Source of the DNA: Pectinatus cerevisiiphilus
GTDB taxonomy: Bacteria > Bacillota > Negativicutes > Selenomonadales > Selenomonadaceae
Direction of reading: 5' to 3'
DNA length: 64,000 nt
Assembly (NCBI RefSeq): GCF_004341685.1
Contig: NZ_SMAA01000003.1
Coordinates: 124,001-188,000 of the forward strand
Notes under the pieces: model-generated
Databases searched by the model: none
Told to the model about the DNA's origin: nothing
What the model saw: the letters and a program-made list of their open reading frames with translations, nothing else
Shown: positions 1 to 64,000 of the stretch, in pieces
Position numbering within the stretch: position 1 is the stretch's first letter
How the letters are laid out: every line of letters begins with the position of its first letter
Program-made: the position numbers and the translations under genes

Positions 1-47
1 ATTCGGCAAAAAGCATGGCGATGAAAACATTGGATATTGGGAAATAA
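1..47 (+). CDS. flgC: Flagellar basal-body rod protein FlgC, 3' end only
   Basis: The reading frame entering the window ends SAKSMAMKTLDIGK followed by TAA at 45-47, which fits the C-terminus of FlgC, a proximal-rod subunit. Only about 15 codons are visible. Its position directly before fliE, with 14 nt between them, is the standard flgB-flgC-fliE order. The rest of the gene lies before the window. The identification rests on a short C-terminal match plus context. Confidence 0.75.
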   Translation, partial: SAKSMAMKTLDIGK

Positions 48-61
48 CGGGGTAAGGTAAG

Positions 62-373
62 ATGAATATCGAAACATTGCAAATGGCACCAGTAAAGCTT
101 ATTGGGCAAGCTGCTAATATTAATAGCAAACCTGTGGAAGAAAGTAATTCGACAAAGACTTTCTTCCAATTTTTGACTGATTCCTTGAATGAAACGAATA
201 ATCTGCAGAAAGATGCAGAAAAGATGGATATGGCATTAGCTGCAGGGAAAGTAGACGATATATCAAAAGTCGTTGTTGCTTCTGAAAAAGCACAGATAGC
301 CTTAAACCTGACTATGAGTATCCGTAATAAAGCTGTTGAAGCATATCAGGAAATAATGCGGATGCAAGTTTGA
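62..373 (+). CDS. fliE: Flagellar hook-basal body complex protein FliE
   Basis: FliE is the small adaptor joining the MS ring to the rod. The product is 103 residues, the usual length, with the family's conserved C-terminal half (SEKAQIALNLTMSIRNKAVEAY and a terminal QEIMRMQV). An ATG at 62 follows a GGTAAGG ribosome site. It lies between flgC and fliF as in other fla operons. The N-terminal half is variable, as is normal for the family. Confidence 0.95.
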   Translation: MNIETLQMAPVKLIGQAANINSKPVEESNSTKTFFQFLTDSLNETNNLQKDAEKMDMALAAGKVDDISKVVVASEKAQIALNLTMSIRNKAVEAYQEIMRMQV

Positions 374-554
374 TAAATTTTGAAAATATAATATTATAGG
401 GTCTTTAAAGTATTTAAGAAGTATTTGAACTTATTCATTCACTATCAGCAATACATAGCTGTCTACTGGGACTGGGCATGTTCTTACAATGGGCAGCAGA
501 CTCATTGACCATTTGAATAAAGGAATACAATCGGCAGGTGAAGGGATTGAGATA

Positions 555-2144
555 ATGGCAGATTGGAAGGAACGGTATCTGCAATTTTGGCAAAAGATGG
601 ATAAGAGACAAAAATATGCCTTGGCCGGAATTGGAGCACTCTTAATCTTTGCTATAATAGGCGTCAGTTATATGTATGGCAGTAAACCGGAAATGCAGCC
701 TCTGTTTACTAATATGGAAACAAAGGATGCTGGGGAAGTTGCCGCTAAACTGAAAGAATCTAAGGTTGATTATACCGTGCAGGAAGATAAAGCAGGGACG
801 ACAATCCTTGTTCCTGCTAAGGACGTTCATAAATTACGTCTTGATTTGGCAGTACAGGGGCTGCCTAGGGGAACAAAAGGATTTGAAATTTTTGATGATA
901 GTAAATTAGGGGTAACTGATTTTCAAAATAAAGTTAATTATCTGCAAGCGCTACAAGGCGAGCTAACAAGGACAATAGAACAAATAGACGCCGTTGAAAG
1001 TGCAAGAGTACATATAGTTTTACCGGAAGACAGTCTTTATAAAAAGAATGAAAAACCAGCTACAGCATCGATATTATTAAAATTAAAACCAGATAAGGAA
1101 CTTAACCAAAAGGAAATCAAAGGTATAGTCAATTTGACAGCGCATAGCGTGCAGGGGTTGCAGGCAGAGGACGTCACCATTATTGACAGCGAAGGCAAAA
1201 TTTTAAACGATCCTGACAATCAGCAGGACGATAATAAAAATACCCTTGGCAACACAACGCTCACACAAATTAAGATGACACAAAAAGTCCGGCAGCAGAT
1301 GCAGGCGGAGGTCCAAACATTATTAGACAATGCTTTAGGCGAAGGCAATGCTTTTGTACGGCTTAACGTGGAACTTGATTTTGACCAACGACAAACGGAT
1401 AGGCAAACTTTTTCACCTGTAGTCGACGATGCGGGGATTTTGCGTAGTTCACAAGAAACACAAGAAACATATAATGGGACTTCCAATACACCGGGTGGTC
1501 CTGCTGGTATAACCGCAAATACACCAGGCTATGTTGCTGCAAATAATACGAACGCACAGTATTCTAAACAACAGGCAACTAGAAATTATGAAATAAATGA
1601 AGAAAACCAAAAAACTATTGCTTCTCCAGGAGCTTTAAAACGTTTAAATATTGCAGTACTTGTTAGTGACAGGCTTACCGCAGAACAACAAGATTCCATT
1701 TCGCGGGCTGTAGCTTCTGCTGTAGGGATAGATCCTGATAGAGGAGATACGGTTTCTGTGGAACCAGTACCGTTTAGCACAGAACTCTCTGATAGAAGGG
1801 CACGTGAAGAACAGGATGCACGTGATGCGGCAAACAGAGTACTTTATCTTGAAATAGCAGCAGTAGTTTTACCACTTTTACTTTTAGCGACAGCATATTA
1901 TTTGTACAGACGTAAAAAACGTCTTGAAGAAGAAGCTGCACAAGAAGAAATGCAGCGTCAGGCTGAACTGGAGGAACAACGTTTGGCAATGCAAAAAACA
2001 GAGGCTGGTGTACCTGATGAAAGTGAAGAATTATCAGAAGAAGAACAAACTCATTTGACTGAAAAACAGACGCTGGAAAAGATGATAAATGACGAACCAG
2101 ATCAGGTTGCAGAATTGATAAAGACATGGCTTGCCGAAGAGTAA
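555..2144 (+). CDS. fliF: Flagellar M-ring protein FliF
   Basis: FliF forms the MS ring in the inner membrane, the base on which the rotor and export gate assemble. The chosen start, MADWKERYLQFWQKM at 555, aligns with typical FliF N-termini and has AAGGG upstream; an in-frame ATG at 489 would add 22 residues but has no clear ribosome site. There is a first membrane segment near residues 24-42, a periplasmic ring-building region, a low-complexity Gly/Asn/Thr stretch in the middle, a second membrane segment near residue 430, and a charged C-terminal tail ending in PDQVAELIKTWLAEE, the part that binds FliG in this family. Length is about 529 residues, as expected. Confidence 0.95.
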   Translation: MADWKERYLQFWQKMDKRQKYALAGIGALLIFAIIGVSYMYGSKPEMQPLFTNMETKDAGEVAAKLKESKVDYTVQEDKAGTTILVPAKDVHKLRLDLAVQGLPRGTKGFEIFDDSKLGVTDFQNKVNYLQALQGELTRTIEQIDAVESARVHIVLPEDSLYKKNEKPATASILLKLKPDKELNQKEIKGIVNLTAHSVQGLQAEDVTIIDSEGKILNDPDNQQDDNKNTLGNTTLTQIKMTQKVRQQMQAEVQTLLDNALGEGNAFVRLNVELDFDQRQTDRQTFSPVVDDAGILRSSQETQETYNGTSNTPGGPAGITANTPGYVAANNTNAQYSKQQATRNYEINEENQKTIASPGALKRLNIAVLVSDRLTAEQQDSISRAVASAVGIDPDRGDTVSVEPVPFSTELSDRRAREEQDARDAANRVLYLEIAAVVLPLLLLATAYYLYRRKKRLEEEAAQEEMQRQAELEEQRLAMQKTEAGVPDESEELSEEEQTHLTEKQTLEKMINDEPDQVAELIKTWLAEE

Positions 2145-2165
2145 ATACGATAGTAGGTGAAATAG

Positions 2166-3182
2166 ATGTATGAATCCAGTGTAAGCGAATTGACCGGTCA
2201 GCAAAAAGCAGCTATTTTGCTGATAGCAATGGGACCGGAATATTCAGCAAAATTATTTAAGCACCTTGATGATGATGATATTGAGAAACTGACTTTGGAA
2301 ATAGCCAGTCAGCAACAGGTTACCCAGGAACAGAAGCAGACTGTAATCAGTGAGTTTTATCAACTCATTATGGCAAAATCATATATTTCTCACGGCGGCT
2401 TAGATTATGCACAGAAAGTTTTGGAAAAGGCACTTGGCACTGATAAAGCAGCTACCATAATCAACAGACTTACTGCCAGCTTGCAGGTTCGTCCGTTTGA
2501 CTTTTTGCGAAAAACGGATCCGTCACAGTTACTGAATTTTATTCAAAATGAACATCCACAAACGATAGCAATGATTTTGGCTTACCTTAATCCGGAACAG
2601 TCAGCAAGTGTTTTGGCCGCATTACCGGCAGAGAGCCAGGCAGATGTTGCTAAAAGGGTCGCAGTCATGGATCGTACCTCACCTGATGTCCTGCGCGAAG
2701 TTGAACGCGTTTTGGAAAAGAAATTGTCTACAATGTCTTCACAAGATTTCACGGATGCAGGTGGTATCCAAGTTGTTGTTGAAATGCTCAACCGTGTCGA
2801 CCGTGGCACAGAACGTTCGATTTTGGATAATTTGGAAGTGGAAAATCCAGAACTTACGGAAGAAATCAAGCGCCTTATGTTTGTCTTTGAAGATCTTGTT
2901 ATGCTTGATGACAGGTCACTTCAACTTGTGTTACGTGAAGTGGAATCCAAGGATCTGTCTCTTGCTATGAAGGGAACTTCTGATGAAGTGGCAGCTAAGA
3001 TATACAAGAATATGTCCAAACGTGCAGCTACTTCATTAAAGGAAGAACTCGAATATATGGGACCTGTACGTATCCGTGATGTTGAAGAATCACAGCAAAA
3101 AGTTGTCAACATAATCAGGAAACTGGAAGAAAAGGGTGACATAGTAGTATCACGCGGGAAAGGCGATGAGATGATTGTATAA
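2166..3182 (+). CDS. fliG: Flagellar motor switch protein FliG
   Basis: FliG is the C-ring subunit that contacts the stator and transmits torque. The 338-residue product has the usual length and carries the EHPQ motif at residues 129-132 in the middle domain, plus the C-terminal torque helix region rich in charged residues (FVFEDLVMLDDRSLQLVLREV). An ATG follows GTAGGTGA. Its last 8 nt overlap the TTG start proposed for fliH, suggesting translational coupling. Confidence 0.97.
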   Translation: MYESSVSELTGQQKAAILLIAMGPEYSAKLFKHLDDDDIEKLTLEIASQQQVTQEQKQTVISEFYQLIMAKSYISHGGLDYAQKVLEKALGTDKAATIINRLTASLQVRPFDFLRKTDPSQLLNFIQNEHPQTIAMILAYLNPEQSASVLAALPAESQADVAKRVAVMDRTSPDVLREVERVLEKKLSTMSSQDFTDAGGIQVVVEMLNRVDRGTERSILDNLEVENPELTEEIKRLMFVFEDLVMLDDRSLQLVLREVESKDLSLAMKGTSDEVAAKIYKNMSKRAATSLKEELEYMGPVRIRDVEESQQKVVNIIRKLEEKGDIVVSRGKGDEMIV

Positions 3183-4095
3183 AGTTATTAAATCCGCTGT
3201 TTTTGAGGACAAACCGCATGTTGTAAAGGCACCTGAGTCGTTGTTTATTATCAATTCCGCTCAAGATGAATGGCCTTCTGATAAAAATAATGAGCTTTTT
3301 TCGAGGGGCACAGAAGATTCGCAGAATAGAAAAGACGATTTCCAACGTGAGCTTGATGAAGCACAACAAAAAAAAGAAGCTATTAAAGCCGAGATAGCAG
3401 AACTGGAAAATGAATTAAATGATAAGCAAGCAGAATTAGATGATTTACGCAAAAAAGCTGATTTAATAATGCAGGATGCACAAGAAAGTAAAGAAAAACT
3501 CCTTGGCGAGGCTAAAGAAGAAGCTGCTAAAAAAATTGAAGCAGCAAATGGCAAAGTCGAGGAAATAACACAAGCCGCCAAGGAGGGAGGCCATCAACAA
3601 GGATATAAGGAAGGTTTGGAGCAATCTAAGCTGGAGCAAAAGGAAAAGATCAAAGCTGCTAATGAAAAGGCTGTAAATATAATTGATGAAGCAGAAAAGC
3701 AAATCAGTAGTTATTATAAAAAAGCTGAAAATGACATAGTAGATATAGTAATGCTGGTTTCACAAAAGATTATTTCACAACAAGTTAGCGACATGCCGCA
3801 GTTGATATTACCTGTTGTACAGGCAGCTTTAAAAAAAGTCCAGGATCAGGCGTCCATTGAAGTAAGAGTTCCCCCAGATGCATATGATTTGGTGCTGGCA
3901 GCTAAATCAGAATTACAGACTATGCTTAAGGGAAATGCCAAACTGGCCGTAAAACCGGATGAAAGTTTAATGCCGGGAGACTGCTGGGTGGAAACTCCAG
4001 ATGGCAGTATAGATGCAAAGCTTTTATCTCAATTAAATGAGATCCGTAAATCCTTAAAGGAAGTCGTTGGTAAATATGAGGTTGATGATCAATAA
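3175..4095 (+). CDS. fliH: Flagellar assembly protein FliH
   Basis: FliH is the peripheral stator-like regulator of the export ATPase FliI. The product (306 residues) has a long charged coiled coil (about residues 50-190, rich in Glu, Lys, Gln and Ala) and a C-terminal globular part containing VPPDAYDLV and the conserved acidic MPGDCWVET segment typical of FliH/YscL. The start is TTG at 3175 inside the end of fliG; no better start lies near. The end overlaps the start of fliI. Identification is from domain layout and position between fliG and fliI. Confidence 0.9.
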
Positions 4096-5395
4096 GTTTA
4101 AAGAGATTATAGATAATTGCGATCCGATGAAAATGCTTGGGAAAGTGGTTCAGGTAATTGGTCTTGTAATTGAATCAGTTGGACCGAATGTAAGCATGGG
4201 AGAACTTTGTTATGTATGTTCAAAATTCACCCATATTAAACCTGTACCAGCAGAGGTCGTTGGTTTTCGTGGTGGACACATTCTGCTGATGCCTATAGGG
4301 GAAATGCAGGGAATTGGCCCTGGCTGTGAAGTCATAGCTGCGCAAAAAACTCTTAAAGCCAAGGTTGGTAAAGAACTTTTGGGGCGGATTTTGGATGGGC
4401 TTGGCAATCCTATAGACGATAAAGCAGCATTGCCGCTGGAAATGGAAGAATATCCATTGCATGCGACACCACCTTCACCACTATCACGGCCAAGAATACA
4501 TGAACCGTTATATGTTGGTGTAAGGGCTATAGATGGGTTGCTGACGATAGGCTCTGGACAGCGCATAGGTATTATGGCTGGCAGCGGTGTCGGCAAATCT
4601 ACTCTTTTAAGCATGATCGCAAGAAATACAGAAGCTGATATAAATGTTATTGCCCTAATTGGTGAACGTGGCAGGGAAGTGCGTGAATTCATTGAACGCG
4701 ATCTTGGTGAGGAAGGCTTAAAAAGATCAGTCGTTGTTGTGGCAACATCAGACCAACCTGCACTTGTTCGAATAAAAGGAGCAATGACCGCAACTGCTAT
4801 TGCTGAATATTTTCGCAATCAAGGACAAAAAGTTGTTTTGATGATGGATTCTGTTACGCGTTTTGCTATGGCACAGCGTGAGGTAGGCTTGACAATAGGT
4901 GAACCGCCGGCGACAAGAGGATATACCCCTTCTGTATTTGCACTTTTACCACGTTTGCTGGAAAGGGCAGGAACTAGCGAAAAAGGAAGTATAACAGGGA
5001 TTTATACAGTATTGGTAGATGGTGATGATATGAATGAACCAATTGCAGATGCTGTGCGCAGTATATTAGACGGTCATATAGTGCTTTCCAGGAAAATAGC
5101 TGCACAAAATCATTTCCCGGCTATTGATGTCCTAGCCAGTGTGAGCCGTGTAATGATTGATGTTGTCAGTAAAGAGCATTTCAAGGCAGGGCAGCTTTTA
5201 CGGTCTCATTTAGCAACATATAATGAAGCTGCTGACCTCATACGCATAGGTGCTTATGTAAATGGTTCTGATCCTAATATAGATGCAGCAATAGAAAAAA
5301 TCGATGCCATAAATAAGTTTTTGTGCCAGCAAGTTTTTGAGGTTACAGGTTTCGAGGAAACAATAAACAATTTGGTGGCAATAGAGGGAAAATGA
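4076..5395 (+). CDS. fliI: Flagellum-specific ATPase FliI
   Basis: FliI is the hexameric ATPase that feeds substrates to the flagellar export gate. Visible motifs are Walker A (GSGVGKST, near residue 170), the [13 protein letters not shown] segment, Walker B ([12 protein letters not shown]) and the catalytic [12 protein letters not shown] region, all typical of the F1-beta-like family. Length is about 440 residues, as usual. The start is uncertain between TTG 4067, ATG 4076 and ATG 4085, all overlapping the 3' end of fliH (stop at 4095); none has an ideal ribosome site, which suggests coupling to fliH. Confidence 0.96.
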
Positions 5396-5441
5396 TTTCC
5401 CGGTATGATATTGGCAAGGATAGAGAAAAGAGGGAGAGTTT

Positions 5442-5888
5442 ATTAAAAAATTTATCTTTAAACTTGAAACTTTTTTAAAAATATCTACTCTCGAAAGAGA
5501 AAAAGCTGAAATTGCTATGGCAGCAGCAGTACAGAACCTGTTTAAACAAAAAGAAGTGCTTGCTGCTTTGCAAAAAGAGATGGTCGAGAATTTACATGAG
5601 TATGAAAAAACGTTGGCAGAACGCAATGTAAACGCAGGGATGTTGCAAATATATGGTGACTTTTTTGCATGGAAGAGAAGGCAGATCAATTTACAACAAA
5701 CTGCTATTCGCAATGCTGCAGCTAAAAGAGAAGAATGTTTAGCAAATTTGCTTAACGCACAGAAAAAAGTTGAAAGTCTGGAGCAGCTTCGGCAAAAAAG
5801 GTTTGAAGAATATCGCTATGAGGCTTTCGCAGAAGAACAAAAACAGATAGATGAAATAGGTTTACAAATGCATATGCGTAGAGCTTGA
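5442..5888 (+). CDS. fliJ: Flagellar export chaperone FliJ with apparent ATT start
   Basis: FliJ is the coiled-coil protein that links the FliI ATPase ring to the export gate. The conserved FliJ N-terminus (KKFIFKLETFLKI) is present, but the open frame contains no ATG, GTG or TTG before the internal ATG at 5517. In-frame upstream sequence is open from a TAG at 5421-5423, and an ATT at 5442, preceded by GGGAGAG, gives a 148-residue protein, the normal FliJ length. Starting at 5517 would remove 25 conserved residues. The product is almost entirely charged helix. It follows fliI by 46 nt. The gene is sure; the ATT start is inference and a sequence error at that codon is the alternative. Confidence 0.85.
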   Translation: MKKFIFKLETFLKISTLEREKAEIAMAAAVQNLFKQKEVLAALQKEMVENLHEYEKTLAERNVNAGMLQIYGDFFAWKRRQINLQQTAIRNAAAKREECLANLLNAQKKVESLEQLRQKRFEEYRYEAFAEEQKQIDEIGLQMHMRRA

Positions 5889-5905
5889 ACGGGAGGAACA
5901 TATTT

Positions 5906-6559
5906 ATGCAGATAAATCCTGTACCGGCAGTTACAAGTCAAAGCGACCTGTTGGCAGACATAAACAATGTAAAAAAGCGTATTAAAGAAATTGAAGATCA
6001 GTTTAATATAAAACAATTTTCTCCAGAAAGTGTTACATTTTCACAAGTCCTTAATAAGCAGATAAATAACACAGGAAAAATAAATGCAAGTGCGGCTTAT
6101 CGTAAACAAGCTGCTAATGCAGCTCAAAATACGGCACCTACAAATAACTCTGCTGGGACTACAGCACGTATGCATAATTTACCTCCCCAGCAAATTGAAG
6201 AAATAATTCAAAAGACGGCTGCAAAATACGGAATAGATCCTAGGCTGTTGTCAGCAGTCGCAGAAACAGAATCAAATTACAGACCTGATGCAGTGTCTTC
6301 TGCTGGTGCCATTGGTGTTATGCAGTTGATGCCGGATACGGCATCTGCGTTGGGCGTGTCCGATCCGTACGATGCACAGCAGAACATTGAAGGCGGCGCA
6401 AAGTACCTGAAAGAGCTATTGAACGATTTCGGCGGTGATGTGCGTGAAGCTGTTGCGGCATATAATGCAGGCCCCCAGGCGGTAAAAAAATATCAGGGAG
6501 TGCCACCATATGCGGAAACACAAAATTATGTAAGTCATGTTTTAGATCTTTACCAATGA
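5906..6559 (+). CDS. Lytic transglycosylase (SLT domain) in the flagellar operon
   Basis: The product (217 residues from the ATG at 5906, behind GGGAGG) has an N-terminal coiled-coil/linker part and a C-terminal Slt-type domain from about residue 100. The family signature is complete: AETESNYRPDAVS with catalytic Glu near residue 122, AIGVMQLMPDTA, and AVAAYNAGP. Such enzymes cleave the glycan strand of peptidoglycan. There is no clear signal peptide, so export through the flagellar apparatus, as for FlgJ-type rod muramidases, is a reasonable inference. It sits between fliJ and the YlxF-like gene, arguing for a role in opening the wall for the growing rod. Confidence 0.9.
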   Translation: MQINPVPAVTSQSDLLADINNVKKRIKEIEDQFNIKQFSPESVTFSQVLNKQINNTGKINASAAYRKQAANAAQNTAPTNNSAGTTARMHNLPPQQIEEIIQKTAAKYGIDPRLLSAVAETESNYRPDAVSSAGAIGVMQLMPDTASALGVSDPYDAQQNIEGGAKYLKELLNDFGGDVREAVAAYNAGPQAVKKYQGVPPYAETQNYVSHVLDLYQ

Positions 6560-6572
6560 AAATAAGGCCTTA

Positions 6573-6600
6573 TTCCCTTGCTTGGATAAGTGCAAGGGAA
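6573..6600 (+). other. Hairpin between the transglycosylase gene and the ylxF-like gene
   Basis: Perfect 9-bp arms TTCCCTTGC (6573-6581) and GCAAGGGAA (6592-6600) enclose a 10-nt loop; a 14-nt palindrome AATAAGGCCTTATT lies just upstream at 6561-6574. No T-run follows, so it is not a standard terminator. It occupies one of the longer gaps inside the operon (about 110 nt) and could be an RNA processing or stability element. Function is not known. Confidence 0.5.
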
Positions 6601-6669
6601 AGTTAATATCTATGAATTAGGATATGAAATAGATTTTAGTATATTATCCTCAGCAAGGTGGGTAGTTTG

Positions 6670-7365
6670 ATGGCAAAATCTCCTGCGGGTTCAATTGATA
6701 AGCAAACAATAAAAAATCAGCAGATTAGTAAAAAAACTGTGCAAGAAAAAACAAAACCGAAAAAGGCCTTATGGAAAAAAATATTGCTAATCATATTGAT
6801 TGTAATATTATTGGCCGGCGGCTTTTTCCTAGGAATATATTTGCGTATTCTTGATACTGATAAAATGAATAAATCTTTACATCTTTATAATTGGCCGATC
6901 ATTGGAGAAAATTTTGTAAAACCTTCTGATGAAACTACGCAGCAAGATGATGAAACGGCAAAAACTGGCGCGGGCTCGAAAGATGGCACTGCCAATAATG
7001 CCAGTGCGGCAAAACCAGGAGAGAATGGTGCAGTTCAGTCAAAACCTGTGACATTGACAAAAAAGCAACTGGAGGAACAAAAAAAAGCCAGGGAGGCTGA
7101 AGTTAATAAAAGAGTTGGCAAATTATCACGCATATATGCCCAAATGGATCCGCAAAAGGCAGCTGATATTTTAAGCCCACTCGATGATAATGTAGTAGCT
7201 TCGATACTCCAGAAGATGGATGATGCGCGCTCGGCAAAAGTGATGGAAGCTTTTGATGCGTCACGTGCAGCGCAGATTACACAAATTCTCTATAACGGTT
7301 TAGTGCCACCTACGCTGCCACAGCTCGATAATGCAGAGAATGCGGCGGCAAATAAGGCACAGTAA
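6670..7365 (+). CDS. MgtE N-domain-like (YlxF/MotE-like) flagellar protein
   Basis: This 231-residue protein has a Lys-rich cytoplasmic N-terminus, one membrane segment near residues 35-58 (ILLIILIVILLAGGFFLGIY), a low-complexity linker, and a C-terminal alpha-helical domain like the MgtE N-terminal domain (YAQMDPQKAADILSPL, ASILQKMDDARSAKVMEAF). It occupies the place of ylxF between fliJ and fliK in Bacillus operons; MotE in rhizobia shares this architecture. The ATG at 6670 has AAGGTGG upstream, preferred over the GTG at 6658. The exact role in Firmicutes is unclear; a chaperone or scaffold for basal-body or stator parts is inferred. Confidence 0.8.
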   Translation: MAKSPAGSIDKQTIKNQQISKKTVQEKTKPKKALWKKILLIILIVILLAGGFFLGIYLRILDTDKMNKSLHLYNWPIIGENFVKPSDETTQQDDETAKTGAGSKDGTANNASAAKPGENGAVQSKPVTLTKKQLEEQKKAREAEVNKRVGKLSRIYAQMDPQKAADILSPLDDNVVASILQKMDDARSAKVMEAFDASRAAQITQILYNGLVPPTLPQLDNAENAAANKAQ

Positions 7366-7386
7366 ACTTTGAAAGGAGGTGAAAAA

Positions 7387-8973
7387 ATGAGCAATATGGT
7401 AATGGCTATTAAAACACCGACAGTTTCTGTTAAAAAAGATGACAGAAAGAGCCAAACAGACAATAATAGTAAAAATAAATCAGGAAATTTTATTGATGCT
7501 ATGGATGATGCAAATGAAGGCGCTGATACAACAAATGCGGCTAACAATACAAATTCCGCCGTTAATAAAAAAGATGCAGCCAATGATACAGCAAAAAAAA
7601 CAGCAGGAAATACAAAAAAAACAAATGTAAAGCCTGACACAGAAAAAACTGAAGATGATAAGCCGGCAAATGCAACTGCTGTAAACGGTGCGAAAAATAA
7701 TATTATTAATATGGATGTTTTACCGATACTGGCGGGCTTACAGCAAAATTCTAAGGTATTAGATAATGTACTAACAGCGAAAATAAGTTTGCCAAGTGAA
7801 ACGGAAGGTACTACCGCAGCAAGTGCTGTTGATACTACAGGTAAGCTTTTAACGGGAACTTTAGCAGCAAATGGAAAATCTGCAATATTGGCAAAGCAAC
7901 CAGAGCTGAATATACCGACTACCAATTTAAAAGATAATACTTCTATATTACAGGCACAACCGTTGGTTTCCTTAGAAGAACTTGTGGCAGCAAAGACAGG
8001 TACAAACCTTACCATAAAAACTAAAGCTACTAACAGCTTAGTACAGAATGCTGTACCAGAACCGGTAGCGACTAAAAGTACAATATTACCGGAACAAGGG
8101 ATGGTATCATCTACTAAAAATGTTACCGCACTCCAAAATCAGTTGCCAGCATTGACAGAGACATTGGTGAAACCACTGAATACTGAAATGACAAAAAATG
8201 GCAAACAAAATAATGACATGCTTTTGCCAGGTCAGGCAGGAACTAAAGATAAAAATGTTGTTCAACTTAATGTTATTGATTTAACCGCAAAGCAAGGAAC
8301 GGACGGTTCCAGCGATTTCCTTTCGGCTGGCCGCAATATGCAGCAGAGTATTTCTTCGGCGAAAGATGGTACTCTTGCGGCGGGACAAAAGGAGGCTCCA
8401 AATCAAACCGGTGATACGTTTGCTTTTCCGTCTTTTGTAAGTACGATGAAGGATGCAGCACAAAATATAAGTCCATCAGCTCCCCAACCGGCGCAGCAAC
8501 AGAATAACGCGCAGGATAGCTATGATATAGCAGGGCAAATAATAAAAAATGCCCAACTGATAAAAGCCAACGAAAACTCGCAAATGACAATAAATTTGCA
8601 ACCGGAACATTTGGGTGAGTTATCCTTGAAAATCTCTGTGGCAGCAGATGGACTGGTAAATGCTTCCTTTCACAGTGATAATGCCCAAGTTCGTAACTTA
8701 CTGCAATCAACAATAGTCCAGCTGCGGCAGGATTTGCAGGATCAGGGAATCAAGGTTGACAATATTAACGTCTACAGTGGTTTGAGCGATTTACTGTCCA
8801 ATGGACAGAATAATAATGGAAAATTTAGTGATAAAGAGCAGAAAAAATCCTCTTACAGAATAGGCCAATTGATCGAGGCAGCAGGACAGATGGATAATTT
8901 TAGTACAGTAGCGGCATCGACAGATACACAGAACCAAAAAATCACGAGTAATGGAATTGACTATAGAATATAA
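7387..8973 (+). CDS. fliK: Flagellar hook-length control protein FliK
   Basis: FliK is the secreted molecular ruler that ends hook growth and switches export specificity. The product (about 528 residues) has a long, low-complexity N-terminal and middle region rich in Asn, Thr, Ala and Lys, and a conserved C-terminal Flg_hook domain (QMTINLQPEHLGELSLKI, VRNLLQSTIVQLRQDLQDQG). The ATG at 7387 follows a strong AGGAGGTG; an earlier in-frame TTG at 7369 lacks such a site. It lies directly before flgD and flgE, the usual context. Confidence 0.92.
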   Translation: MSNMVMAIKTPTVSVKKDDRKSQTDNNSKNKSGNFIDAMDDANEGADTTNAANNTNSAVNKKDAANDTAKKTAGNTKKTNVKPDTEKTEDDKPANATAVNGAKNNIINMDVLPILAGLQQNSKVLDNVLTAKISLPSETEGTTAASAVDTTGKLLTGTLAANGKSAILAKQPELNIPTTNLKDNTSILQAQPLVSLEELVAAKTGTNLTIKTKATNSLVQNAVPEPVATKSTILPEQGMVSSTKNVTALQNQLPALTETLVKPLNTEMTKNGKQNNDMLLPGQAGTKDKNVVQLNVIDLTAKQGTDGSSDFLSAGRNMQQSISSAKDGTLAAGQKEAPNQTGDTFAFPSFVSTMKDAAQNISPSAPQPAQQQNNAQDSYDIAGQIIKNAQLIKANENSQMTINLQPEHLGELSLKISVAADGLVNASFHSDNAQVRNLLQSTIVQLRQDLQDQGIKVDNINVYSGLSDLLSNGQNNNGKFSDKEQKKSSYRIGQLIEAAGQMDNFSTVAASTDTQNQKITSNGIDYRI

Positions 8974-8985
8974 GGAGTGTTTAAA

Positions 8986-9483
8986 ATGGCAATAACTACA
9001 GTAGAACCAACAACTGGTACAACCAATACTTCGGCAAGCTCGTCTTCAAGTGGTATTGATACACTGGCTAATGAAAATACTTTTATGCAGCTTTTGGTCG
9101 CGCAGATGAAAAATCAAGATCCGCTAAATCCACTTGACGGGACTGAATATGTATCACAGCTTTCTCAATTGACTTCAACAGAACAGATTTCTAAGATGGC
9201 AACAGCCATGAATACAATGTCCACTGTTGTTGATAATTTAAATACTTCTGTTCTAGTAGGACAACTTAGCTCAATGATTGGGCAGAATGTGACATGGACA
9301 ACTGATAAATCTGTTACTGATAGCAGTGGTGCTACAACTACACAAAAAGTGCAGCATACAGGAGTAGCACAGGGCGTTACAATTAGTGACGGAACACCAT
9401 CTTTAGTTGTAAAAGAAGGTACAGGAGTAACTACAGTCAATGTAAGTGACCTTACCCTGATAGGAAAAACAGGACTAGAGTAA
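8986..9483 (+). CDS. flgD: Hook assembly cap protein FlgD
   Basis: FlgD caps the growing hook and is required for its polymerisation. The 165-residue product has the conserved N-terminal FlgD block NTFMQLLVAQMKNQDPLNPL followed by TEYVSQLSQLTSTEQ and then a short variable C-terminal region (GQNVTWTT onward). The ATG at 8986 sits 9 nt after AAGGAG. It is shorter than enterobacterial FlgD and lacks the long Ig/tudor-like C-terminal part, as is common in Firmicutes. Confidence 0.95.
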   Translation: MAITTVEPTTGTTNTSASSSSSGIDTLANENTFMQLLVAQMKNQDPLNPLDGTEYVSQLSQLTSTEQISKMATAMNTMSTVVDNLNTSVLVGQLSSMIGQNVTWTTDKSVTDSSGATTTQKVQHTGVAQGVTISDGTPSLVVKEGTGVTTVNVSDLTLIGKTGLE

Positions 9484-9514
9484 GCATAATTTATACGGCA
9501 GGGAGTAGATATGC

Positions 9515-9898
9515 ATGACAACTAATTCGCAGATATATTTACAGCCACTTATGCCGGTTGGTAATCAAAATAATGTGTCAAAGCACGTGCCCGCTGCAAA
9601 AAATAACAGCCAAAGTTTTGCGGATGTACTAAAGCAAACGAGTCAGCCTATTGACTTTTCACAGCATGCTTTAAGCAGAATGAAAGAGCGGAATATAGTA
9701 TTAAACGATGCAGATATGCAGAAAATGAGTGACACGGTATATAAGATGGCACAAAAAGGCGCGAAGGAATCTCTTATTTATTTAAAAGGAACAGCTTTTG
9801 TTGTGAGTATAGCCAACAAAACTGTGATTACCGCTATGGATGGCGTGAGTACAAAGGACAATATATTTACAAACATTGATAGTGCAGCTATATTATAA
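9515..9898 (+). CDS. Flagellar operon protein (TIGR02530-type)
   Basis: This 127-residue protein matches the pattern of the small conserved protein found between flgD and flgE in Firmicutes fla operons: a disordered N-terminus, then FADVLKQ, IDFSQHALSRMKERNI, and a C-terminal SLIYLKGTAFVVSIANKTVITAMD. Its molecular job is not established; a link to hook assembly is inferred from position alone. The ATG at 9515 follows GGGAGTAG. Confidence 0.8.
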   Translation: MTTNSQIYLQPLMPVGNQNNVSKHVPAAKNNSQSFADVLKQTSQPIDFSQHALSRMKERNIVLNDADMQKMSDTVYKMAQKGAKESLIYLKGTAFVVSIANKTVITAMDGVSTKDNIFTNIDSAAIL

Positions 9899-9971
9899 GC
9901 TGGACCTTCGGGAAGCTTCGGCTGCTGAATGACAGAGGCAGCCAGCTGCACGCAAAGGAGTATGATTTATT

Positions 9972-12413
9972 ATGATGAGAGCATTATATACAGCCGTTTC
10001 TGGTCTGAAAAACCATCAGACTAGGATGGATTCAATCGGCAATAATATTGCGAATGTCAATACGACAGGTTATAAATCTAGCCGTGTAACATTTGCAGAC
10101 ACATTGAGCCAAACGTTATCGGGATCGTCTTCGCCCAACGGAAATGTCGGAGGAATCAATGCCCAGCAGATAGGCTTGGGCATGGCTGTCTCTTCGATAG
10201 ACACCAATTTTACACACGGCAGCGCATCTTCCACGGGTAATAATACTGACTTGGCAATAGACACTGATGCGGGGCTTTTTATTGTTAAAAATGGTGACCA
10301 GACCTATTATACGCGTAATGGAAATTTTACACTTGACAATGATGGCAATCTGGTCATGAATGGCAGTGGACTTCATGTTCAAGGATGGAATGGTGAAAAT
10401 GGTAGTGTAAATGCAAATGGCTTGCCTGAAAATATAAAGATAGACAAGGATTCTGCAATGAGTCCTAAAACAACAACAACGGCTACTTTTAGCGGTAATT
10501 TATCGGCAGATGATATTTCACAGGCAATAACTGCAATAAAGGTTAATTATGCTGACGGCACATCAGAAAGTGTAGATGGTTCTTATGCTTCTAAAAGTTT
10601 AACTAAGGCATCTTTAGTTGGTGCATCGGGGACAAAATACACTATACTAGATGCAAATGGTGGGAGTATTAATCCTGATGGCTATTATGTAGGAAACCTT
10701 ATAGATCAAACAGATAAATTAACGTCGATTACAGCAACTGGCGATCCTATAACAATTAATTTTGATACGTCGGGAGGAACGGGAAGTAAAGGAGGAACAA
10801 TTACAGGCTATCCTGATACTGTTTCTGACATTACAAGTGGAATTTATGAAAAAAATAAGGATGGAAAAATAGATTTAGGAACAATTACAGAAATAAAGCC
10901 GATTAATTCTACTGATTTTACAATTATCACAAATAAAGGAACCTTTACTATTACTGATCCACCATCAAGCGACACCTATAAAGTGGGAGATAACGTTTCA
11001 GTGCAGGCTAAAGTTACAGGTGGGAAAACTAATCCGGGGTCTGCGAGTATATTAACTTTTGTAAAAGAAGGAGGTAGTATAAATACTATAAATACTGCTG
11101 ATATTCCTTCTGCTCTTGGTTCGTCGTATAGATTCGGAGACGCTGCAATACAGTCGATTACAGCGACTGGCGAGCCTATAACAATTACTTATGCTGAATC
11201 GGGAACAGGAAGTAATGGAGCGACAATTACAGGCTATCCTACTACTGCTATTGAGACTAGTGGAACTTATGAAATAGGTAAGGATGTACCAATAGAATTA
11301 GGAACAATTAAAACCGGTGGTATAGAAAAGATTAGTGATACTGAATATCATATTACGACAGACAAAGGGACATATACTGTTACATATGATACACCCCCAA
11401 GTGACCCTTATGAAGAAGGCAATACCGTTTTGGTGCAGGCTGCAGTTAAAAGTGGTGCAACCAATGGGTCTGCAGCTACATTAACTTTTGCTGATGGAGT
11501 TAGTATAAATACTGGTGATATGCCCCCCTCTGATCTTAGTTCGTATGAATTAGGTGGTTCAGTCCCAGTAAAAATCGATGTAGCTGCAAGCGACCAACTT
11601 TCAGGAGGAATAAGCGTCGTTAATAGCTATAATGGTAAAGAAGTGCAAGGGCTTACTTTGACAATGAAGGATGGATCTGCGCAGACAGGTTTTGCAGATG
11701 ACACTTATAGTGAAGGGCAAGATGCGTATGCTGTGCATACTTCTACTGTTACTATCTATGATAATTTAGGTGCTTCCCATACAGTGCCTGTTTATATTCA
11801 AAAGAATGATGCTGATAAATGGGTAGTCAAGGTACAAGGTGGAACCTATGATGGCGCACAGGTCGCATCTTCAGAACAAGAATTGGAATTTGATGGAGCA
11901 AATGGTACTTTGATAAGTGGCGGATCAATGAATATCAATTTGTCGGTTCCTTATCCCAATGGAGCAATGTTAAATGAAAAAGTGGCTGCTGATTTTGGTC
12001 AGCTGACACAATACAGCGGTGGTAATACAGCTACTGCTAGTACTGATGGTTATGCTGCCGGGTTTTATAAGGATATGTCTATAGGGCAGGATGGTGTTAT
12101 AACACTCACTTATACAAACGGACAAAAGCAAGAAGGCGGTCAGCTGGCAATAGCCACCTTTAATAATGAGGCCGGACTGGAAAAAGCAGGCGGCAGTCTA
12201 TATTCTGCTTCGAATAACTCAGGAGAAGCAAAGGTAGGTACATTTGCTTCGCAGGGAGTATCCGTTACTCCCGGAGCTTTGGAAATGTCAAACGTTGATA
12301 TATCCAATGAATTCAGTGATATGATCGTCACCCAGCGTGGTTTTCAGGCTAATTCCAAGATAATAACAGTTGCCGATGAAATGTTGGAAACTTTGGTTAA
12401 TATGAAGAGATAA
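9972..12413 (+). CDS. flgE: Flagellar hook protein FlgE with internal tandem duplication
   Basis: FlgE polymerises into the hook. The N-terminus (MRALYTAVSGLKNHQTRMD, SIGNNIANVNTTGYK) and C-terminus (DISNEFSDMIVTQRGFQANS, EMLETLVNMKR) are canonical. At 813 residues the protein is far longer than many hook proteins. The extra length comes from the surface-exposed middle: two diverged copies of a unit of about 140 residues begin at residues 252 and 395 (DNA 10725 and 11154), each starting SITATG-D/E-PITI and continuing through T-I-TGYP, a TNKGTFTIT / TDKGTYTVT strand and a VSVQAKV / VLVQAAV strand. The ATG at 9972 has AAAGGAG upstream; ATG 9975 is possible. Confidence 0.96.
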   Translation: MMRALYTAVSGLKNHQTRMDSIGNNIANVNTTGYKSSRVTFADTLSQTLSGSSSPNGNVGGINAQQIGLGMAVSSIDTNFTHGSASSTGNNTDLAIDTDAGLFIVKNGDQTYYTRNGNFTLDNDGNLVMNGSGLHVQGWNGENGSVNANGLPENIKIDKDSAMSPKTTTTATFSGNLSADDISQAITAIKVNYADGTSESVDGSYASKSLTKASLVGASGTKYTILDANGGSINPDGYYVGNLIDQTDKLTSITATGDPITINFDTSGGTGSKGGTITGYPDTVSDITSGIYEKNKDGKIDLGTITEIKPINSTDFTIITNKGTFTITDPPSSDTYKVGDNVSVQAKVTGGKTNPGSASILTFVKEGGSINTINTADIPSALGSSYRFGDAAIQSITATGEPITITYAESGTGSNGATITGYPTTAIETSGTYEIGKDVPIELGTIKTGGIEKISDTEYHITTDKGTYTVTYDTPPSDPYEEGNTVLVQAAVKSGATNGSAATLTFADGVSINTGDMPPSDLSSYELGGSVPVKIDVAASDQLSGGISVVNSYNGKEVQGLTLTMKDGSAQTGFADDTYSEGQDAYAVHTSTVTIYDNLGASHTVPVYIQKNDADKWVVKVQGGTYDGAQVASSEQELEFDGANGTLISGGSMNINLSVPYPNGAMLNEKVAADFGQLTQYSGGNTATASTDGYAAGFYKDMSIGQDGVITLTYTNGQKQEGGQLAIATFNNEAGLEKAGGSLYSASNNSGEAKVGTFASQGVSVTPGALEMSNVDISNEFSDMIVTQRGFQANSKIITVADEMLETLVNMKR
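10725..11570 (+). repeat. Diverged tandem repeat inside flgE (two units of about 143 codons)
   Basis: Unit A spans about 10725-11153 and unit B about 11154-11570. The first nucleotides of the two are nearly identical (tcgattacag-c/g-aactggcga, then cctataacaatta), while the rest is diverged but still alignable at the protein level. A weaker, partial third resemblance (a SINPDGYYVG segment) precedes unit A. The reading frame is kept throughout. This is a coding duplication in the variable hook domain, not a mobile element. Confidence 0.85.
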
Positions 12414-12422
12414 ATTTATTGG

Positions 12423-12457
12423 GCAAAGACGAGGAGAATTTTCTCCTTGCCTTTTGC
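12423..12457 (+). other. Terminator-like hairpin between flgE and flbD
   Basis: Arms AGGAGAA (12432-12438) and TTCTCCT (12441-12447) pair perfectly around two bases, and flanking GCAAAG (12423-12428) and CTTTTGC (12451-12457) extend the stem with mismatches. It lies right after the flgE stop. The sequence that follows is only moderately T-rich, so termination would be partial at most. It could set the ratio of hook transcript to downstream genes or stabilise the flgE message. Confidence 0.45.
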
Positions 12458-12518
12458 TCTTGCATGTTTTAAGTATGTTATCGTTGCTGTGAAAAATTTT
12501 AGAAACTTGGAGAATGAT

Positions 12519-12719
12519 ATGATAAAACTTACGAAATTCAATTCAGAGTCAAACAAAAAGGGAGAATTTATTCTCAATGCTGAAATAATAGAAACGATAG
12601 AGCAGACACCAGATACCGTTATTACTTTATTAAATGGTAAAAAATTGATCGTAGATGAAAAAATGGATGAAGTTGTGCGCAGGGTAATGACTTATCGGCG
12701 CGCCTTACATAAATATTGA
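12519..12719 (+). CDS. flbD: Flagellar FlbD family protein
   Basis: A 66-residue protein with the short FlbD pattern: MIKLTKFN at the start, EFILNAEIIETIEQTPDTVI, then LLNGKKLIVDE and VVRRVMTYRR. The ATG at 12519 follows TTGGAGA; a longer frame starting at 12447 would overlap the hairpin after flgE and adds no family sequence. In Bacillus the equivalent (SwrD/YlzI) increases stator torque; that role here is inference. It lies between flgE and fliL as expected. Confidence 0.88.
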   Translation: MIKLTKFNSESNKKGEFILNAEIIETIEQTPDTVITLLNGKKLIVDEKMDEVVRRVMTYRRALHKY

Positions 12720-12808
12720 TATGGGAAAATAATAACGATATTTTATTGTAATTGATGGAATGTCGTATCGACATAGATTGGACTACATACAAGGAAGGTG
12801 TGGGGAAA

Positions 12809-13312
12809 ATGGCGGAAGAGGAAGTTACTAATAGTGAAAATGGCGGTACTAAGAAGAAAAAGTCTGTGCTGCTTATTATTGTACTTATTTTAGTGGGTCT
12901 AGTATTAGCTGGAGGGATATCATATTTTGTGACAACAAAAGTAGTTAGTAAGTCTAACGTTAGCGCCCCAGTAAAAAGGGAACCGGGCGTTTTTGTAAAG
13001 ATAGGGGATCCGAAGGATGGTACAATAATCGTTAATGTCGGTGGGGTAAAGTCAGGAAGATATTTGAAGGTAGGCGTTGTTTTGGAAATGAACCCTGCTG
13101 ATGAAGTTAACTTCAAAGACCAAAAAATTACTGATGCCGCACAAGCGAAAGTCCTTGATGCTGTAATGAGTACTTTTCGTAAACAGAATATGGATCAGCT
13201 TGAAGCCGCCAATGAAGACAAATTGAAAGATGCCATAAAGAGTGAAGTTAATGCTGCTATTGGCGATGGCAGTGTCTACGAGGTCTATATAACCAGTTTT
13301 GTCCTGCAATGA
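12809..13312 (+). CDS. fliL: Flagellar basal body-associated protein FliL
   Basis: FliL is a single-pass membrane protein near the stator. The product (167 residues from ATG 12809, behind GAAGGTGTGGGG) has a short charged N-terminus, a membrane segment near residues 20-42 preceded by KKKK, and a periplasmic domain with RYLKVGVVLEM and a C-terminal GSVYEVYITSFVLQ typical of FliL. A longer frame from 12752 has no good ribosome site. Confidence 0.93.
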   Translation: MAEEEVTNSENGGTKKKKSVLLIIVLILVGLVLAGGISYFVTTKVVSKSNVSAPVKREPGVFVKIGDPKDGTIIVNVGGVKSGRYLKVGVVLEMNPADEVNFKDQKITDAAQAKVLDAVMSTFRKQNMDQLEAANEDKLKDAIKSEVNAAIGDGSVYEVYITSFVLQ

Positions 13313-13392
13313 ATGTGAGAGATTACTGTAGAAGCTCCTAGAAAAGCATATGAAGCGTCTGCTACTATAAATCAGCGAAAGGAGGATAAAGA

Positions 13393-14406
13393 TTGGCAGG
13401 AGATATTTTATCACAATCTGAAATTGATAAATTATTGTCAGCAATCTCAACTGGTGTTGTTTCTGCTGATGAAGTAAGAGTTGAAGAACAAAAGAAAATC
13501 AAGGTATATGATTTTAAACGCCCTGATAAATTTTCTAAAGACCAAATTAGAACATTGTTCATGCTTCATGAAAATTTTGCCCGTATTTTAAACACCTATT
13601 TATCTACACATCTTCGTGTATTAGTGAAGGTAGAAGTAGTTTCTGTTGATCAGCTTACATATGAAGAATTTATTCGTTCATTGCCTAATCCCAGTGTTAT
13701 CAGCATTTTATCTCTTTCTTCTTTGAAGGGAAATATAATTTTTGAGATGGATACAAATGTAGTATTTTCCATCATTGACCGTCTTTTTGGTGGTATGGGC
13801 GATGAAAGTAAGATGAAAGCAAGAACCTTGACTGATATTGAAGAAACGGTCATCAAAAATATGATGAGCAAAATGATGGAAGGTTTGCAGGAAGCATGGC
13901 ATAATGTGCAGGATTTTAAATTAAATATTGAGAGTATGGAATCGAATCCTCAATTTACACAGATTGTTCCTTCCGGTGATATGGTTGTCATCATTACTCT
14001 TCAACTTAAGGTTGGCAGTGTTGAGGGACTTATAAATATTTGTATACCGTATATTGTAATAGAACCTATTGTTCCTAAATTAACGACTACTTTTTGGGTT
14101 TCCGCATCATCGACCCGTAAGGAACATCCAGAAGAGGTCGATCAACTAAAAAAGAAGCTGCGTAAGGCTATTATCCCTGTTAGTGTTGAACTGGGGAGAG
14201 TAAGTCTTACAATAAGTGAATTTCTGACTTTAGGTATGGGGGATACACTGCGGCTTAACACAAAGGCGGATGATGAACTCGTTTGTATAGTCGGCGAAAG
14301 GCCAAAATTTTATTGCCGTCCTGGCATTATAGGAAAAAGATCAGCAGTACAAATAACAAAAGTAATAGAATCAGACGATGAAGAGGGGGAAAAAAGGGAT
14401 GGCTGA
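13393..14406 (+). CDS. fliM: Flagellar motor switch protein FliM
   Basis: FliM is the middle C-ring subunit and a target of CheY-P. The start is TTG at 13393, 7 nt after AAAGGAGG. The N-terminal CheY-binding peptide (DILSQSEIDKLLSAI) is intact, followed by the CheC-like middle domain (about residues 45-230) and a C-terminal SpoA/FliN-like domain (VSVELGRVSLTISEFLTLGMGDTL). At 337 residues it has the standard length. Its 3' end overlaps the start of fliY by 8 nt. Confidence 0.96.
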   Translation: MAGDILSQSEIDKLLSAISTGVVSADEVRVEEQKKIKVYDFKRPDKFSKDQIRTLFMLHENFARILNTYLSTHLRVLVKVEVVSVDQLTYEEFIRSLPNPSVISILSLSSLKGNIIFEMDTNVVFSIIDRLFGGMGDESKMKARTLTDIEETVIKNMMSKMMEGLQEAWHNVQDFKLNIESMESNPQFTQIVPSGDMVVIITLQLKVGSVEGLINICIPYIVIEPIVPKLTTTFWVSASSTRKEHPEEVDQLKKKLRKAIIPVSVELGRVSLTISEFLTLGMGDTLRLNTKADDELVCIVGERPKFYCRPGIIGKRSAVQITKVIESDDEEGEKRDG

Positions 14407-15646
14407 TGGAATGCTTTCGCAAGAGGAAATCGATGCCTTGACCAAAGGGATTGTTCCAGATGCACCAGAGAAAAATACTCCGGCTGTAGAAACACAACCG
14501 TCGAATTCATCTGCGGATGAATCGCAAAATAATACGGCCCTCACTGATATTGAAAAAGATACGTTGGGTGAAATTGGTAATATATCAATGGGAAGCGCAG
14601 CAACCACGCTGTCAATGCTTTTAGGACATAAGGTTTCGATAACGACACCGAGTGTCAGCATTGAAACAATGGCTGATATAAAAGCACATTATCCTATGCC
14701 TTATCTTATAGTTGGGGTCAACTATACTACAGGGATAACTGGTAATAATATTTTAGCTATTCAAGCAGGTGATGCTGCTGTTATTGCAGATTTGATGATG
14801 GGGGGGGACGGTACTAATGTCACTGATGAACTTGATGAAATAAGACAAAGTGCTGTAAGTGAAGCCATGAACCAAATGATGGGTTCAGTGTCTACATCTT
14901 TATCACAGATTTTCAATAAAAAAATAGATATATCACCACCGCAAGTGCATATGGTGAATATGGCAGTTGCTGATGAGGTCAGTGATTTTTTTGCACAGAC
15001 TGATCCCATTATAAAGATTTCTTTCAAAATGGAAGTTGAGGGAATTATTGATAGTGAGATAATGCAAATATTGCCTGTTGAGGTATCAAAAGAATTGGTT
15101 AAAAATCTTACAGAAGCAGCAAGTAATATGGGAAGTAAGGAACCTGCCGCTGAGGCTCCTGCTACACCACCGCCTGCGGCACCTACGCCAGAACCAGCAC
15201 CGGCCGCTGCCCAAAGTACTGTTGCTTCGCCACCGCCTATCCAGCCTGCCGGTGTACAGGAACCACAGCAGCAAGCAGCATCTCAGGTACATATGACAAC
15301 ATCCAGGTCACAAAATATTGCTTCTAATGTAGCAGTACAACCAGCCCAATTTACGCCGCTTACTGTTGGACCGGTACCGGTAAATAACGCTAATATAGGC
15401 TTGATTTTAGATGTTCCGCTCAATATTACCGTAGAACTTGGTTCTACTAAGAAAAGTATCAGGGATATTTTGGAGTTGTCCAGTGGGTCTGTAATTGAAC
15501 TGGATAAGCTGGCTGGGGAACCTGTCGATGTGTTGGTAAATGGAAAACTTCTTGCAAAAGGAGAAGTCGTTGTTATTGATGAAAACTTCGGTGTCCGTAT
15601 AACTGATATAGCCAGTCCCATGGAACGGGCCAAAAATTTATCGTAA
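14399..15646 (+). CDS. fliY: Flagellar motor switch phosphatase FliY
   Basis: FliY combines a CheC-type CheY-P phosphatase with a FliN C-ring domain, as in Bacillus. The N-terminus carries its own CheY-binding-like peptide (GMLSQEEIDALTKGI). Two phosphatase helices follow (IEKDTLGEIGNISMGSAA and IRQSAVSEAMNQMMGS) with the acidic and Asn residues typical of active sites. After a Pro/Ala/Gln-rich linker at about residues 240-310 comes the SpoA/FliN domain (LDVPLNITVELGSTKKSIRD, LLAKGEVVVIDENFGVRITD). The start ATG 14399 is preferred; an in-frame ATG at 14378 is possible. Confidence 0.95.
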   Translation: MADGMLSQEEIDALTKGIVPDAPEKNTPAVETQPSNSSADESQNNTALTDIEKDTLGEIGNISMGSAATTLSMLLGHKVSITTPSVSIETMADIKAHYPMPYLIVGVNYTTGITGNNILAIQAGDAAVIADLMMGGDGTNVTDELDEIRQSAVSEAMNQMMGSVSTSLSQIFNKKIDISPPQVHMVNMAVADEVSDFFAQTDPIIKISFKMEVEGIIDSEIMQILPVEVSKELVKNLTEAASNMGSKEPAAEAPATPPPAAPTPEPAPAAAQSTVASPPPIQPAGVQEPQQQAASQVHMTTSRSQNIASNVAVQPAQFTPLTVGPVPVNNANIGLILDVPLNITVELGSTKKSIRDILELSSGSVIELDKLAGEPVDVLVNGKLLAKGEVVVIDENFGVRITDIASPMERAKNLS

Positions 15647-15705
15647 AAGTATTTATGTTTGTAAATTATATATTAATAATGCTTAATCGTGGAGGAGAAT
15701 ATAAT

Positions 15706-16068
15706 ATGGCTACAAAAGTTTTAGTAGTGGATGACGCAGCTTTTATGCGAATGATGGTAAAGGATATTTTGTCTAAGAATGGCTATGAGATAGTAGGCGA
15801 GGCTGAAAATGGTGCTGTTGCACTGGCAAAATACCAAGAACTTAAACCTGATTTAGTGACAATGGATATTACCATGCCGGAAATGGACGGCATTACAGCC
15901 GTCAAGGAAATTAAAAAAGCTGATCCGAATGCAAAAGTGATCATGTGTAGCGCTATGGGACAGCAGGCAATGGTTATTGAAGCAATTCAGGCCGGTGCTC
16001 GTGATTTTATAGTAAAACCATTCCAGCCTGAAAGAGTTTTGGAAGCTGTTCGTAAAGCTGTAGGCTGA
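15706..16068 (+). CDS. cheY: Chemotaxis response regulator CheY
   Basis: A 120-residue stand-alone receiver domain. It shows the acidic pair (VVDDAAFMR), the phosphoacceptor Asp in VTMDITMPEMDG, the conserved Ser in IMCSAMG and the Lys in FIVKPFQ, so all phosphorylation residues are present. The ATG at 15706 follows GGAGGAG; the open frame extends further upstream to 15655 but without family sequence. CheY-P binds FliM and FliY, both encoded just before it. The stop overlaps the fliO start (ATGA-type overlap). Confidence 0.96.
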   Translation: MATKVLVVDDAAFMRMMVKDILSKNGYEIVGEAENGAVALAKYQELKPDLVTMDITMPEMDGITAVKEIKKADPNAKVIMCSAMGQQAMVIEAIQAGARDFIVKPFQPERVLEAVRKAVG

Positions 16069-16619
16069 TGAAAAAATATAAATTTGTTATATTTTCTGCG
16101 GCTGTATTTTTGTTTTGTTGGTTTGTACCAGTTATTTCCGTTTTAGCCGCCGGTGATTCTTCATCAGGCGGCTATTTATCTCAATATCAAAATGTTGATC
16201 CGCATCCGACAAGTGCATCATGGATATCTACTTTTGGTTATTTGCTCAGCCTAGTGGTGATTTTTGTCTTTGTGGTGGGACTGGCGTATTATGTTTCCCA
16301 TTATCTAGGCGGCCGTTTTGGTAAACAATTTAAGGAAAACAGCGGTGGAGCGCTGCTCCTGAATTTATCCTTAGGGCCAAATAAATCCATATGCGTTGTA
16401 GAGATTGCAGGACATATTATGATTTTAGGGGTAACAGACCATAATATAACACTTTTACAGGAAATTACCGATATGCAGGAAATAGAGAAACTTCATTTAT
16501 CCAATTCCACTGAACCAGTCGAGACAAATGTGTTAGACCTTTTCGGCCAACAATTTAATTCGCTGGATAAAATCTCAAAGAGAATACCGGAATTTTTTAA
16601 GAATAAATATCATAAATAA
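16068..16619 (+). CDS. fliO: Flagellar biosynthetic protein FliO
   Basis: FliO helps assemble the FliPQR export gate. The 183-residue product has an N-terminal signal-like hydrophobic segment (residues 4-27, ending SVLAA), a second membrane segment near residues 60-84 (TFGYLLSLVVIFVFVVGLAYY), and a cytoplasmic FliO domain with SLGPNKSICVVEIAGHIMI and ILGVTDHNITLL. It overlaps cheY by one base and precedes fliP, the standard order. Confidence 0.9.
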   Translation: MKKYKFVIFSAAVFLFCWFVPVISVLAAGDSSSGGYLSQYQNVDPHPTSASWISTFGYLLSLVVIFVFVVGLAYYVSHYLGGRFGKQFKENSGGALLLNLSLGPNKSICVVEIAGHIMILGVTDHNITLLQEITDMQEIEKLHLSNSTEPVETNVLDLFGQQFNSLDKISKRIPEFFKNKYHK

Positions 16620-16636
16620 AGAAAGGTTTTCACGCT

Positions 16637-17389
16637 TTGAAAGAATACCTTAAAATATTAATATTATCAGCAGTCTTTATATTTATTCCATCACATTTAC
16701 TGGCGGCACCACTGCCCTCGGCAAATATCAATATAGGGCTGGGTACGTCAAACAATCCGCAGGACTTGGCTGCGACGTTGCAGATAATGGCATTACTTAC
16801 TATATTATCGCTTGCTCCGGCAATATTGATAATGACTACTGCCTTTATAAGGATTGTTGTCGTATTGTCTTTTTTGCGCAATGCCCTTTCAATTCAGAAT
16901 GCACCACCGAGTCAGGTGATCATTGCCTTAGCATTATTTTTGACATTTTATATCATGGCACCGTATTGGGGTGAGGCTAATCAAAATGGCCTGCAGCCTT
17001 ACCTGAATGGGGAGATATCACAGACTGAGGCAGTAAATAATGTGGCGGCACCTTTACGGGAATTTATGTTTAAGCAGACGCGGGAAGCAGATATAGCTTT
17101 ATTTGTGAATCTGTCCCAGGCAGAACGTCCCGAAACACAGGAAGATGTTTCTACTTTTACGCTGATACCTGCATTTATCATCAGCGAATTAAAGACAGCT
17201 TTCCAATTAGGTTTTATGATATATATTCCTTTTATAGTCATTGATATGATTGTGGCAAGTACTTTAATGTCAATGGGGATGATGATGCTGCCACCAACAA
17301 TGATTTCGTTACCGTTTAAAGTATTGCTGTTTGTTATGGTTGACGGGTGGCATCTTTTGATAAATTCACTTATTGTCAGTTTTAAGTAG
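16637..17389 (+). CDS. fliP: Flagellar export gate protein FliP
   Basis: FliP is the core subunit of the export gate. The start is TTG at 16637 after GAAAGG. The 250-residue product has a signal peptide (residues 1-24), then TAFIRIVVVLSFLRNAL, QVIIALALFLTFYIMAP and the C-terminal FQLGFMIYIPFIVIDMIVAS and MMMLPPTMISLPFKVLLF blocks that are strongly conserved. Length and motif order are fully typical. Confidence 0.97.
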   Translation: MKEYLKILILSAVFIFIPSHLLAAPLPSANINIGLGTSNNPQDLAATLQIMALLTILSLAPAILIMTTAFIRIVVVLSFLRNALSIQNAPPSQVIIALALFLTFYIMAPYWGEANQNGLQPYLNGEISQTEAVNNVAAPLREFMFKQTREADIALFVNLSQAERPETQEDVSTFTLIPAFIISELKTAFQLGFMIYIPFIVIDMIVASTLMSMGMMMLPPTMISLPFKVLLFVMVDGWHLLINSLIVSFK

Positions 17390-17400
17390 AGGTGGAGTAA

Positions 17401-17670
17401 ATGTCTGGAGATACAATAATAAATTTAAGCCAAAATGCACTGCTTATGGTTTTAGTGATTTCGGCACCTATGCTCGGCTTAGGGCTGGCTATAGGATTGC
17501 TGGTAAGCGTCTTTCAAGCTACTACATCCATTCAGGAACAGACGTTGGCCTTTATTCCTAAGATAGTAGCTGTCTTTGTCGCAATACTTATTTTCGGACC
17601 TTGGATGCTGACGATGATGGTTGATTATATGGCAAGAATTTTTATTGATTTGCCACGCTATATCGGTTAG
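17401..17670 (+). CDS. fliQ: Flagellar export gate protein FliQ
   Basis: An 89-residue protein with two long hydrophobic helices forming the outer part of the FliPQR gate. Conserved blocks are SAPMLGLGLAIGLLVSVFQA, TTSIQEQTLAFIPKI and FGPWMLTMM. The ATG at 17401 follows GAGGTGGAG. It lies 11 nt after fliP and before fliR. Confidence 0.97.
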   Translation: MSGDTIINLSQNALLMVLVISAPMLGLGLAIGLLVSVFQATTSIQEQTLAFIPKIVAVFVAILIFGPWMLTMMVDYMARIFIDLPRYIG

Positions 17671-17698
17671 CTCTGATTCGTTTGGGAAAGGAAAAGCT

Positions 17699-17737
17699 GT
17701 GATAAGTAGCAGTAGCTTTAGCTTTGGATTTATTTGA
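17699..17737 (+). other. Possible short upstream ORF ahead of fliR
   Basis: GTG at 17699 lies 5 nt after AAAGGAA and opens a 12-codon frame ending TGA at 17735-17737. One base later an ATG (17739) lies in the fliR frame. The fliR start itself has no ribosome site, so this minigene could deliver ribosomes to fliR by termination and restart. This is inference from spacing only. Confidence 0.35.
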
Positions 17738-18506
17738 TATGTTGCAGAACCATATAGGGCTTTTCCTATTGGTTCTGACAAGAATCAGTGGCATCTTTTT
17801 GGTCTCACCTTTTTTTGGTAGTATAAACATTCCTGTAAAAATACGGGTTGGCACGGCTTTTTTTATAAGTATAGTAGTTTTTCCGGTTGTCGATATGCAG
17901 GGAGCACCAGTTTTGCCTAATAGAGTAGAGCAATATGCCGCATTGGTTGTGACTGAATTGTTGATTGGCTGGATGATAGGGTTTATTGGTTATATATTAT
18001 TTTCAGCTGTTAATATTGGTGGACAGCTGATAGATATGCAGGTAGGTTTTGCTACTATAAGTGTACTTGATCCTACATCAGGACAGCAGGTACCATTGGT
18101 AGGCAGCTTTTTATATAATTTGTGTATATTAATTTTTTTGGCTTCAAATGGACATTATATTATTTTATCAGCATTAGTTGAAAGTTTTACGGCTTTACCA
18201 CCATTGGCAGCCCATTTTGATGGTAGAATTGTACAACTTATAGTAGACATTACTGGCGGTATATTTGCCACGGGTTTAAAGTTGGCGTTGCCTGTACTGT
18301 TTGCAATCCTGTTGACTAATGTAGGCCTTGGTGTTTTGGCCAGAACAATGCCACAGATGAATATTTTTGTGGTTGGGATACCGGCACAGATCATTATAGG
18401 GATTTTTGTAATTGGTATTATGCTGCCATTTTATGCACTCTTTTTGGATGTGATTTTTAATGAACTTTATGGTAATATTACAGCGATGCTGCGAGCCATC
18501 TCCTGA
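17724..18506 (+). CDS. fliR: Flagellar export gate protein FliR
   Basis: FliR completes the FliPQR gate. The 260-residue product has the typical N-terminus FLLVLTRISGIFLVSPFFG, about six hydrophobic segments and the conserved GGQLIDMQVGFA block. The best family match begins at TTG 17724 (MDLFDML), though no ribosome site precedes it; ATG 17739 is the alternative and sits just after the stop of a short upstream frame. The open frame begins at 17706, so there is no room for a longer start. Confidence 0.95.
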   Translation: MDLFDMLQNHIGLFLLVLTRISGIFLVSPFFGSINIPVKIRVGTAFFISIVVFPVVDMQGAPVLPNRVEQYAALVVTELLIGWMIGFIGYILFSAVNIGGQLIDMQVGFATISVLDPTSGQQVPLVGSFLYNLCILIFLASNGHYIILSALVESFTALPPLAAHFDGRIVQLIVDITGGIFATGLKLALPVLFAILLTNVGLGVLARTMPQMNIFVVGIPAQIIIGIFVIGIMLPFYALFLDVIFNELYGNITAMLRAIS

Positions 18507-18507
18507 T

Positions 18508-19593
18508 ATGGCAACTCCTTTTTCTTTTGACCTGCAACTTTTTGCAGGAGAAAAAACGGAAGATCCTACTTCAAAGCGCATGACTGATGCCCACCAAAAA
18601 GGGCAGGTAGCGCGAAGTCAGGATTTATCAGCCGCTATTGTTATCTTGGTTGGTTTTTTTACATTATGGAATTGCGGAAATTATATGTACGGAGAATTGA
18701 CGCAGTTTATGGCATTTATTTTTACTAATTTGCAGTCTCCTTTGGATACAGAATCTGTTGTACATTTATTTTGGGAAACTATGATTGTGCTGGTAAAAAT
18801 TCTCGCTCCCGTCATGTTCGCTATTTTACTTGCTGGATTAGCACTCAATTATTATCAGGTCGGTTTTGTGTTTTCTACAGAACCATTATCTTTTGATTTA
18901 AACCGCTTAAATCCAGTAACAGGTATGGGTCGTATTTTTTCTAAGCGTTCTTTGATGGAATTATTCAAGTCTATTGCTAAAATACTTGTTGTCGGGTATT
19001 TTGTTTATTTATATATAGTAGATCAGGTTATACAGATGCCAAAGCTTATTTTTATGGATTTACAGATGGCACTTGTAAGCATTGTTGATATTATTTTTAA
19101 GCTTGCTTTTGAAATATGCACTGTCTTATTAATTCTTGGTATTATTGATTTTATGTATCAAAAATGGCAGCATAAGCAGGAATTAAAGATGAGCAAGCAG
19201 GATATAAAGGATGAATTCAAGCAAACTGAAGGAGATCCGCAAATCAAGGGCAAAATAAAGCAAAAACAAAAACAGATGTCCTTGCAGCGTATGATGCATG
19301 AGGTACCAAAAGCAGATGTAATCATTACAAACCCTACGCATTTTGCAATCGCACTGAAGTATGAAAAAGGAATGACGGCTCCGGCCATCATTGCCAAAGG
19401 ACAGGATATTGTGGCTCAGCGGATAAAACAAATCACCCGTGATGCCAATATTACTATAGTGGAAAATAAGCCACTGGCACGTGCCTTATATCTTTCTACG
19501 GAGATTGGTGATGTCGTACCGCAGGAACTATATAAAGCTGTTGCTGAGGTTCTGGCATATGTATATAGATTGAAAAAGAAGAAACTGGCTTAA
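18508..19593 (+). CDS. flhB: Flagellar export switch protein FlhB
   Basis: FlhB controls substrate specificity of the export gate through autocleavage. The chosen start at ATG 18508, two bases after the fliR stop, gives the typical SFDLQLFAGEKTEDPTSKR N-terminus. Four membrane segments follow, then the cytoplasmic domain with the self-cleaving NPTH motif at residues 275-278 (VIITNPTHFAIALKYE). Length is 361 residues, standard. An earlier in-frame ATG at 18460 lies inside fliR and is not supported. Confidence 0.96.
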   Translation: MATPFSFDLQLFAGEKTEDPTSKRMTDAHQKGQVARSQDLSAAIVILVGFFTLWNCGNYMYGELTQFMAFIFTNLQSPLDTESVVHLFWETMIVLVKILAPVMFAILLAGLALNYYQVGFVFSTEPLSFDLNRLNPVTGMGRIFSKRSLMELFKSIAKILVVGYFVYLYIVDQVIQMPKLIFMDLQMALVSIVDIIFKLAFEICTVLLILGIIDFMYQKWQHKQELKMSKQDIKDEFKQTEGDPQIKGKIKQKQKQMSLQRMMHEVPKADVIITNPTHFAIALKYEKGMTAPAIIAKGQDIVAQRIKQITRDANITIVENKPLARALYLSTEIGDVVPQELYKAVAEVLAYVYRLKKKKLA

Positions 19594-19629
19594 GCGCAAG
19601 TAAAATTAATATTAAGGAGCTAATACGTT

Positions 19630-21696
19630 ATGACGACACCGTCCACCGCGACAGGCAGTTTTATCAATAAATACAGTGATGTTGTTATTGCTTTGGCAAT
19701 CATTACAATAGTCATAATGATGATTATTCCTTTGCCTACATTTTTATTGGATTTATTGCTGTGTTTAAATATCACATTGGCTTTGACCATTATAATGGTT
19801 ACAATCTATAATGTAGAGCCATTGGATTTTTCTGTTTTTCCGTCGTTGCTGTTGATAACGACTTTGTTTCGTCTTGCCTTGAATGTTTCGTCGACAAGGC
19901 TTATTCTATTGAATGGGTATGCCGGTGAAATCATAACTTCATTTGGTAATTTTGTAGTTGGTGGGAATCCCGTAGTAGGTTTTATCGTTTTTGTAATTTT
20001 AATAATAATTCAGTTTATTGTTATAACTAAAGGTGCAGAACGTGTAGCAGAAGTTTCTGCCCGGTTTACGTTAGATGCTATGCCAGGTAAGCAGATGGCC
20101 ATTGATGCAGATTTGAACCAAGGTGCCATAACTGATACAGAAGCTAGGGCAAGACGTGAAAAAATACAACATGAAGCTGACTTTTACGGAGCAATGGATG
20201 GTGCAAGTAAGTTTGTAAAGGGCGATGCGGTAGCAGCTATAATAATAATTATTATTAATATTTTTGGCGGCTTTATAATAGGGATGGCACAGCGTAATCT
20301 CTCTATTGCCCAGTCCCTGCAACAATATACACTGCTTACTGTAGGTGAAGGTCTTGTCAATCAGATACCAGCCCTGCTCGTTTCTACTGCGACAGGTATT
20401 ATTGTAACAAGGGCTGCCTCAAATTCTAATTTGGGCAGTGACCTTATCAGCCAATTGTTTAGGAATCCGCGCATATTTTTTATTGCATCGGGTGTGTTAA
20501 TGTTTTTAGCAATCATTCCAGGGCTGCCGACAGTCCCTTTTTTAACATTGTCATTACTGGCATTATTTGTTGCTTATAATCTCCGTAAATCGCAAAATGC
20601 TTCTTTAGCCAGCAGTAAAGTTATGCAGAAAGAAAAGGACAAGGCCGATATTAAAAAACCAGAAAATGTCATTTCTCTGCTTCAAGTAGATCCTATGGAA
20701 TTGGAAATAGGCTATAGTTTGATACCGCTTGTCGATACAGGGCAGGGAGGAGATTTGCTGGAACGTATCGTGATGATCAGAAGGCAGTGTGCCTTGGAGC
20801 TTGGCTTAGTCGTGCCGACCATACGAATACGCGATAATATACAGATAAAACCGAATGCATATATCATAAAATTAAGAGGAATTGAAATAGCAAAGGGAGA
20901 ATTAATACTTGATCATTATATGGCAATGAATTCTGGTACTGTCGTAGAAGAAATTGATGGTATTCAGACTACAGAACCAGCTTTCGGCTTACCAGCTATA
21001 TGGATAACGGAAGCACAAAGGGAACAGGCAGAGCTGAATGGCTACACTGTTGTAGATGCTGTTTCTGTTTTGGCTACACATATAACAGAAGTTATAAAAG
21101 CACATGCCGATGAAATCCTTGGACGGCAGGAAACACAGAACCTTATTGATAATATCAAGAAGACAAGTCCTTCTGTTGTAGAAGAACTTGTGCCTGACTT
21201 GCTTACCATTGGTGAAATCCAAAAGGTATTGGCTAATTTGTTGCATGAACGTATCTCTATACGGGATATGGCTACCATATTGGAAGTTTTATCTGATTAT
21301 GCAAAAGTTACCAAAGACCCAGATATTCTTACAGAGTATGTTCGCCATGCCTTAGCAAGACAAATTACCAATCAATATGTACAAAATAATGTTCTTCCCT
21401 GTGTATCTCTTTCTCCTGAGTTGGAAAATAAAATTGCTGGGGCAGTACAGCGGACAGAGCGGGGGTCGTATGTTAACCTTGACCCTAATACTACTAAGAA
21501 TTTAATAACATCACTTAATAAAGCTTTACAGGAACTTACTAATATGGGCTATCAACCTATTGTGCTGACGGGGCCTGCTGTGCGAACATATTTTAAAAAA
21601 TTAGTTGAGCGTTCCATTTCTGGTGTTATAGTGCTCTCTCAAGCCGAAATAGATGCAAATGTAGAGATACAAATTCTTGGGGTGGTGAAATTATAA
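19630..21696 (+). CDS. flhA: Flagellar export gate protein FlhA
   Basis: FlhA is the large export-gate subunit that docks chaperone-substrate complexes. The 688-residue protein has about eight N-terminal membrane segments (residues 15-310), the conserved cytoplasmic loop RFTLDAMPGKQMAIDADLNQG, the linker with a Lys-rich stretch near residue 330, and the C-terminal docking domain (GYSLIPLVDTGQGGDLLERI, VRIRDNIQIKPNAY-type block). The ATG at 19630 follows AAGGAGC. The stop is directly followed by flhF. Confidence 0.97.
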   Translation: MTTPSTATGSFINKYSDVVIALAIITIVIMMIIPLPTFLLDLLLCLNITLALTIIMVTIYNVEPLDFSVFPSLLLITTLFRLALNVSSTRLILLNGYAGEIITSFGNFVVGGNPVVGFIVFVILIIIQFIVITKGAERVAEVSARFTLDAMPGKQMAIDADLNQGAITDTEARARREKIQHEADFYGAMDGASKFVKGDAVAAIIIIIINIFGGFIIGMAQRNLSIAQSLQQYTLLTVGEGLVNQIPALLVSTATGIIVTRAASNSNLGSDLISQLFRNPRIFFIASGVLMFLAIIPGLPTVPFLTLSLLALFVAYNLRKSQNASLASSKVMQKEKDKADIKKPENVISLLQVDPMELEIGYSLIPLVDTGQGGDLLERIVMIRRQCALELGLVVPTIRIRDNIQIKPNAYIIKLRGIEIAKGELILDHYMAMNSGTVVEEIDGIQTTEPAFGLPAIWITEAQREQAELNGYTVVDAVSVLATHITEVIKAHADEILGRQETQNLIDNIKKTSPSVVEELVPDLLTIGEIQKVLANLLHERISIRDMATILEVLSDYAKVTKDPDILTEYVRHALARQITNQYVQNNVLPCVSLSPELENKIAGAVQRTERGSYVNLDPNTTKNLITSLNKALQELTNMGYQPIVLTGPAVRTYFKKLVERSISGVIVLSQAEIDANVEIQILGVVKL

Positions 21697-23016
21697 TTGC
21701 AGATAAAAGTTTTTAGGGAACGCACGGCCAAAGACGCTATGGATAAAGTCAGAAGTGAATTAGGGCCTGATGCAGTTATCCTGCATACAAGAAAATATAC
21801 TACAGGAGGTATTTTTGGTTATGGCGGAAAGAAGATGGTGGAAGTGACCGCGGCTGTTGAAGATGGAGCACAAACTAAAATTTTACCGCCGATAAATAAT
21901 ACAGTGAAAAAAGATAAAGCACAGCCTTCTGCTGTAAATAAAACAGGGGCACAAGGTGAACCGACTATAAGACCTATTGTGCCAAGGCAAATTTTGGAAA
22001 ATTATAAGACAACTGGTTTATCCAGTAGCCAAAAAAGTAAACCAGTTGACGCCAATTTTTTGACAGAAGAACCTTTGGGACAACCACCGAAAGTGATAAA
22101 AAATACCGATGAAATGACAATGCAGGTTTCTAATGAAAAGAAACAGCAGCGGAAAATTCGTCAGCTGGAACAGGAACTCGCACAGATGAAGGTCGTACTG
22201 AATAGTGTTATCGGTACGAAAACAGACGAAAATATAGCAGTAAAAAGAAAAACAATTGCTTTAAAAGAAGCTTTGCAGGCGCAGGAAGTCAATGCAGAAA
22301 TTATAAAAGAGATTGTAGCTGGGCAGGATCCAGAGCTTTTAACGGATAAGGACATGCCTTATGTACGTAAGGTCTTGCTTGATTATTTAGAAAAGCATAT
22401 GCCGTCTTCTTCCGGTATAGAAATTGTAAAGGGAAAACCAAAAATTGTTGCACTCATTGGAGCAACAGGAGTAGGGAAAACAACTACATTGGCAAAGATT
22501 GCCTCTCGCTTTGTATTGGAACAAAGGTTGCGCGCAGTACTGATTACTGCTGATACATATAGAATTTCAGCCGTTGATCAATTAAAAACATATTCTGACA
22601 TAATCGGTTTGCCTTTAGAGATTGTATATACACCGGGAGAATTGAAAAAGGTTATAAACAGGCATAAAGACAAACAACTTATTCTCATAGATACAGCAGG
22701 ACGCAGCCAGCATAATGATTATCAGTTATTGGAACTACAGGATTTACTGAAGGTTAATGACAGTATTGAAAAACACCTTGTTTTGAGTGCTACTACAAAA
22801 TATAAAGATATTATAGATATAATAAGAAAATTCTCTTTGTGTGCACCTGATAAAGTTATTTTTACAAAAACAGATGAAACTTCAAGTATTGGCGTAGTGC
22901 TTAATTTACTGAAGGAGTATCCAATGGCTTTATCATATTTCACCAATGGACAAAGCGTGCCGGATGATATTTTTCCAGCACAGCCAAATAATTTAGCAGA
23001 CCTTTTACTGAGGTAG
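21697..23016 (+). CDS. flhF: Flagellar placement GTPase FlhF
   Basis: FlhF is an SRP-type GTPase that sets flagellar position and number. The start is TTG at 21697, immediately after the flhA stop, with GGGGTGGTGA upstream. The N-terminal B domain (KVFRERTAKDAMDKVRSELG, DAVILHTRKY) is followed by a linker, then the NG domain with Walker A GATGVGKTTTLAK from residue 255, VLITADTYRISAVDQL, and IDTAGRSQHN. It is 439 residues long. It partners with FlhG encoded next. Confidence 0.95.
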   Translation: MQIKVFRERTAKDAMDKVRSELGPDAVILHTRKYTTGGIFGYGGKKMVEVTAAVEDGAQTKILPPINNTVKKDKAQPSAVNKTGAQGEPTIRPIVPRQILENYKTTGLSSSQKSKPVDANFLTEEPLGQPPKVIKNTDEMTMQVSNEKKQQRKIRQLEQELAQMKVVLNSVIGTKTDENIAVKRKTIALKEALQAQEVNAEIIKEIVAGQDPELLTDKDMPYVRKVLLDYLEKHMPSSSGIEIVKGKPKIVALIGATGVGKTTTLAKIASRFVLEQRLRAVLITADTYRISAVDQLKTYSDIIGLPLEIVYTPGELKKVINRHKDKQLILIDTAGRSQHNDYQLLELQDLLKVNDSIEKHLVLSATTKYKDIIDIIRKFSLCAPDKVIFTKTDETSSIGVVLNLLKEYPMALSYFTNGQSVPDDIFPAQPNNLADLLLR

Positions 23017-23022
23017 ATATAT

Positions 23023-23925
23023 ATGGAAGACCAGGCTGCCAAATTAAGGCAGATGATTGAATATAGAAATTTATCTGTTGAGCATAAATTGACAGATCAT
23101 CAGATGCAGGAGAAAAAAATAGCAAGGAATTTGCGCATAATAGCCATTACAAGCGGGAAGGGAGGAGTAGGAAAGACAAATTTTACTGTTAATTTAGCTA
23201 TAGCACTTTCTCAGGCAGGTGCAAATGTTTTAATTATTGATGCAGATCTAGGGCTGGCAAATGTAGAAGTACTATTGGGTTGCTCATCTGCTTATACGAT
23301 GATGAACTTACTTAATGACAATGTCTCCTTAGCTGATGTTATTTTGCAGGGACCGGAGGGAATAAGGTATATTTCCGGCGGTTCCGGTCTTGAACAATTA
23401 GCCGATTTATCAATAAATGATAGGACTTTATTGATAAACAAATTGTATGAATGTGAAGAGTTTGCTGATATAATTTTAGTTGACACAGGAGCAGGCGTTG
23501 GGAGAAATGTGCTTGATTTTTTAATTGCTGCCGATGAAATTATTTTACTTACGACTCCTGAGCCTACGGCTCTTACTGATGCATATGCTGTAGTAAAGGC
23601 TTGCAGAAATTATAGCGAAACTTTGCATATAAAGCTTGTGGTCAATCGGATATATGATGAGGATGAGGGTCGGGAGGTCAGTGTAAAACTGATCGCGACA
23701 ACAAAGCAGTTTCTGGGGATTTCTATTGCTACGCTGGGTGTGGTTTATGATGACCATAATATGGTAAATGCAATAAAAAAGCAGGTTCCCCTCTTGTTAT
23801 CATATTCTAATACGATTGCCGCAAAATGCATTAGGACAATAGCCAAATCAATTTTGCAGGGACGCAGCACGAAAATTAAACGAAACTGGCGTGATTTTCT
23901 ACATCGTTTAATTTTTTCGAGATAA
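23023..23925 (+). CDS. flhG: Flagellum site-determining ATPase FlhG (YlxH, MinD-like)
   Basis: FlhG is a MinD/ParA-type ATPase that limits flagellar number by stimulating FlhF. It shows a deviant Walker A (SGKGGVGKTNF, residues 44-54), IIDADLGLANVEVLLG and a Walker B-type VDTGAGVGRN. The N-terminal 25 residues contain Q-A-A-K-L-R-Q and similar residues as in the FlhF-activating segment. The C-terminus is basic (KIKRNWRDFLHR), suggesting membrane association. ATG 23023 follows the flhF stop by a few bases. Confidence 0.93.
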   Translation: MEDQAAKLRQMIEYRNLSVEHKLTDHQMQEKKIARNLRIIAITSGKGGVGKTNFTVNLAIALSQAGANVLIIDADLGLANVEVLLGCSSAYTMMNLLNDNVSLADVILQGPEGIRYISGGSGLEQLADLSINDRTLLINKLYECEEFADIILVDTGAGVGRNVLDFLIAADEIILLTTPEPTALTDAYAVVKACRNYSETLHIKLVVNRIYDEDEGREVSVKLIATTKQFLGISIATLGVVYDDHNMVNAIKKQVPLLLSYSNTIAAKCIRTIAKSILQGRSTKIKRNWRDFLHRLIFSR

Positions 23926-23945
23926 TTTTATGGAGGAATTAGGTG

Positions 23946-24638
23946 ATGAAGGACATAAATGTCTTTGAAACAAAGAAAGTGTTGAGAATCGGACAGAGGG
24001 TCGAGATTGACAAAATAGACAGCGAAGATGATGAGCCAAGTGAAGTTTATGCCAGTAGGATTGAAGACATAAAAGGCTCTATGGTGTTCTTGGCATTACC
24101 CGTAGACAGTATGCTAAGACCCGTTATCTTAGAAACTGGGCAAACCGTTGAGGGGCGCATTATTGATGATAAGGTTCGCGTATATTCCTTTACAGCTCAA
24201 TATGAACGCATAGGCAGAGTCAATATTCCCGTATGGATCGTAGAAATGGCACCAACTGTCATTCGTAACCAGCATAGAGAATTTGTGCGCATCCGGGTTT
24301 CCATCCCCATACAGGTCGCAGTGGCTGAACAAGATGGAAGCATGGAGGTCCCTTTTCACACCCATAGTGTTGATGTAAGCGGGAACGGTATCTCTTTTTT
24401 ATCTGCCGAAGCGCTACAACCAGGAACGATGCTCACAATTGAAACTATACCAATTCCTTCTGTAGGACGAATACATACTTTTGTGGAGGTAAAGCGTTGT
24501 ATACTTTCCCAAGACAAACAAAGCTATTTAATTGGGGGAAAATTCACTGATTTGTCCAAGCAAATTCAAAATAAGTTAGTGAAATATTTATTTAGCAGGC
24601 AGAGAGAATTTATAAAAAAAGGAATTATTCCAAAATGA
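23946..24638 (+). CDS. PilZ-domain flagellar brake protein (YcgR-like)
   Basis: The 230-residue product has an N-terminal YcgR-N-type beta domain (about residues 15-100) and a C-terminal PilZ domain with the cyclic-di-GMP signature: R111EFVR115 and D143VSGNG148. Both halves of the ligand site are intact. Such proteins slow or stop the motor when c-di-GMP rises. The start is ATG 23946 behind TGGAGGAATTAGG; GTG 23943 is immediately upstream. It lies between flhG and the cheB remnant, linking second-messenger control to motility. Confidence 0.9.
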   Translation: MKDINVFETKKVLRIGQRVEIDKIDSEDDEPSEVYASRIEDIKGSMVFLALPVDSMLRPVILETGQTVEGRIIDDKVRVYSFTAQYERIGRVNIPVWIVEMAPTVIRNQHREFVRIRVSIPIQVAVAEQDGSMEVPFHTHSVDVSGNGISFLSAEALQPGTMLTIETIPIPSVGRIHTFVEVKRCILSQDKQSYLIGGKFTDLSKQIQNKLVKYLFSRQREFIKKGIIPK

Positions 24639-24651
24639 GGAGGGAATATCG

Positions 24652-24752
24652 TTGATTCGCGTTTTGGGCGCAGGTGGTCAAGGATCTTGGCTAATCCGTT
24701 TTTACCTGAAGGCTGTTTTTAAGTTATCTGGGTAATTATCAATGACAAAAAT
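24652..24752 (+). pseudogene. cheB: Degraded 5' part of cheB (receiver domain remnant)
   Basis: A strong ribosome site (GAGGAGGG, 24637-24644) precedes TTG ATT CGC GTT TTG at 24652, which encodes MIRVL, the standard first strand of CheB. The frame then departs from the family and stops at TAA 24733-24735. The frame shared with the downstream part reads DSRFGRRWSRILANP at 24654-24698, like the CheB segment DDSAFMRRVLSxIL, and is cut by TAA at 24720-24722. Much of the receiver domain, including its acidic pair, is missing. The pattern shows small deletions and frameshifts in an older intact gene. Confidence 0.75.
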
Positions 24753-25673
24753 ATGATAAAGACTGTTTTTAAATTAAAATTAGACTGTCTTATCTTTGCT
24801 GCTAATATACCGCTTATGAATAATTTGCAAACACTCAAAACGATAACGAGAAGCACTCCGCTGTCTGTTGTAATGATAAGTAGCCTTATGAAAGCAGGAG
24901 CTGAAGGAATAATAAAAGTATTGGGACTGGGTACAGTGGATTTTATAAATAAAATAAGAGAGGGCATTGGATACATAGATACCATTAGTAATGAAATAAT
25001 CAATAGAGATTATGCTGCTACGGTGGATTTAAAAACTACTAAGCAGTATATCGATAACAATCAACTTTATTTGCCAAAAAAAATATCACCGCTGACCAGT
25101 TCCCATAAATTAGTTGCAATAGGAACTTCAACAGGCGGGCCAAAAGCTCTTCAACAGGTAATAACTAAACTACCAGCTGATTTACCTTGTGGTGTAGTAA
25201 TTGTCCAGCATATGCCACCAGGGTTTACCAAGTCATTGGCAGAAAGACTTAACCAGCTTTCTGCGGTTACAGTAAAAGAAGCAGAAAATGGGGATTATAT
25301 AAAACCTGCACATGTTTATATAGCACCTGGCGATTATCATATGCTTGTGCGCAGAGAAGCTTTGGGAGAAGTTATTTCCCTTAACCAGAATCCGCCCATA
25401 GGCAATCATCGACCGTCAGTGAATGCTCTTTTTGAATCTGTCGTTCCATTCGGTAAAAGTTTGGTAGCTGTCATATTGACAGGGATGGGAAACGACGGTG
25501 CTGAAGGGATGCAGCACATAAAAAGAGCAAATGGATACATAATTGCTGAAGATAAATCCACTTCAGTCGTATACGGAATGCCGAAAGCTGTAGTTGATCT
25601 TGGCATAGCAGATGAGGTGTTGCCAGTAGATAGGATAGCTAGCGCGATAGTTAATGCTGTAAAAAGAAATTAA
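24753..25673 (+). CDS. cheB: CheB methylesterase domain with truncated, non-phosphorylatable receiver
   Basis: CheB removes methyl groups from (or deamidates) chemoreceptors. The C-terminal methylesterase domain is complete: catalytic Ser126 in GTSTGGP, His153 in VQHMPPGFT and Asp248 in LTGMGNDGAEG (numbering from ATG 24753). The receiver survives only from about its fourth helix: LIFAANIPLMNNLQTLKTI matches the phosphorylation strand, but the acceptor Asp is replaced by Ala. VVMISSL and GTVDFINK follow as in real CheB. No ribosome site precedes ATG 24753, so expression may depend on restart after the short TTG frame that stops 17 nt upstream. In the family the unphosphorylated receiver inhibits the esterase, so constitutive activity or loss of function are both possible. 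Confidence 0.8.
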   Translation: MIKTVFKLKLDCLIFAANIPLMNNLQTLKTITRSTPLSVVMISSLMKAGAEGIIKVLGLGTVDFINKIREGIGYIDTISNEIINRDYAATVDLKTTKQYIDNNQLYLPKKISPLTSSHKLVAIGTSTGGPKALQQVITKLPADLPCGVVIVQHMPPGFTKSLAERLNQLSAVTVKEAENGDYIKPAHVYIAPGDYHMLVRREALGEVISLNQNPPIGNHRPSVNALFESVVPFGKSLVAVILTGMGNDGAEGMQHIKRANGYIIAEDKSTSVVYGMPKAVVDLGIADEVLPVDRIASAIVNAVKRN

Positions 25674-25694
25674 TATAGTTTTGGGGGAATAAAA

Positions 25695-27749
25695 ATGGAC
25701 ACTAATCAATATATGGAGATGTTTTTGGAAGAATCAAAAGATCATCTGCAATCACTTAATGAACGTCTCCTGGATCTTGAAAAAGACCCCGCTGATTCTG
25801 ATGCAATAAATGAGATTTTCAGAAGTGCGCATACCTTAAAAGGAATGTCAGCGACAATGGGATTTAATGTTATTGCTGAACTTACCCACGACATGGAAAA
25901 TGTTCTTGATTTAATACGTACTGATAAAATTAAAGCTGATGAAGATATTATTGATGTTTTGTTTAAATGCATCGACGCATTACAACAGATGGTTGATAAT
26001 ATCAATAATGGTGAACCAGAAGATTCTGTTGATGTAAAAGAACTTGTAGACAAGCTGAATTCTATAGCTGCGACTGGTGGAGACAAGGCTCCAGCAAGCT
26101 TTAAGGCTAAAACAACGGCAGAACCTGCAGCAAAGAAAGATGCCAATAGTGAAAATCCCCCGGCAAATATTGAGCTTTCAGATATAGACATAGATTTGAT
26201 AAATAGTGCTAAAAAATCAGGATTAAGAGCCATGCATGTTAAAGTCACTCTGGCTGAAACATGCGTCTTGAAGACAGCACGCTCATATATGGTAATGTCC
26301 GCTTTAGATGAAATCGGCGATGTAATAAAGTCTATTCCTTCTACAGAAGACTTAGAACAGGAAAAATTTGATCTCACATTTGATGTCATTTTGTTGACTG
26401 GTGAAGAAGAACAGAAAGTAGAGTCTGTTCTTATGAACATTTCAGAAATAGCCAGAGTAGACATAGAATTGATAAAAGTACCAGATGCCCCTAAAAAAGA
26501 AGTAACGACTGCAAAGAAAGCAGCAGTGCCGGCAGTAGCCAAAAAGAATGCTCCAGCAGTTAAAAAGCAGGCAATCCAGCATCATGATAATATGAAAAGC
26601 GGACAATCTGTTCGTGTTGGCATAGAAAAACTTGATTCATTAATGAACTTGGTCGGCGAATTAGTCATCAATAAGACAAGGCTTGAACAGATAGGTAATA
26701 CGCATCGCATTGCTGAATTAGTGGAAACAGTGGAACAGATGGATCGGGTAACCGGTGATTTGCAATCGATAGTGATGAAAGTAAGAATGGTTCCTGTTGG
26801 CCAGGTCTTTAATAGATTCCCGCGTGTTGTACGCGATTTGGCAAAGGAACTGAATAAGGAAGTAAACCTTACTATCGAAGGTGAAGATACCGAACTTGAT
26901 AGAACAGTAATTGACGAAATAGGCGATCCGCTCGTCCATCTTATTCGTAACTCAATGGACCATGGAATAGAACATCCAGATGAACGTGAAGCAAAAGGGA
27001 AACCGCCTATCGGACAGGTTGGCTTAATCGCCAGGCATGAAGGTAATAACGTAATCATAATGGTTACCGATGACGGTGCGGGAATTGACGCTGACATCAT
27101 TCGCAGTAAAGCTGTTGAAAAGAGTGTTATAACGCAGGATGATGCCGATAACATGACTGATGCGGAAGCGGTACGGCTTATCTTTTTACCGGGTTTTTCT
27201 ACTTCCGATGTTATAACAGATGTATCCGGACGTGGTGTAGGAATGGATGTTGTACGTACTACTATCGAGGCACTGGGCGGAGTTATTGATGTTGAAACGA
27301 AAAAAAATGAAGGCAGCGTATTTAAAATTAAATTGCCGCTTACTCTTGCCATCATCCAAGCTTTGTTAGTTAATGTTCAAGAAGAAATTTATGCGATTCC
27401 TCTTGCATCAATCGATAGCACGATAAATATAACTTCTGAAGATATAAAAACTATCCAAAATAAGGAAACAATCGTAATCCGCGGTGAAATTATTCCTATT
27501 GTCCGTCTTGACCGTGCGCTTAATGTATCACATATAGAAGATAAAAAAGATGAAGAAATATATGTGGTTATTGTCCATGTTGGTGATAAAAAGTGTGGCA
27601 TTATGGTAGATAAACTTATCGGCCAGCAGGAAATAGTTATTAAAACTTTAGGAAAACTTTTATCAGGTGTCAAAGTTATTTCTGGGGCAACGGTTTTGGG
27701 TAACGGACAGATCGCATTGATTTTGGACGTCGCTATTTTAATGCAATAA
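25695..27749 (+). CDS. cheA: Chemotaxis histidine kinase CheA
   Basis: CheA is the receptor-coupled kinase for CheY and CheB. Domains in order: HPt with phosphorylated His46 in FRSAHTLKGMSATMGF; linkers and a CheY/CheB-binding P2-like region (about 170-260); the dimerisation helices (IEKLDSLMNLVGELVINKTRL); the HATPase domain with LIRNSMDHGIE, DDGAGID and GRGVGMDVV; and a CheW-like C-terminal domain (about 560-684). All kinase boxes are intact. Length is 684 residues. The ATG at 25695 follows TTGGGGGA. Confidence 0.96.
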   Translation: MDTNQYMEMFLEESKDHLQSLNERLLDLEKDPADSDAINEIFRSAHTLKGMSATMGFNVIAELTHDMENVLDLIRTDKIKADEDIIDVLFKCIDALQQMVDNINNGEPEDSVDVKELVDKLNSIAATGGDKAPASFKAKTTAEPAAKKDANSENPPANIELSDIDIDLINSAKKSGLRAMHVKVTLAETCVLKTARSYMVMSALDEIGDVIKSIPSTEDLEQEKFDLTFDVILLTGEEEQKVESVLMNISEIARVDIELIKVPDAPKKEVTTAKKAAVPAVAKKNAPAVKKQAIQHHDNMKSGQSVRVGIEKLDSLMNLVGELVINKTRLEQIGNTHRIAELVETVEQMDRVTGDLQSIVMKVRMVPVGQVFNRFPRVVRDLAKELNKEVNLTIEGEDTELDRTVIDEIGDPLVHLIRNSMDHGIEHPDEREAKGKPPIGQVGLIARHEGNNVIIMVTDDGAGIDADIIRSKAVEKSVITQDDADNMTDAEAVRLIFLPGFSTSDVITDVSGRGVGMDVVRTTIEALGGVIDVETKKNEGSVFKIKLPLTLAIIQALLVNVQEEIYAIPLASIDSTINITSEDIKTIQNKETIVIRGEIIPIVRLDRALNVSHIEDKKDEEIYVVIVHVGDKKCGIMVDKLIGQQEIVIKTLGKLLSGVKVISGATVLGNGQIALILDVAILMQ

Positions 27750-27768
27750 ATTTAGGAGGAATATTATC

Positions 27769-28245
27769 ATGGAGCAGCATGAAGTTTCATCAAACGAAGT
27801 GCAGATAGTTGCATTTAAATTAAAACGTGAAGAATACGGTATGAGCATTTTAAATGTTGAAGAAATAAAACGCTTGACTGATATTACGCGTGTGCCCTTT
27901 ACACCAGATTTTATAAAAGGCGTTATGAATTTGCGTGGAAGTGTATTACCGGTAATAGATTTAAAAAAACGTATAGGCTTGCCAGATGCTGAATATACAG
28001 ATGCAACGCGTATCATTGTCGTAAAGCTTGAAGAAATTACGGTAGGGATGATAGTTGATGCAGTCACTGAGGTTTTAACTATTGATACTGACCATATAAC
28101 TAATTCCAAGCAAATTGCATCTACGGAAAGCGATATGCATTCAGAATCAAATAAGTTTATAAATGGAATAGGAAATTTAAATAACCGATTGGTTATTTTG
28201 CTGAATTTGTCCGAAATACTAGGCTTGAACGGTGAAACTAAATGA
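27769..28245 (+). CDS. cheW: Chemotaxis coupling protein CheW
   Basis: CheW links receptors to CheA. The 158-residue single-domain protein shows the family blocks QIVAFKLKREEYGMSILNVEEI, FIKGVMNLRGSVLPVIDLKKR and IVVKLEEITVGMIVDAV. The ATG lies 9 nt after TAGGAGG. It is 19 nt after cheA and 9 nt before cheC. Confidence 0.96.
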   Translation: MEQHEVSSNEVQIVAFKLKREEYGMSILNVEEIKRLTDITRVPFTPDFIKGVMNLRGSVLPVIDLKKRIGLPDAEYTDATRIIVVKLEEITVGMIVDAVTEVLTIDTDHITNSKQIASTESDMHSESNKFINGIGNLNNRLVILLNLSEILGLNGETK

Positions 28246-28254
28246 GGTGAGTAT

Positions 28255-28875
28255 GTGTCGGACGATATATTAAATCTGTCAGCTATGCAATTGGACGCAA
28301 TAAAAGAGATAGGCAATGTGGGAGCTGGTAATTCGGCTACAGCTTTATCGCAGCTTATTAATAAAAAAATAGATATGGATGTTCCTAACGTGTCAATAGT
28401 GCCATTAGCTGATGTCCCTAATCTGGTGGGAGGGCCTGACACTATGGTCGCCAGCATTTTCTTGCGTGTATACGGAAAAGCTCCTGGCAGTGTTTTATTT
28501 TTGATGCCGCGGGAAAGTGCTTTTTATTTAGTGGAACATCTGTTAGGAGAACAAAAAAGCGCTACCGATGGCGAATTGACAGAAATGGATCAATCAGCAT
28601 TGATGGAGATCGGTAATATACTTGCAGGTGCCTATTTAAATGCATTGTCTTATTATACGAAATTAACTTTACTGCCGTCTATTCCAGCAATGGCTATCGA
28701 TATGGCAGGAGCTATTTTAAATGTTGTTATTGTCCAATTAGGGCAGATGGGTGACCATGCCTTAGTAATAGAAACTCAATTTTTGTCGGAGGACGAAGGT
28801 ATAAGCGGGCACTTCTTTTTAGTTCCAGATGTAGGTTCGCTCCAAACAATTTTGAATGCGGTAGGAGTGAAATAA
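28255..28875 (+). CDS. cheC: CheY-P phosphatase CheC
   Basis: CheC dephosphorylates CheY-P and works with CheD in adaptation. The 206-residue product has two phosphatase helices, LDAIKEIGNVGAGNSATAL and MDQSALMEIGNILAGAYLNAL, each with the conserved Glu and Asn. The start is GTG 28255 behind TGAGGTGAG. It lies just upstream of cheD, its partner. Confidence 0.95.
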   Translation: MSDDILNLSAMQLDAIKEIGNVGAGNSATALSQLINKKIDMDVPNVSIVPLADVPNLVGGPDTMVASIFLRVYGKAPGSVLFLMPRESAFYLVEHLLGEQKSATDGELTEMDQSALMEIGNILAGAYLNALSYYTKLTLLPSIPAMAIDMAGAILNVVIVQLGQMGDHALVIETQFLSEDEGISGHFFLVPDVGSLQTILNAVGVK

Positions 28876-28876
28876 C

Positions 28877-29362
28877 ATGGCTGAACTATTAAGGGTCGGA
28901 ATAGCTGACTATAAGGTAGGCCGGTCACCAAATATGATTATCAGTTATGGTTTAGGGTCATGTGTAGGAATTACATTGTATGATTCAAAAATTAAGGTTG
29001 GCGGGCTGGTTCATATTATGCTGCCTGATAGTACACAGGCACGTGCCAATGAGAACCCGGCTAAATTTGCAGATACAGGAATACCATTGTTGTTGAAAGA
29101 GATTATCGCATTGGGGGCTGAAAAATCCAGAGTGGAAGCTAAATTGGCTGGTGGATCCCAAATGTTTCAATTTGCGGGAGCATCAGACATAATGGCCATA
29201 GGCAAAAGGAATGCGGAGCTGGCTAAAAAGACATTACAGCAATGTGGGATAAGGATTATCAGCGAAGATTTGGGCGGTACTTATGGACGCACAGTAGAAA
29301 TGGATCTCAATACTGGTTTATATAAAATTAAAACCATTAATAAAGGCGAAAAAACTATTTAA
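28877..29362 (+). CDS. cheD: Chemoreceptor glutamine deamidase CheD
   Basis: CheD deamidates receptor glutamines and activates CheC. The 161-residue product has the catalytic Cys29 in GLGSCVGITLYD and His46 in GGLVHIMLP, plus AKLAGGSQMF and the GGTYGRTV C-terminal block. Start ATG 28877 overlaps no gene but lies one base after the cheC stop. Because CheD also modifies receptors, it may matter more here given the damaged cheB. Confidence 0.95.
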   Translation: MAELLRVGIADYKVGRSPNMIISYGLGSCVGITLYDSKIKVGGLVHIMLPDSTQARANENPAKFADTGIPLLLKEIIALGAEKSRVEAKLAGGSQMFQFAGASDIMAIGKRNAELAKKTLQQCGIRIISEDLGGTYGRTVEMDLNTGLYKIKTINKGEKTI

Positions 29363-29373
29363 CAGGTGATTGC

Positions 29374-29712
29374 ATGATGGATATGATGGACGTCAAGATA
29401 ATAACAATGCGGACTTTAAAAAAAAGGTGGCTGCAGATGTTTATTCTATCCATTTCTTTAGGATGCATATCGGCATTGAGCGTCATGGCGGCTGGTACGA
29501 TAAAGGATTTATCGGATTTGTTAATTTTTAAAAGAATGTGTTTTATGTTTATAGTTATAACCTTGTTAGGTTTTTTAATATTATTCGTTGCTTTCTTACT
29601 TTTAAGGATATGGGAAAGAAAGAAAAAAAATATTTCGCATGTGGATATTACTGCTGGTAAAGAATCTACAGTGCAGAATAATAATGCAGGAAAAGCAGAT
29701 AATATTAAATGA
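29374..29712 (+). CDS. Small membrane protein between cheD and fliA, function unknown
   Basis: I do not recognise this 112-residue protein. It has two hydrophobic segments (about residues 22-40, LQMFILSISLGCISALSVM, and 55-78, MCFMFIVITLLGFLILFVAF) followed by a basic stretch (RIWERKKKN) and a polar tail, so a two-pass membrane protein with cytoplasmic ends is likely. Several ATGs occur near the start (29374, 29377, 29386); TAACAGGTG precedes 29374. Co-transcription with cheD and fliA suggests a motility role, but nothing in the sequence defines it. Confidence 0.65.
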   Translation: MMDMMDVKIITMRTLKKRWLQMFILSISLGCISALSVMAAGTIKDLSDLLIFKRMCFMFIVITLLGFLILFVAFLLLRIWERKKKNISHVDITAGKESTVQNNNAGKADNIK

Positions 29713-29800
29713 AGGAGCATTATAACGATGACATATACTATTTGCTATTGATTATTAATAGTAGTTATTATTATAACTAATAATTAAGGGGGCTCGAAAA

Positions 29801-30568
29801 TTGCAAATAGCTAAATCCTTTTCTGCCATCGACATTGCCGATTTATGGAAAAAGTATAAAAAAAATAATGATTTGGTTGCTAGAAATAGTTTAATTGAAA
29901 ATTATTTGTCTTTGGTGAATGTCGTAGTCGGGCATATAGCCTATAATTTACCAGCACATATTGAACGCGATGACTTGATAAGCAGCGGTTTTTTTGGACT
30001 GATGGATGCTATCGCAAGGTTTGATATAAGTTTAGGTGTAAAGTTTGAGACTTATGCCAAAAATCGTATTCGTGGTACGGTTCTTGATTATTTACGTTCT
30101 AAAGATTGGCTGTCAGTATCTTTACGGAAAAAAATTAAAACATATGAATCCGCTTACACTAAATTGGAAGTACAGCTTCAACGTACGCCGACAAAAGAAG
30201 AATTAGCAGAGTTCTTATCAATGAGCTTAAAGGAATTGTATAATCTGGAAGCCAATATGAGTACAGCTTCCATGACATCCCTTGAGGATTATATAAGTGT
30301 AGAATATGTATCTGACCAGGGAAATGATTCCATAGATAAGAAGCTTAATCGTGATTTTGTTAAGCAAAAGTTAAAAGAGGCTATCGAAAAGCTGCCACCC
30401 AAGGAACAATTGATTATATCACTATATTATTCGGAAGAATTAACCTTAAAAGAAATTGGGCTGACGTTAAATTTGTCGGAAGCGCGTATAAGTCAATTAC
30501 ATAAAAGAGCTGTGCTCAGGCTTAGAGGATATTTAGCACGGTCTAAGTCTGATTTTTTAAATAACTAA
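29801..30568 (+). CDS. fliA: RNA polymerase sigma-28 factor FliA/SigD
   Basis: This sigma-70 family factor directs late flagellar and chemotaxis genes. The 255-residue product has region 2 (LIENYLSLVNVVVGHIAYNL, DLISSGFFGLMDAIARFD, YAKNRIRGTVLDYLRS), region 3 and a C-terminal region 4 helix-turn-helix (EELTLKEIGLTLNLSEARIS). The start is TTG 29801 behind AAGGGGG. The upstream 88 nt are very AT-rich with a TAGTTA/TAACTA inverted pair. The C-terminus of the operon is its usual place in Firmicutes. Confidence 0.95.
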   Translation: MQIAKSFSAIDIADLWKKYKKNNDLVARNSLIENYLSLVNVVVGHIAYNLPAHIERDDLISSGFFGLMDAIARFDISLGVKFETYAKNRIRGTVLDYLRSKDWLSVSLRKKIKTYESAYTKLEVQLQRTPTKEELAEFLSMSLKELYNLEANMSTASMTSLEDYISVEYVSDQGNDSIDKKLNRDFVKQKLKEAIEKLPPKEQLIISLYYSEELTLKEIGLTLNLSEARISQLHKRAVLRLRGYLARSKSDFLNN

Positions 30569-30577
30569 CATATATAT

Positions 30578-30606
30578 TTGTTAATATTATGTTAATGTGT
30601 TATATT
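30578..30606 (+). promoter_or_regulatory. Candidate sigma-A promoter upstream of fapA
   Basis: TTGTTA (30578-30583) and TATATT (30601-30606) are separated by exactly 17 nt, about 80 nt before the fapA start. It would give the last three genes of the operon their own transcription independent of the main fla promoter. It does not resemble a sigma-28 promoter. Sequence inspection only. Confidence 0.5.
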
Positions 30607-30683
30607 GGTAATTGCATAGTGCGGCATTATTATTGCAAAATATCAATAAAATTCCAAGCGTTTAAAAGTTAGGAGGATTTAAC

Positions 30684-32294
30684 ATGTCAGACACCGTATT
30701 TGGCAGTAAAAAAGAAGGATACTTGCTTGAAATTTTATCTGAGGGTGTTTTTCTGACAGTATATGCACCGAAGGGAGAAGACCCTTTTTTTAAAGATGTT
30801 ACATTGCTGTGCGCGCTTTTAAAAAAACATGATATAAAAAATTATAAGATGGCAGAACTGTTAAAAATAATACAAGCCCATTCCGGAACGCGCAGCCAGA
30901 TTACTGATACGGCAGGGACTGAGAGTGAAGAGATACAGGTACCTGTGCCGGTAATAAATGTAAGTAAAGATAAAATGGAAGCGGAAGTAAGTTTTCCTGG
31001 TAATAAAGATGAGTTTAAATATGACAAAGCTTATATTATGAAACTTTTGCAAGATAAAGGTGTTACCTATGGTATAGATGAGAAACTTATTGATGATTTT
31101 TTACAGGAACCGTTGTGTAGTAAAATCGTTGCAAAAGGTAAACCAGCAGTCAATGGCAAGAATGCTTATATAAAGAAGCATATTGACTTTTCCCAAAAAG
31201 GCCGTCCTAGCAATGGAAACTATGATCGAGTAGATTATAAAAATATGAATTTATGTTTCCTTGTCTCAAAAGGTGACATATTGGCAGAGAGAGTTCCGCA
31301 GACAAAGGGTGAATGCGGGATGAATATAATGGGACAGGAAATAGCCTGTCGCGCTGGTAAACCTATTCCTTTGGTCAAAGGGAAAAACACTGAGATATTG
31401 GATAGCAATATACTTATTGCTGCTATTGATGGACAAGTTATCGAGGAAGGCAACCGTATGGTTGTTGATCCGAAGCTTGAAATAAACAGCGATGTGGATG
31501 TTTCTACTGGCAATATAAAATTTAATGGCAGCGTTTTCATAAAAGGGAATGTCCAAGATGGTTTTACGGTCAAAGCGGATGGTGATGTTAATGTAGGCGG
31601 AACTGTCAGCGGGGGAACTATCGAGGCAAAAAATGTCTATATCGAGGGCGGGGTACTTGGTATGCGCCGCGGTAAAATACATGCGAAAGAGGATGTGCGA
31701 ACCAATTTTATTGAGAATGCAGATATAACGGCTGAGCGTAATGTTTATATAGCTGATGTGGCATTGCATTCTAAGATAAATGCTGGCGAGAAAATAATCA
31801 TAAAAGAACGAAGAGGGCAAATAGTAGGTGGAAATGCTATCGCAGGCCTGTTGGTCGATGCGAAGGTCTTGGGGAATTTTATGAATGTGGTAACAAAAAT
31901 TGAAGTAGGGATTAATCCTATTATCAATAAAGAGTATAAAAAGGTTTCCACTGATATAGAAAATGATAAAAAACAATTAAAGAATATTGAAAATGCTTTG
32001 AATATACTCAGCTCAGAAAAAAAGCTATCTGTATCGCAGAAGGAGAAGTTTGCTAAATTAAAAAGAATGCAGTTTCCATTGATAGGAAGACTGGAAAGAG
32101 CAGAAACTGAATTTAAAAAACTCTCAGGACAGCTGAAAAGCATGGCAAATGCTAAGATAAAAGTAGATGATAGGGCTTATCCAGGAGTAAAAATTGTCAT
32201 TGCTAATTTTCTTTATACTGTTCAGACTGAGGCTAAACATTGTTCTTTTTCAGCAGATTCCAAGACGGAATGTGTAAAGTTGAATCCTTATTGA
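30684..32294 (+). CDS. FapA family protein (DUF342, polymer-forming)
   Basis: The 536-residue product belongs to the FapA/DUF342 family: an N-terminal region, a central domain (LCFLVSKGDILAERVPQ), then a long run of beta-helix-like repeats rich in Gly, Val and Asp (VDVSTGNIKFNGSVFIKGN, DGDVNVGGTVSGGTIEAKNV), and a C-terminal coiled coil (about residues 415-490). In flagellated Firmicutes this gene commonly follows sigD. The exact function is unclear; involvement in cell-surface or flagellar assembly is inferred. ATG 30684 follows AGGAGG. Confidence 0.85.
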   Translation: MSDTVFGSKKEGYLLEILSEGVFLTVYAPKGEDPFFKDVTLLCALLKKHDIKNYKMAELLKIIQAHSGTRSQITDTAGTESEEIQVPVPVINVSKDKMEAEVSFPGNKDEFKYDKAYIMKLLQDKGVTYGIDEKLIDDFLQEPLCSKIVAKGKPAVNGKNAYIKKHIDFSQKGRPSNGNYDRVDYKNMNLCFLVSKGDILAERVPQTKGECGMNIMGQEIACRAGKPIPLVKGKNTEILDSNILIAAIDGQVIEEGNRMVVDPKLEINSDVDVSTGNIKFNGSVFIKGNVQDGFTVKADGDVNVGGTVSGGTIEAKNVYIEGGVLGMRRGKIHAKEDVRTNFIENADITAERNVYIADVALHSKINAGEKIIIKERRGQIVGGNAIAGLLVDAKVLGNFMNVVTKIEVGINPIINKEYKKVSTDIENDKKQLKNIENALNILSSEKKLSVSQKEKFAKLKRMQFPLIGRLERAETEFKKLSGQLKSMANAKIKVDDRAYPGVKIVIANFLYTVQTEAKHCSFSADSKTECVKLNPY

Positions 32295-32320
32295 TGATTG
32301 TATAAGCGGAGGAGAAGAAT

Positions 32321-32647
32321 ATGTCTGTTAATCCTATAGGAAATCTACAGGCAATGCTGCCCAATAGTTCAGAAGTTGGTAATATACAAAACAAAATGAA
32401 CCACCAGGTTGTAACTGCACAAAACTTCGGCAATGAAAAACTTCAGCAGGAGTCCGAAAAGAAACAGCTACAGGTTTATGCAAGAGAAAATGTTGAAGAT
32501 GGAAAAATCAAAGATGAGCAAAAAGGTAGCAGCGGTAACGGTGGTAATTCATCTAAGAAGCATAGAGAAGGTCAGCCTGATGAAAATAAAAAGGAACAAG
32601 TGTTGACTGATGCTGTCCGCGGACATAATATAGATATTAAATTGTGA
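32321..32647 (+). CDS. Small hydrophilic protein at the end of the fla/che operon, function unknown
   Basis: A 108-residue, very polar protein with no membrane segment, no Cys, and a Gly/Ser/Lys-rich, probably disordered middle (about residues 55-95). The ATG at 32321 follows a strong GGAGGAGAAG, so it is very likely translated. It sits between fapA and the DUF6115 gene. I cannot assign a family; a secreted or chaperone-type flagellar protein would fit its composition but this is a guess. Confidence 0.6.
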   Translation: MSVNPIGNLQAMLPNSSEVGNIQNKMNHQVVTAQNFGNEKLQQESEKKQLQVYARENVEDGKIKDEQKGSSGNGGNSSKKHREGQPDENKKEQVLTDAVRGHNIDIKL

Positions 32648-32666
32648 GTATTCTCAGGAGAATATA

Positions 32667-33254
32667 ATGTTTACGGAAATATTGGGTGTAATCATAATTG
32701 TAGGTGTCTTGTTAATCCTATTGTTAAGGCATAATATTAATAATAAAAATTTGAATGATGCTGGTGCTGAAAATGTCAGTGTGGCGGCACAGCAGTTAAA
32801 AAAAGAATTAGAAAATACTGGAGATAGGATTTCCAGGCAAATAAACGAACAAATGGATCACTTAGAGACCATGATCAATATTGCCGATAAAAAGATGGAA
32901 GAACTAAGACATTATTACGCGGTTTTAGCAGAAGAAGAAAATAAAACTTCTTTGCAAATAAAAAATTCCCCAAAGACAACGGAACGGGGAAATTTTGATT
33001 CTTTACTACAATCCGCGGAAAATAACTATAGAGAAATTGGCAATGGTACAACTGCCGATGGGTATGTTTATACTGGGGAAAAGATAAGACAAGGGAATGA
33101 TATTGCTAAACAGGCATTGCCGGCGAAGGTAAAGCAGGTCTTTGCTATGCTGGATGAAGGCGCGTCTTCGGCTGAAATCAGCCGTAAATTATCGATTGGA
33201 CGCGGCGGCGTAGAAATGATTGCGCAGATGTATGAAAAAATAAGTAAAAAATAG
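32667..33254 (+). CDS. DUF6115 (SwrB/YlxL-like) membrane-anchored protein
   Basis: The 195-residue product has an N-terminal membrane anchor (residues 4-22, EILGVIIIVGVLLILLLR), a coiled-coil segment (about 45-95), a variable linker and a C-terminal helix-turn-helix-like block (VFAMLDEGASSAEISRKLSI, GRGGVEMIAQMYE). This layout and its position after sigD match the SwrB/YlxL place in Bacillus, where SwrB promotes basal-body maturation. The same role here is inference. It is the last gene of the motility operon. Confidence 0.75.
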   Translation: MFTEILGVIIIVGVLLILLLRHNINNKNLNDAGAENVSVAAQQLKKELENTGDRISRQINEQMDHLETMINIADKKMEELRHYYAVLAEEENKTSLQIKNSPKTTERGNFDSLLQSAENNYREIGNGTTADGYVYTGEKIRQGNDIAKQALPAKVKQVFAMLDEGASSAEISRKLSIGRGGVEMIAQMYEKISKK

Positions 33255-33310
33255 ATTGTTTCAGGTTGGTACAGAGCAATGTATCAGCCTTTTATTTTGG
33301 GAGGAATATT

Positions 33311-34045
33311 TTGGAACGTTTACAGAAATTTATTGCAGAATGTGGCATTGCCTCACGGCGTGCTGCGGAAAAGTTGATTACTGAAGGCCAGATAAGCGTT
33401 AATGGAGACATTGTAACGCAACAGGGAGTGACAGTTGATCCGGCAAAGGATATTGTCAGATTTAATGGGAAGGTTATAAAGAAGGACGAAGAAAAAGTAT
33501 ATATCATTTTGTATAAGCCAAAAGGTTTTATTTCAAGTGTAAAAGATGAACGTGGCAGAAAAACAGTTATGGAACTTGTATCAGATATACCAGAACGGAT
33601 ATTTCCGGTGGGACGCCTTGACTATAATACGGAAGGGTTATTACTTTTAACAAATGATGGCAGTTTGATGCAAAAATTACTTCATCCTAAGTTTAAAGTA
33701 GAAAAAGTATATGTAGCAACTATTGCGGGCAGGTTAAATAGTGAGGGCCTTGGTCGCTTACGGCATGGTGTAATGTTGGAGGACGGGAGAACGGCGCCCG
33801 CAAAGGTGGATATTATTAGTTATGACGATACCGCAGACCGCAGTAAAGTGCAGCTGAGTATCCATGAAGGACGTAATAGGCAGGTACGGCGCATGATGAT
33901 GGCCGTGGGGCATGATGTCTTAGCACTCAAGCGAAAACGTTTTGCCGGACTAGATCTGCAAGGTTTAAAAAGAGGTATGTACCGTCATTTGACAGAGGAG
34001 GAGTTAGTTCAGCTGACCACGACAATCGCTGAAGAACATTTATGA
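33311..34045 (+). CDS. rluB: 23S rRNA pseudouridine synthase RluB-type
   Basis: The 244-residue protein has an N-terminal S4 RNA-binding domain (RLQKFIAECGIASRRAAEKLI) and a RsuA/RluB-type catalytic domain with Asp104 in VGRLDYNTEGLLLLTND. The start is TTG 33311 behind GGGAGGAAT; a longer frame to 33266 adds no family sequence. The stop overlaps the next gene by 4 nt. RluB acts on 23S rRNA in other bacteria; the exact uridine here is not certain. Confidence 0.9.
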   Translation: MERLQKFIAECGIASRRAAEKLITEGQISVNGDIVTQQGVTVDPAKDIVRFNGKVIKKDEEKVYIILYKPKGFISSVKDERGRKTVMELVSDIPERIFPVGRLDYNTEGLLLLTNDGSLMQKLLHPKFKVEKVYVATIAGRLNSEGLGRLRHGVMLEDGRTAPAKVDIISYDDTADRSKVQLSIHEGRNRQVRRMMMAVGHDVLALKRKRFAGLDLQGLKRGMYRHLTEEELVQLTTTIAEEHL

Positions 34046-35277
34046 AGACAATAGTAGTTATAGGGGCTGGGCCGGCGGGAATGATGGCAGCCATACAAGC
34101 CGCAGCCAATAATAATAAGGTTATTTTGTTGGAAAAAAATGCAAAATTAGGGAAAAAACTTATGATAACGGGAAAAGGACGCTGTAATATTACTAATATA
34201 GCCGACTTAAGCGAGTTCATAAAAAATATTCCCGGCAATGGTAAATTTTTGTATAGTGCATTTAAAAATTTTTTTAATGATGATGTGGTAAATTTTTTTG
34301 AAGCGCTTGGTGTTCCTACTAAAGTGGAACGGGGCGGCAGAGTTTTTCCGCAGAGTGATAGAGCTATTGATGTTGTGACAGCACTGGCTGATAAGCTATA
34401 TGACAGTAAAGTGGAACTGAGATTAAATACAAAAGTTGAAAGGATTATCGTCGAAGACGGCTTGGTTACAGGTATTAAAATGAGTGACGGAAATATACTC
34501 AAAGCTGATGCAGTCATTTTGGCAGCCGGTGGTGCAAGTTATCCAGGTACCGGTTCAGACGGTTCAGGCTTAAAATTAGCGCAGGCAGTAGGTCATAAGA
34601 TCATGCCACTGCATCCTGCGCTGGTCCCTCTTGTCAGTGAAGAAGCATGGGTGAGGGACTTACAGGGGCTATCTTTACGCAATGTGCGGGTAAGTGCTTT
34701 TACTGATAATAAAAAAACTGATGAAATGTTTGGGGAAATGATGTTTACTCATTTTGGAGTAACAGGGCCGATTATCTTGTCCATGAGCAGGCAAATAGCG
34801 CTTGATGTAGCCAGCGGTAAAAAGATTTATTTGGCAATTAATTTAAAACCAGCGCTTACACCAGAAAAACTTGAAGCCCGTATTCAGCGTGATTTTCAAA
34901 AATACACACGTAAACAAATAAAAAATGCAATGATAGATCTGCTGCCGCATCGACTTATACCGGTAGTTCTTAATTTTGCCTATATAGATGCAGAAAAATT
35001 TGTCAACGCTATTACGAAAAAAGAAAGATTACGGCTGGTTAATGCATTGCAAAAGCTTTCTTTCGATATTCACGGTGTCCGTCCAATAGCAGAGGCTATC
35101 GTCACCGGCGGTGGTGTTCATGTAAAGGAAATAGATCCTAAAACTATGCAGTCAAAATTAGTAAATGGTTTATTTTTTGCGGGCGAAGTGATCGATATAG
35201 ACGGATATACAGGCGGCTTTAATTTACAAGCGGCATTTTCAATGGGATATACGGCTGGAATTATGGCAGGGAAATAG
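34042..35277 (+). CDS. BaiN/HI0933-family flavoprotein
   Basis: A 411-residue FAD-dependent oxidoreductase-like protein. It starts with a dinucleotide-binding motif (VVIGAGPAGMMAAIQAA), followed by LGKKLMITGKGRCNITN, the middle insertion domain, and the C-terminal FAD contacts GVHVKEIDPKTMQS and AGEVIDIDGYTGGFNLQAAF. The substrate is not known for most of this family. The ATG overlaps the rluB stop by 4 nt, so the two are co-translated. Confidence 0.9.
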   Translation: MKTIVVIGAGPAGMMAAIQAAANNNKVILLEKNAKLGKKLMITGKGRCNITNIADLSEFIKNIPGNGKFLYSAFKNFFNDDVVNFFEALGVPTKVERGGRVFPQSDRAIDVVTALADKLYDSKVELRLNTKVERIIVEDGLVTGIKMSDGNILKADAVILAAGGASYPGTGSDGSGLKLAQAVGHKIMPLHPALVPLVSEEAWVRDLQGLSLRNVRVSAFTDNKKTDEMFGEMMFTHFGVTGPIILSMSRQIALDVASGKKIYLAINLKPALTPEKLEARIQRDFQKYTRKQIKNAMIDLLPHRLIPVVLNFAYIDAEKFVNAITKKERLRLVNALQKLSFDIHGVRPIAEAIVTGGGVHVKEIDPKTMQSKLVNGLFFAGEVIDIDGYTGGFNLQAAFSMGYTAGIMAGK

Positions 35278-35281
35278 TAAA

Positions 35282-35317
35282 TATAAATGCTTTGCAGGAA
35301 ATTTTGAAGCATTTATA
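35282..35317 (+). other. Inverted repeat between the flavoprotein gene and aroA
   Basis: Arms TATAAATGCTT (35282-35292) and AAGCATTTATA (35307-35317) are exact complements around a 14-nt loop. It starts a few bases after the flavoprotein stop at 35277. No T-run follows, so it is at best a weak terminator; an operator or RNA stability element before aroA is equally possible. Confidence 0.45.
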
Positions 35318-35372
35318 GAATAATGTACTGTAAATACTTATAAAAGACAAATTATTGAAGGGTACATGTGTA

Positions 35373-36686
35373 ATGGCAATCAAAAATATTCGGGCAGCGT
35401 CCGCGGCTGGGCTGCATGGACACGTTGTTGTTCCGGGAGATAAATCTGTATCACATCGCAGTGTGATGTTTGCAGGATTATGCAATACTCCTGTAAGGAT
35501 TACTAATTTTTTACGGGCGCAGGATTGTATGAGTACAGTTAAATGTATGCAGGCGCTGGGAGTAAAAGTTGAAGATAAGGGCGATTCCTTATTTGTCTGT
35601 GGTAATGGGCTGCATGGTTTGAAAGAAGCAACCAGAGTCATTGATGCTGGCAATTCGGGAACGACACTGCGGCTGATGCTGGGCATTTTGGCAGGACAGA
35701 ATTTTTTAACTACTTTTACAGGTGATCCGTCTTTGAGTAGTCGTCCGATGGGGCGGGTAATTAAACCATTGGGCAAGATGGGCGCAAAAATAGTGGGCAG
35801 ACAGGGTAATTCATTATTACCTATAACGGTAATCCCCGCGGCTACTGCATTAAAAGGCATAACTTATGAAATGCCTATGGCTAGTGCCCAGGTAAAGTCT
35901 GCTATCTTGCTTGCGGGGTTATATGCGCAGGGAATTACTAAGGTTATTGAACCATATCCTTCACGGGACCATACAGAAAGGATGCTTAACGCCTTTGGTG
36001 CAAAATTGGTCAAAGAGGGTAATTGTGTAAGTATTTATCCGGCAGAAAACTTGGAGGCTCCTGAGTATATAGAAGTACCAGGGGATATCAGTTCAGCTGC
36101 TTATTTCATAGTCGCGGCCAGCATCATTAAGGGCAGCGATGTTTTGATCAAAAACGTCGGTATGAATGAAACACGTACAGGTATAATTGATGTGCTTCGG
36201 AATATGGGCGCAGCTATAGAAGTTAGTAATATGCGTAAATCCAGTGGTGAGCCTGTGGCTGACTTGCGGGTTCGTTATGCCCGATTACATGGTACAGAGA
36301 TAAAGGCGGAGATTGTTCCTCGACTTATTGATGAAATACCAGTAATAACCGTTGCTGCAATGGTAGCTGATGGAATTACGGTAATAAGCGGTGCACAGGA
36401 ATTACGTGTAAAAGAAAGTGATCGGATAAAAACCATTTGTAATGAGCTTGGTAAACTGACAGATGCCTTGACGGAAAAGGAAGACGGGCTTATTATAAAA
36501 GGCGGTTCAATATTTAAAACGGCGCAGTGTGATTCCTGCAATGATCATCGTATTGCCATGTCACTGGCTGTGGCAGGGGCTGCTGGAAAGGGTGTTATTG
36601 TCGATCATGCTGAGTGTGTAGATATTTCTTATCCTGAATTTTATACAACGCTTGAGATGCTGAAAAATAATTCGCAGGGTGAATAA
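35373..36686 (+). CDS. aroA: 3-phosphoshikimate 1-carboxyvinyltransferase (EPSP synthase)
   Basis: AroA makes EPSP in the shikimate pathway to aromatic amino acids. The product (437 residues from ATG 35373; GAAGGG upstream) has the PGDKSVSHRSVMFAGL substrate site, the LRAQDCMSTVKCMQALG block, the DAGNSGTTLRLMLG signature, the PYPSRDHTERML motif and NDHRIAMSLAVAG at the C-terminus. TTG 35355 is a less likely start. It is followed by cmk at 8 nt, an arrangement common in Firmicutes. Confidence 0.96.
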   Translation: MAIKNIRAASAAGLHGHVVVPGDKSVSHRSVMFAGLCNTPVRITNFLRAQDCMSTVKCMQALGVKVEDKGDSLFVCGNGLHGLKEATRVIDAGNSGTTLRLMLGILAGQNFLTTFTGDPSLSSRPMGRVIKPLGKMGAKIVGRQGNSLLPITVIPAATALKGITYEMPMASAQVKSAILLAGLYAQGITKVIEPYPSRDHTERMLNAFGAKLVKEGNCVSIYPAENLEAPEYIEVPGDISSAAYFIVAASIIKGSDVLIKNVGMNETRTGIIDVLRNMGAAIEVSNMRKSSGEPVADLRVRYARLHGTEIKAEIVPRLIDEIPVITVAAMVADGITVISGAQELRVKESDRIKTICNELGKLTDALTEKEDGLIIKGGSIFKTAQCDSCNDHRIAMSLAVAGAAGKGVIVDHAECVDISYPEFYTTLEMLKNNSQGE

Positions 36687-36694
36687 ATTATTAT

Positions 36695-37360
36695 ATGAAA
36701 AAGAAAGTAATTGCTATAGACGGGCCAGCAGGTGCAGGGAAAAGTACTGTAGCTCAACGGGTCGCTGCAAAATTAGGATATACTTATATTGACACTGGTG
36801 CTATGTACAGGGCAGCGGCATGGAAGGTGCTGCAAGAAAATAGTATGGATGCATTGACTGATGAAGTTATTTTGCAAACGGTAAAAGATATAGATGTGCG
36901 TTTGCAATACATAAATAAAGTTACTAAGGTTTTTGTTGATGGTGTAGAGGTTTCCGACCAGCTGCGCACACCTGCTGTCAGCAGAGTGGTTTCCCAAGTC
37001 GCAAGGCTCGGGTCGGTGCGTAAAAAGATGGTGCTTTTACAAAGGAAAATGGCTCAAAACGGTGCGATTGTGATGGATGGCCGTGATATAGCAAGTTATG
37101 TTTTACCAACAGCAGATGTAAAGGTATTTTTAACTGCTTCAGTTGAGGAAAGGGCTAAACGTCGTTTTGCACAGATGGTAAAAAAAGGATATAAGGTCGA
37201 TCTTGCTGAGCTTAAAGAAGAAATAACAGCAAGAGATAAGGCTGATAAAGAAAGAACAATATCTCCTCTTGTAAAGACTGAGGACGCTGTTTTACTGGAT
37301 ACGACCTTTATGTCAGCGGACGAAGCAACAGAGAAAATATTGTCTTTGGTATTGAAGTAA
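36695..37360 (+). CDS. cmk: Cytidylate kinase
   Basis: Cmk phosphorylates CMP and dCMP. The 221-residue protein has the P-loop IDGPAGAGKSTVAQRVA, the YIDTGAMYRAAAW substrate motif, VMDGRDIASYVLP and the basic lid segment (EERAKRRFAQMVKKG). Length is typical. It lies between aroA and plsC. Confidence 0.96.
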   Translation: MKKKVIAIDGPAGAGKSTVAQRVAAKLGYTYIDTGAMYRAAAWKVLQENSMDALTDEVILQTVKDIDVRLQYINKVTKVFVDGVEVSDQLRTPAVSRVVSQVARLGSVRKKMVLLQRKMAQNGAIVMDGRDIASYVLPTADVKVFLTASVEERAKRRFAQMVKKGYKVDLAELKEEITARDKADKERTISPLVKTEDAVLLDTTFMSADEATEKILSLVLK

Positions 37361-37376
37361 TTGGGGTGCATTATTA

Positions 37377-37982
37377 TTGAGTTTAGTTTATAGGTTTTTG
37401 TATCATTTTTTTCATGTTTTATATACAGTGCTTTTTTCGGCAAAGGCTTACCATGTGGAAAATGTGCCAACTAAGGGCGGAACAATAATAGCTGCAAATC
37501 ACCTTAGTAATTGGGATCCCATGCTGATCAGTTGTTTTGTAGAACGACCGGTTGGGTATATGGCAAAGCAAGAGCTGTTTGATGTCCCTATTTTGGGGAA
37601 AGCACTATATGCTCTGCATTCTTTTCCGGTACGTCGGGGTATTGGTGATCGACAAGCTCTGCGTACAGCCGTTAGAAAGCTTCAGGAAGGGGAATGCATG
37701 GGGGTATTTCCCGAAGGGCACAGAAGTAAAACAGGAAAACTGCAAAAGGCAGCTACGGGAGTAGCTTTGATTGCAGCTAAAGCAAAAGTACCGGTGATTC
37801 CGACTGCCGTTTTAAATACAGAACAAATTTTTAAATGGGGAAGTTTTTTTCCTGCGGTGAAGGTGGTTTACGGTACCCCTATTTATTATAAAAAAGATAA
37901 GATCGATAAAGAAGAATTACAGTGTTTTACAGCTGAAATTATGCAACAAATTCAGAATTTGATAAACTCTTACAAGACATAA
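37377..37982 (+). CDS. plsC: 1-acyl-sn-glycerol-3-phosphate acyltransferase PlsC
   Basis: PlsC adds the second acyl chain to make phosphatidic acid. The 201-residue protein carries the HX4D motif in ANHLSNWDPML, the substrate-binding GVFPEGHRSKTGKL block, and an N-terminal hydrophobic segment. The start is TTG 37377 after GGGGTG. plsY, encoding the first acylation step, lies 5 kb downstream on the same strand. Confidence 0.93.
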   Translation: MSLVYRFLYHFFHVLYTVLFSAKAYHVENVPTKGGTIIAANHLSNWDPMLISCFVERPVGYMAKQELFDVPILGKALYALHSFPVRRGIGDRQALRTAVRKLQEGECMGVFPEGHRSKTGKLQKAATGVALIAAKAKVPVIPTAVLNTEQIFKWGSFFPAVKVVYGTPIYYKKDKIDKEELQCFTAEIMQQIQNLINSYKT

Positions 37983-38033
37983 GGGGATATTTATGTTATA
38001 CTATGGAAGATAGTAATTATGAATGGTGATCAT

Positions 38034-38882
38034 ATGGACATAATGTTAGCAGAATATCAGGGGTTTTGCTATGGCGTTAAAAGGGCCATAAAACTGGCTC
38101 GTGAACAAGCCGGTAGAGATGGCTTTATAGCCACGCTCGGTCCGATAATCCATAACCCGCAAATAGTAAAACAACTTGCTGATGAGGGTATCATTTCGAT
38201 AGATTCCCTCGATGATATAACGCATGGAACTATAATAATAAGATCACATGGTGTAGGCCCTTCAATTTATCAAGCAGCTGAAGCGAAGGGGTTAAATATT
38301 GTGGATGCTACGTGTCCACATGTTAAAAAGGCGCAGATGTCAGCCAAAGCACTCACTGATGAAGGCTATTCCGTCGTCATTATAGGGGAAAGAAAACATC
38401 CTGAAGTAAAAAGCATTTTTGAGTGGTCAGGGCAGGACGCGGTAGTTATTGAGACATTGGAGCAAGCCGCACAATTGCAACCTATAAAAAGGCTTGGTAT
38501 AGTGGCGCAAACGACTTTTTCCCGTGTGAAGTTCAAACAATTAGTAGATGTATTGCTTGATAAGTCCAATGAAGTAAAAGTGCTGCGTACGATTTGTACA
38601 GCCACTGAACAGCGCCAAACTGCTGCTGAAGAACTGGCCGCAAAAGTAGATGTAATGCTTGTTATAGGCGGCAAAAATAGTGCCAATACCACTCGGCTGG
38701 CTGAACTGTGTGCTCAAAGATGTCCAACACATCATATTGAGACTGCTGATGAGCTAGACGATGATTGGTTTTATAATATAGAAAAAATTGGTGTGACGGC
38801 GGGAGCTTCTACCCCCGACTGGCTCATCAGGGAGGTATATAAAAAGTGCAAGAACATGAACAAGACATGCAAAGTTTGTTAG
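38034..38882 (+). CDS. ispH: 4-hydroxy-3-methylbut-2-enyl diphosphate reductase IspH
   Basis: IspH performs the last step of the MEP isoprenoid pathway using a [4Fe-4S] cluster. The three cluster cysteines are present: Cys12 (GFCYGV), Cys94 (DATCPHV) and Cys188 (RTICTATEQRQ), numbered from ATG 38034. ATG 38019 is an alternative start. The usual end of the protein (TPDWLIREV) is followed by 14 residues that overlap the next gene by 37 nt. In some Clostridia-type bacteria IspH and an S1 protein are fused; here they are separate but overlapping. Confidence 0.95.
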   Translation: MDIMLAEYQGFCYGVKRAIKLAREQAGRDGFIATLGPIIHNPQIVKQLADEGIISIDSLDDITHGTIIIRSHGVGPSIYQAAEAKGLNIVDATCPHVKKAQMSAKALTDEGYSVVIIGERKHPEVKSIFEWSGQDAVVIETLEQAAQLQPIKRLGIVAQTTFSRVKFKQLVDVLLDKSNEVKVLRTICTATEQRQTAAEELAAKVDVMLVIGGKNSANTTRLAELCAQRCPTHHIETADELDDDWFYNIEKIGVTAGASTPDWLIREVYKKCKNMNKTCKVC

Positions 38883-39994
38883 AAGAAGAATCGATGAGAA
38901 ATTTCGCCGAAAATGAAATAATAAAAGGAACAGTCATAATGGTTGACCGCGACGCCGCATATGTGGACGTTGGCTATAAACAGGAAATCCCGGTGCCTAA
39001 TAAGGAACTGGCATACCCTGCTCCAGATAACGCGTCTGATGTTGTCAGTGTTGGTGACGAAATTGATGTTTATATCGTTTATATCGGCGGAGAAAATGGT
39101 ATGGTTTTATCAAAACGCCGTGCAGATGAAATGACAGCTTGGAATAATGCTAAAAAGCTTTATGAAGATAAAACTTCTGTTACAATAAAAATAACGAAAT
39201 TAATAAAGGGTGGATTACTGGTTGCTTTTTCTGGATTGAGAGGATTTTTACCAGCATCCCAGATTGAACTGCATTTCATTCGTGACTTAGCTAGTTATGT
39301 TGGCAAAGAAATACAGGCACGTATCATAGAAATAGACAGCAGAAAACAACGTCTTATCTTTTCGCATAGAGTCCTTTTGGAAGAAGAACGGGCTGAAAAA
39401 CAGGCTGAACTTCTTAGCTCTTTACAGGTAGGCGAAATAAGAAAAGGCCGCGTAAAGAGAGTTGTTGATTATGGTGCATTTGTGGACTTAGGCGGTATCG
39501 ACGGCCTTGTACATATTTCGGATCTTTCATGGAATCATGTAAAACATCCTTCCGATATTGTCAATGCGGGAGATGAAGTAGAAGTATTAGTAAAGAACTT
39601 TGATCCTGAAACTAAACGTATTTCGTTAAGCATAAAAGATACTATGCCTGATCCGTGGTTTGCTAAAGTGGAAAAATACACCGTTGGCAGTTATGTGGTC
39701 GGTAAAATTGTGAAATTAACAGATTTCGGTGCCTTTATGCAGTTAGAAGAAGGTGTTGATGGACTTATTCGTATGCGTGAGTTATCAGAAAAACATATTG
39801 TCAAGGCTGATGAAGTAGTTAAAGTCGGCGATGATGTTAAAGTAAAAATAATTCATATTGATAAAGAAAATAAAAAAATTGCGCTTAGCATTACAAGAGT
39901 CAAACAGGATGCTGATAAGGCAGAATTTGATCAGTATCAGGAAAAGCAGGCTGAACAAGACAAGTCAGCTGCTAATAATGAAACAGAAGAATGA
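38846..39994 (+). CDS. rpsA: S1 RNA-binding domain protein (ribosomal protein S1-like)
   Basis: The 382-residue protein has four S1 domains: about residues 18-95 (IIKGTVIMVDRDAAYVDVGY), 105-180, 195-262 (GRVKRVVDYGAFVDLGGIDG) and 280-350 (GKIVKLTDFGAFMQLEEGVD), then an acidic, Gln-rich tail. This is the shorter Firmicutes form of S1, which binds mRNA during translation. The start is GTG 38846, 10 nt after GGAGG, placing it inside the 3' end of ispH. A terminator follows. Confidence 0.9.
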   Translation: MQEHEQDMQSLLEEESMRNFAENEIIKGTVIMVDRDAAYVDVGYKQEIPVPNKELAYPAPDNASDVVSVGDEIDVYIVYIGGENGMVLSKRRADEMTAWNNAKKLYEDKTSVTIKITKLIKGGLLVAFSGLRGFLPASQIELHFIRDLASYVGKEIQARIIEIDSRKQRLIFSHRVLLEEERAEKQAELLSSLQVGEIRKGRVKRVVDYGAFVDLGGIDGLVHISDLSWNHVKHPSDIVNAGDEVEVLVKNFDPETKRISLSIKDTMPDPWFAKVEKYTVGSYVVGKIVKLTDFGAFMQLEEGVDGLIRMRELSEKHIVKADEVVKVGDDVKVKIIHIDKENKKIALSITRVKQDADKAEFDQYQEKQAEQDKSAANNETEE

Positions 39995-40050
39995 TCTTAT
40001 TGCTGATTAAGCTGCGATTTTAATGTAATTTGTTAAAAAGTATTTTAGGA

Positions 40051-40096
40051 CTCATTTGAGAAGGAGTAATGCGTTTGACATTACTCCTTTTTGAGT
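40051..40096 (+). terminator. Rho-independent terminator after the S1-protein gene
   Basis: Arms AAGGAGTAATG (40061-40071) and CATTACTCCTT (40079-40089) pair exactly around a 7-nt loop, extended outward by ACTCA/TGAGT pairing, and followed by TTTTT and a later TTGTTTTTTATT. It lies 57 nt after the S1 gene and separates it from the DUF512 gene. Confidence 0.85.
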
Positions 40097-40156
40097 TGTT
40101 TTTTATTATTTTATAAATCTTGTTTGTGCGCAAAAGATTTTCGGAAAGGATTACCA

Positions 40157-41539
40157 ATGTCTTATAGTGGTAAAATTATAAAAGTTAATAAGGATAGTCT
40201 AGCAGAAGAACTGGGATTATGCGTTGGTGATAAAATAGTGTCCGTGAATGGGCATTTACTCACTGATATAATAGATTTAAGCTTTGCTTTTGCGGATGAG
40301 TCAATAGAACTTTTGCTTGAACATGCAGATGGTCAGCAAGAAATGATTGCCTTTGAAAAGGATTATGATGAAGAATTAGGCGTTGAATTTGAATCAGCTG
40401 TTTTTGATGGAATTCATCGCTGCTATAACAGATGCTGCTTTTGTTTTGTTGACCAGATAGCGCCAAATATGCGTAAGAGTTTGTCAGTTAAAGATGATGA
40501 TTATCGGATGTCATTTTTATATGGTAATTTTGTGACGATGACGAATATGGGGAAGAGTGATTTTGAGCGAATCCACCGCCTGCATTTGTCCCCGTTGTAT
40601 CTGTCTGTGCATACTACAAATCCTCAATTACGTGCGCGGATGATGAATAGTAAAAGGGCAGCACAAATAGCGGCACAGCTTGATATCTTAGATTCGATAG
40701 ATGTGCAGTACCATACACAGATTGTATTGTGTCCTGATTTTAATGATGGACCAGAGCTGGAACGAACCATAAAGGATATTGGGGCGAGAATCCCTAATGC
40801 TTTAAGCATAGCTATAGTACCGGTGGGACTGACAAAATACCGCGAAGGTTGTTATCCTTTGACTATGTTCGACCAAGCTGGTATGCGTTCTGTTATAGAT
40901 CAGGTAGAGAGGTGGCAGCATATATTTAGAAAAAAACTGGATAATTCTTTTGTCTATTTGAGTGACGAATTTTATTTGACGGCAGAATATCCTTTTCCTG
41001 AAAGTAAATATTATGATGGCTTTCCGCAGCTTGATAATGGTATTGGGTTAAGCCGTAATTTTATTGATGAATGGAAGACTTGCCTGATAAAGGATAAAGA
41101 TAAAAAATATGCTTATGAAAAAACAATGCATATAACTGTTGTATGCGGGACATCAGCAGGAAAGGTTTTTCGTCCGTTATTAGCGAATATGGATATAGCT
41201 AATCTTGATATTAATATTTTGGCTGTAGAAAATGATTTTTTTGGGCATAATGTGACTGTAACAGGGCTTTTGACGGGTCAGGATATACTGAAGGCATTGA
41301 AAAAACAAGAGTGCGAATGCGATGGTGTTATTCTTCCTGGTTCAGCTTTAAGGACGGGGGAAGATATTTTTCTTGATGATTTATCCTTACAGGAATTGCA
41401 AAATAAATATGAAAAGAAAATAAAAATAGCCTCTGATGCACGGACACTTTATAGTTTGTTGACACAATGGGACAAGGTAAAAGATGTTCGGGACAATAAT
41501 TTATACACGTGGCAAAGTAATGCTGCATATACTAAATAA
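40157..41539 (+). CDS. DUF512 iron-sulfur protein with PDZ-like N-terminus
   Basis: The product (460 residues from ATG 40157, behind GGAAAGGA) starts with a PDZ-like segment (AEELGLCVGDKIVSVNGHLL), then a radical SAM-like Cys cluster CYNRCCFCFVDQ near residue 95, LYGNFVTMTNM and LSVHTTNPQLRARMM, and ends with the DUF512 domain (about 270-460, containing GVILPGSALRTGEDIFLDD). The family is conserved next to der in many Firmicutes but its reaction is not established. It lies 15 nt upstream of der. Confidence 0.88.
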   Translation: MSYSGKIIKVNKDSLAEELGLCVGDKIVSVNGHLLTDIIDLSFAFADESIELLLEHADGQQEMIAFEKDYDEELGVEFESAVFDGIHRCYNRCCFCFVDQIAPNMRKSLSVKDDDYRMSFLYGNFVTMTNMGKSDFERIHRLHLSPLYLSVHTTNPQLRARMMNSKRAAQIAAQLDILDSIDVQYHTQIVLCPDFNDGPELERTIKDIGARIPNALSIAIVPVGLTKYREGCYPLTMFDQAGMRSVIDQVERWQHIFRKKLDNSFVYLSDEFYLTAEYPFPESKYYDGFPQLDNGIGLSRNFIDEWKTCLIKDKDKKYAYEKTMHITVVCGTSAGKVFRPLLANMDIANLDINILAVENDFFGHNVTVTGLLTGQDILKALKKQECECDGVILPGSALRTGEDIFLDDLSLQELQNKYEKKIKIASDARTLYSLLTQWDKVKDVRDNNLYTWQSNAAYTK

Positions 41540-41554
41540 AGGCGGGTGCGTAAT

Positions 41555-42880
41555 TTGAGTAAACCGATAGTGGCAATAGTCGGACGTCCTAATGTAGGAA
41601 AGTCTACTCTTTTTAATCAGATTGGCAAAAAAAGGGTTTCTATTGTTGAAGATTTTCCGGGGGTAACTCGTGACAGAATATACATGGATGCAGAATGGCT
41701 GGACAAAAAATTTACGATGATTGATACTGGTGGTATAGAGCTGGAATCCCAGGATACAATACTCTCCTCAATACGTGTGCAGGCTCAGCTGGCTATTGAC
41801 GAAGCAGATGTGATTGTCTTCTTGACTGATGGGCGTGCAGGGGTTACCAATGCTGATGCGGAGATAGCGCGGATTCTGCGCAATGCCAGAAAGCCAGTGA
41901 TATTGGCGGTAAATAAGATTGATACGCAGAAGCAGCAAATGGATGTTTATGAATTTTATAATTTAGGCCTTGGTGATCCTATCCCTATTGCTGCGGCTAA
42001 TTCGCTAAATATGGGAGATTTACTGGACAAGGTAGTTGAATCCTTCAGTGCAATTGAAGCTATTGTAGAAGATCCGGATGAAATACACATAGCTGTTATC
42101 GGCCGGCCGAATGTAGGTAAATCTTCCTTAGTAAATGCTATGCTGGGACAGGATCGTGTTATAGTCAGTAATGTTCCCGGAACGACACGGGATGCTATTG
42201 ATACGCATTTTGTTAAGGACAATATTAAATACACGCTTATAGATACGGCTGGAATGCGTCGTAAAGCCAAAATAGATGAACCAATAGAACGATACAGCGT
42301 AATCCGCTCATTGCGTGCTGTAGACCGTAGTGACGTTGTCCTGATGCTTATAAGTGCTCCTGACGGAGTTACAGAACAGGATAAAAAAATAGCCGGATAT
42401 GCCCATGAATCTGGTAAAGGCTGCGTATTGGTAGTTAATAAATGGGATTTAATGGAAAAGGACTCAAAGACACCATTGCGGTTTACAGAAGATCTGCGCG
42501 ATGAACTTGGTTTTCTCCAGTATGCACCTGTTATATATATATCGGCACTAACGCGCCAAAGAGTACACCGTATGCCGGATTTGGTAAAGTATGTAGCGGA
42601 ACAACAGGCTATGCGTATTCAGACGAGTGTGCTCAACCAACTTATCATGGATGCGCTTTCTGTAAATCCACCACCGGCACATAAAGGAAAACAGTTAAAG
42701 ATATATTTTATGACACAGGCAGATGTGAAGCCGCCTAAATTCATTATTTTTGTAAATGATCCGGAGCTTATGCATTTTTCTTATCTGCGTTTTATCGAAA
42801 ATAAATTACGGGAAAGCTTCGGTTTTGAAGGGACTCCGTTAAAACTTATTGTGAAAGGAAGAAAGGAAGATGATGAGTGA
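41555..42880 (+). CDS. der: Ribosome biogenesis GTPase Der (EngA)
   Basis: Der has two tandem GTPase domains followed by a KH-like domain and acts in 50S assembly. Both G1 motifs are seen (GRPNVGKSTLFN near residue 9 and GRPNVGKSSLVN near residue 183), with DTGGIE and DTAGMRRK G3 motifs and NKID and NKWD G4 motifs. The KH-like domain ends with FIENKLRESFGFEGTPLKL. The start is TTG 41555 after AAAGGCGGG; GTG 41546 is possible. The stop overlaps the plsY start. Confidence 0.96.
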   Translation: MSKPIVAIVGRPNVGKSTLFNQIGKKRVSIVEDFPGVTRDRIYMDAEWLDKKFTMIDTGGIELESQDTILSSIRVQAQLAIDEADVIVFLTDGRAGVTNADAEIARILRNARKPVILAVNKIDTQKQQMDVYEFYNLGLGDPIPIAAANSLNMGDLLDKVVESFSAIEAIVEDPDEIHIAVIGRPNVGKSSLVNAMLGQDRVIVSNVPGTTRDAIDTHFVKDNIKYTLIDTAGMRRKAKIDEPIERYSVIRSLRAVDRSDVVLMLISAPDGVTEQDKKIAGYAHESGKGCVLVVNKWDLMEKDSKTPLRFTEDLRDELGFLQYAPVIYISALTRQRVHRMPDLVKYVAEQQAMRIQTSVLNQLIMDALSVNPPPAHKGKQLKIYFMTQADVKPPKFIIFVNDPELMHFSYLRFIENKLRESFGFEGTPLKLIVKGRKEDDE

Positions 42881-43488
42881 GTTATCTTTTTATTCTGCTG
42901 GCCGGGTATATTCTGGGATCTATTCCCAGCGGCCTCATAATTGGTAAAATATTTTTCCATACTGATTTGCGCCATTATGGCAGTCACAATATCGGTGCTA
43001 CTAATGCTTGGCGTGTCCTTGGTAAAAAGGCAGGTTTCTGGGTTTTTGCCTTTGATTTCTTGAAAGGAGCCGCCGGTGTTCTTATCGGCATGTATGTTGG
43101 TGCCGCTGGTTCTGGACAGGCATCCGCATACGCTTTGATCTTAGGCGGTATAATGGCTATAATCGGTCATTCGTGTTCTCTATTTTTAGCTTTTAAGGGA
43201 GGCAAGGGTGTTGCTACTGGACTGGGTGTTATAACTATGCTTATGCCTCAGGCAGCCTTGTGCGTCTTTGTCCTTTGGTTTATCATAGTCCTTTTTACAC
43301 GCTATGTTTCGCTTGCGTCTATGATAGCAGCTGTATCTGTGCCTTTACAGGCCTGTTATTGGGATGAACCGTGGCAGTACATCATTTTCGGCATACTTGC
43401 TGCCGCTTTTGTTATATACAGGCATAGAGAAAATATCCATCGTCTCATGAATGGAAATGAGTCCAAGATAAATTTCAGCGGCCGATAA
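42877..43488 (+). CDS. plsY: Acyl-phosphate glycerol-3-phosphate acyltransferase PlsY
   Basis: PlsY is the membrane enzyme that acylates glycerol-3-phosphate from acyl-phosphate. The 203-residue protein shows the three conserved loops: LGSIPSGLIIGK, the HNIGATNAWRVLGKKAG block and FKGGKGVATGLG, with about five membrane segments. The start is GTG 42877, overlapping the der stop by 4 nt. Confidence 0.96.
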   Translation: MSYLFILLAGYILGSIPSGLIIGKIFFHTDLRHYGSHNIGATNAWRVLGKKAGFWVFAFDFLKGAAGVLIGMYVGAAGSGQASAYALILGGIMAIIGHSCSLFLAFKGGKGVATGLGVITMLMPQAALCVFVLWFIIVLFTRYVSLASMIAAVSVPLQACYWDEPWQYIIFGILAAAFVIYRHRENIHRLMNGNESKINFSGR

Positions 43489-43528
43489 TAAAGTTTGATT
43501 TTAAATTAATATATTAGTGGATGTTTTT

Positions 43529-43554
43529 ATCGCCAGCCCAATTGGGCTGGCGAT
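43529..43554. terminator. 26-nt palindrome between convergent plsY and MFS gene
   Basis: ATCGCCAGCCCAA is followed directly by its reverse complement, giving a 13-bp perfect stem centred on AATT. It lies 40 nt after plsY and 20 nt after the stop of the opposite-strand MFS gene. It is flanked by ATTTTA on the right and GTTTTT on the left, so the T-runs are modest. A shared bidirectional terminator is the likely role. Confidence 0.7.
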
Positions 43555-43573
43555 ATTTTATGTAATTGAATTA

Positions 43574-44758
43574 TTATAGTGAAGAAGCCGTTTTTTTCCT
43601 GCCGTGCAGCAGATAATAAAGATACATTGTAAAAATAGTACCTACGGCCATTATTTCGTACAAGCCGCGAAAGCCTACATAGGGCACTAGTAAGCCTAGA
43701 AATAATGGACCGATGCCCACACCACCATCTGTAAGGGAAAAAAATGTAGATGTAGCCAGTCCCATATGATTGCGTGGTGTTAAGGCTATAGCGATGGCTT
43801 GTCCGCTGGACATAAATGTGCCAAAGCCAAAGCCGAGAAGTCCACCGGCGAGCAAAAGCATGAAGTTTGTATGCGCATAGCTAAGGAAAACCATGCCAAT
43901 GGCAAAGACGAGAAAGGACGGATACATGACAAAATTGGCACCTTTTTTATCGAAAAGGCGGCCTGTTATCGGCCGTGAAAGCAGTATGACGATGGAATAA
44001 ACAATGAAAAAGGTGCTACCGGCATTGATTAAGTTTATTTCTCTTGTATAGGATGCTAGAAAGCTGATAATACTAGAATAGAAAAAGCCTAATAAACCAC
44101 CTATAATTGCTATGGGCAGGGCATTAAACTCTATAAAGCTATGCAAGTTGAACTTTTCTTTTTTTACTTGCGCAGGTACAGATACACTTGGCATATTATT
44201 TACTTTTAAAAGTAAGGCGGCGATAAGACTTATCGCTAATACCACTGCACATGAAGTAAAAATAGCGGTGAAACTGATATGCTGATTCATATAGATACCG
44301 AGAAAAGGGCCTATTGCAGATGCAAGGGTAACGCTCATGGCGTAATAACCGATCCCCTCACCACGCCGTGCAGAGGGAATGATATTGGCAATGATAGTTC
44401 CTGTGGCCGTGGCCGAAATACCGAAGCCAATGCCATGCAGGGAGCGTATGAGGAGAAGCAGCACTATATTATCAGCACTAAAATAGAGGAAAGTTGCTAA
44501 AAAATAGATTGCCAAGCCAATAAACAGTATTTTTTTCTGACCGATTTGTTCGATCGTTTTACCTGTAAAAATACGGGAAAAAAGCGCTGTCAAAATGAAA
44601 ATCCCAGAAGCAAAACCAGCTGCTCCTGGTGAGGTATGAAGTTCGTCCATAGCGTAAATAGCGATTATAACTGTCAGCGTATAGTATACCAAATAGATAA
44701 AAAAATTGGCTGTTGAATCAATTATAAAATTTTTAGTCCATAACCGTGAGTTATCCAC
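43574..44758 (-). CDS. Major facilitator superfamily transporter
   Basis: The 394-residue protein has about 12 hydrophobic segments and an MFS loop signature after the second (SRIFTGKTIEQIGQKKILF). A second-half equivalent occurs in LLSRPITGRLFDKKGANFV. The central loop (about residues 195-210) is Lys-rich. The start is GTG 44758 with AAGGATGG upstream. Layout suggests a drug- or sugar-efflux type MFS; the substrate cannot be told from sequence. Confidence 0.9.
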   Translation of the reverse strand: MDNSRLWTKNFIIDSTANFFIYLVYYTLTVIIAIYAMDELHTSPGAAGFASGIFILTALFSRIFTGKTIEQIGQKKILFIGLAIYFLATFLYFSADNIVLLLLIRSLHGIGFGISATATGTIIANIIPSARRGEGIGYYAMSVTLASAIGPFLGIYMNQHISFTAIFTSCAVVLAISLIAALLLKVNNMPSVSVPAQVKKEKFNLHSFIEFNALPIAIIGGLLGFFYSSIISFLASYTREINLINAGSTFFIVYSIVILLSRPITGRLFDKKGANFVMYPSFLVFAIGMVFLSYAHTNFMLLLAGGLLGFGFGTFMSSGQAIAIALTPRNHMGLATSTFFSLTDGGVGIGPLFLGLLVPYVGFRGLYEIMAVGTIFTMYLYYLLHGRKKTASSL

Positions 44759-44835
44759 CCAGCATTACCATCCTTAATATAGAAAATGTGATAATCTTAA
44801 AAATCCATTTTAGAAAAATCTGCTATAACAAAGTT

Positions 44836-44865
44836 ATGGTAGCATATAAAGTAACAAAATGACAA
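44836..44865 (-). promoter_or_regulatory. Weak candidate promoter for the MFS gene
   Basis: On the minus strand TTGTCA (44860-44865) and TACCAT (44836-44841) are 18 nt apart, about 80 nt before the MFS start. The -10 match is poor. The 139-nt gap between the MFS and glycosyltransferase genes holds nothing else that I recognise. Confidence 0.3.
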
Positions 44866-44897
44866 ATCGAGCTTATAATAATATTAATTTACCATTT

Positions 44898-45983
44898 TCA
44901 ATCAAATTTCAAAGCGTTTTGTTTTTGGCATTGTTTAGAGCGAAGTAGTTTACGTATTTTAGATTCGACGACAGAAGCATCAATTGACCGCATACAGGCA
45001 TTGCTGCCGTGGTGGCAGTGCGATTTAAGGCAGGCAGTACATTTGTAGGAGCTGACTATTGAAACATGTCCGGGAATGAGTGGTCCGTATATTTCAGGCA
45101 AGGTAGGTCCCCATAAGCTTAAAGTAGCAAGCCCCACTGCTGTTGCGATATGAAGCGGGCCAGTATCTCCAGTAAGCAGAAGACTAGAAAAATAAAATAG
45201 TGCAGCAAGTTCTGGCAGCGTTGTTTCACCGGCAATGGAAAAAGAACTATGGGTCATTTTAGTACGGATATTGGTGATGCTTTTCACGTCATTTTTGGTA
45301 CCGCAGAAGATGATTTGGACATTGCCGGGCAAAGGATCTAATGCCTGTATAAAATTAGCGGCAGGCCAATTTTTGCTGTCCCATGTAGTACAAGGAGAAA
45401 CCATAAGTATGGGAAGAGTTAGGTCAATGCCCCGTTTTTGAAGGAAATGGATAGCAAATTCATGAAGTGTATGCGGTAGTTTTAAGATGAGATGTGGATC
45501 GGGTGCCCGTACACCGAGGGGTTGCAGTACAGCAGCATATTGTTGTATTTTGTGTGGGCTTTCTATCATCGGGGCAAGTTCTGTCATAAAAAGACTGTTA
45601 AATTCATGCATACCGCGTATACCTATTCGTCGCTTGGCTTTAGCGAGAAAGGATATACAGCCAGTCAGAAAAAGCCCATGGATGTCGAGGACTATATCGA
45701 ACTGGTAAGGGGCAAAAAGCTTGTGCAGTTTGACTAGGGAACTTTTTAAGTCATGTAAAGAGAAATTAGCCGCTGCACGTTCAAAAGCATTTCTATCCCA
45801 AATGATGAGTTTATCAATGTCAGGATCATATCTAAGCAATTCGCTGGCGGGGGGACTGGCCAGCCAAGTGATATGGCAGTGCGGTGCATGTAACCGTAAG
45901 GTATGGGCAACAGCTGTCGCATGCATGACATCACCAATAGAACTGAGCCGTACAATGAGAAAGTGCATTTTATTAAGATTCAT
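44898..45983 (-). CDS. Glycosyltransferase family 9 (heptosyltransferase-like)
   Basis: The 361-residue protein starts with the family's HFLIVRLSSIGDVMHATAVAH and contains the C-terminal nucleotide-sugar site LTGDTGPLHIATAVGLATLSLWGPTLPEIYGP (given here as two adjoining stretches, TGDTGPLHIATA and LWGPTLPEIYGP). Such enzymes add heptose to the LPS inner core. Its presence argues for an outer membrane with LPS. There is a Cys/His-rich segment near residue 320 (CTACLKSHCHHGSNAC). It stands alone, 159 nt downstream of hfq on the same strand. Confidence 0.9.
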   Translation of the reverse strand: MNLNKMHFLIVRLSSIGDVMHATAVAHTLRLHAPHCHITWLASPPASELLRYDPDIDKLIIWDRNAFERAAANFSLHDLKSSLVKLHKLFAPYQFDIVLDIHGLFLTGCISFLAKAKRRIGIRGMHEFNSLFMTELAPMIESPHKIQQYAAVLQPLGVRAPDPHLILKLPHTLHEFAIHFLQKRGIDLTLPILMVSPCTTWDSKNWPAANFIQALDPLPGNVQIIFCGTKNDVKSITNIRTKMTHSSFSIAGETTLPELAALFYFSSLLLTGDTGPLHIATAVGLATLSLWGPTLPEIYGPLIPGHVSIVSSYKCTACLKSHCHHGSNACMRSIDASVVESKIRKLLRSKQCQKQNALKFD

Positions 45984-46050
45984 AGGTTATAGCAGTCTTT
46001 CTAAAATTCATAGAGAATATTAATATTTAATGACTATTAAAGGTATACGG

Positions 46051-46101
46051 AAAAAAATCCCCTTACATAAGTCAATCATATGATTTATGCAAAGGGAATC
46101 C
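46051..46101 (-). terminator. Rho-independent terminator after hfq
   Basis: Read on the minus strand, a stem formed by TTCCCTTTGCATAA and TTATGTAAGGGGA, with small mismatches, is followed by TTTTTTT. It lies 40 nt after the hfq stop and closes the UPF0173-miaA-hfq cluster. Confidence 0.85.
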
Positions 46102-46141
46102 TTTCTTTAATTTGTCTTCTTGCAGTATAAATAATAAATGC

Positions 46142-46396
46142 TTACATATGAGGAGAATCAGAATCCTTTTTTTCCGTTGTATAATTCATAGACAAGGGAT
46201 GAACAGGCGTAATCGTAGAAATTGCATGCTTATATACCAGTTGCTGCTTGCCATTGCTGTCAAGGATGACAGTAAAATTGTCAAAACCGGTTACGTTGCC
46301 GCGCAATTGAAAACCATTCACTAAATAAATAGTGACGCTTACATTTTCCTTACGAGCTTGATTTAAAAAAGCATCCTGAAGATTAATTGCTTTCAA
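46142..46396 (-). CDS. hfq: RNA chaperone Hfq
   Basis: Hfq forms a hexameric ring that pairs small RNAs with mRNAs. The 84-residue protein has Sm1 ([40 protein letters not shown]) and the Sm2 motif VYKHAISTI, with a short polar C-terminal tail. The start is TTG 46396 behind GGGAGG. It lies 52 nt after miaA, the classical miaA-hfq pairing. Confidence 0.96.
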
Positions 46397-46448
46397 TAAG
46401 TTTTCCTCCCAAATTCAACGGTAATTTAGGACTATTATAATTTAAATT

Positions 46449-47405
46449 TTATTCATAGTCAAATTTTTGCGATATTAATTTACAAATTTCGTCTGCTAAT
46501 TCCTCTGTAGTCATCTTATCTACCCAAAGCCAATTTATGTAAGGCATTTTGCGATACCATGTTAGCTGTCTTTTGGCAAAATGACGTGTTGCTTTTTTTA
46601 TATCATCTACAGCAAGGGATAGCGGGAGTTCGCCTGCCAAACAAGCAGCTAGTTGCCTATAGCCTATAGCCTGCATAGACTGGCTGGAGCGGTCGACGCC
46701 GCTCTTTAATAAGGTTTCAACTTCAGCAAGCCAGCCATTTTTTATCATTATGTCTACTCGTTCGTTTATGCGCGTGTATAATTCGCTGCGCTGTCGGTTT
46801 AAGCCTATGACTACAGCATCATAACGCAGTTCATTATTGACTGCGAATTTATCGCGGGAAATAGTAGCTTTATCGTATTCATATACTTCTATGGCTCTTA
46901 TTATTCGCCTGAAATTATTTACATGTAGTCTAGCTGCTGTATCAGGATCGATTTTAGCCAGCATGGCTAAAACATATTCTCTGCCGTGCTCTTTGGCCAG
47001 TGTTTCTAAATGAAGGCGAAGTGAAGGGTTTTCGGGAGCAGTATTGAATTTGTATCCTTCAAGTAAAGATTTCAGGTAAAGACCTGTGCCGCCGACAATT
47101 ATTGGTATTTTATGTTGAGTATTAAGCGTGTCTATTAAAATATCTGCTTTTTCACAAAAAGCAGTGACATTAAAAGCATCTTGCGGTGCTAAAATATCTA
47201 TCAGATGATGCTTGACAGTGGCTCTTTCTGCCAGGTCTGGTTTGGCGGTGCCAATATCAAGTCCCTTGTAAACCAGCATGGAATCACCAGAAATGATTTC
47301 TGTGTGCAGTTTTTTTGCCACTACGAGGCTGGCCTCTGTTTTGCCGACAGCTGTTGGGCCAAGGATAACTACTACGCGTTGCCTTTTTAAAATCTTCTCT
47401 GCCAT
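46449..47405 (-). CDS. miaA: tRNA dimethylallyltransferase MiaA
   Basis: MiaA prenylates A37 of tRNAs reading UNN codons. The 318-residue protein has the P-loop ILGPTAVGKTEAS, ISGDSMLVYKGLDIGTAKP, VGGTGLYLKSLLEG and AIGYRQLAACL, with the basic DTAARLHVNNFRRIIRAIE block. Its ATG overlaps the stop of the upstream hydrolase gene by one base. Confidence 0.97.
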   Translation of the reverse strand: MAEKILKRQRVVVILGPTAVGKTEASLVVAKKLHTEIISGDSMLVYKGLDIGTAKPDLAERATVKHHLIDILAPQDAFNVTAFCEKADILIDTLNTQHKIPIIVGGTGLYLKSLLEGYKFNTAPENPSLRLHLETLAKEHGREYVLAMLAKIDPDTAARLHVNNFRRIIRAIEVYEYDKATISRDKFAVNNELRYDAVVIGLNRQRSELYTRINERVDIMIKNGWLAEVETLLKSGVDRSSQSMQAIGYRQLAACLAGELPLSLAVDDIKKATRHFAKRQLTWYRKMPYINWLWVDKMTTEELADEICKLISQKFDYE

Positions 47406-48079
47406 TATTTTGTCAGTTCCAAAGAATCTCCAGGATTGACGATATGGACTTTCACCGCAGCTAGACTTTCAGCAATCTGTCTGAAAATATTAGGGTCCTG
47501 TTTAATTGCCGGCCAGGTGTTATAGTGGATGGGGATGACGTTGTGCGCCCGCAGCATTTGTGCTGCACGGGCTGCATCTTCATTGCCCATGGTGAAATTA
47601 TCGCCTATTGGTAAAATAGCATAATCAATTTTTTCTTTAGTGCCTATGATCTGCATATCAGAAAATAGCGCTGTGTCACCGGAATAGTATACTGTGGGGC
47701 CTTCTTTAAACCTTATGACGAAACCGCAGGCCAGTCCACCGGCTACACCACTGCTGTGAATGGCCGCAGTCATCCGTACAGAACCGAAAGGCAGGGCTGC
47801 CGATCCTCCTATATTCATTGGATGGATATTTTTTGCACCTTTGCATAATTTAAGTACTTCTGGAATCGCTATCAGCATAGCGTTAGTTTTTTGGGCAATG
47901 GCAGGTGCATCACCGAGATGGTCGAAATGGGCATGGCTGATTAATATATATTGACAATCAACGTCCAACGGATTTATATTGGTTTGTGGATTATCGGTAA
48001 AAAAGGGATCAACTAAGATTGTTTCGTTACCTGTATTCAGAGAAAAGCAGGAATGACCATAAAATTTAAAATTAATCAT
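47405..48079 (-). CDS. UPF0173 metal-dependent hydrolase
   Basis: The 224-residue protein is a metallo-beta-lactamase fold hydrolase of the UPF0173 group: MINFKFYGHSCF start, ILVDPFFTDNP, the metal motif SHAHFDHLGD, VYYSGDTALFSDM and the final HYNTWPAIKQD. The metal-binding His and Asp residues are all present. The natural substrate is not known. ATG 48079 follows GGAGGC. It heads the miaA-hfq cluster and is divergent from thiN. Confidence 0.92.
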   Translation of the reverse strand: MINFKFYGHSCFSLNTGNETILVDPFFTDNPQTNINPLDVDCQYILISHAHFDHLGDAPAIAQKTNAMLIAIPEVLKLCKGAKNIHPMNIGGSAALPFGSVRMTAAIHSSGVAGGLACGFVIRFKEGPTVYYSGDTALFSDMQIIGTKEKIDYAILPIGDNFTMGNEDAARAAQMLRAHNVIPIHYNTWPAIKQDPNIFRQIAESLAAVKVHIVNPGDSLELTK

Positions 48080-48121
48080 AAAGAGCCTCCATTCTGCCGT
48101 TCATGCGGCAAGATATTATAT

Positions 48122-48229
48122 TATAATTATGGATTGAGTGGGAAACTCCTGCAATTGAGCATAAATGCATTGTTGTAGATGCTTGATAGCGTTTTGTGGG
48201 GAGTTTCCCATGATGTGAGGAGTAATAAA
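48122..48229 (+). promoter_or_regulatory. Promoter and foldable 5' leader of thiN
   Basis: A TATAAT at 48122-48127 could start a transcript near 48134. Exact 11-bp arms TGGGAAACTCC (48139-48149) and GGAGTTTCCCA (48200-48210) then enclose 50 nt that contains a second nested pairing, TTGAGCAT with ATGCTTGA (with G-U pairs). The outer stem ends just before the GAGGAG ribosome site at 48217-48222. It has no TPP riboswitch core motif. A structured regulatory leader or an operator are both possible. Confidence 0.5.
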
Positions 48230-48952
48230 ATGGTAGAGCGTTTTCTAGTGCCTGAATTGGCATTGTGCAAAGAAAGTATTAATGAACAGCAGGTGAAAAT
48301 ATTACTTATAGCAGGCGGCCGTTCTCCTGCTACTGTATGGCTGCAAAAAATTGCTGCCGGCAGGATAGTATATTGTGCTGACCACGGTCTTGATAGCTGC
48401 CTGCATGCCGGAGTAAAACCTAATTATATATTAGGTGATGGTGACAGTGCAAACTCCGCAAACTGGTCATGGGCTAAATCTGCCGGAATACCATTTGCGC
48501 AATTCCCGACGGATAAGGATTTAACGGACACACAGCTGGCTTTACGCTTGATAGCAGAACATTATCCGCATGCTGAAATTATCCTTACAGGAGCATGGGG
48601 AGGCAGGTTTGATCATCTGTTCAGCAGTGTATTTTCTTTGTCGAGGATGGCAGATAAAGACGTAAACTTATGTGTAGCTGATGAAAAGGAAACTTTAATA
48701 TATTTAAAGAATGCAGATATTTCCTTTAAATGTATGGAAATTCCCCTTAGCATTTCTTTACTGCCCCTTAGCAATACTTGTAGTGGCGTTAGTATAAATG
48801 GAGTAAAATGGCCGCTTGATGAAGTCACCCTTTTACAGGACAATCCATATGCGGTGAGCAATGTTTTACACAGCGCTAATGAGTTTGCAGTAAAAGTAAA
48901 AGAAGGGCTTTTAGGCGTTTATTTTTGCTGGCAAGACTTTGGCAAGAATTAA
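48230..48952 (+). CDS. thiN: Thiamine diphosphokinase
   Basis: ThiN converts thiamine to thiamine diphosphate using ATP. The 240-residue protein shows IVYCADHGLDSCLHAGVKP, YILGDGDSA, FPTDKDLTDTQLAL and ILTGAWGGRFDHLFS, which together form the family's active site, and a C-terminal beta domain containing GVSINGVKWPL. The ATG at 48230 follows GAGGAG; a longer frame from 48179 runs through the leader stem. In many Firmicutes thiN sits by rpe; here it stands alone. Confidence 0.92.
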   Translation: MVERFLVPELALCKESINEQQVKILLIAGGRSPATVWLQKIAAGRIVYCADHGLDSCLHAGVKPNYILGDGDSANSANWSWAKSAGIPFAQFPTDKDLTDTQLALRLIAEHYPHAEIILTGAWGGRFDHLFSSVFSLSRMADKDVNLCVADEKETLIYLKNADISFKCMEIPLSISLLPLSNTCSGVSINGVKWPLDEVTLLQDNPYAVSNVLHSANEFAVKVKEGLLGVYFCWQDFGKN

Positions 48953-48991
48953 CCTGTAAAGGACGAAATAATAACTAAAAAATATGACGAT

Positions 48992-49028
48992 AAAAACACT
49001 CCCCGTCTGAATAAGCCGGGGAGCTTTT
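48992..49028. terminator. Bidirectional terminator between thiN and the M18 aminopeptidase gene
   Basis: CTCCCCG (48999-49005) and CGGGGAG (49017-49023) form a GC-rich stem with an 11-nt loop. A TTTTCT run follows on the plus strand and GTGTTTTTA on the minus strand, so it can serve both convergent genes. Confidence 0.88.
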
Positions 49029-49058
49029 CTAATACAATATCTCAAATGGAGTTATTAA

Positions 49059-50462
49059 TCATGCTTCAGCCAAAAAAGCACTGTAGCCTTTTTTCGTTTC
49101 GTAAACGTCAATTTTGCTGGTTACTTCCCATGGAGCATGCATGTTGAGCACAGCAACGCCGCTGTCAATGACCTGCATACCGTATAGAGCCATAATATAG
49201 GCAATGGTGCCGCCGCCACCTAAATCGACGCGTCCAAGTTCAGAGAATTGGATGTTTACTTTATGCTTAGCCATCATTGCCCTGATTTCTCCTAAGTATT
49301 CTGCATTGGCGTCATTAGAACCGGATTTTCCCCGTGATCCGGTAAATTTATTAAAGGCCATGCCTTTACCAAGATAGGCAATATTTTTTTTATCAAAGGC
49401 TGAAGCGTATAAAGCATCATAGCCAGAAGTAACATCAGAAGAAAGCATTTTGGAATTAGCCAGACAACGACGCAGATTCAGTTCGTTGTATACACCAAGT
49501 GCATTCAGTAGTTCTGCCAATGTATTTTCAAAGAATTTAGACTGCATACCAGTAGCACCTACGCTGCCTATTTCTTCTTTATCAACCAGTAGGCAGCAAG
49601 CGGTCTTCTTTACCGTTTCTGTTTCCAACATGGCTGCAAGGGAAGTATAAGCACAGACACGGTCATCCTGTCCATAAGAAATTATCATGCTGCGGTCGAT
49701 GCCCAGTTCTCTTGCTGAGCCTGCCGGGACTATTTCAAGTTCTGCGGACAGCAAATCATCTTCTTCAATGCCATAGGTGCTTTTTAATATATCAAGGACA
49801 TTTGCCTTAACGGCATCCTTTTCTTCGCCTTTAAGCGGCAGGGAACCGAAGAGCAGGTCAAGTGATTCACCAGTGATTACTTCTGAAGCCTTTTTAGCCA
49901 TCTGTTCCTGCGCAAGATGGATAAGCAGGTCTGTCACGCAAAATACGGGATCGTCTTCTTTTTCACCGATGACGATATCAACGACGGTTTTATCTTTCTT
50001 AACTACTACACCATGTATGGCTAACGGTAAAGTAACCCATTGGTATTTTTTAATGCCGCCGTAATAATGTGTGTCCAAGTAAGACAAGCCGCCTTCTTCG
50101 TATAACGGATTTTGTTTTACATCAAGTCGTGGACTATCTATATGCGCACCAAGGATCGTCAGGCCATTTTCCAATGGTTCTGTGCCTATATTAAAGAGGA
50201 CAACAGATTTTTTCATACAGACAGAATAAACTTTATCGCCTGGTTGAAGAAGCTCTTTGTTGGTGATTATTGTTTCGAGATTTTTATATCCTTTTTGTTC
50301 TGCTTGATTAATAATTTCCCGAACGCATTCTCTTTCTGTTTTTCCTGTGGTCAGAAACTGGCGGTACCCGTCACAAAGTACCTGTAAGTCTTTTTTTTCT
50401 TTTTTATTATATTTTTCCCAAACGGATTTTTTTGTTTCTTTTTTATTTTCATTTTTGGCCAT
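49059..50462 (-). CDS. M18 family aminopeptidase
   Basis: The 467-residue protein matches M18 zinc aminopeptidases: GAHIDSPRLDVKQNPLYEE with a metal His, HYYGGIKKYQW, the QDDRVCAYTSLAAM metal Asp, LVDKEEIGSVGATGMQS with catalytic Glu residues, and a final DSGVAVLNMHAPWEV. The N-terminus is Lys-rich and there is no signal peptide, so it is cytoplasmic. It removes N-terminal amino acids from peptides. ATG 50462 follows GGAGG. Confidence 0.93.
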   Translation of the reverse strand: MAKNENKKETKKSVWEKYNKKEKKDLQVLCDGYRQFLTTGKTERECVREIINQAEQKGYKNLETIITNKELLQPGDKVYSVCMKKSVVLFNIGTEPLENGLTILGAHIDSPRLDVKQNPLYEEGGLSYLDTHYYGGIKKYQWVTLPLAIHGVVVKKDKTVVDIVIGEKEDDPVFCVTDLLIHLAQEQMAKKASEVITGESLDLLFGSLPLKGEEKDAVKANVLDILKSTYGIEEDDLLSAELEIVPAGSARELGIDRSMIISYGQDDRVCAYTSLAAMLETETVKKTACCLLVDKEEIGSVGATGMQSKFFENTLAELLNALGVYNELNLRRCLANSKMLSSDVTSGYDALYASAFDKKNIAYLGKGMAFNKFTGSRGKSGSNDANAEYLGEIRAMMAKHKVNIQFSELGRVDLGGGGTIAYIMALYGMQVIDSGVAVLNMHAPWEVTSKIDVYETKKGYSAFLAEA

Positions 50463-50646
50463 ATTCTTACCTCCAAAGTATAGTATGGTTTTATTATACT
50501 ATTCCCGCTTTTATATAGCAATCAAAAGCCCGCAGAATAGGTAATTTTTACGTGTAAATTACATATGAAGCAAAATAATCGTGTCTACTTTCCTGTAATA
50601 AGGGGATTTTACCTTTTTAGTCAGGGCGTTAAAATTAAAAAAGTAA

Positions 50647-50696
50647 TTTATACGACAAGAACGGATTGCTCGAGCAATCCGTTCTTGTCGTATAAA
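50647..50696 (-). terminator. 50-nt perfect palindrome after the DUF711 gene
   Basis: Twenty-five bases are followed without a loop by their exact reverse complement, centred on TGCTCGAGCA, with outer ends TTTATACGAC and GTCGTATAAA. It begins 20 nt after the DUF711 stop, and on the minus strand it is followed by ATTACTTTTTTAATTTTAA, so a terminator is the simple reading. The stem is much longer than the other terminators in the window. On a minus-strand transcript the centre would form a tiny loop. Confidence 0.75.
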
Positions 50697-50715
50697 CTGT
50701 ATATAAATTGTTATT

Positions 50716-52077
50716 TTAATTTGTAAGACTTCTGATAGGGGCAGGGATTCTTCCACCTCTAGCGATAAATGCTTCTGAACTGTATTGGCTTTTGATAGGC
50801 ATTATTGGACAGCGGCCCAGTAAACCGCCAAAATTAACCGAATCGCCGACTTTTTTACCGGGGACAGGTATTAACCGTACTGCTGTTGTTTTATTGTTTA
50901 TCATGCCAATAGCAGCTTCATCTGCGATAATAGCCGATATAGTTGCAGCGGAAACATCTCCGGCAACTGCTATCATGTCAAGACCAACTGAGCATACACA
51001 GGTCATTGCCTCAAGTTTTTCCAAAGAAAGACTGCCTTTTTCTACAGCACTAATCATACCGGCATCTTCACTTACAGGAATAAAAGCACCACTCAGACCG
51101 CCTACATGGGAAGAAGCCATAAGCCCGCCTTTTTTTACAGCATCGTTCAATAAGGCTAATGCCGCTGTTGTTCCGGGTGCACCGCAACTTTCCAGCCCCA
51201 TTTCTTCTAATATATGGGCTACACTGTCACCTACTGCTGGTGTTGGTGCCAACGATAGATCAATGATACCAAAGGGAACGCCAAGCCGTTGTGAAGCTTC
51301 CCGGGCAACAAGCTGGCCTACACGTGTTATTTTATAAGCTGTTTTCTTAATGGTTTCAGCTACTTCACTGAAATCAGCACTTTTTATATCTTCAAGAGCA
51401 TGTTTGACGACACCTGGGCCACTGACACCGACACTGATAACTTTTTCGGCTTCACTGACACCATGGAAAGCACCGGCCATAAACGGGTTGTCGCCCGGAG
51501 CATTGGAAAATACAACGAGCTTAGCGCAGCCAATAGCTTCACGGTCACGAGTCAGTTCAGCTGTACGTTTAATGATTTCTCCCATTTCCCGTACACAATC
51601 CATATTTATGCCAGCCTTAGTAGAACCGAGGTTTACTGATGAGCAGACGATATCGGTCGAGGCAAGAGCCTGGGGAATGGATTTTATTAGTATTTTATCC
51701 CCATTTGTATAACCCTTTTCGACGAGTGCGGAAAAACCACCGATAAAATTAATACCGACTTCTTTAGCCGCCTTATCTAAGGCTTCAGCCACAGGAACAT
51801 ATGTATCTGTTTTACAAGCTTCAGCAGCAATAGCTATTGGTGTGACGGATACTCGCTTATGAATGATAGGAATACCATATTCGCTTTCTATATCTGCACC
51901 CGTTTTTACCAGAAATTCAGCTGATTTCGTAATTTTATCATAAATATTGCGGCAAAACTGTTCTATGTTTGGATGTGCACAATCACGTAAGCTGATTCCC
52001 ATAGTAATGGTTCTTACATCAAGCTTATTTTCTGTGATCATGCGATTTGTTTCCATTATGTCATTGATGGTGATCAC
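50716..52077 (-). CDS. DUF711 / UPF0210 (PFL-like) family protein
   Basis: The 453-residue protein belongs to the UPF0210 family, distantly related in fold to pyruvate formate-lyase-type enzymes. Characteristic stretches are [57 protein letters not shown] and [20 protein letters not shown]. The reaction is not known. The start is GTG 52077 behind TGGAGGAAA. It follows the ACT-domain gene by 15 nt, a widely conserved pair that implies a small-molecule-controlled function. Confidence 0.9.
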
Positions 52078-52092
52078 TGTATTTCCTCCAAT

Positions 52093-52362
52093 TTAAACAT
52101 TGTGCATGACATTGAAAATATCCTGATGTTGAACCTTTATATCGAGGTTTATTTCAGAACCCTTTTCTTTTAAGATTTTTTGTAATTCCTGCAGTTTTAT
52201 TTTGCTGTCAGTCATCTCAACAATCATAACCATGTTAAAAAAACCTTCCATGATATTTTGATTGATGTTTAAAATATTGACATTGTTTTCAGCAAGAATA
52301 TTGCTAACCATGGCAATTATTCCCACACGGTCTTTTCCTACAATTGTCACTACAAGTTTCAT
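52093..52362 (-). CDS. ACT domain protein (UPF0237)
   Basis: An 89-residue single ACT domain: MKLVVTIVGKDRVGIIAMV, ENNVNILNINQNIMEGFFNM and a C-terminal helix/strand. ACT domains bind amino acids or similar ligands. ATG 52362 lies 8 nt after AGGAG, preferred over GTG 52368. It leads the two-gene unit with DUF711. Confidence 0.9.
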   Translation of the reverse strand: MKLVVTIVGKDRVGIIAMVSNILAENNVNILNINQNIMEGFFNMVMIVEMTDSKIKLQELQKILKEKGSEINLDIKVQHQDIFNVMHNV

Positions 52363-52610
52363 CTGCACTGCTCCTATTCATTAAGATATTTTTTAATTAT
52401 AACACAAAAGTAAACAGTGTGACACTATTTTTTCCTTTTGCATAACCCGTACCAAAATCTGGCAAAGGTTTTTATCAAGGGCTTTAACAATACAATATCA
52501 TTACTTAGCAAGAAAAAATTTCTTTAGACAATCCTTAGATAAATACCGATTGTATGCACTTATGTACACGTGAGTTAGATAATCTTAGGATAAGATGGAT
52601 AACGGGAAGC

Positions 52611-52645
52611 AAAAATCCCCCGTAAATATTTACAGGGGATTTCTG
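52611..52645 (-). terminator. Terminator after the pyruvate:ferredoxin oxidoreductase gene
   Basis: On the minus strand AAATCCCCTGTAAAT pairs with ATTTACGGGGGATTT around a very short loop and is followed by TTTTTGC. It begins 15 nt after the gene's stop. The remaining 240 nt up to the ACT gene's start hold an exact TATAAT on the minus strand (52397-52402) with no good -35, and nothing else recognisable. Confidence 0.85.
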
Positions 52646-52659
52646 TTAAAACTATAATA

Positions 52660-55600
52660 TTATTTGCCAGCCAACTTCTTATAACCTGCAAGACGTTCCT
52701 TAGCATCCTTTTCTGTCTTTTCGAATAACAGATCAGCTGTTTCAGGGAAAGAACGTTTCAAGGAGTTGTAACGAACTTCACCCATCAGGAAGTCTTTGAA
52801 GCTGCCTGTAGGTTCTTTAGAATCAAGACTAAACGGATTCTTGTCAGTATCGCGAATTGTTGGGTTATAACGGTAATTAGCCCAATAACCAACTTCGGAA
52901 GCATGTTTTGCTTCAATCTGGCTCTTGCCCATACCAATTTTTATTCCGTGATTGATACATGGTGCGTAAGCGATTATCAAAGATGGTCCTTTATAACTTT
53001 CGGCTTCGACGATAGCTTTCAGTGTCTGGTTCTTGTCAGCACCCATATTAATTTGGGCAACATAGACATAACCGTAAGACATAGCCATCATGCCGAGATC
53101 CTTTTTCTTGGTCTTTTTACCAGTAGCAGCAAACTGGGCAATAGCAGCGGCAGGAGTAGCTTTTGAAGACTGGCCGCCTGTATTGGAGTATACTTCTGTA
53201 TCCATAACGAGCACATTGATATCTTCGCCTGAAGCAAGAACATGGTCAAGACCGCCGTAACCAATATCGTAAGCCCAACCATCGCCGCCGAATATCCACT
53301 GTGAACGTTTTACAAAGAAGTCACGTTTATCATAGATGCTGTTGAGTAATGCATCGTTGCCTTTTTCTTTTTCAAGTGCTGCGGTCAAGGTATCTGCACG
53401 ATCTCTGCTGCCTTCACCATCATCCATCTTGTCAATCCATTCTTCAGCAGCAGCTTTCAGTTCAGCGCTTACACCTTTTTCAATAGCCTTTTTGAGGTTA
53501 GAAGCCAATGTATTTCTTACTGCCTTTGTGCCAAGATGCATGCCGAGACCATATTCTGCATTGTCTTCAAACAAAGAGTTTGCCCATGCTGGACCATGTC
53601 CGAGATGGTTAGTTGTATAAGCCATTGACGGAGCTGCAGCACCCCAGATTGAAGAACAACCTGTAGCATTGGAGATCATCATGCGGTCACCATAAAGCTG
53701 TGTGATAAGTTTTACATAAGGTGTTTCGCCGCAACCTGCGCATGCACCAGAGAATTCCAGCAATGGTTTTTCAAACTGGCTGCCCTTAACGGTTTTCTTG
53801 TTAAGCGGATTCTTTTTCGGAGCAACTTTTTCCGGATTAACAGCATAATCGAAAGTAGGTTGTTTTGGAGCCTGAGTGTCGAAAGGTTTCATTACCAGAG
53901 CCTTTGCCTTTGGTGCAGGACAAATCTGGGAACAATTACCGCAACCACTGCAGTCATAAGGAGAAATAACAATGCTGAAGTACATGCCTTTGGCACCAAT
54001 TGCCGGTTTGCTCTGCATGCCTGCTGGTGCATTATTTTTTTCTTCTTCAGTCATGAGGACAGGACGAATAACTGCATGCGGGCAGACGAAGGAACACTGG
54101 TTACACTGTATACAATTATCCATTAACCATTCCGGTACATTTATGGCAATACCGCGTTTTTCAAAAGCAGCTGTTCCACTTGGGAAGGTACCATCCTGCA
54201 TGCCTTTTTCGAATGCGCTTACAGGTAATTTGTCGCCTTCCTGACGATTCATCGGAATGAGGATATCTTTGATGAATGCAGGAACATCTTTCTTTTGTTC
54301 TTCTTTATCTTTTGCGTTAGCCCAATCTGCCGGAACATTTATTTTAACGACAGCGCCAATACCTTTATCAACAGCGCCGTTGTTCATGTCAACGATATTC
54401 TGGCCTTTTTTACCATAAGATTTAACAATGGCATCTTTCAAATAGCCAACTGCTTTATCTATAGGAATAATGTTAGTAAGTTTGAAGAAGGCTGACTGCA
54501 TTACCATGTTGAAACGTCCGCCAAGACCCAGTTCCTGAGCGATCTTTACTGCGTTTACTACATAGAAATTGATCTTATTTTTAGCGATATATCTCTTCAT
54601 ATATGCTGGTAATTCATCAGAAAGGTCTTTTTCAGTCCAATGGGTATTGAGCAGGAAGCTGCCGCCTGGTTTCAGACCAGCGAGAAGATCATATTTATGA
54701 ACGTATGATTCCTGAGAACAGGAAATGAAATTAGCTTTATTGATAAGATATGGAGATCTTATAGGCAATTTGCCAAAACGCAGATGTGACATGGTTATCC
54801 CGCCAGATTTTTTGGAATCATAAGCGAAATATGCTTGCGCATACATATCTGTATTGTCCCCAATTATTTTAACAGCGCTCTTGTTAGCACCTACTGTACC
54901 ATCAGAACCAAGTCCCCAGAACTTGCATGCTGTAGTGCCTTCTGGTGTAAAATCGAGGTCTTTTGGATATTTAGCCAGTGATGTATGGGTAACATCATCA
55001 TCAATGCTGATAGTAAAGCCATTTTTCGGTGCATCTTTTTTCAGTTCTTCGTAAACAGCAAGAACATGGTCAGGTGTAACATCCTTACCACCAAGACCAT
55101 AACGTCCACCTACTACGATAGGAGAAATATCGCTATCATAAAGGGCTGTCTTTACATCAAGATATAAAGGTTCGCCATGTGCACCTGGTTCTTTGGTACG
55201 ATCAAGTACAGCAATTTTCTTTACTGTTTTAGGAATAGCATTTAAAAGATGTTTAACGGAGAAAGGACGATAGAGATGTACTGTTAAAACACCGGTTTTT
55301 TCGCCTTCTGAATTGAGGTAATCAACGGCTTCAGCAGCAGTTTCGCAAACAGAACCCATAGCGACTATTATGCGGTCAGCATCAGGTGCGCCATGATAGT
55401 TGAACAAATGATATTCACGACCGGTTAGTTTGGAAATCTGTTTCATGCTGTCTTCTACCAGATCAGGAATAGCATCATAGTATTTATTTACGGCTTCTCT
55501 TTCCTGGAAGTAAATATCAGGATTTTGGTTTGTGCCGCGAATAACAGGATGGTCAGGATTCAATGCGTTATGGCGGAAAGCTTCTACTGCATCCCAGTCA

Positions 55601-56184
55601 AGCATTTTACCAAGATCATCATAATCTATTAATTCAATTTTTTGGATTTCATGTGATGTTCTAAATCCATCAAAGAAGTTTACAAAAGGAATGCGTCCTT
55701 TTATGGCAACAAGATGAGCAATGGCGCTTAAATCCATAACCTGCTGAACGCTGCTTTCTACAAGCATTGCACAACCAGTCTGGCGGACAGCCATAACGTC
55801 CTGATGATCACCAAATATATTTAAGGATGAAGTTGCCAGAGCACGTGCACTTACGTGAAAGACTCCAGGTAAAAGTTCACCAGAGATTTTGTACATGTTC
55901 GGAATCATCAACAAAAGACCTTGTGATGCTGTGTACGTTGTTGTCAAAGCACCTGATTGCAAGGAGCCATGAACAGTACCAGCAGCGCCAGCTTCAGACT
56001 GCATTTCGATAACGTTAACTTTTTGTCCAAACAGATTTTTTACGCCTTTGGCAGCCATTTCATCAACGACTTCTGCCATTGGGGAAGACGGTGTTATAGG
56101 GTAAATAGCAGCAACATCTGTAAACGCATAAGAAACGTACCCAGCGGCCGTATTACCATCCATTGTCTTCATTTTTTTACTCAT
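52660..56184 (-). CDS. nifJ: Pyruvate:ferredoxin (flavodoxin) oxidoreductase
   Basis: This single-chain enzyme oxidises pyruvate with CoA to acetyl-CoA, CO2 and reduced ferredoxin, the central step of anaerobic pyruvate catabolism. The 1174-residue product has all domains: N-terminal TPP-pyrimidine domain (YAFTDVAAIYPITPSSPMAE), domain II and III, a double [4Fe-4S] ferredoxin domain (CIQCNQCSFVCPHAV and CSGCGNCSQICPAPKAKAL, near residue 690-760), the GACAGCGETPYVKL third cluster and the C-terminal TPP domain (GGDGWAYDIGYGGLDHVLAS). It is monocistronic, with its own promoter and terminator. Confidence 0.97.
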   Translation of the reverse strand: MSKKMKTMDGNTAAGYVSYAFTDVAAIYPITPSSPMAEVVDEMAAKGVKNLFGQKVNVIEMQSEAGAAGTVHGSLQSGALTTTYTASQGLLLMIPNMYKISGELLPGVFHVSARALATSSLNIFGDHQDVMAVRQTGCAMLVESSVQQVMDLSAIAHLVAIKGRIPFVNFFDGFRTSHEIQKIELIDYDDLGKMLDWDAVEAFRHNALNPDHPVIRGTNQNPDIYFQEREAVNKYYDAIPDLVEDSMKQISKLTGREYHLFNYHGAPDADRIIVAMGSVCETAAEAVDYLNSEGEKTGVLTVHLYRPFSVKHLLNAIPKTVKKIAVLDRTKEPGAHGEPLYLDVKTALYDSDISPIVVGGRYGLGGKDVTPDHVLAVYEELKKDAPKNGFTISIDDDVTHTSLAKYPKDLDFTPEGTTACKFWGLGSDGTVGANKSAVKIIGDNTDMYAQAYFAYDSKKSGGITMSHLRFGKLPIRSPYLINKANFISCSQESYVHKYDLLAGLKPGGSFLLNTHWTEKDLSDELPAYMKRYIAKNKINFYVVNAVKIAQELGLGGRFNMVMQSAFFKLTNIIPIDKAVGYLKDAIVKSYGKKGQNIVDMNNGAVDKGIGAVVKINVPADWANAKDKEEQKKDVPAFIKDILIPMNRQEGDKLPVSAFEKGMQDGTFPSGTAAFEKRGIAINVPEWLMDNCIQCNQCSFVCPHAVIRPVLMTEEEKNNAPAGMQSKPAIGAKGMYFSIVISPYDCSGCGNCSQICPAPKAKALVMKPFDTQAPKQPTFDYAVNPEKVAPKKNPLNKKTVKGSQFEKPLLEFSGACAGCGETPYVKLITQLYGDRMMISNATGCSSIWGAAAPSMAYTTNHLGHGPAWANSLFEDNAEYGLGMHLGTKAVRNTLASNLKKAIEKGVSAELKAAAEEWIDKMDDGEGSRDRADTLTAALEKEKGNDALLNSIYDKRDFFVKRSQWIFGGDGWAYDIGYGGLDHVLASGEDINVLVMDTEVYSNTGGQSSKATPAAAIAQFAATGKKTKKKDLGMMAMSYGYVYVAQINMGADKNQTLKAIVEAESYKGPSLIIAYAPCINHGIKIGMGKSQIEAKHASEVGYWANYRYNPTIRDTDKNPFSLDSKEPTGSFKDFLMGEVRYNSLKRSFPETADLLFEKTEKDAKERLAGYKKLAGK

Positions 56185-56245
56185 TATATTCTCTCCCTTA
56201 CATCTATGCTTGAATATACACTACGAATAAGAATAACATACACTT

Positions 56246-56274
56246 ATAATACACCATTTCAAAATTATTATCAA
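56246..56274 (-). promoter_or_regulatory. Promoter of the pyruvate:ferredoxin oxidoreductase gene
   Basis: On the minus strand TTGATA (56269-56274) and TATTAT (56246-56251) are separated by exactly 17 nt, giving a start near 56239 and a leader of about 55 nt. The -35 element overlaps the stop codon of the upstream radical SAM gene. This is a near-consensus housekeeping promoter, fitting a highly expressed enzyme. Confidence 0.7.
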
Positions 56275-57224
56275 TTATAAGTGTCAAATTTTTTTAAAGC
56301 AGTGCCATTAAGATAATCGCAGAGCTTTCCTTGGTATAAATTATTTTCTTCCATCTCTGTTATTATCGCATCACGTATCTTCCACCAACCGGTATGCCAA
56401 TTGGCAAATACTGTATTTTCGGCAGGTGCTCTGCCAATTAATCTTTGCAGCACGATGGAAGGAGAAAGATATTGCAAAAAAGTTTTAACACGCTCTTTGT
56501 ATTCCTCAAGGGAAATTAATTTTATTTTACCGCTTAGATAATCTTCGCTCATTTTCGTATTTTTTATAATATATAAAGCATGCAGCTTTACCTGGTCAAT
56601 TTTTAAGGCAGACATCATTTTGGCATTTTCGATTACGTCTGTCATATTATCCCAGGGAAGATTTAATATAATATGGGCGCAGGACTGCATATCATATTGT
56701 TTTATTCTCAATACAGCATCGACAAATTCAGCGAGCGTATGCCCGCGGTTTATTTTATATAAGGAATGGTAGTTTACGGTTTGTAAGCCAAGCTCAATAC
56801 AAATATCTATATTGTGCCGCTGTTTTATTTCGTTGAGACGTGCCAAATAGTATTCATTGATACAATCAGGACGTGTCGCTATATAAAGAGCAACTATATC
56901 ATCAGCTTGGACGGCTTCATTGGCATATTTTTCCAATTGCTCCACTGGTAAATAAGTATTACTGAAATTTTGCATATAAGGAATAAATTTTTTAGCCTTA
57001 TATTTAGGAATTATATGTGCTTTATTATTTGTTATTTGCTCTGTTATGGACATAGATGCAGGCAGATTTTCGTAGCCTGCGCCGATTGCACCACAGAAAG
57101 TACAACCGTTTGTGCCGCAGGTGCCGTCACGGTTAGGACAGGTAACAGGAAGGGCAAGGGGAAGCTTATAGACTTTTTCCCCATAACGTTGTTTTAAGTA
57201 ATCTGAAAATGCATAGTATACCAT
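56271..57224 (-). CDS. TIGR01212-type radical SAM protein (YhcC-like)
   Basis: The 317-residue protein has the family's N-terminal signature ALPVTCPNRDGTCGTNGCTF with the following FCGAIGAGYE, which holds the unusual spacing of its cluster cysteines, then YMQNFSNTYLPVEQL and IATRPDCINEYYLARL, ELGLQTVNYHSL. The reaction is not known. Its ATG overlaps the stop of the upstream gene by one base (TAATG), so the two radical SAM genes are co-translated. Confidence 0.9.
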   Translation of the reverse strand: MVYYAFSDYLKQRYGEKVYKLPLALPVTCPNRDGTCGTNGCTFCGAIGAGYENLPASMSITEQITNNKAHIIPKYKAKKFIPYMQNFSNTYLPVEQLEKYANEAVQADDIVALYIATRPDCINEYYLARLNEIKQRHNIDICIELGLQTVNYHSLYKINRGHTLAEFVDAVLRIKQYDMQSCAHIILNLPWDNMTDVIENAKMMSALKIDQVKLHALYIIKNTKMSEDYLSGKIKLISLEEYKERVKTFLQYLSPSIVLQRLIGRAPAENTVFANWHTGWWKIRDAIITEMEENNLYQGKLCDYLNGTALKKFDTYN

Positions 57225-58963
57225 TAAATTAAGTCACCTTTATCCATTAAAATTGTTTTGACGCTTTCCTCTGCATAAACAAACAATAATATGCAATTGT
57301 CGTCTTTTATAGACTGTTCATTTATAAAAGCGGGGATATTGATAGAAAAATACTCTATGTGGTATTTATCGCGTATTGCCCGTCTACTGGTAAATACGAA
57401 ATCGGGAATATATTTTTTTACTACGGTAGAGTTTTTCCAAAAATTTTCTATTTCTTTATTATATTCTCTTTCACTCCAATTTAAAAATTCTGCCCTAAAT
57501 CTGCCGTGATCAGAGCACAAGGCATCAAATTTCATTAAATTGAGCAGGACTTTTTTTTCATTAGAAGAAAGAATGCTGGTAAAGCTATCCAGATATTGAT
57601 AGAGGGATTTTGGTGAATGGGCAGCCTTATCTAAATCTTTTTTATGCCAAAATACGGATAACTGGTAAAAAAAGGTAAAAGCATCTTCCTTGAAACAAGT
57701 GACGAGGTATTTTAAAGTGTTTCTGAAACGACCGGAGTTATAGTAAAAATCAAATACATCGACAAAAGTACGTAAGTTGCGCATTTCACCGGCCGATAGA
57801 TATGCATTGGCAAGTACCTGGTAAGGTGCAGTATCCATAAAGGAGTAATGGTGTTCATCAACCAATTGTTCCATTGCTGAGCCTTTAAGCAGCTTTAAAA
57901 AACCTACTTGCAGCATATCAGGATAAAGAGCATACATATCATTGAAGGATTTTTGTAGCGAAACCATATCTTCATAGGGAAGACCGATTATGAGGTCAGT
58001 ATGGACATGGATATTGCCAAAGGCAAGAATCGCCCTTATATTAGAAGATATTTTCAACCAGTTATTATTGCGGCTTATATGCTGTAAGGTTTTTTGATTG
58101 GTGGATTGGATGCCGATTTCTAGCTGTACTCGTCCTGGCGGCATTTTTTGGAGCAGCTCCAAAACTTCCTGATCAATATAATCAATAGTGATTTCAAAGT
58201 GAAAATTAGTGCGGCATTTTTGTTTTTGGATAAATTGAAGGATAGGGATGAAATGTTTTTTATCAGCATTAAATGTCCTGTCTACAAACTTTACTTGGCG
58301 CACATTGTGTCTGACAAAAAAGGCAAGTTCTGCTAGGACTTTAGCAAGTGAACGATATCGCACACCTATAGTGGCGCAAGAAAGACAATATTTACAGGAA
58401 AAAGGACAGCCACGCGAGCTTTCATAATAAAGTATGCGATTATCTAGTGCTTCAATATCGGCATCCGTATAAGGAAAAGGAAGCTTATCCAAATCTGGAA
58501 AGACGACCGGTATGCTTTCTTCAATTTTGCCATTAATTCTCTGGGCTATCCCCGGAATGGCTGCTAGCGATTTTTTGGTGATGAGGGATTGCAATAGTGT
58601 ACATAAAGTTTGTTCACCCTCACCACGTATTACATAGTCAATCTCCGGGATTTGTTCCATCATTTTTTTTGTACCATAAGAAATTTCAGGACCACCACAG
58701 ACTATTATCAGGTTTGGCATCATCTTTTTAATAAGTGGTAATAGCTCTTTAACCAATTCGATATTCCAGATATAGCAGTCTATCCCCAGTATATCGGGTC
58801 TTTTATCAAAAATTTGGTCAGCGATGGCAAGTAGATGATTATTTATTGTGAACTCACATAGTTCTATATTTAAAGGCAGAGTTTCATTATATTTTTTTAA
58901 ATAGCGTATAGAAAGAGATGAATGTATATATTTAGCATTTATCGCTGTTAATAAAAGTTTCAA
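57224..58963 (-). CDS. B12-binding domain radical SAM protein (DUF4080-type)
   Basis: The 579-residue protein has an N-terminal B12-binding-like domain (residues 1-140, with PDILGIDCYIWNIELV and VCGGPEISYG), a radical SAM core with CxxxCxxC in ESSRGCPFSCKYCLSCA near residue 190, GIQSTNQKTL and LIIGLPYEDM, and a C-terminal DUF4080-type region of unknown role. The start is TTG 58963 behind TAGGAGGC. Members modify unknown substrates. It forms a unit with the YhcC-like gene. Confidence 0.88.
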   Translation of the reverse strand: MKLLLTAINAKYIHSSLSIRYLKKYNETLPLNIELCEFTINNHLLAIADQIFDKRPDILGIDCYIWNIELVKELLPLIKKMMPNLIIVCGGPEISYGTKKMMEQIPEIDYVIRGEGEQTLCTLLQSLITKKSLAAIPGIAQRINGKIEESIPVVFPDLDKLPFPYTDADIEALDNRILYYESSRGCPFSCKYCLSCATIGVRYRSLAKVLAELAFFVRHNVRQVKFVDRTFNADKKHFIPILQFIQKQKCRTNFHFEITIDYIDQEVLELLQKMPPGRVQLEIGIQSTNQKTLQHISRNNNWLKISSNIRAILAFGNIHVHTDLIIGLPYEDMVSLQKSFNDMYALYPDMLQVGFLKLLKGSAMEQLVDEHHYSFMDTAPYQVLANAYLSAGEMRNLRTFVDVFDFYYNSGRFRNTLKYLVTCFKEDAFTFFYQLSVFWHKKDLDKAAHSPKSLYQYLDSFTSILSSNEKKVLLNLMKFDALCSDHGRFRAEFLNWSEREYNKEIENFWKNSTVVKKYIPDFVFTSRRAIRDKYHIEYFSINIPAFINEQSIKDDNCILLFVYAEESVKTILMDKGDLI

Positions 58964-58973
58964 TTAGAGCCTC

Positions 58974-59597
58974 CTATTTTTGTGTTTGAAGCTTGGGTTC
59001 CTGTGTGGAATTCCAACGCCATGCCCAGTTTTTTAAGTAAAGTGCGGTCAGTTTTTGGTTACCGCGGATGATTAAGAGGTTTTCCGCATTCTTTTCTGCA
59101 GCAGCTTTGGTGAAATTAAATGAACCTGTGATAACAGTCTTTTCATCTATAATCATTATCTTGTTATGGGCAATTTGAAAATCATTGTCTATTTTGACTG
59201 GGATGGAATTGTCAGCAAAAAATTTTAGCGGGGAATATTTGCTGGTTTGCTGGCTCTTATCAAGAATAATTTGTACATCTACACCGCGCTTTTGGGCATG
59301 CAGTAAAGCCTTAGAAATTTTGCTGTTGGTAAAAGTATAAGCTTGTACTTTTATAGAGCTTTTTGCTCCGTTGATTTCATCTACTATAGCTTCCTCTGCT
59401 CCACCATTAGGACTGAAGGCAACCTCGATAGTACCAGTCCCTTCTATCGTAGTCGGCTTGTTTATCTCGGCAGGCAAAACAACTGAATTCTCGGCAGTGG
59501 CTTTTTCGGCCGGTACTTCTTTTTCTGAGCAGCCTGCAAGGAAACCAACCGTGAATATAAGGCAGGCACTAATAATCAATATACTTTTTTTGAGCAT
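58974..59597 (-). CDS. PLD-family nuclease-like lipoprotein
   Basis: The 207-residue protein has a lipoprotein signal (hydrophobic residues 5-20 with lipobox LAGC) and a single phospholipase D HKD motif (AHNKIMIIDEKTVITGSFNF, then NAENLLIIRGN). One HKD copy and this length match Nuc-type endonucleases, which dimerise to form the active site. It is expected at the outer face of the membrane or in the periplasm. It precedes the radical SAM pair by 10 nt on the same strand. Confidence 0.88.
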   Translation of the reverse strand: MLKKSILIISACLIFTVGFLAGCSEKEVPAEKATAENSVVLPAEINKPTTIEGTGTIEVAFSPNGGAEEAIVDEINGAKSSIKVQAYTFTNSKISKALLHAQKRGVDVQIILDKSQQTSKYSPLKFFADNSIPVKIDNDFQIAHNKIMIIDEKTVITGSFNFTKAAAEKNAENLLIIRGNQKLTALYLKNWAWRWNSTQEPKLQTQK

Positions 59598-60123
59598 AAA
59601 AAACGCATCCTTTATAATAATATCTCTTTATATTATAATATTTGCATGGTTTATGCAAAATATTGTTGGGCTTACCTAATGAAATCGGTAAAGGCGTCGC
59701 TCTCCGCATGGAGAGCGTTAATTGTCCGTAAAACATTAATAATATCTAAATATTCAATATTTTCTATTGAAATTATTTATATAAATATTACAGTTTTTGT
59801 CATTTTGATGCTATAAATTTTTTTCATGGGAAATTGACACATGTATAACGCATTAATTTGAGTTAATAATAAGCTGTATTTATTTTATGAATATAGCTAT
59901 TCTAGCACAATATTTACGATATACTCAATTTATCTTTGTTTTATTATTAAATCGTATTTTACAAAAATTATCTGGATGGTAGAATATAATTATGCTATAA
60001 TAAACATCATAAATATGTTTCTTATATGTAATAAATTCATATGAGATAAATGCGCTGTGACTTTAAACCTAGTTTAGTGCTATACATAAATTTTTTTAAT
60101 AATTTGATTTCAGGAGGAGTACA
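59598..60123. other. 525-nt AT-rich gap before the LysR gene
   Basis: The gap separates the divergent PLD lipoprotein and LysR genes. It contains one compact hairpin, CGCTCTCC-GCAT-GGAGAGCG (59698-59717), with no T-run after it, and long AT-rich stretches. I see no ORF, tRNA or repeat array. The last 130 nt contain a promoter for the LysR gene. Space is sufficient for a small RNA or a regulator-binding region. Confidence 0.5.
59996..60001 (+). promoter_or_regulatory. Extended -10 promoter element for the LysR gene
   Basis: TATAAT at 59996-60001 is preceded by TGC, an extended -10 form (TATGCTATAAT). The hexamer 17 nt upstream (TGGATG) is a poor -35, as is usual for extended -10 promoters. 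The transcript would start near 60008, about 115 nt before the gene. Confidence 0.5.
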
Positions 60124-60996
60124 ATGGAACTTAAACAATTAGAATATTTTCAGATGACAAGCCGCTTAAAAAATATCACACGGGCTGCTAAAAGGTTACG
60201 TGTATCGCAGCCTAATATAACTGTTGCTATAAAAAAATTAGAGGCTGAACTGGGAATACAGCTTTTTGATAGAAGCCAGAAACAGCTTTCACTGACTCCG
60301 GAAGGTGCCGTTTTTTTAAATAGAATAGATCTTGCTTTGCGCAATATTCAGGATGCTGTATTGGAAGTTAATGACTATAAGAAACTTCAAAAAGGTACTA
60401 TAAAAATTGGTATTCCTTCGATGATAGGAGCCTTTTTATTCCCTAAAATATTTTCTAGTTTTCAGCAAAAATATTCCCATTTAGATATTTACTTATACGA
60501 AGAAGGCTCGATGACCATTAGAGAACAGATTGAACGGGATGAGCTTGATTTTGGGATAGTTATTTTATCTGGTGCTTCGTCTAGTCTTGAGCTTCTGCCG
60601 ATGTCAAAAAATCAATCTGTTGCTTGTCTGCCATTGGAACATCCTCTTGCTAAGAAAAAATCCATTGCTATCAGTGATATAGAAAATGAAAATGTTATTA
60701 TGCTGAAAGATGGATCGTATTTGAGAAATCTTTTAATGCAGAAAATGAATAATGAAAATATAAAAGCTAATATTGTTCTGGAATCGAACCAAATTGAAAC
60801 AATTAAAGGGCTTGTAGCTAGTAATGTAGGAATGGCTTTCTTGCTTGATTTTGTTGTAAAAGACACCCCCAATATAAAAGTATTACCATTTGAAGATCCC
60901 ATCTTTGTAGATGTTGGTCTTGCATGGAAAAAAGATCGGTATATATCAAAAGCTGCCCAATCTTTTATTGAATTTTGTCAAGATACCCTTAAATAA
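60124..60996 (+). CDS. LysR family transcriptional regulator
   Basis: The 290-residue protein has an N-terminal winged helix (MELKQLEYFQMTSRLKNITR, AAKRLRVSQPNITVAIKKLE, AELGIQLFDRSQKQLSLT) and a C-terminal periplasmic-binding-type effector domain (about residues 90-290, with GTIKIGIPSMIGAFLFP). The ATG follows CAGGAGG. LysR proteins usually control a divergent neighbour, but the neighbour here is a PLD lipoprotein 525 nt away, so target and effector remain open. Confidence 0.93.
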   Translation: MELKQLEYFQMTSRLKNITRAAKRLRVSQPNITVAIKKLEAELGIQLFDRSQKQLSLTPEGAVFLNRIDLALRNIQDAVLEVNDYKKLQKGTIKIGIPSMIGAFLFPKIFSSFQQKYSHLDIYLYEEGSMTIREQIERDELDFGIVILSGASSSLELLPMSKNQSVACLPLEHPLAKKKSIAISDIENENVIMLKDGSYLRNLLMQKMNNENIKANIVLESNQIETIKGLVASNVGMAFLLDFVVKDTPNIKVLPFEDPIFVDVGLAWKKDRYISKAAQSFIEFCQDTLK

Positions 60997-61146
60997 TAAT
61001 GAAATATCCTGATTGATAGTTCATATGTTTTATCTTGGCGTGGCTTTTATTTTATCGTTCTTATAGATGAAATGATTCATATAGCTGTATTGTAGATTGT
61101 TATCTGAACTTGTTTGGGTGATAGTATTATTACTAACATACTATCG

Positions 61147-61192
61147 AAAAAGAACTGCCACACATTATAATGATGTGCGGCAGTTCTTTTTT
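61147..61192 (+). terminator. Terminator after the LysR gene
   Basis: AGAACTGCC-A-CACAT and ATGTG-C-GGCAGTTCT pair around a short loop (61151-61187) with one mismatch, followed by TTTTTT. The 150 nt between this and the LysR stop hold nothing I recognise. A preceding A-run would also let it act on the opposite strand. Confidence 0.88.
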
Positions 61193-61204
61193 GCAAAAAA
61201 ATAA

Positions 61205-61239
61205 TGTTGGGATAAGCAAAACTCAAGCTTATCCCAACA
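61205..61239 (-). terminator. Terminator after ftsH
   Basis: TGTTGGGATAAGC (61205-61217) and GCTTATCCCAACA (61227-61239) are exact 13-bp arms around a 9-nt loop. On the minus strand they are followed by TTATTTTTTT. It lies 20 nt after the ftsH stop, directly beside the LysR terminator. Confidence 0.9.
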
Positions 61240-61258
61240 TTTAGTGTGGAACCAGAAA

Positions 61259-63262
61259 TTACTTATTGTTAGATGTAAGATTATAATCGAATTTTGGTTT
61301 TGAGTTTACCGTTTTTTCTCCAGTACTATCTTTGCTTGCAGTACTACTTTTTTCATTGGATGTAGAGTTTACTGATTCGGGAGCCGTTAATTGTTCAGTA
61401 TTGAGCTCAGGCAGAGAACTATTGTTACTGCCATCATTACCAGTATCATTATCTTCACTAAGCCCGCCGGTTTCCATAAGTTCTTTTAGCTGAGCTGCGG
61501 ATAAAGTTTCATGTTCAATGAGTTTTGCTGCTAACAAGTGTAGTTTATCAATATTTTCGATAATCAATGTACGGCATTCTTCGTATGCTTCTTCAATATA
61601 ACGACGTACTTCTTTATCAATTTCGCAGGCAATTTCTTCACTGTAATTTCTCTGGTTATTGAAATCTCGGCCTAAGAATACCTGATGGTCATTACCTTCA
61701 CCAAAAGAAATTGGTCCCAATACATCACTCATCCCGTACTGCATAATCATGTCACGGACGATACGAGAAGCCTGTTTGATATCATTTTGCGCGCCTGTGC
61801 TGATTTCTTTTAAAATAACTTCTTCTGCTACACGGCCGCCTAAGGTTACTTTTAACTGATCAATCAATTCACTGCGTGTATGATAAGAACGATCTTCTTT
61901 TGGAAGGCTTAACGTGTACCCACCGGCTCGTCCACGTGGAATGATAGTGACTTTGTGCACAGGATCTGCATTTTTCAGAAGAAGACCTGCTAAAGCGTGA
62001 CCACCTTCATGATAAGCTGTTAACCGTTTATCTTTTTCACTGATCACTTTTGATTTCCTTTCAGGCCCGACCATGACTCTTTCAATGGATTCTTCCAGTT
62101 CAGTCATACCGATTGTCTTTTTATTGCGTCTTGCTGATAACAGTGCGCCTTCATTGATTAAATTACTCAAATCAGCGCCAGTAAATCCTGGTGTTTGTCT
62201 GGCTAAAATACCAAGATCTACATCTTTATCAACAGGTTTATTTTTAGCATGTACATTTAAAATAGCTGTTCTGCCCTTGATATCTGGGCGATCAACTACG
62301 ATTTGCCGATCGAAACGACCTGGGCGCAAAAGCGCTGGGTCAAGGATATCCGGACGATTGGTAGCTGCTATAATAATAATTCCTTCATTTGCAGCAAACC
62401 CATCCATTTCGACAAGCAACTGGTTTAATGTTTGTTCACGTTCATCATGGCCGCCGCCTAAACCCGCACCACGTTGCCGACCAACAGCATCTATTTCATC
62501 AATAAAAACTATACACGGTGCATTTTTCTTTGCTTGGTCAAATAAATCACGTACACGTGACGCGCCAACGCCTACAAACATTTCCACAAAATCTGAACCA
62601 CTTATAGTAAAGAAGGGAACTCCTGATTCTCCTGCTACTGCCTTTGCCAAAAGAGTTTTCCCTGTTCCTGGAGGGCCGAACAGAAGAACGCCCTTTGGAA
62701 TACGGGCACCTAGGTCATTAAATTTCTTGGGGTGTTTAAGGAATTCAACAACTTCTTCCAATTCTTGTTTTGCCTCATCGGCTCCGGCCACATCTTCAAA
62801 AGTGACCTTTACCTTATTGGTATTCATCTTTGCACGACTTTTACCGAATGACATGACACGGTTGCCACCACCCTGCGTTTGCTGCATGATGAAGAACCAC
62901 ACACCAATAAGCAACAGAATAGGCAGAATTGATGTAAAAATACTCGTCCATAAAGGTGGATCTGGGGGATTTTCAGCCTTTATGTCCACACCGTTAGCCT
63001 GTAACTTGGCTAGAAGTGAGGTGTCATCGTTCGGATAAGTCGGAACAATGGTAGTAAATTCCGTTCCATCGGCTAATGTGCCGCTTATGGTATTATCAAT
63101 GATAGTTACCTTTGAAATATTTTTTGCATCTACTTGTTGCAGAAATGCAGTGTAATTAATTTCTGGTTTTTTAGACGAATTATTATAAAAATGATCTATT
63201 AACGAAACTGCTATCAGTATGATTAATACATAAAAGCCGGCATTTCGTAGAAATTTATTCAA
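61259..63262 (-). CDS. ftsH: ATP-dependent zinc metalloprotease FtsH
   Basis: FtsH is the membrane-bound AAA+ protease for misfolded and regulatory proteins. The 667-residue product has two membrane segments (about residues 8-24 and 105-127), Walker A GPPGTGKT (196-203), Walker [12 protein letters not shown], the second region of homology [19 protein letters not shown], and the zinc site HEGGH (418-422). The C-terminal tail (about 600-667) is acidic and Asn/Ser-rich. The start is TTG 63262, 8 nt after AAGGAGG. Confidence 0.97.
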
Positions 63263-63299
63263 TATTTAATCCTCCTTAGTTATAGCCCTTTGTATGTAA

Positions 63300-63355
63300 A
63301 ACCTATGAGACAACATTATATCATCAAATATAAAATTTCTCAATTATCATAGGTT
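63300..63355 (-). promoter_or_regulatory. ftsH promoter flanked by an inverted repeat
   Basis: On the minus strand TTGAGA (63338-63343) and TATAAT (63315-63320) are 17 nt apart, with a predicted start near 63308. Exact 9-bp arms AACCTATGA (63300-63308) and TCATAGGTT (63347-63355) bracket the promoter, one just upstream of the -35 and the other at the start site. The distal arm overlaps the hpt stop. This gives ftsH its own transcription and looks like an operator pair; it is not a CIRCE element. Confidence 0.65.
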
Positions 63356-63890
63356 AAGCATATATCTCCTTCTTTAAAATACCAATGTATGGTAAATTAC
63401 GGTACGCACTAGCGTAATCAAGTCCATAACCAACTATAAATTCATCGGGAACATCGAAACCAATATAATCACCATAAATATCGGTTCTTCGCCCATCCGG
63501 TTTATTTAGCATAGCACACAGCTTAACGCTAGCAGCTTTTCTATGCTCAAAATTCTGCTTCAGATATTTTAAGGTAAGTCCTGAATCTATAATATCTTCG
63601 ACTATTATTACATGTTTATTCTCTATATCAGTGTCAATATCCTTCAATATTCTTACGGTTCCACTGGTTTTAGTGCTGGCACCATAGCTGGAGGCAGCCA
63701 TAAAATCAAATCTTACAGGAAGTTTTATTTCACGCATCAGATCAGCGAAAAAGACTATGGCGCCTTTTAGTATGCCTACAGTCACTATTTCCTTGCCGGC
63801 GTAATCGTCTGTAATTTGTTTTCCTAATTTAATAACACGATCGTGAATCTGTTCTTGCGTAAATAAAATTTTTTCTAAATCCTTATGCAT
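63354..63890 (-). CDS. hpt: Hypoxanthine phosphoribosyltransferase
   Basis: Hpt salvages hypoxanthine and guanine with PRPP. The 178-residue protein has VTVGILKGAIVFFADLMREI, the PRPP-binding motif IIVEDIIDSGLTL and the base-contact PDEFIVGYGLDYA segment. The ATG at 63890 follows AAAGGCGGC. The tilS-hpt-ftsH order is common in Firmicutes; tilS is not identifiable in the remaining 110 nt of the window. Confidence 0.96.
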   Translation of the reverse strand: MHKDLEKILFTQEQIHDRVIKLGKQITDDYAGKEIVTVGILKGAIVFFADLMREIKLPVRFDFMAASSYGASTKTSGTVRILKDIDTDIENKHVIIVEDIIDSGLTLKYLKQNFEHRKAASVKLCAMLNKPDGRRTDIYGDYIGFDVPDEFIVGYGLDYASAYRNLPYIGILKKEIYA

Positions 63891-63927
63891 AAAAGGAGCC
63901 GCCTTTCATTTTGAGAAGTTATTATAG

Positions 63928-63945
63928 TTTTACCCAACGGTAAAA
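63928..63945. promoter_or_regulatory. Small inverted repeat upstream of hpt
   Basis: TTTTACC (63928-63934) and GGTAAAA (63939-63945) are exact 7-bp arms around CAAC, 38 nt before the hpt start. On the minus strand a TATAAT-like CTATAATAA follows immediately, so the repeat would overlap a promoter spacer. A candidate operator; no -35 of quality is seen. Confidence 0.35.
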
Positions 63946-64000
63946 TGTTCTTTATGTTTAATCCTTGCAGACTATTATATAGAACATAAACCAATGGATA

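Follow-up and report, generated by a model that had tools for sequence, protein, structure and literature searches.

Phosphorylation feedback onto CheB is present in nearly all chemotaxis systems studied, and its purpose has been termed a long-standing open question (PMC5809149). CheB proteins without a receiver domain have been described: that of Campylobacter jejuni is one (PMC3879368), and the Campylobacterota F3 class is marked by a receiver-free CheB along with cheVAW and a CheA that carries a receiver (PMC9321776, PMC9239204). E. coli CheBc (residues 147-349) has no receiver and keeps catalytic activity and precise adaptation; cells carrying it show bimodal kinase activity and spread poorly in soft agar (PMC5809149). 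Because of this poor spreading, receiver loss is costly in E. coli.

Here we examined cheB of Pectinatus cerevisiiphilus, which belongs to a beer-spoilage genus. The window, the whole stretch of 64,000 nucleotides that was analysed, covers positions 124001-188000 of contig C3 in the 2.63-Mb genome (G000), a draft of 47 contigs. The local gene order is flhF-ylxH-pilZ-cheB-cheA-cheW-cheC-cheD, in which cheB is flanked by a PilZ-type gene and cheA. The same genes surround cheB in all four congeners compared, namely P. haikarae (G003/L049) and three further Pectinatus genomes; the focal species is sampled by one genome in the collections used. The congener CheBs share the catalytic triad and are 66-70% identical to the focal protein over the shared part. 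Their receiver is intact and includes the acidic pair and phospho-acceptor Asp, whereas in the focal gene this region is altered by missense changes, a stop and a 13-bp deletion.

The focal CheB resembles that of the F3 class in being a methylesterase without a functional receiver (a relic remains) and the adaptation enzyme of flagellar chemotaxis. However, F3 systems have a cheVAW operon, which the focal gene order does not contain, and their CheA bears an additional receiver. Profile matches to the focal CheA identified Hpt, P2, dimerisation, HATPase and CheW domains only. The focal locus also differs from F3 in the presence of CheC and CheD and in the receiver relic within the gene. The likeness to CheBc lies in a catalytic domain that stands alone, without phosphorylation feedback; CheBc is a laboratory construct with tuned expression, whereas the focal case is natural and half a receiver is possibly still attached. 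By analogy, the Pectinatus case appears to work like F3 CheB and CheBc, yet it is not a member of F3. It is an independent variant, since receiver-free CheB was already known from that class.

Receiver lesion and intact esterase domain

The features of the locus, all on the + strand, are as follows.

24637..24654, +, old cheB ribosome site TGAGGAGGG with TTG start codon at 24652; still strong, conserved in congeners
24652..24735, +, 27-codon leader ORF LIRVLGAGGQGSWLIRFYLKAVFKLSG, product of the 13-bp deletion, ending at stop TAA 24733
24673..24678, +, acidic-pair codons, Asp-Asp in the four congeners and Gly-Gly (GGT GGT) here, by alignment
24680..24681, +, 13-bp deletion, the only indel of the receiver part, by alignment with the four congeners; position approximate
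24720..24722, +, nonsense codon TAA in the original (esterase) frame, by alignment with congeners
24753..24953, +, remnant of the receiver C-terminal half, 67 residues from ATG 24753; near-neutral on the focal branch
TTG 24921 and GTG 24936 (receiver remnant), GTG 25023 (linker), +, in-frame alternative starts
24954..25106, +, linker between the domains, open frame; evolves fast in all species
25107..25673, +, intact CheB methylesterase domain with Ser 25128, His 25209 and Asp 25494
25695..27749, +, cheA, intact, with a P2 domain and without an extra receiver; partner kinase
28255..29362, +, cheC and cheD, intact; from their presumed function, a possible alternative feedback route for adaptation

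The old ribosome site (24637-24645) showed anti-SD pairing of -12.8 kcal/mol, the strongest among the sites compared, in agreement with the strong site and old start recognised by the sequence-only reading. Its two stops, at 24720 in the esterase frame and 24733 in the start frame, were likewise found. The deletions and frameshifts it described came down, in alignment with the four congeners, to one indel (the 13-bp deletion at about 24681) and one nonsense substitution, the remaining differences being missense. The acidic pair, supposed to have been removed by deletion, is still present in substituted form as Gly-Gly. The phosphorylation-site Asp is indeed Ala (codon GCT at 24798), while the receiver-site Ser and Lys are retained in the remnant. 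The N-terminal half of the receiver is out of frame, and the remnant matched PF00072 at 19.8 bits, below the cut-off of 30.2. All four congeners have a full-length CheB with the acidic pair and phospho-acceptor Asp that define a CheB response regulator; the focal gene has neither. Because both were lost by missense, the receiver is predicted not to be phosphorylatable even if the deletion and the nonsense codon were sequencing errors. On this alignment, the receiver loss is real and lineage-specific.

Positions 24723 to 25673 form an uninterrupted esterase frame, with its first ATG at 24753 and 306 codons. Residues 121-299 matched PF01339 at 231 bits (cut-off 24), and Ser126, His153 and Asp248, which the earlier reading had listed as kept, align with S164/H190/D286 of Salmonella CheB 1A2O. 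An AlphaFold2 model built from 8 sequences gave pLDDT values of ~80-95 for most of the esterase, ~55-65 for the remnant and <50 for the linker. The esterase model superposed on 1CHD at 1.3 A and on 3SFT at 1.2 A. In the esterase gene tree, whose weakly supported deep nodes were left unused, the focal sequence falls inside Pectinatus, beside P. haikarae. This position argues against acquisition of a foreign receiver-free cheB by transfer. Judged by domain content, the focal protein still counts as a CheB because of its catalytic domain but has ceased to be a response regulator.

A search of the focal genome found one CheB and no second copy elsewhere, so the suggestion that another system took over is unsupported. 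The genome holds one CheR, the sole copy found, and 16 MCP signalling-domain matches, of which 15 exceeded the Pfam cut-off. CheW is intact too, as is a receiver protein of the CheY type at 15655.

Selection on the remnant and the esterase

Among sites invariant in the congeners, 21/51 were changed in the receiver remnant of the focal genome and 4/134 in the esterase (Fisher p = 2.7e-10); this simple count is independent of synonymous saturation. Eight neighbouring genes had 48/1560 such sites changed, a rate like that of the esterase. When each congener was taken as the focus in turn, no comparable contrast was seen; the lowest p value was 0.049 (G002).

Separate codon-model fits for each region were rejected, as branch lengths were not identifiable with synonymous sites near saturation, and a joint model with branch lengths shared between regions was used instead. 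In the joint model, omega of the receiver remnant was 0.20 on the focal branch and 0.03 in the background (p = 1.1e-13). Purifying selection on the esterase was undiminished on the focal branch, with omega at 0.032 compared to 0.030 in the background (p = 0.77). On evolutionary grounds, these values favour the unregulated methylesterase that the sequence-only reading had put forward as one option.

The focal species' own branch was then modelled in two phases, constrained and then neutral. The remnant was best fitted by a neutral fraction of 0.2 and the esterase by one of about 0.005, for which a value of 0.03 was already 3.2 lnL units worse; given near-saturation of synonymous sites between species, these absolute fractions are approximate and model-dependent. 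Receiver drift thus occupied ~12-25% of the branch and esterase drift at most ~2%; if selection on the esterase ceased very recently, the test would not show it. Halving the branch lengths shifted the figures and left the contrast between remnant and esterase in place (two scalings tried). Because the remnant was near-neutral for ~20% of the branch, compared to no more than ~2% for the esterase, the substitution patterns indicate that full selection on the esterase persisted once the receiver had been released.

Simulated neutral drift left the remnant stop-free in 16-31% of runs at the better-fitting drift amounts. The open frame through the remnant was therefore rejected as proof of translation, and the intact frame of ~300 codons, earlier held against old decay, is a weak argument when taken alone.

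A separate observation concerned cheC (28255-28875). Its omega was 0.022 on the focal branch vs 0.007 (p = 0.0025, uncorrected, 10 tests), and where the four congeners do not vary it carries 9 substitutions plus an insertion of one residue. The faster evolution of cheC could be compensation or noise.

Receiver-free and split CheB in the Selenomonadaceae

Within the same family, every one of the 14 genomes of genus g6 (L063-L076) encodes a 203-209 aa CheB made up solely of the esterase. The gene has its own ATG and ribosome site and no receiver relic, and in the 7 of 14 loci that were read directly it is flanked by a PilZ-type gene and cheA. As in the focal genome, this CheB is the only CheB match and is accompanied by one CheR in each genome. 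Its esterase is 54-59% identical to the focal one. The g6 loss is clean and complete, whereas the focal gene retains a relic. Since the focal sequence sits beside P. haikarae within a genus of intact receivers, tree and alignment indicate that the g6 and Pectinatus losses are separate. Among the matches listed, the CheB frames of the remaining relatives were mostly 350-490 aa. A literature search for reports of the g6 receiver-free CheB found none, and one for Pectinatus chemotaxis or Selenomonas CheB found nothing relevant.

Other short CheB frames were seen in the family. In one genus g3 genome (G013:C4, L094), a frameshift in the linker divides CheB in two: a 139-aa frame, whose receiver is intact, and a 295-aa frame encoding the esterase. 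The split is either genuine or a sequencing error, and with its receiver ORF intact this gene was not accepted as a receiver-free CheB. A short frame in G168:C161 was rejected as it runs off the contig, and those of G105 and G053, near contig ends, were left aside. In genus g20 (G140/L078, G141/L080) CheB is matched only by a distant 283-aa frame, which in L078 adjoins a transporter-like gene outside the che operon.

Proposed translation and regulation of the esterase

We consider it probable that cheB is midway through loss of its regulatory receiver, with a methylesterase that is still made and needed, independent of phosphorylation and always open. Ribosomes would load at the old strong site and finish the 27-codon leader. 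They would then reinitiate at ATG 24753, 17 nt past the leader stop, unless initiation takes place at an in-frame codon further downstream; from the arrangement of start sites, reinitiation at ATG 24753 is the likeliest route. No good ribosome site was found by anti-SD pairing at the in-frame esterase starts: values were -2.8 kcal/mol for ATG 24753, -5.7 for TTG 24921 and -5.3 for GTG 24936, compared to -6.8 to -10.2 kcal/mol for neighbouring genes. Promoter-like matches before the esterase were no commoner than in shuffled sequences, giving no sign of an internal promoter.

The methylesterase would strip methyl groups from chemoreceptors, opposing the single CheR. CheA would no longer be able to phosphorylate CheB, and the active site would be without an intact receiver cover. 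Behaviour like that of the engineered CheBc, which is constitutively active, would be expected. Genus g6, the F3 class and CheBc itself are precedents for the viability of a CheB that lacks the receiver. Adaptation would then rest on receptor-state-dependent methylation alone, perhaps aided by a CheC/CheD loop. We infer that the protein is made and active, and that its reduced expression compensates for the lack of inhibition; a smaller amount would be appropriate for an enzyme no longer held in check.

The stops upstream in both frames and the weak downstream start sites would also fit a recent pseudogene, in which the receiver died by missense and the deletion and stop then silenced the whole gene before the esterase could drift. 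The open remnant frame is compatible with drift as well. Silencing would have to be confined to the final ~2% of the branch, however, against receiver drift of ~12-25%, and an esterase held under selection beside a dead receiver concedes the main point. Genus g6, moreover, shows that the receiver-free state is stable, and we regard a recent pseudogene as unlikely. In a draft of 47 contigs, the 13-bp deletion and/or the stop might instead be sequencing or assembly errors, the true protein being full length with a phosphorylation-dead receiver. Yet Asp-Asp to Gly-Gly, Asp to Ala and the 21/51 changed conserved sites are independent of both lesions, and it is improbable that a 13-bp error and a separate nonsense error would both strike the only degenerate domain; this explanation is very unlikely. 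Least credible is programmed frameshifting that joins the leader to the esterase frame and yields a fused, receiver-dead protein. The two frames do overlap, at 24723-24733, but no slippery heptamer was seen in these 11 nt and the RNA fold there was no better than shuffles (z = -0.67). A programmed frameshift was accordingly rejected as the route into the esterase frame.

A broader reading for the family is tentative and on balance doubtful. It holds that CheB receivers have been shed repeatedly in the Selenomonadaceae, where CheB phosphorylation would be dispensable because another route already supplies activity-dependent feedback. CheY-P acting via CheC and CheD would be the most plausible such route, and P. 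cerevisiiphilus would be transitional, with its CheC adjusted.

The principle of a receiver-free CheB is already known; new here are an independent case in transition and a completed parallel. This natural loss offers a comparison of one operon with full, half-lost and absent receivers across sister species and a related genus, by which the role of CheB phosphorylation becomes testable. It suggests that the receiver is dispensable outside the Campylobacterota, in a pathway with CheC and CheD and without an extra receiver on CheA.
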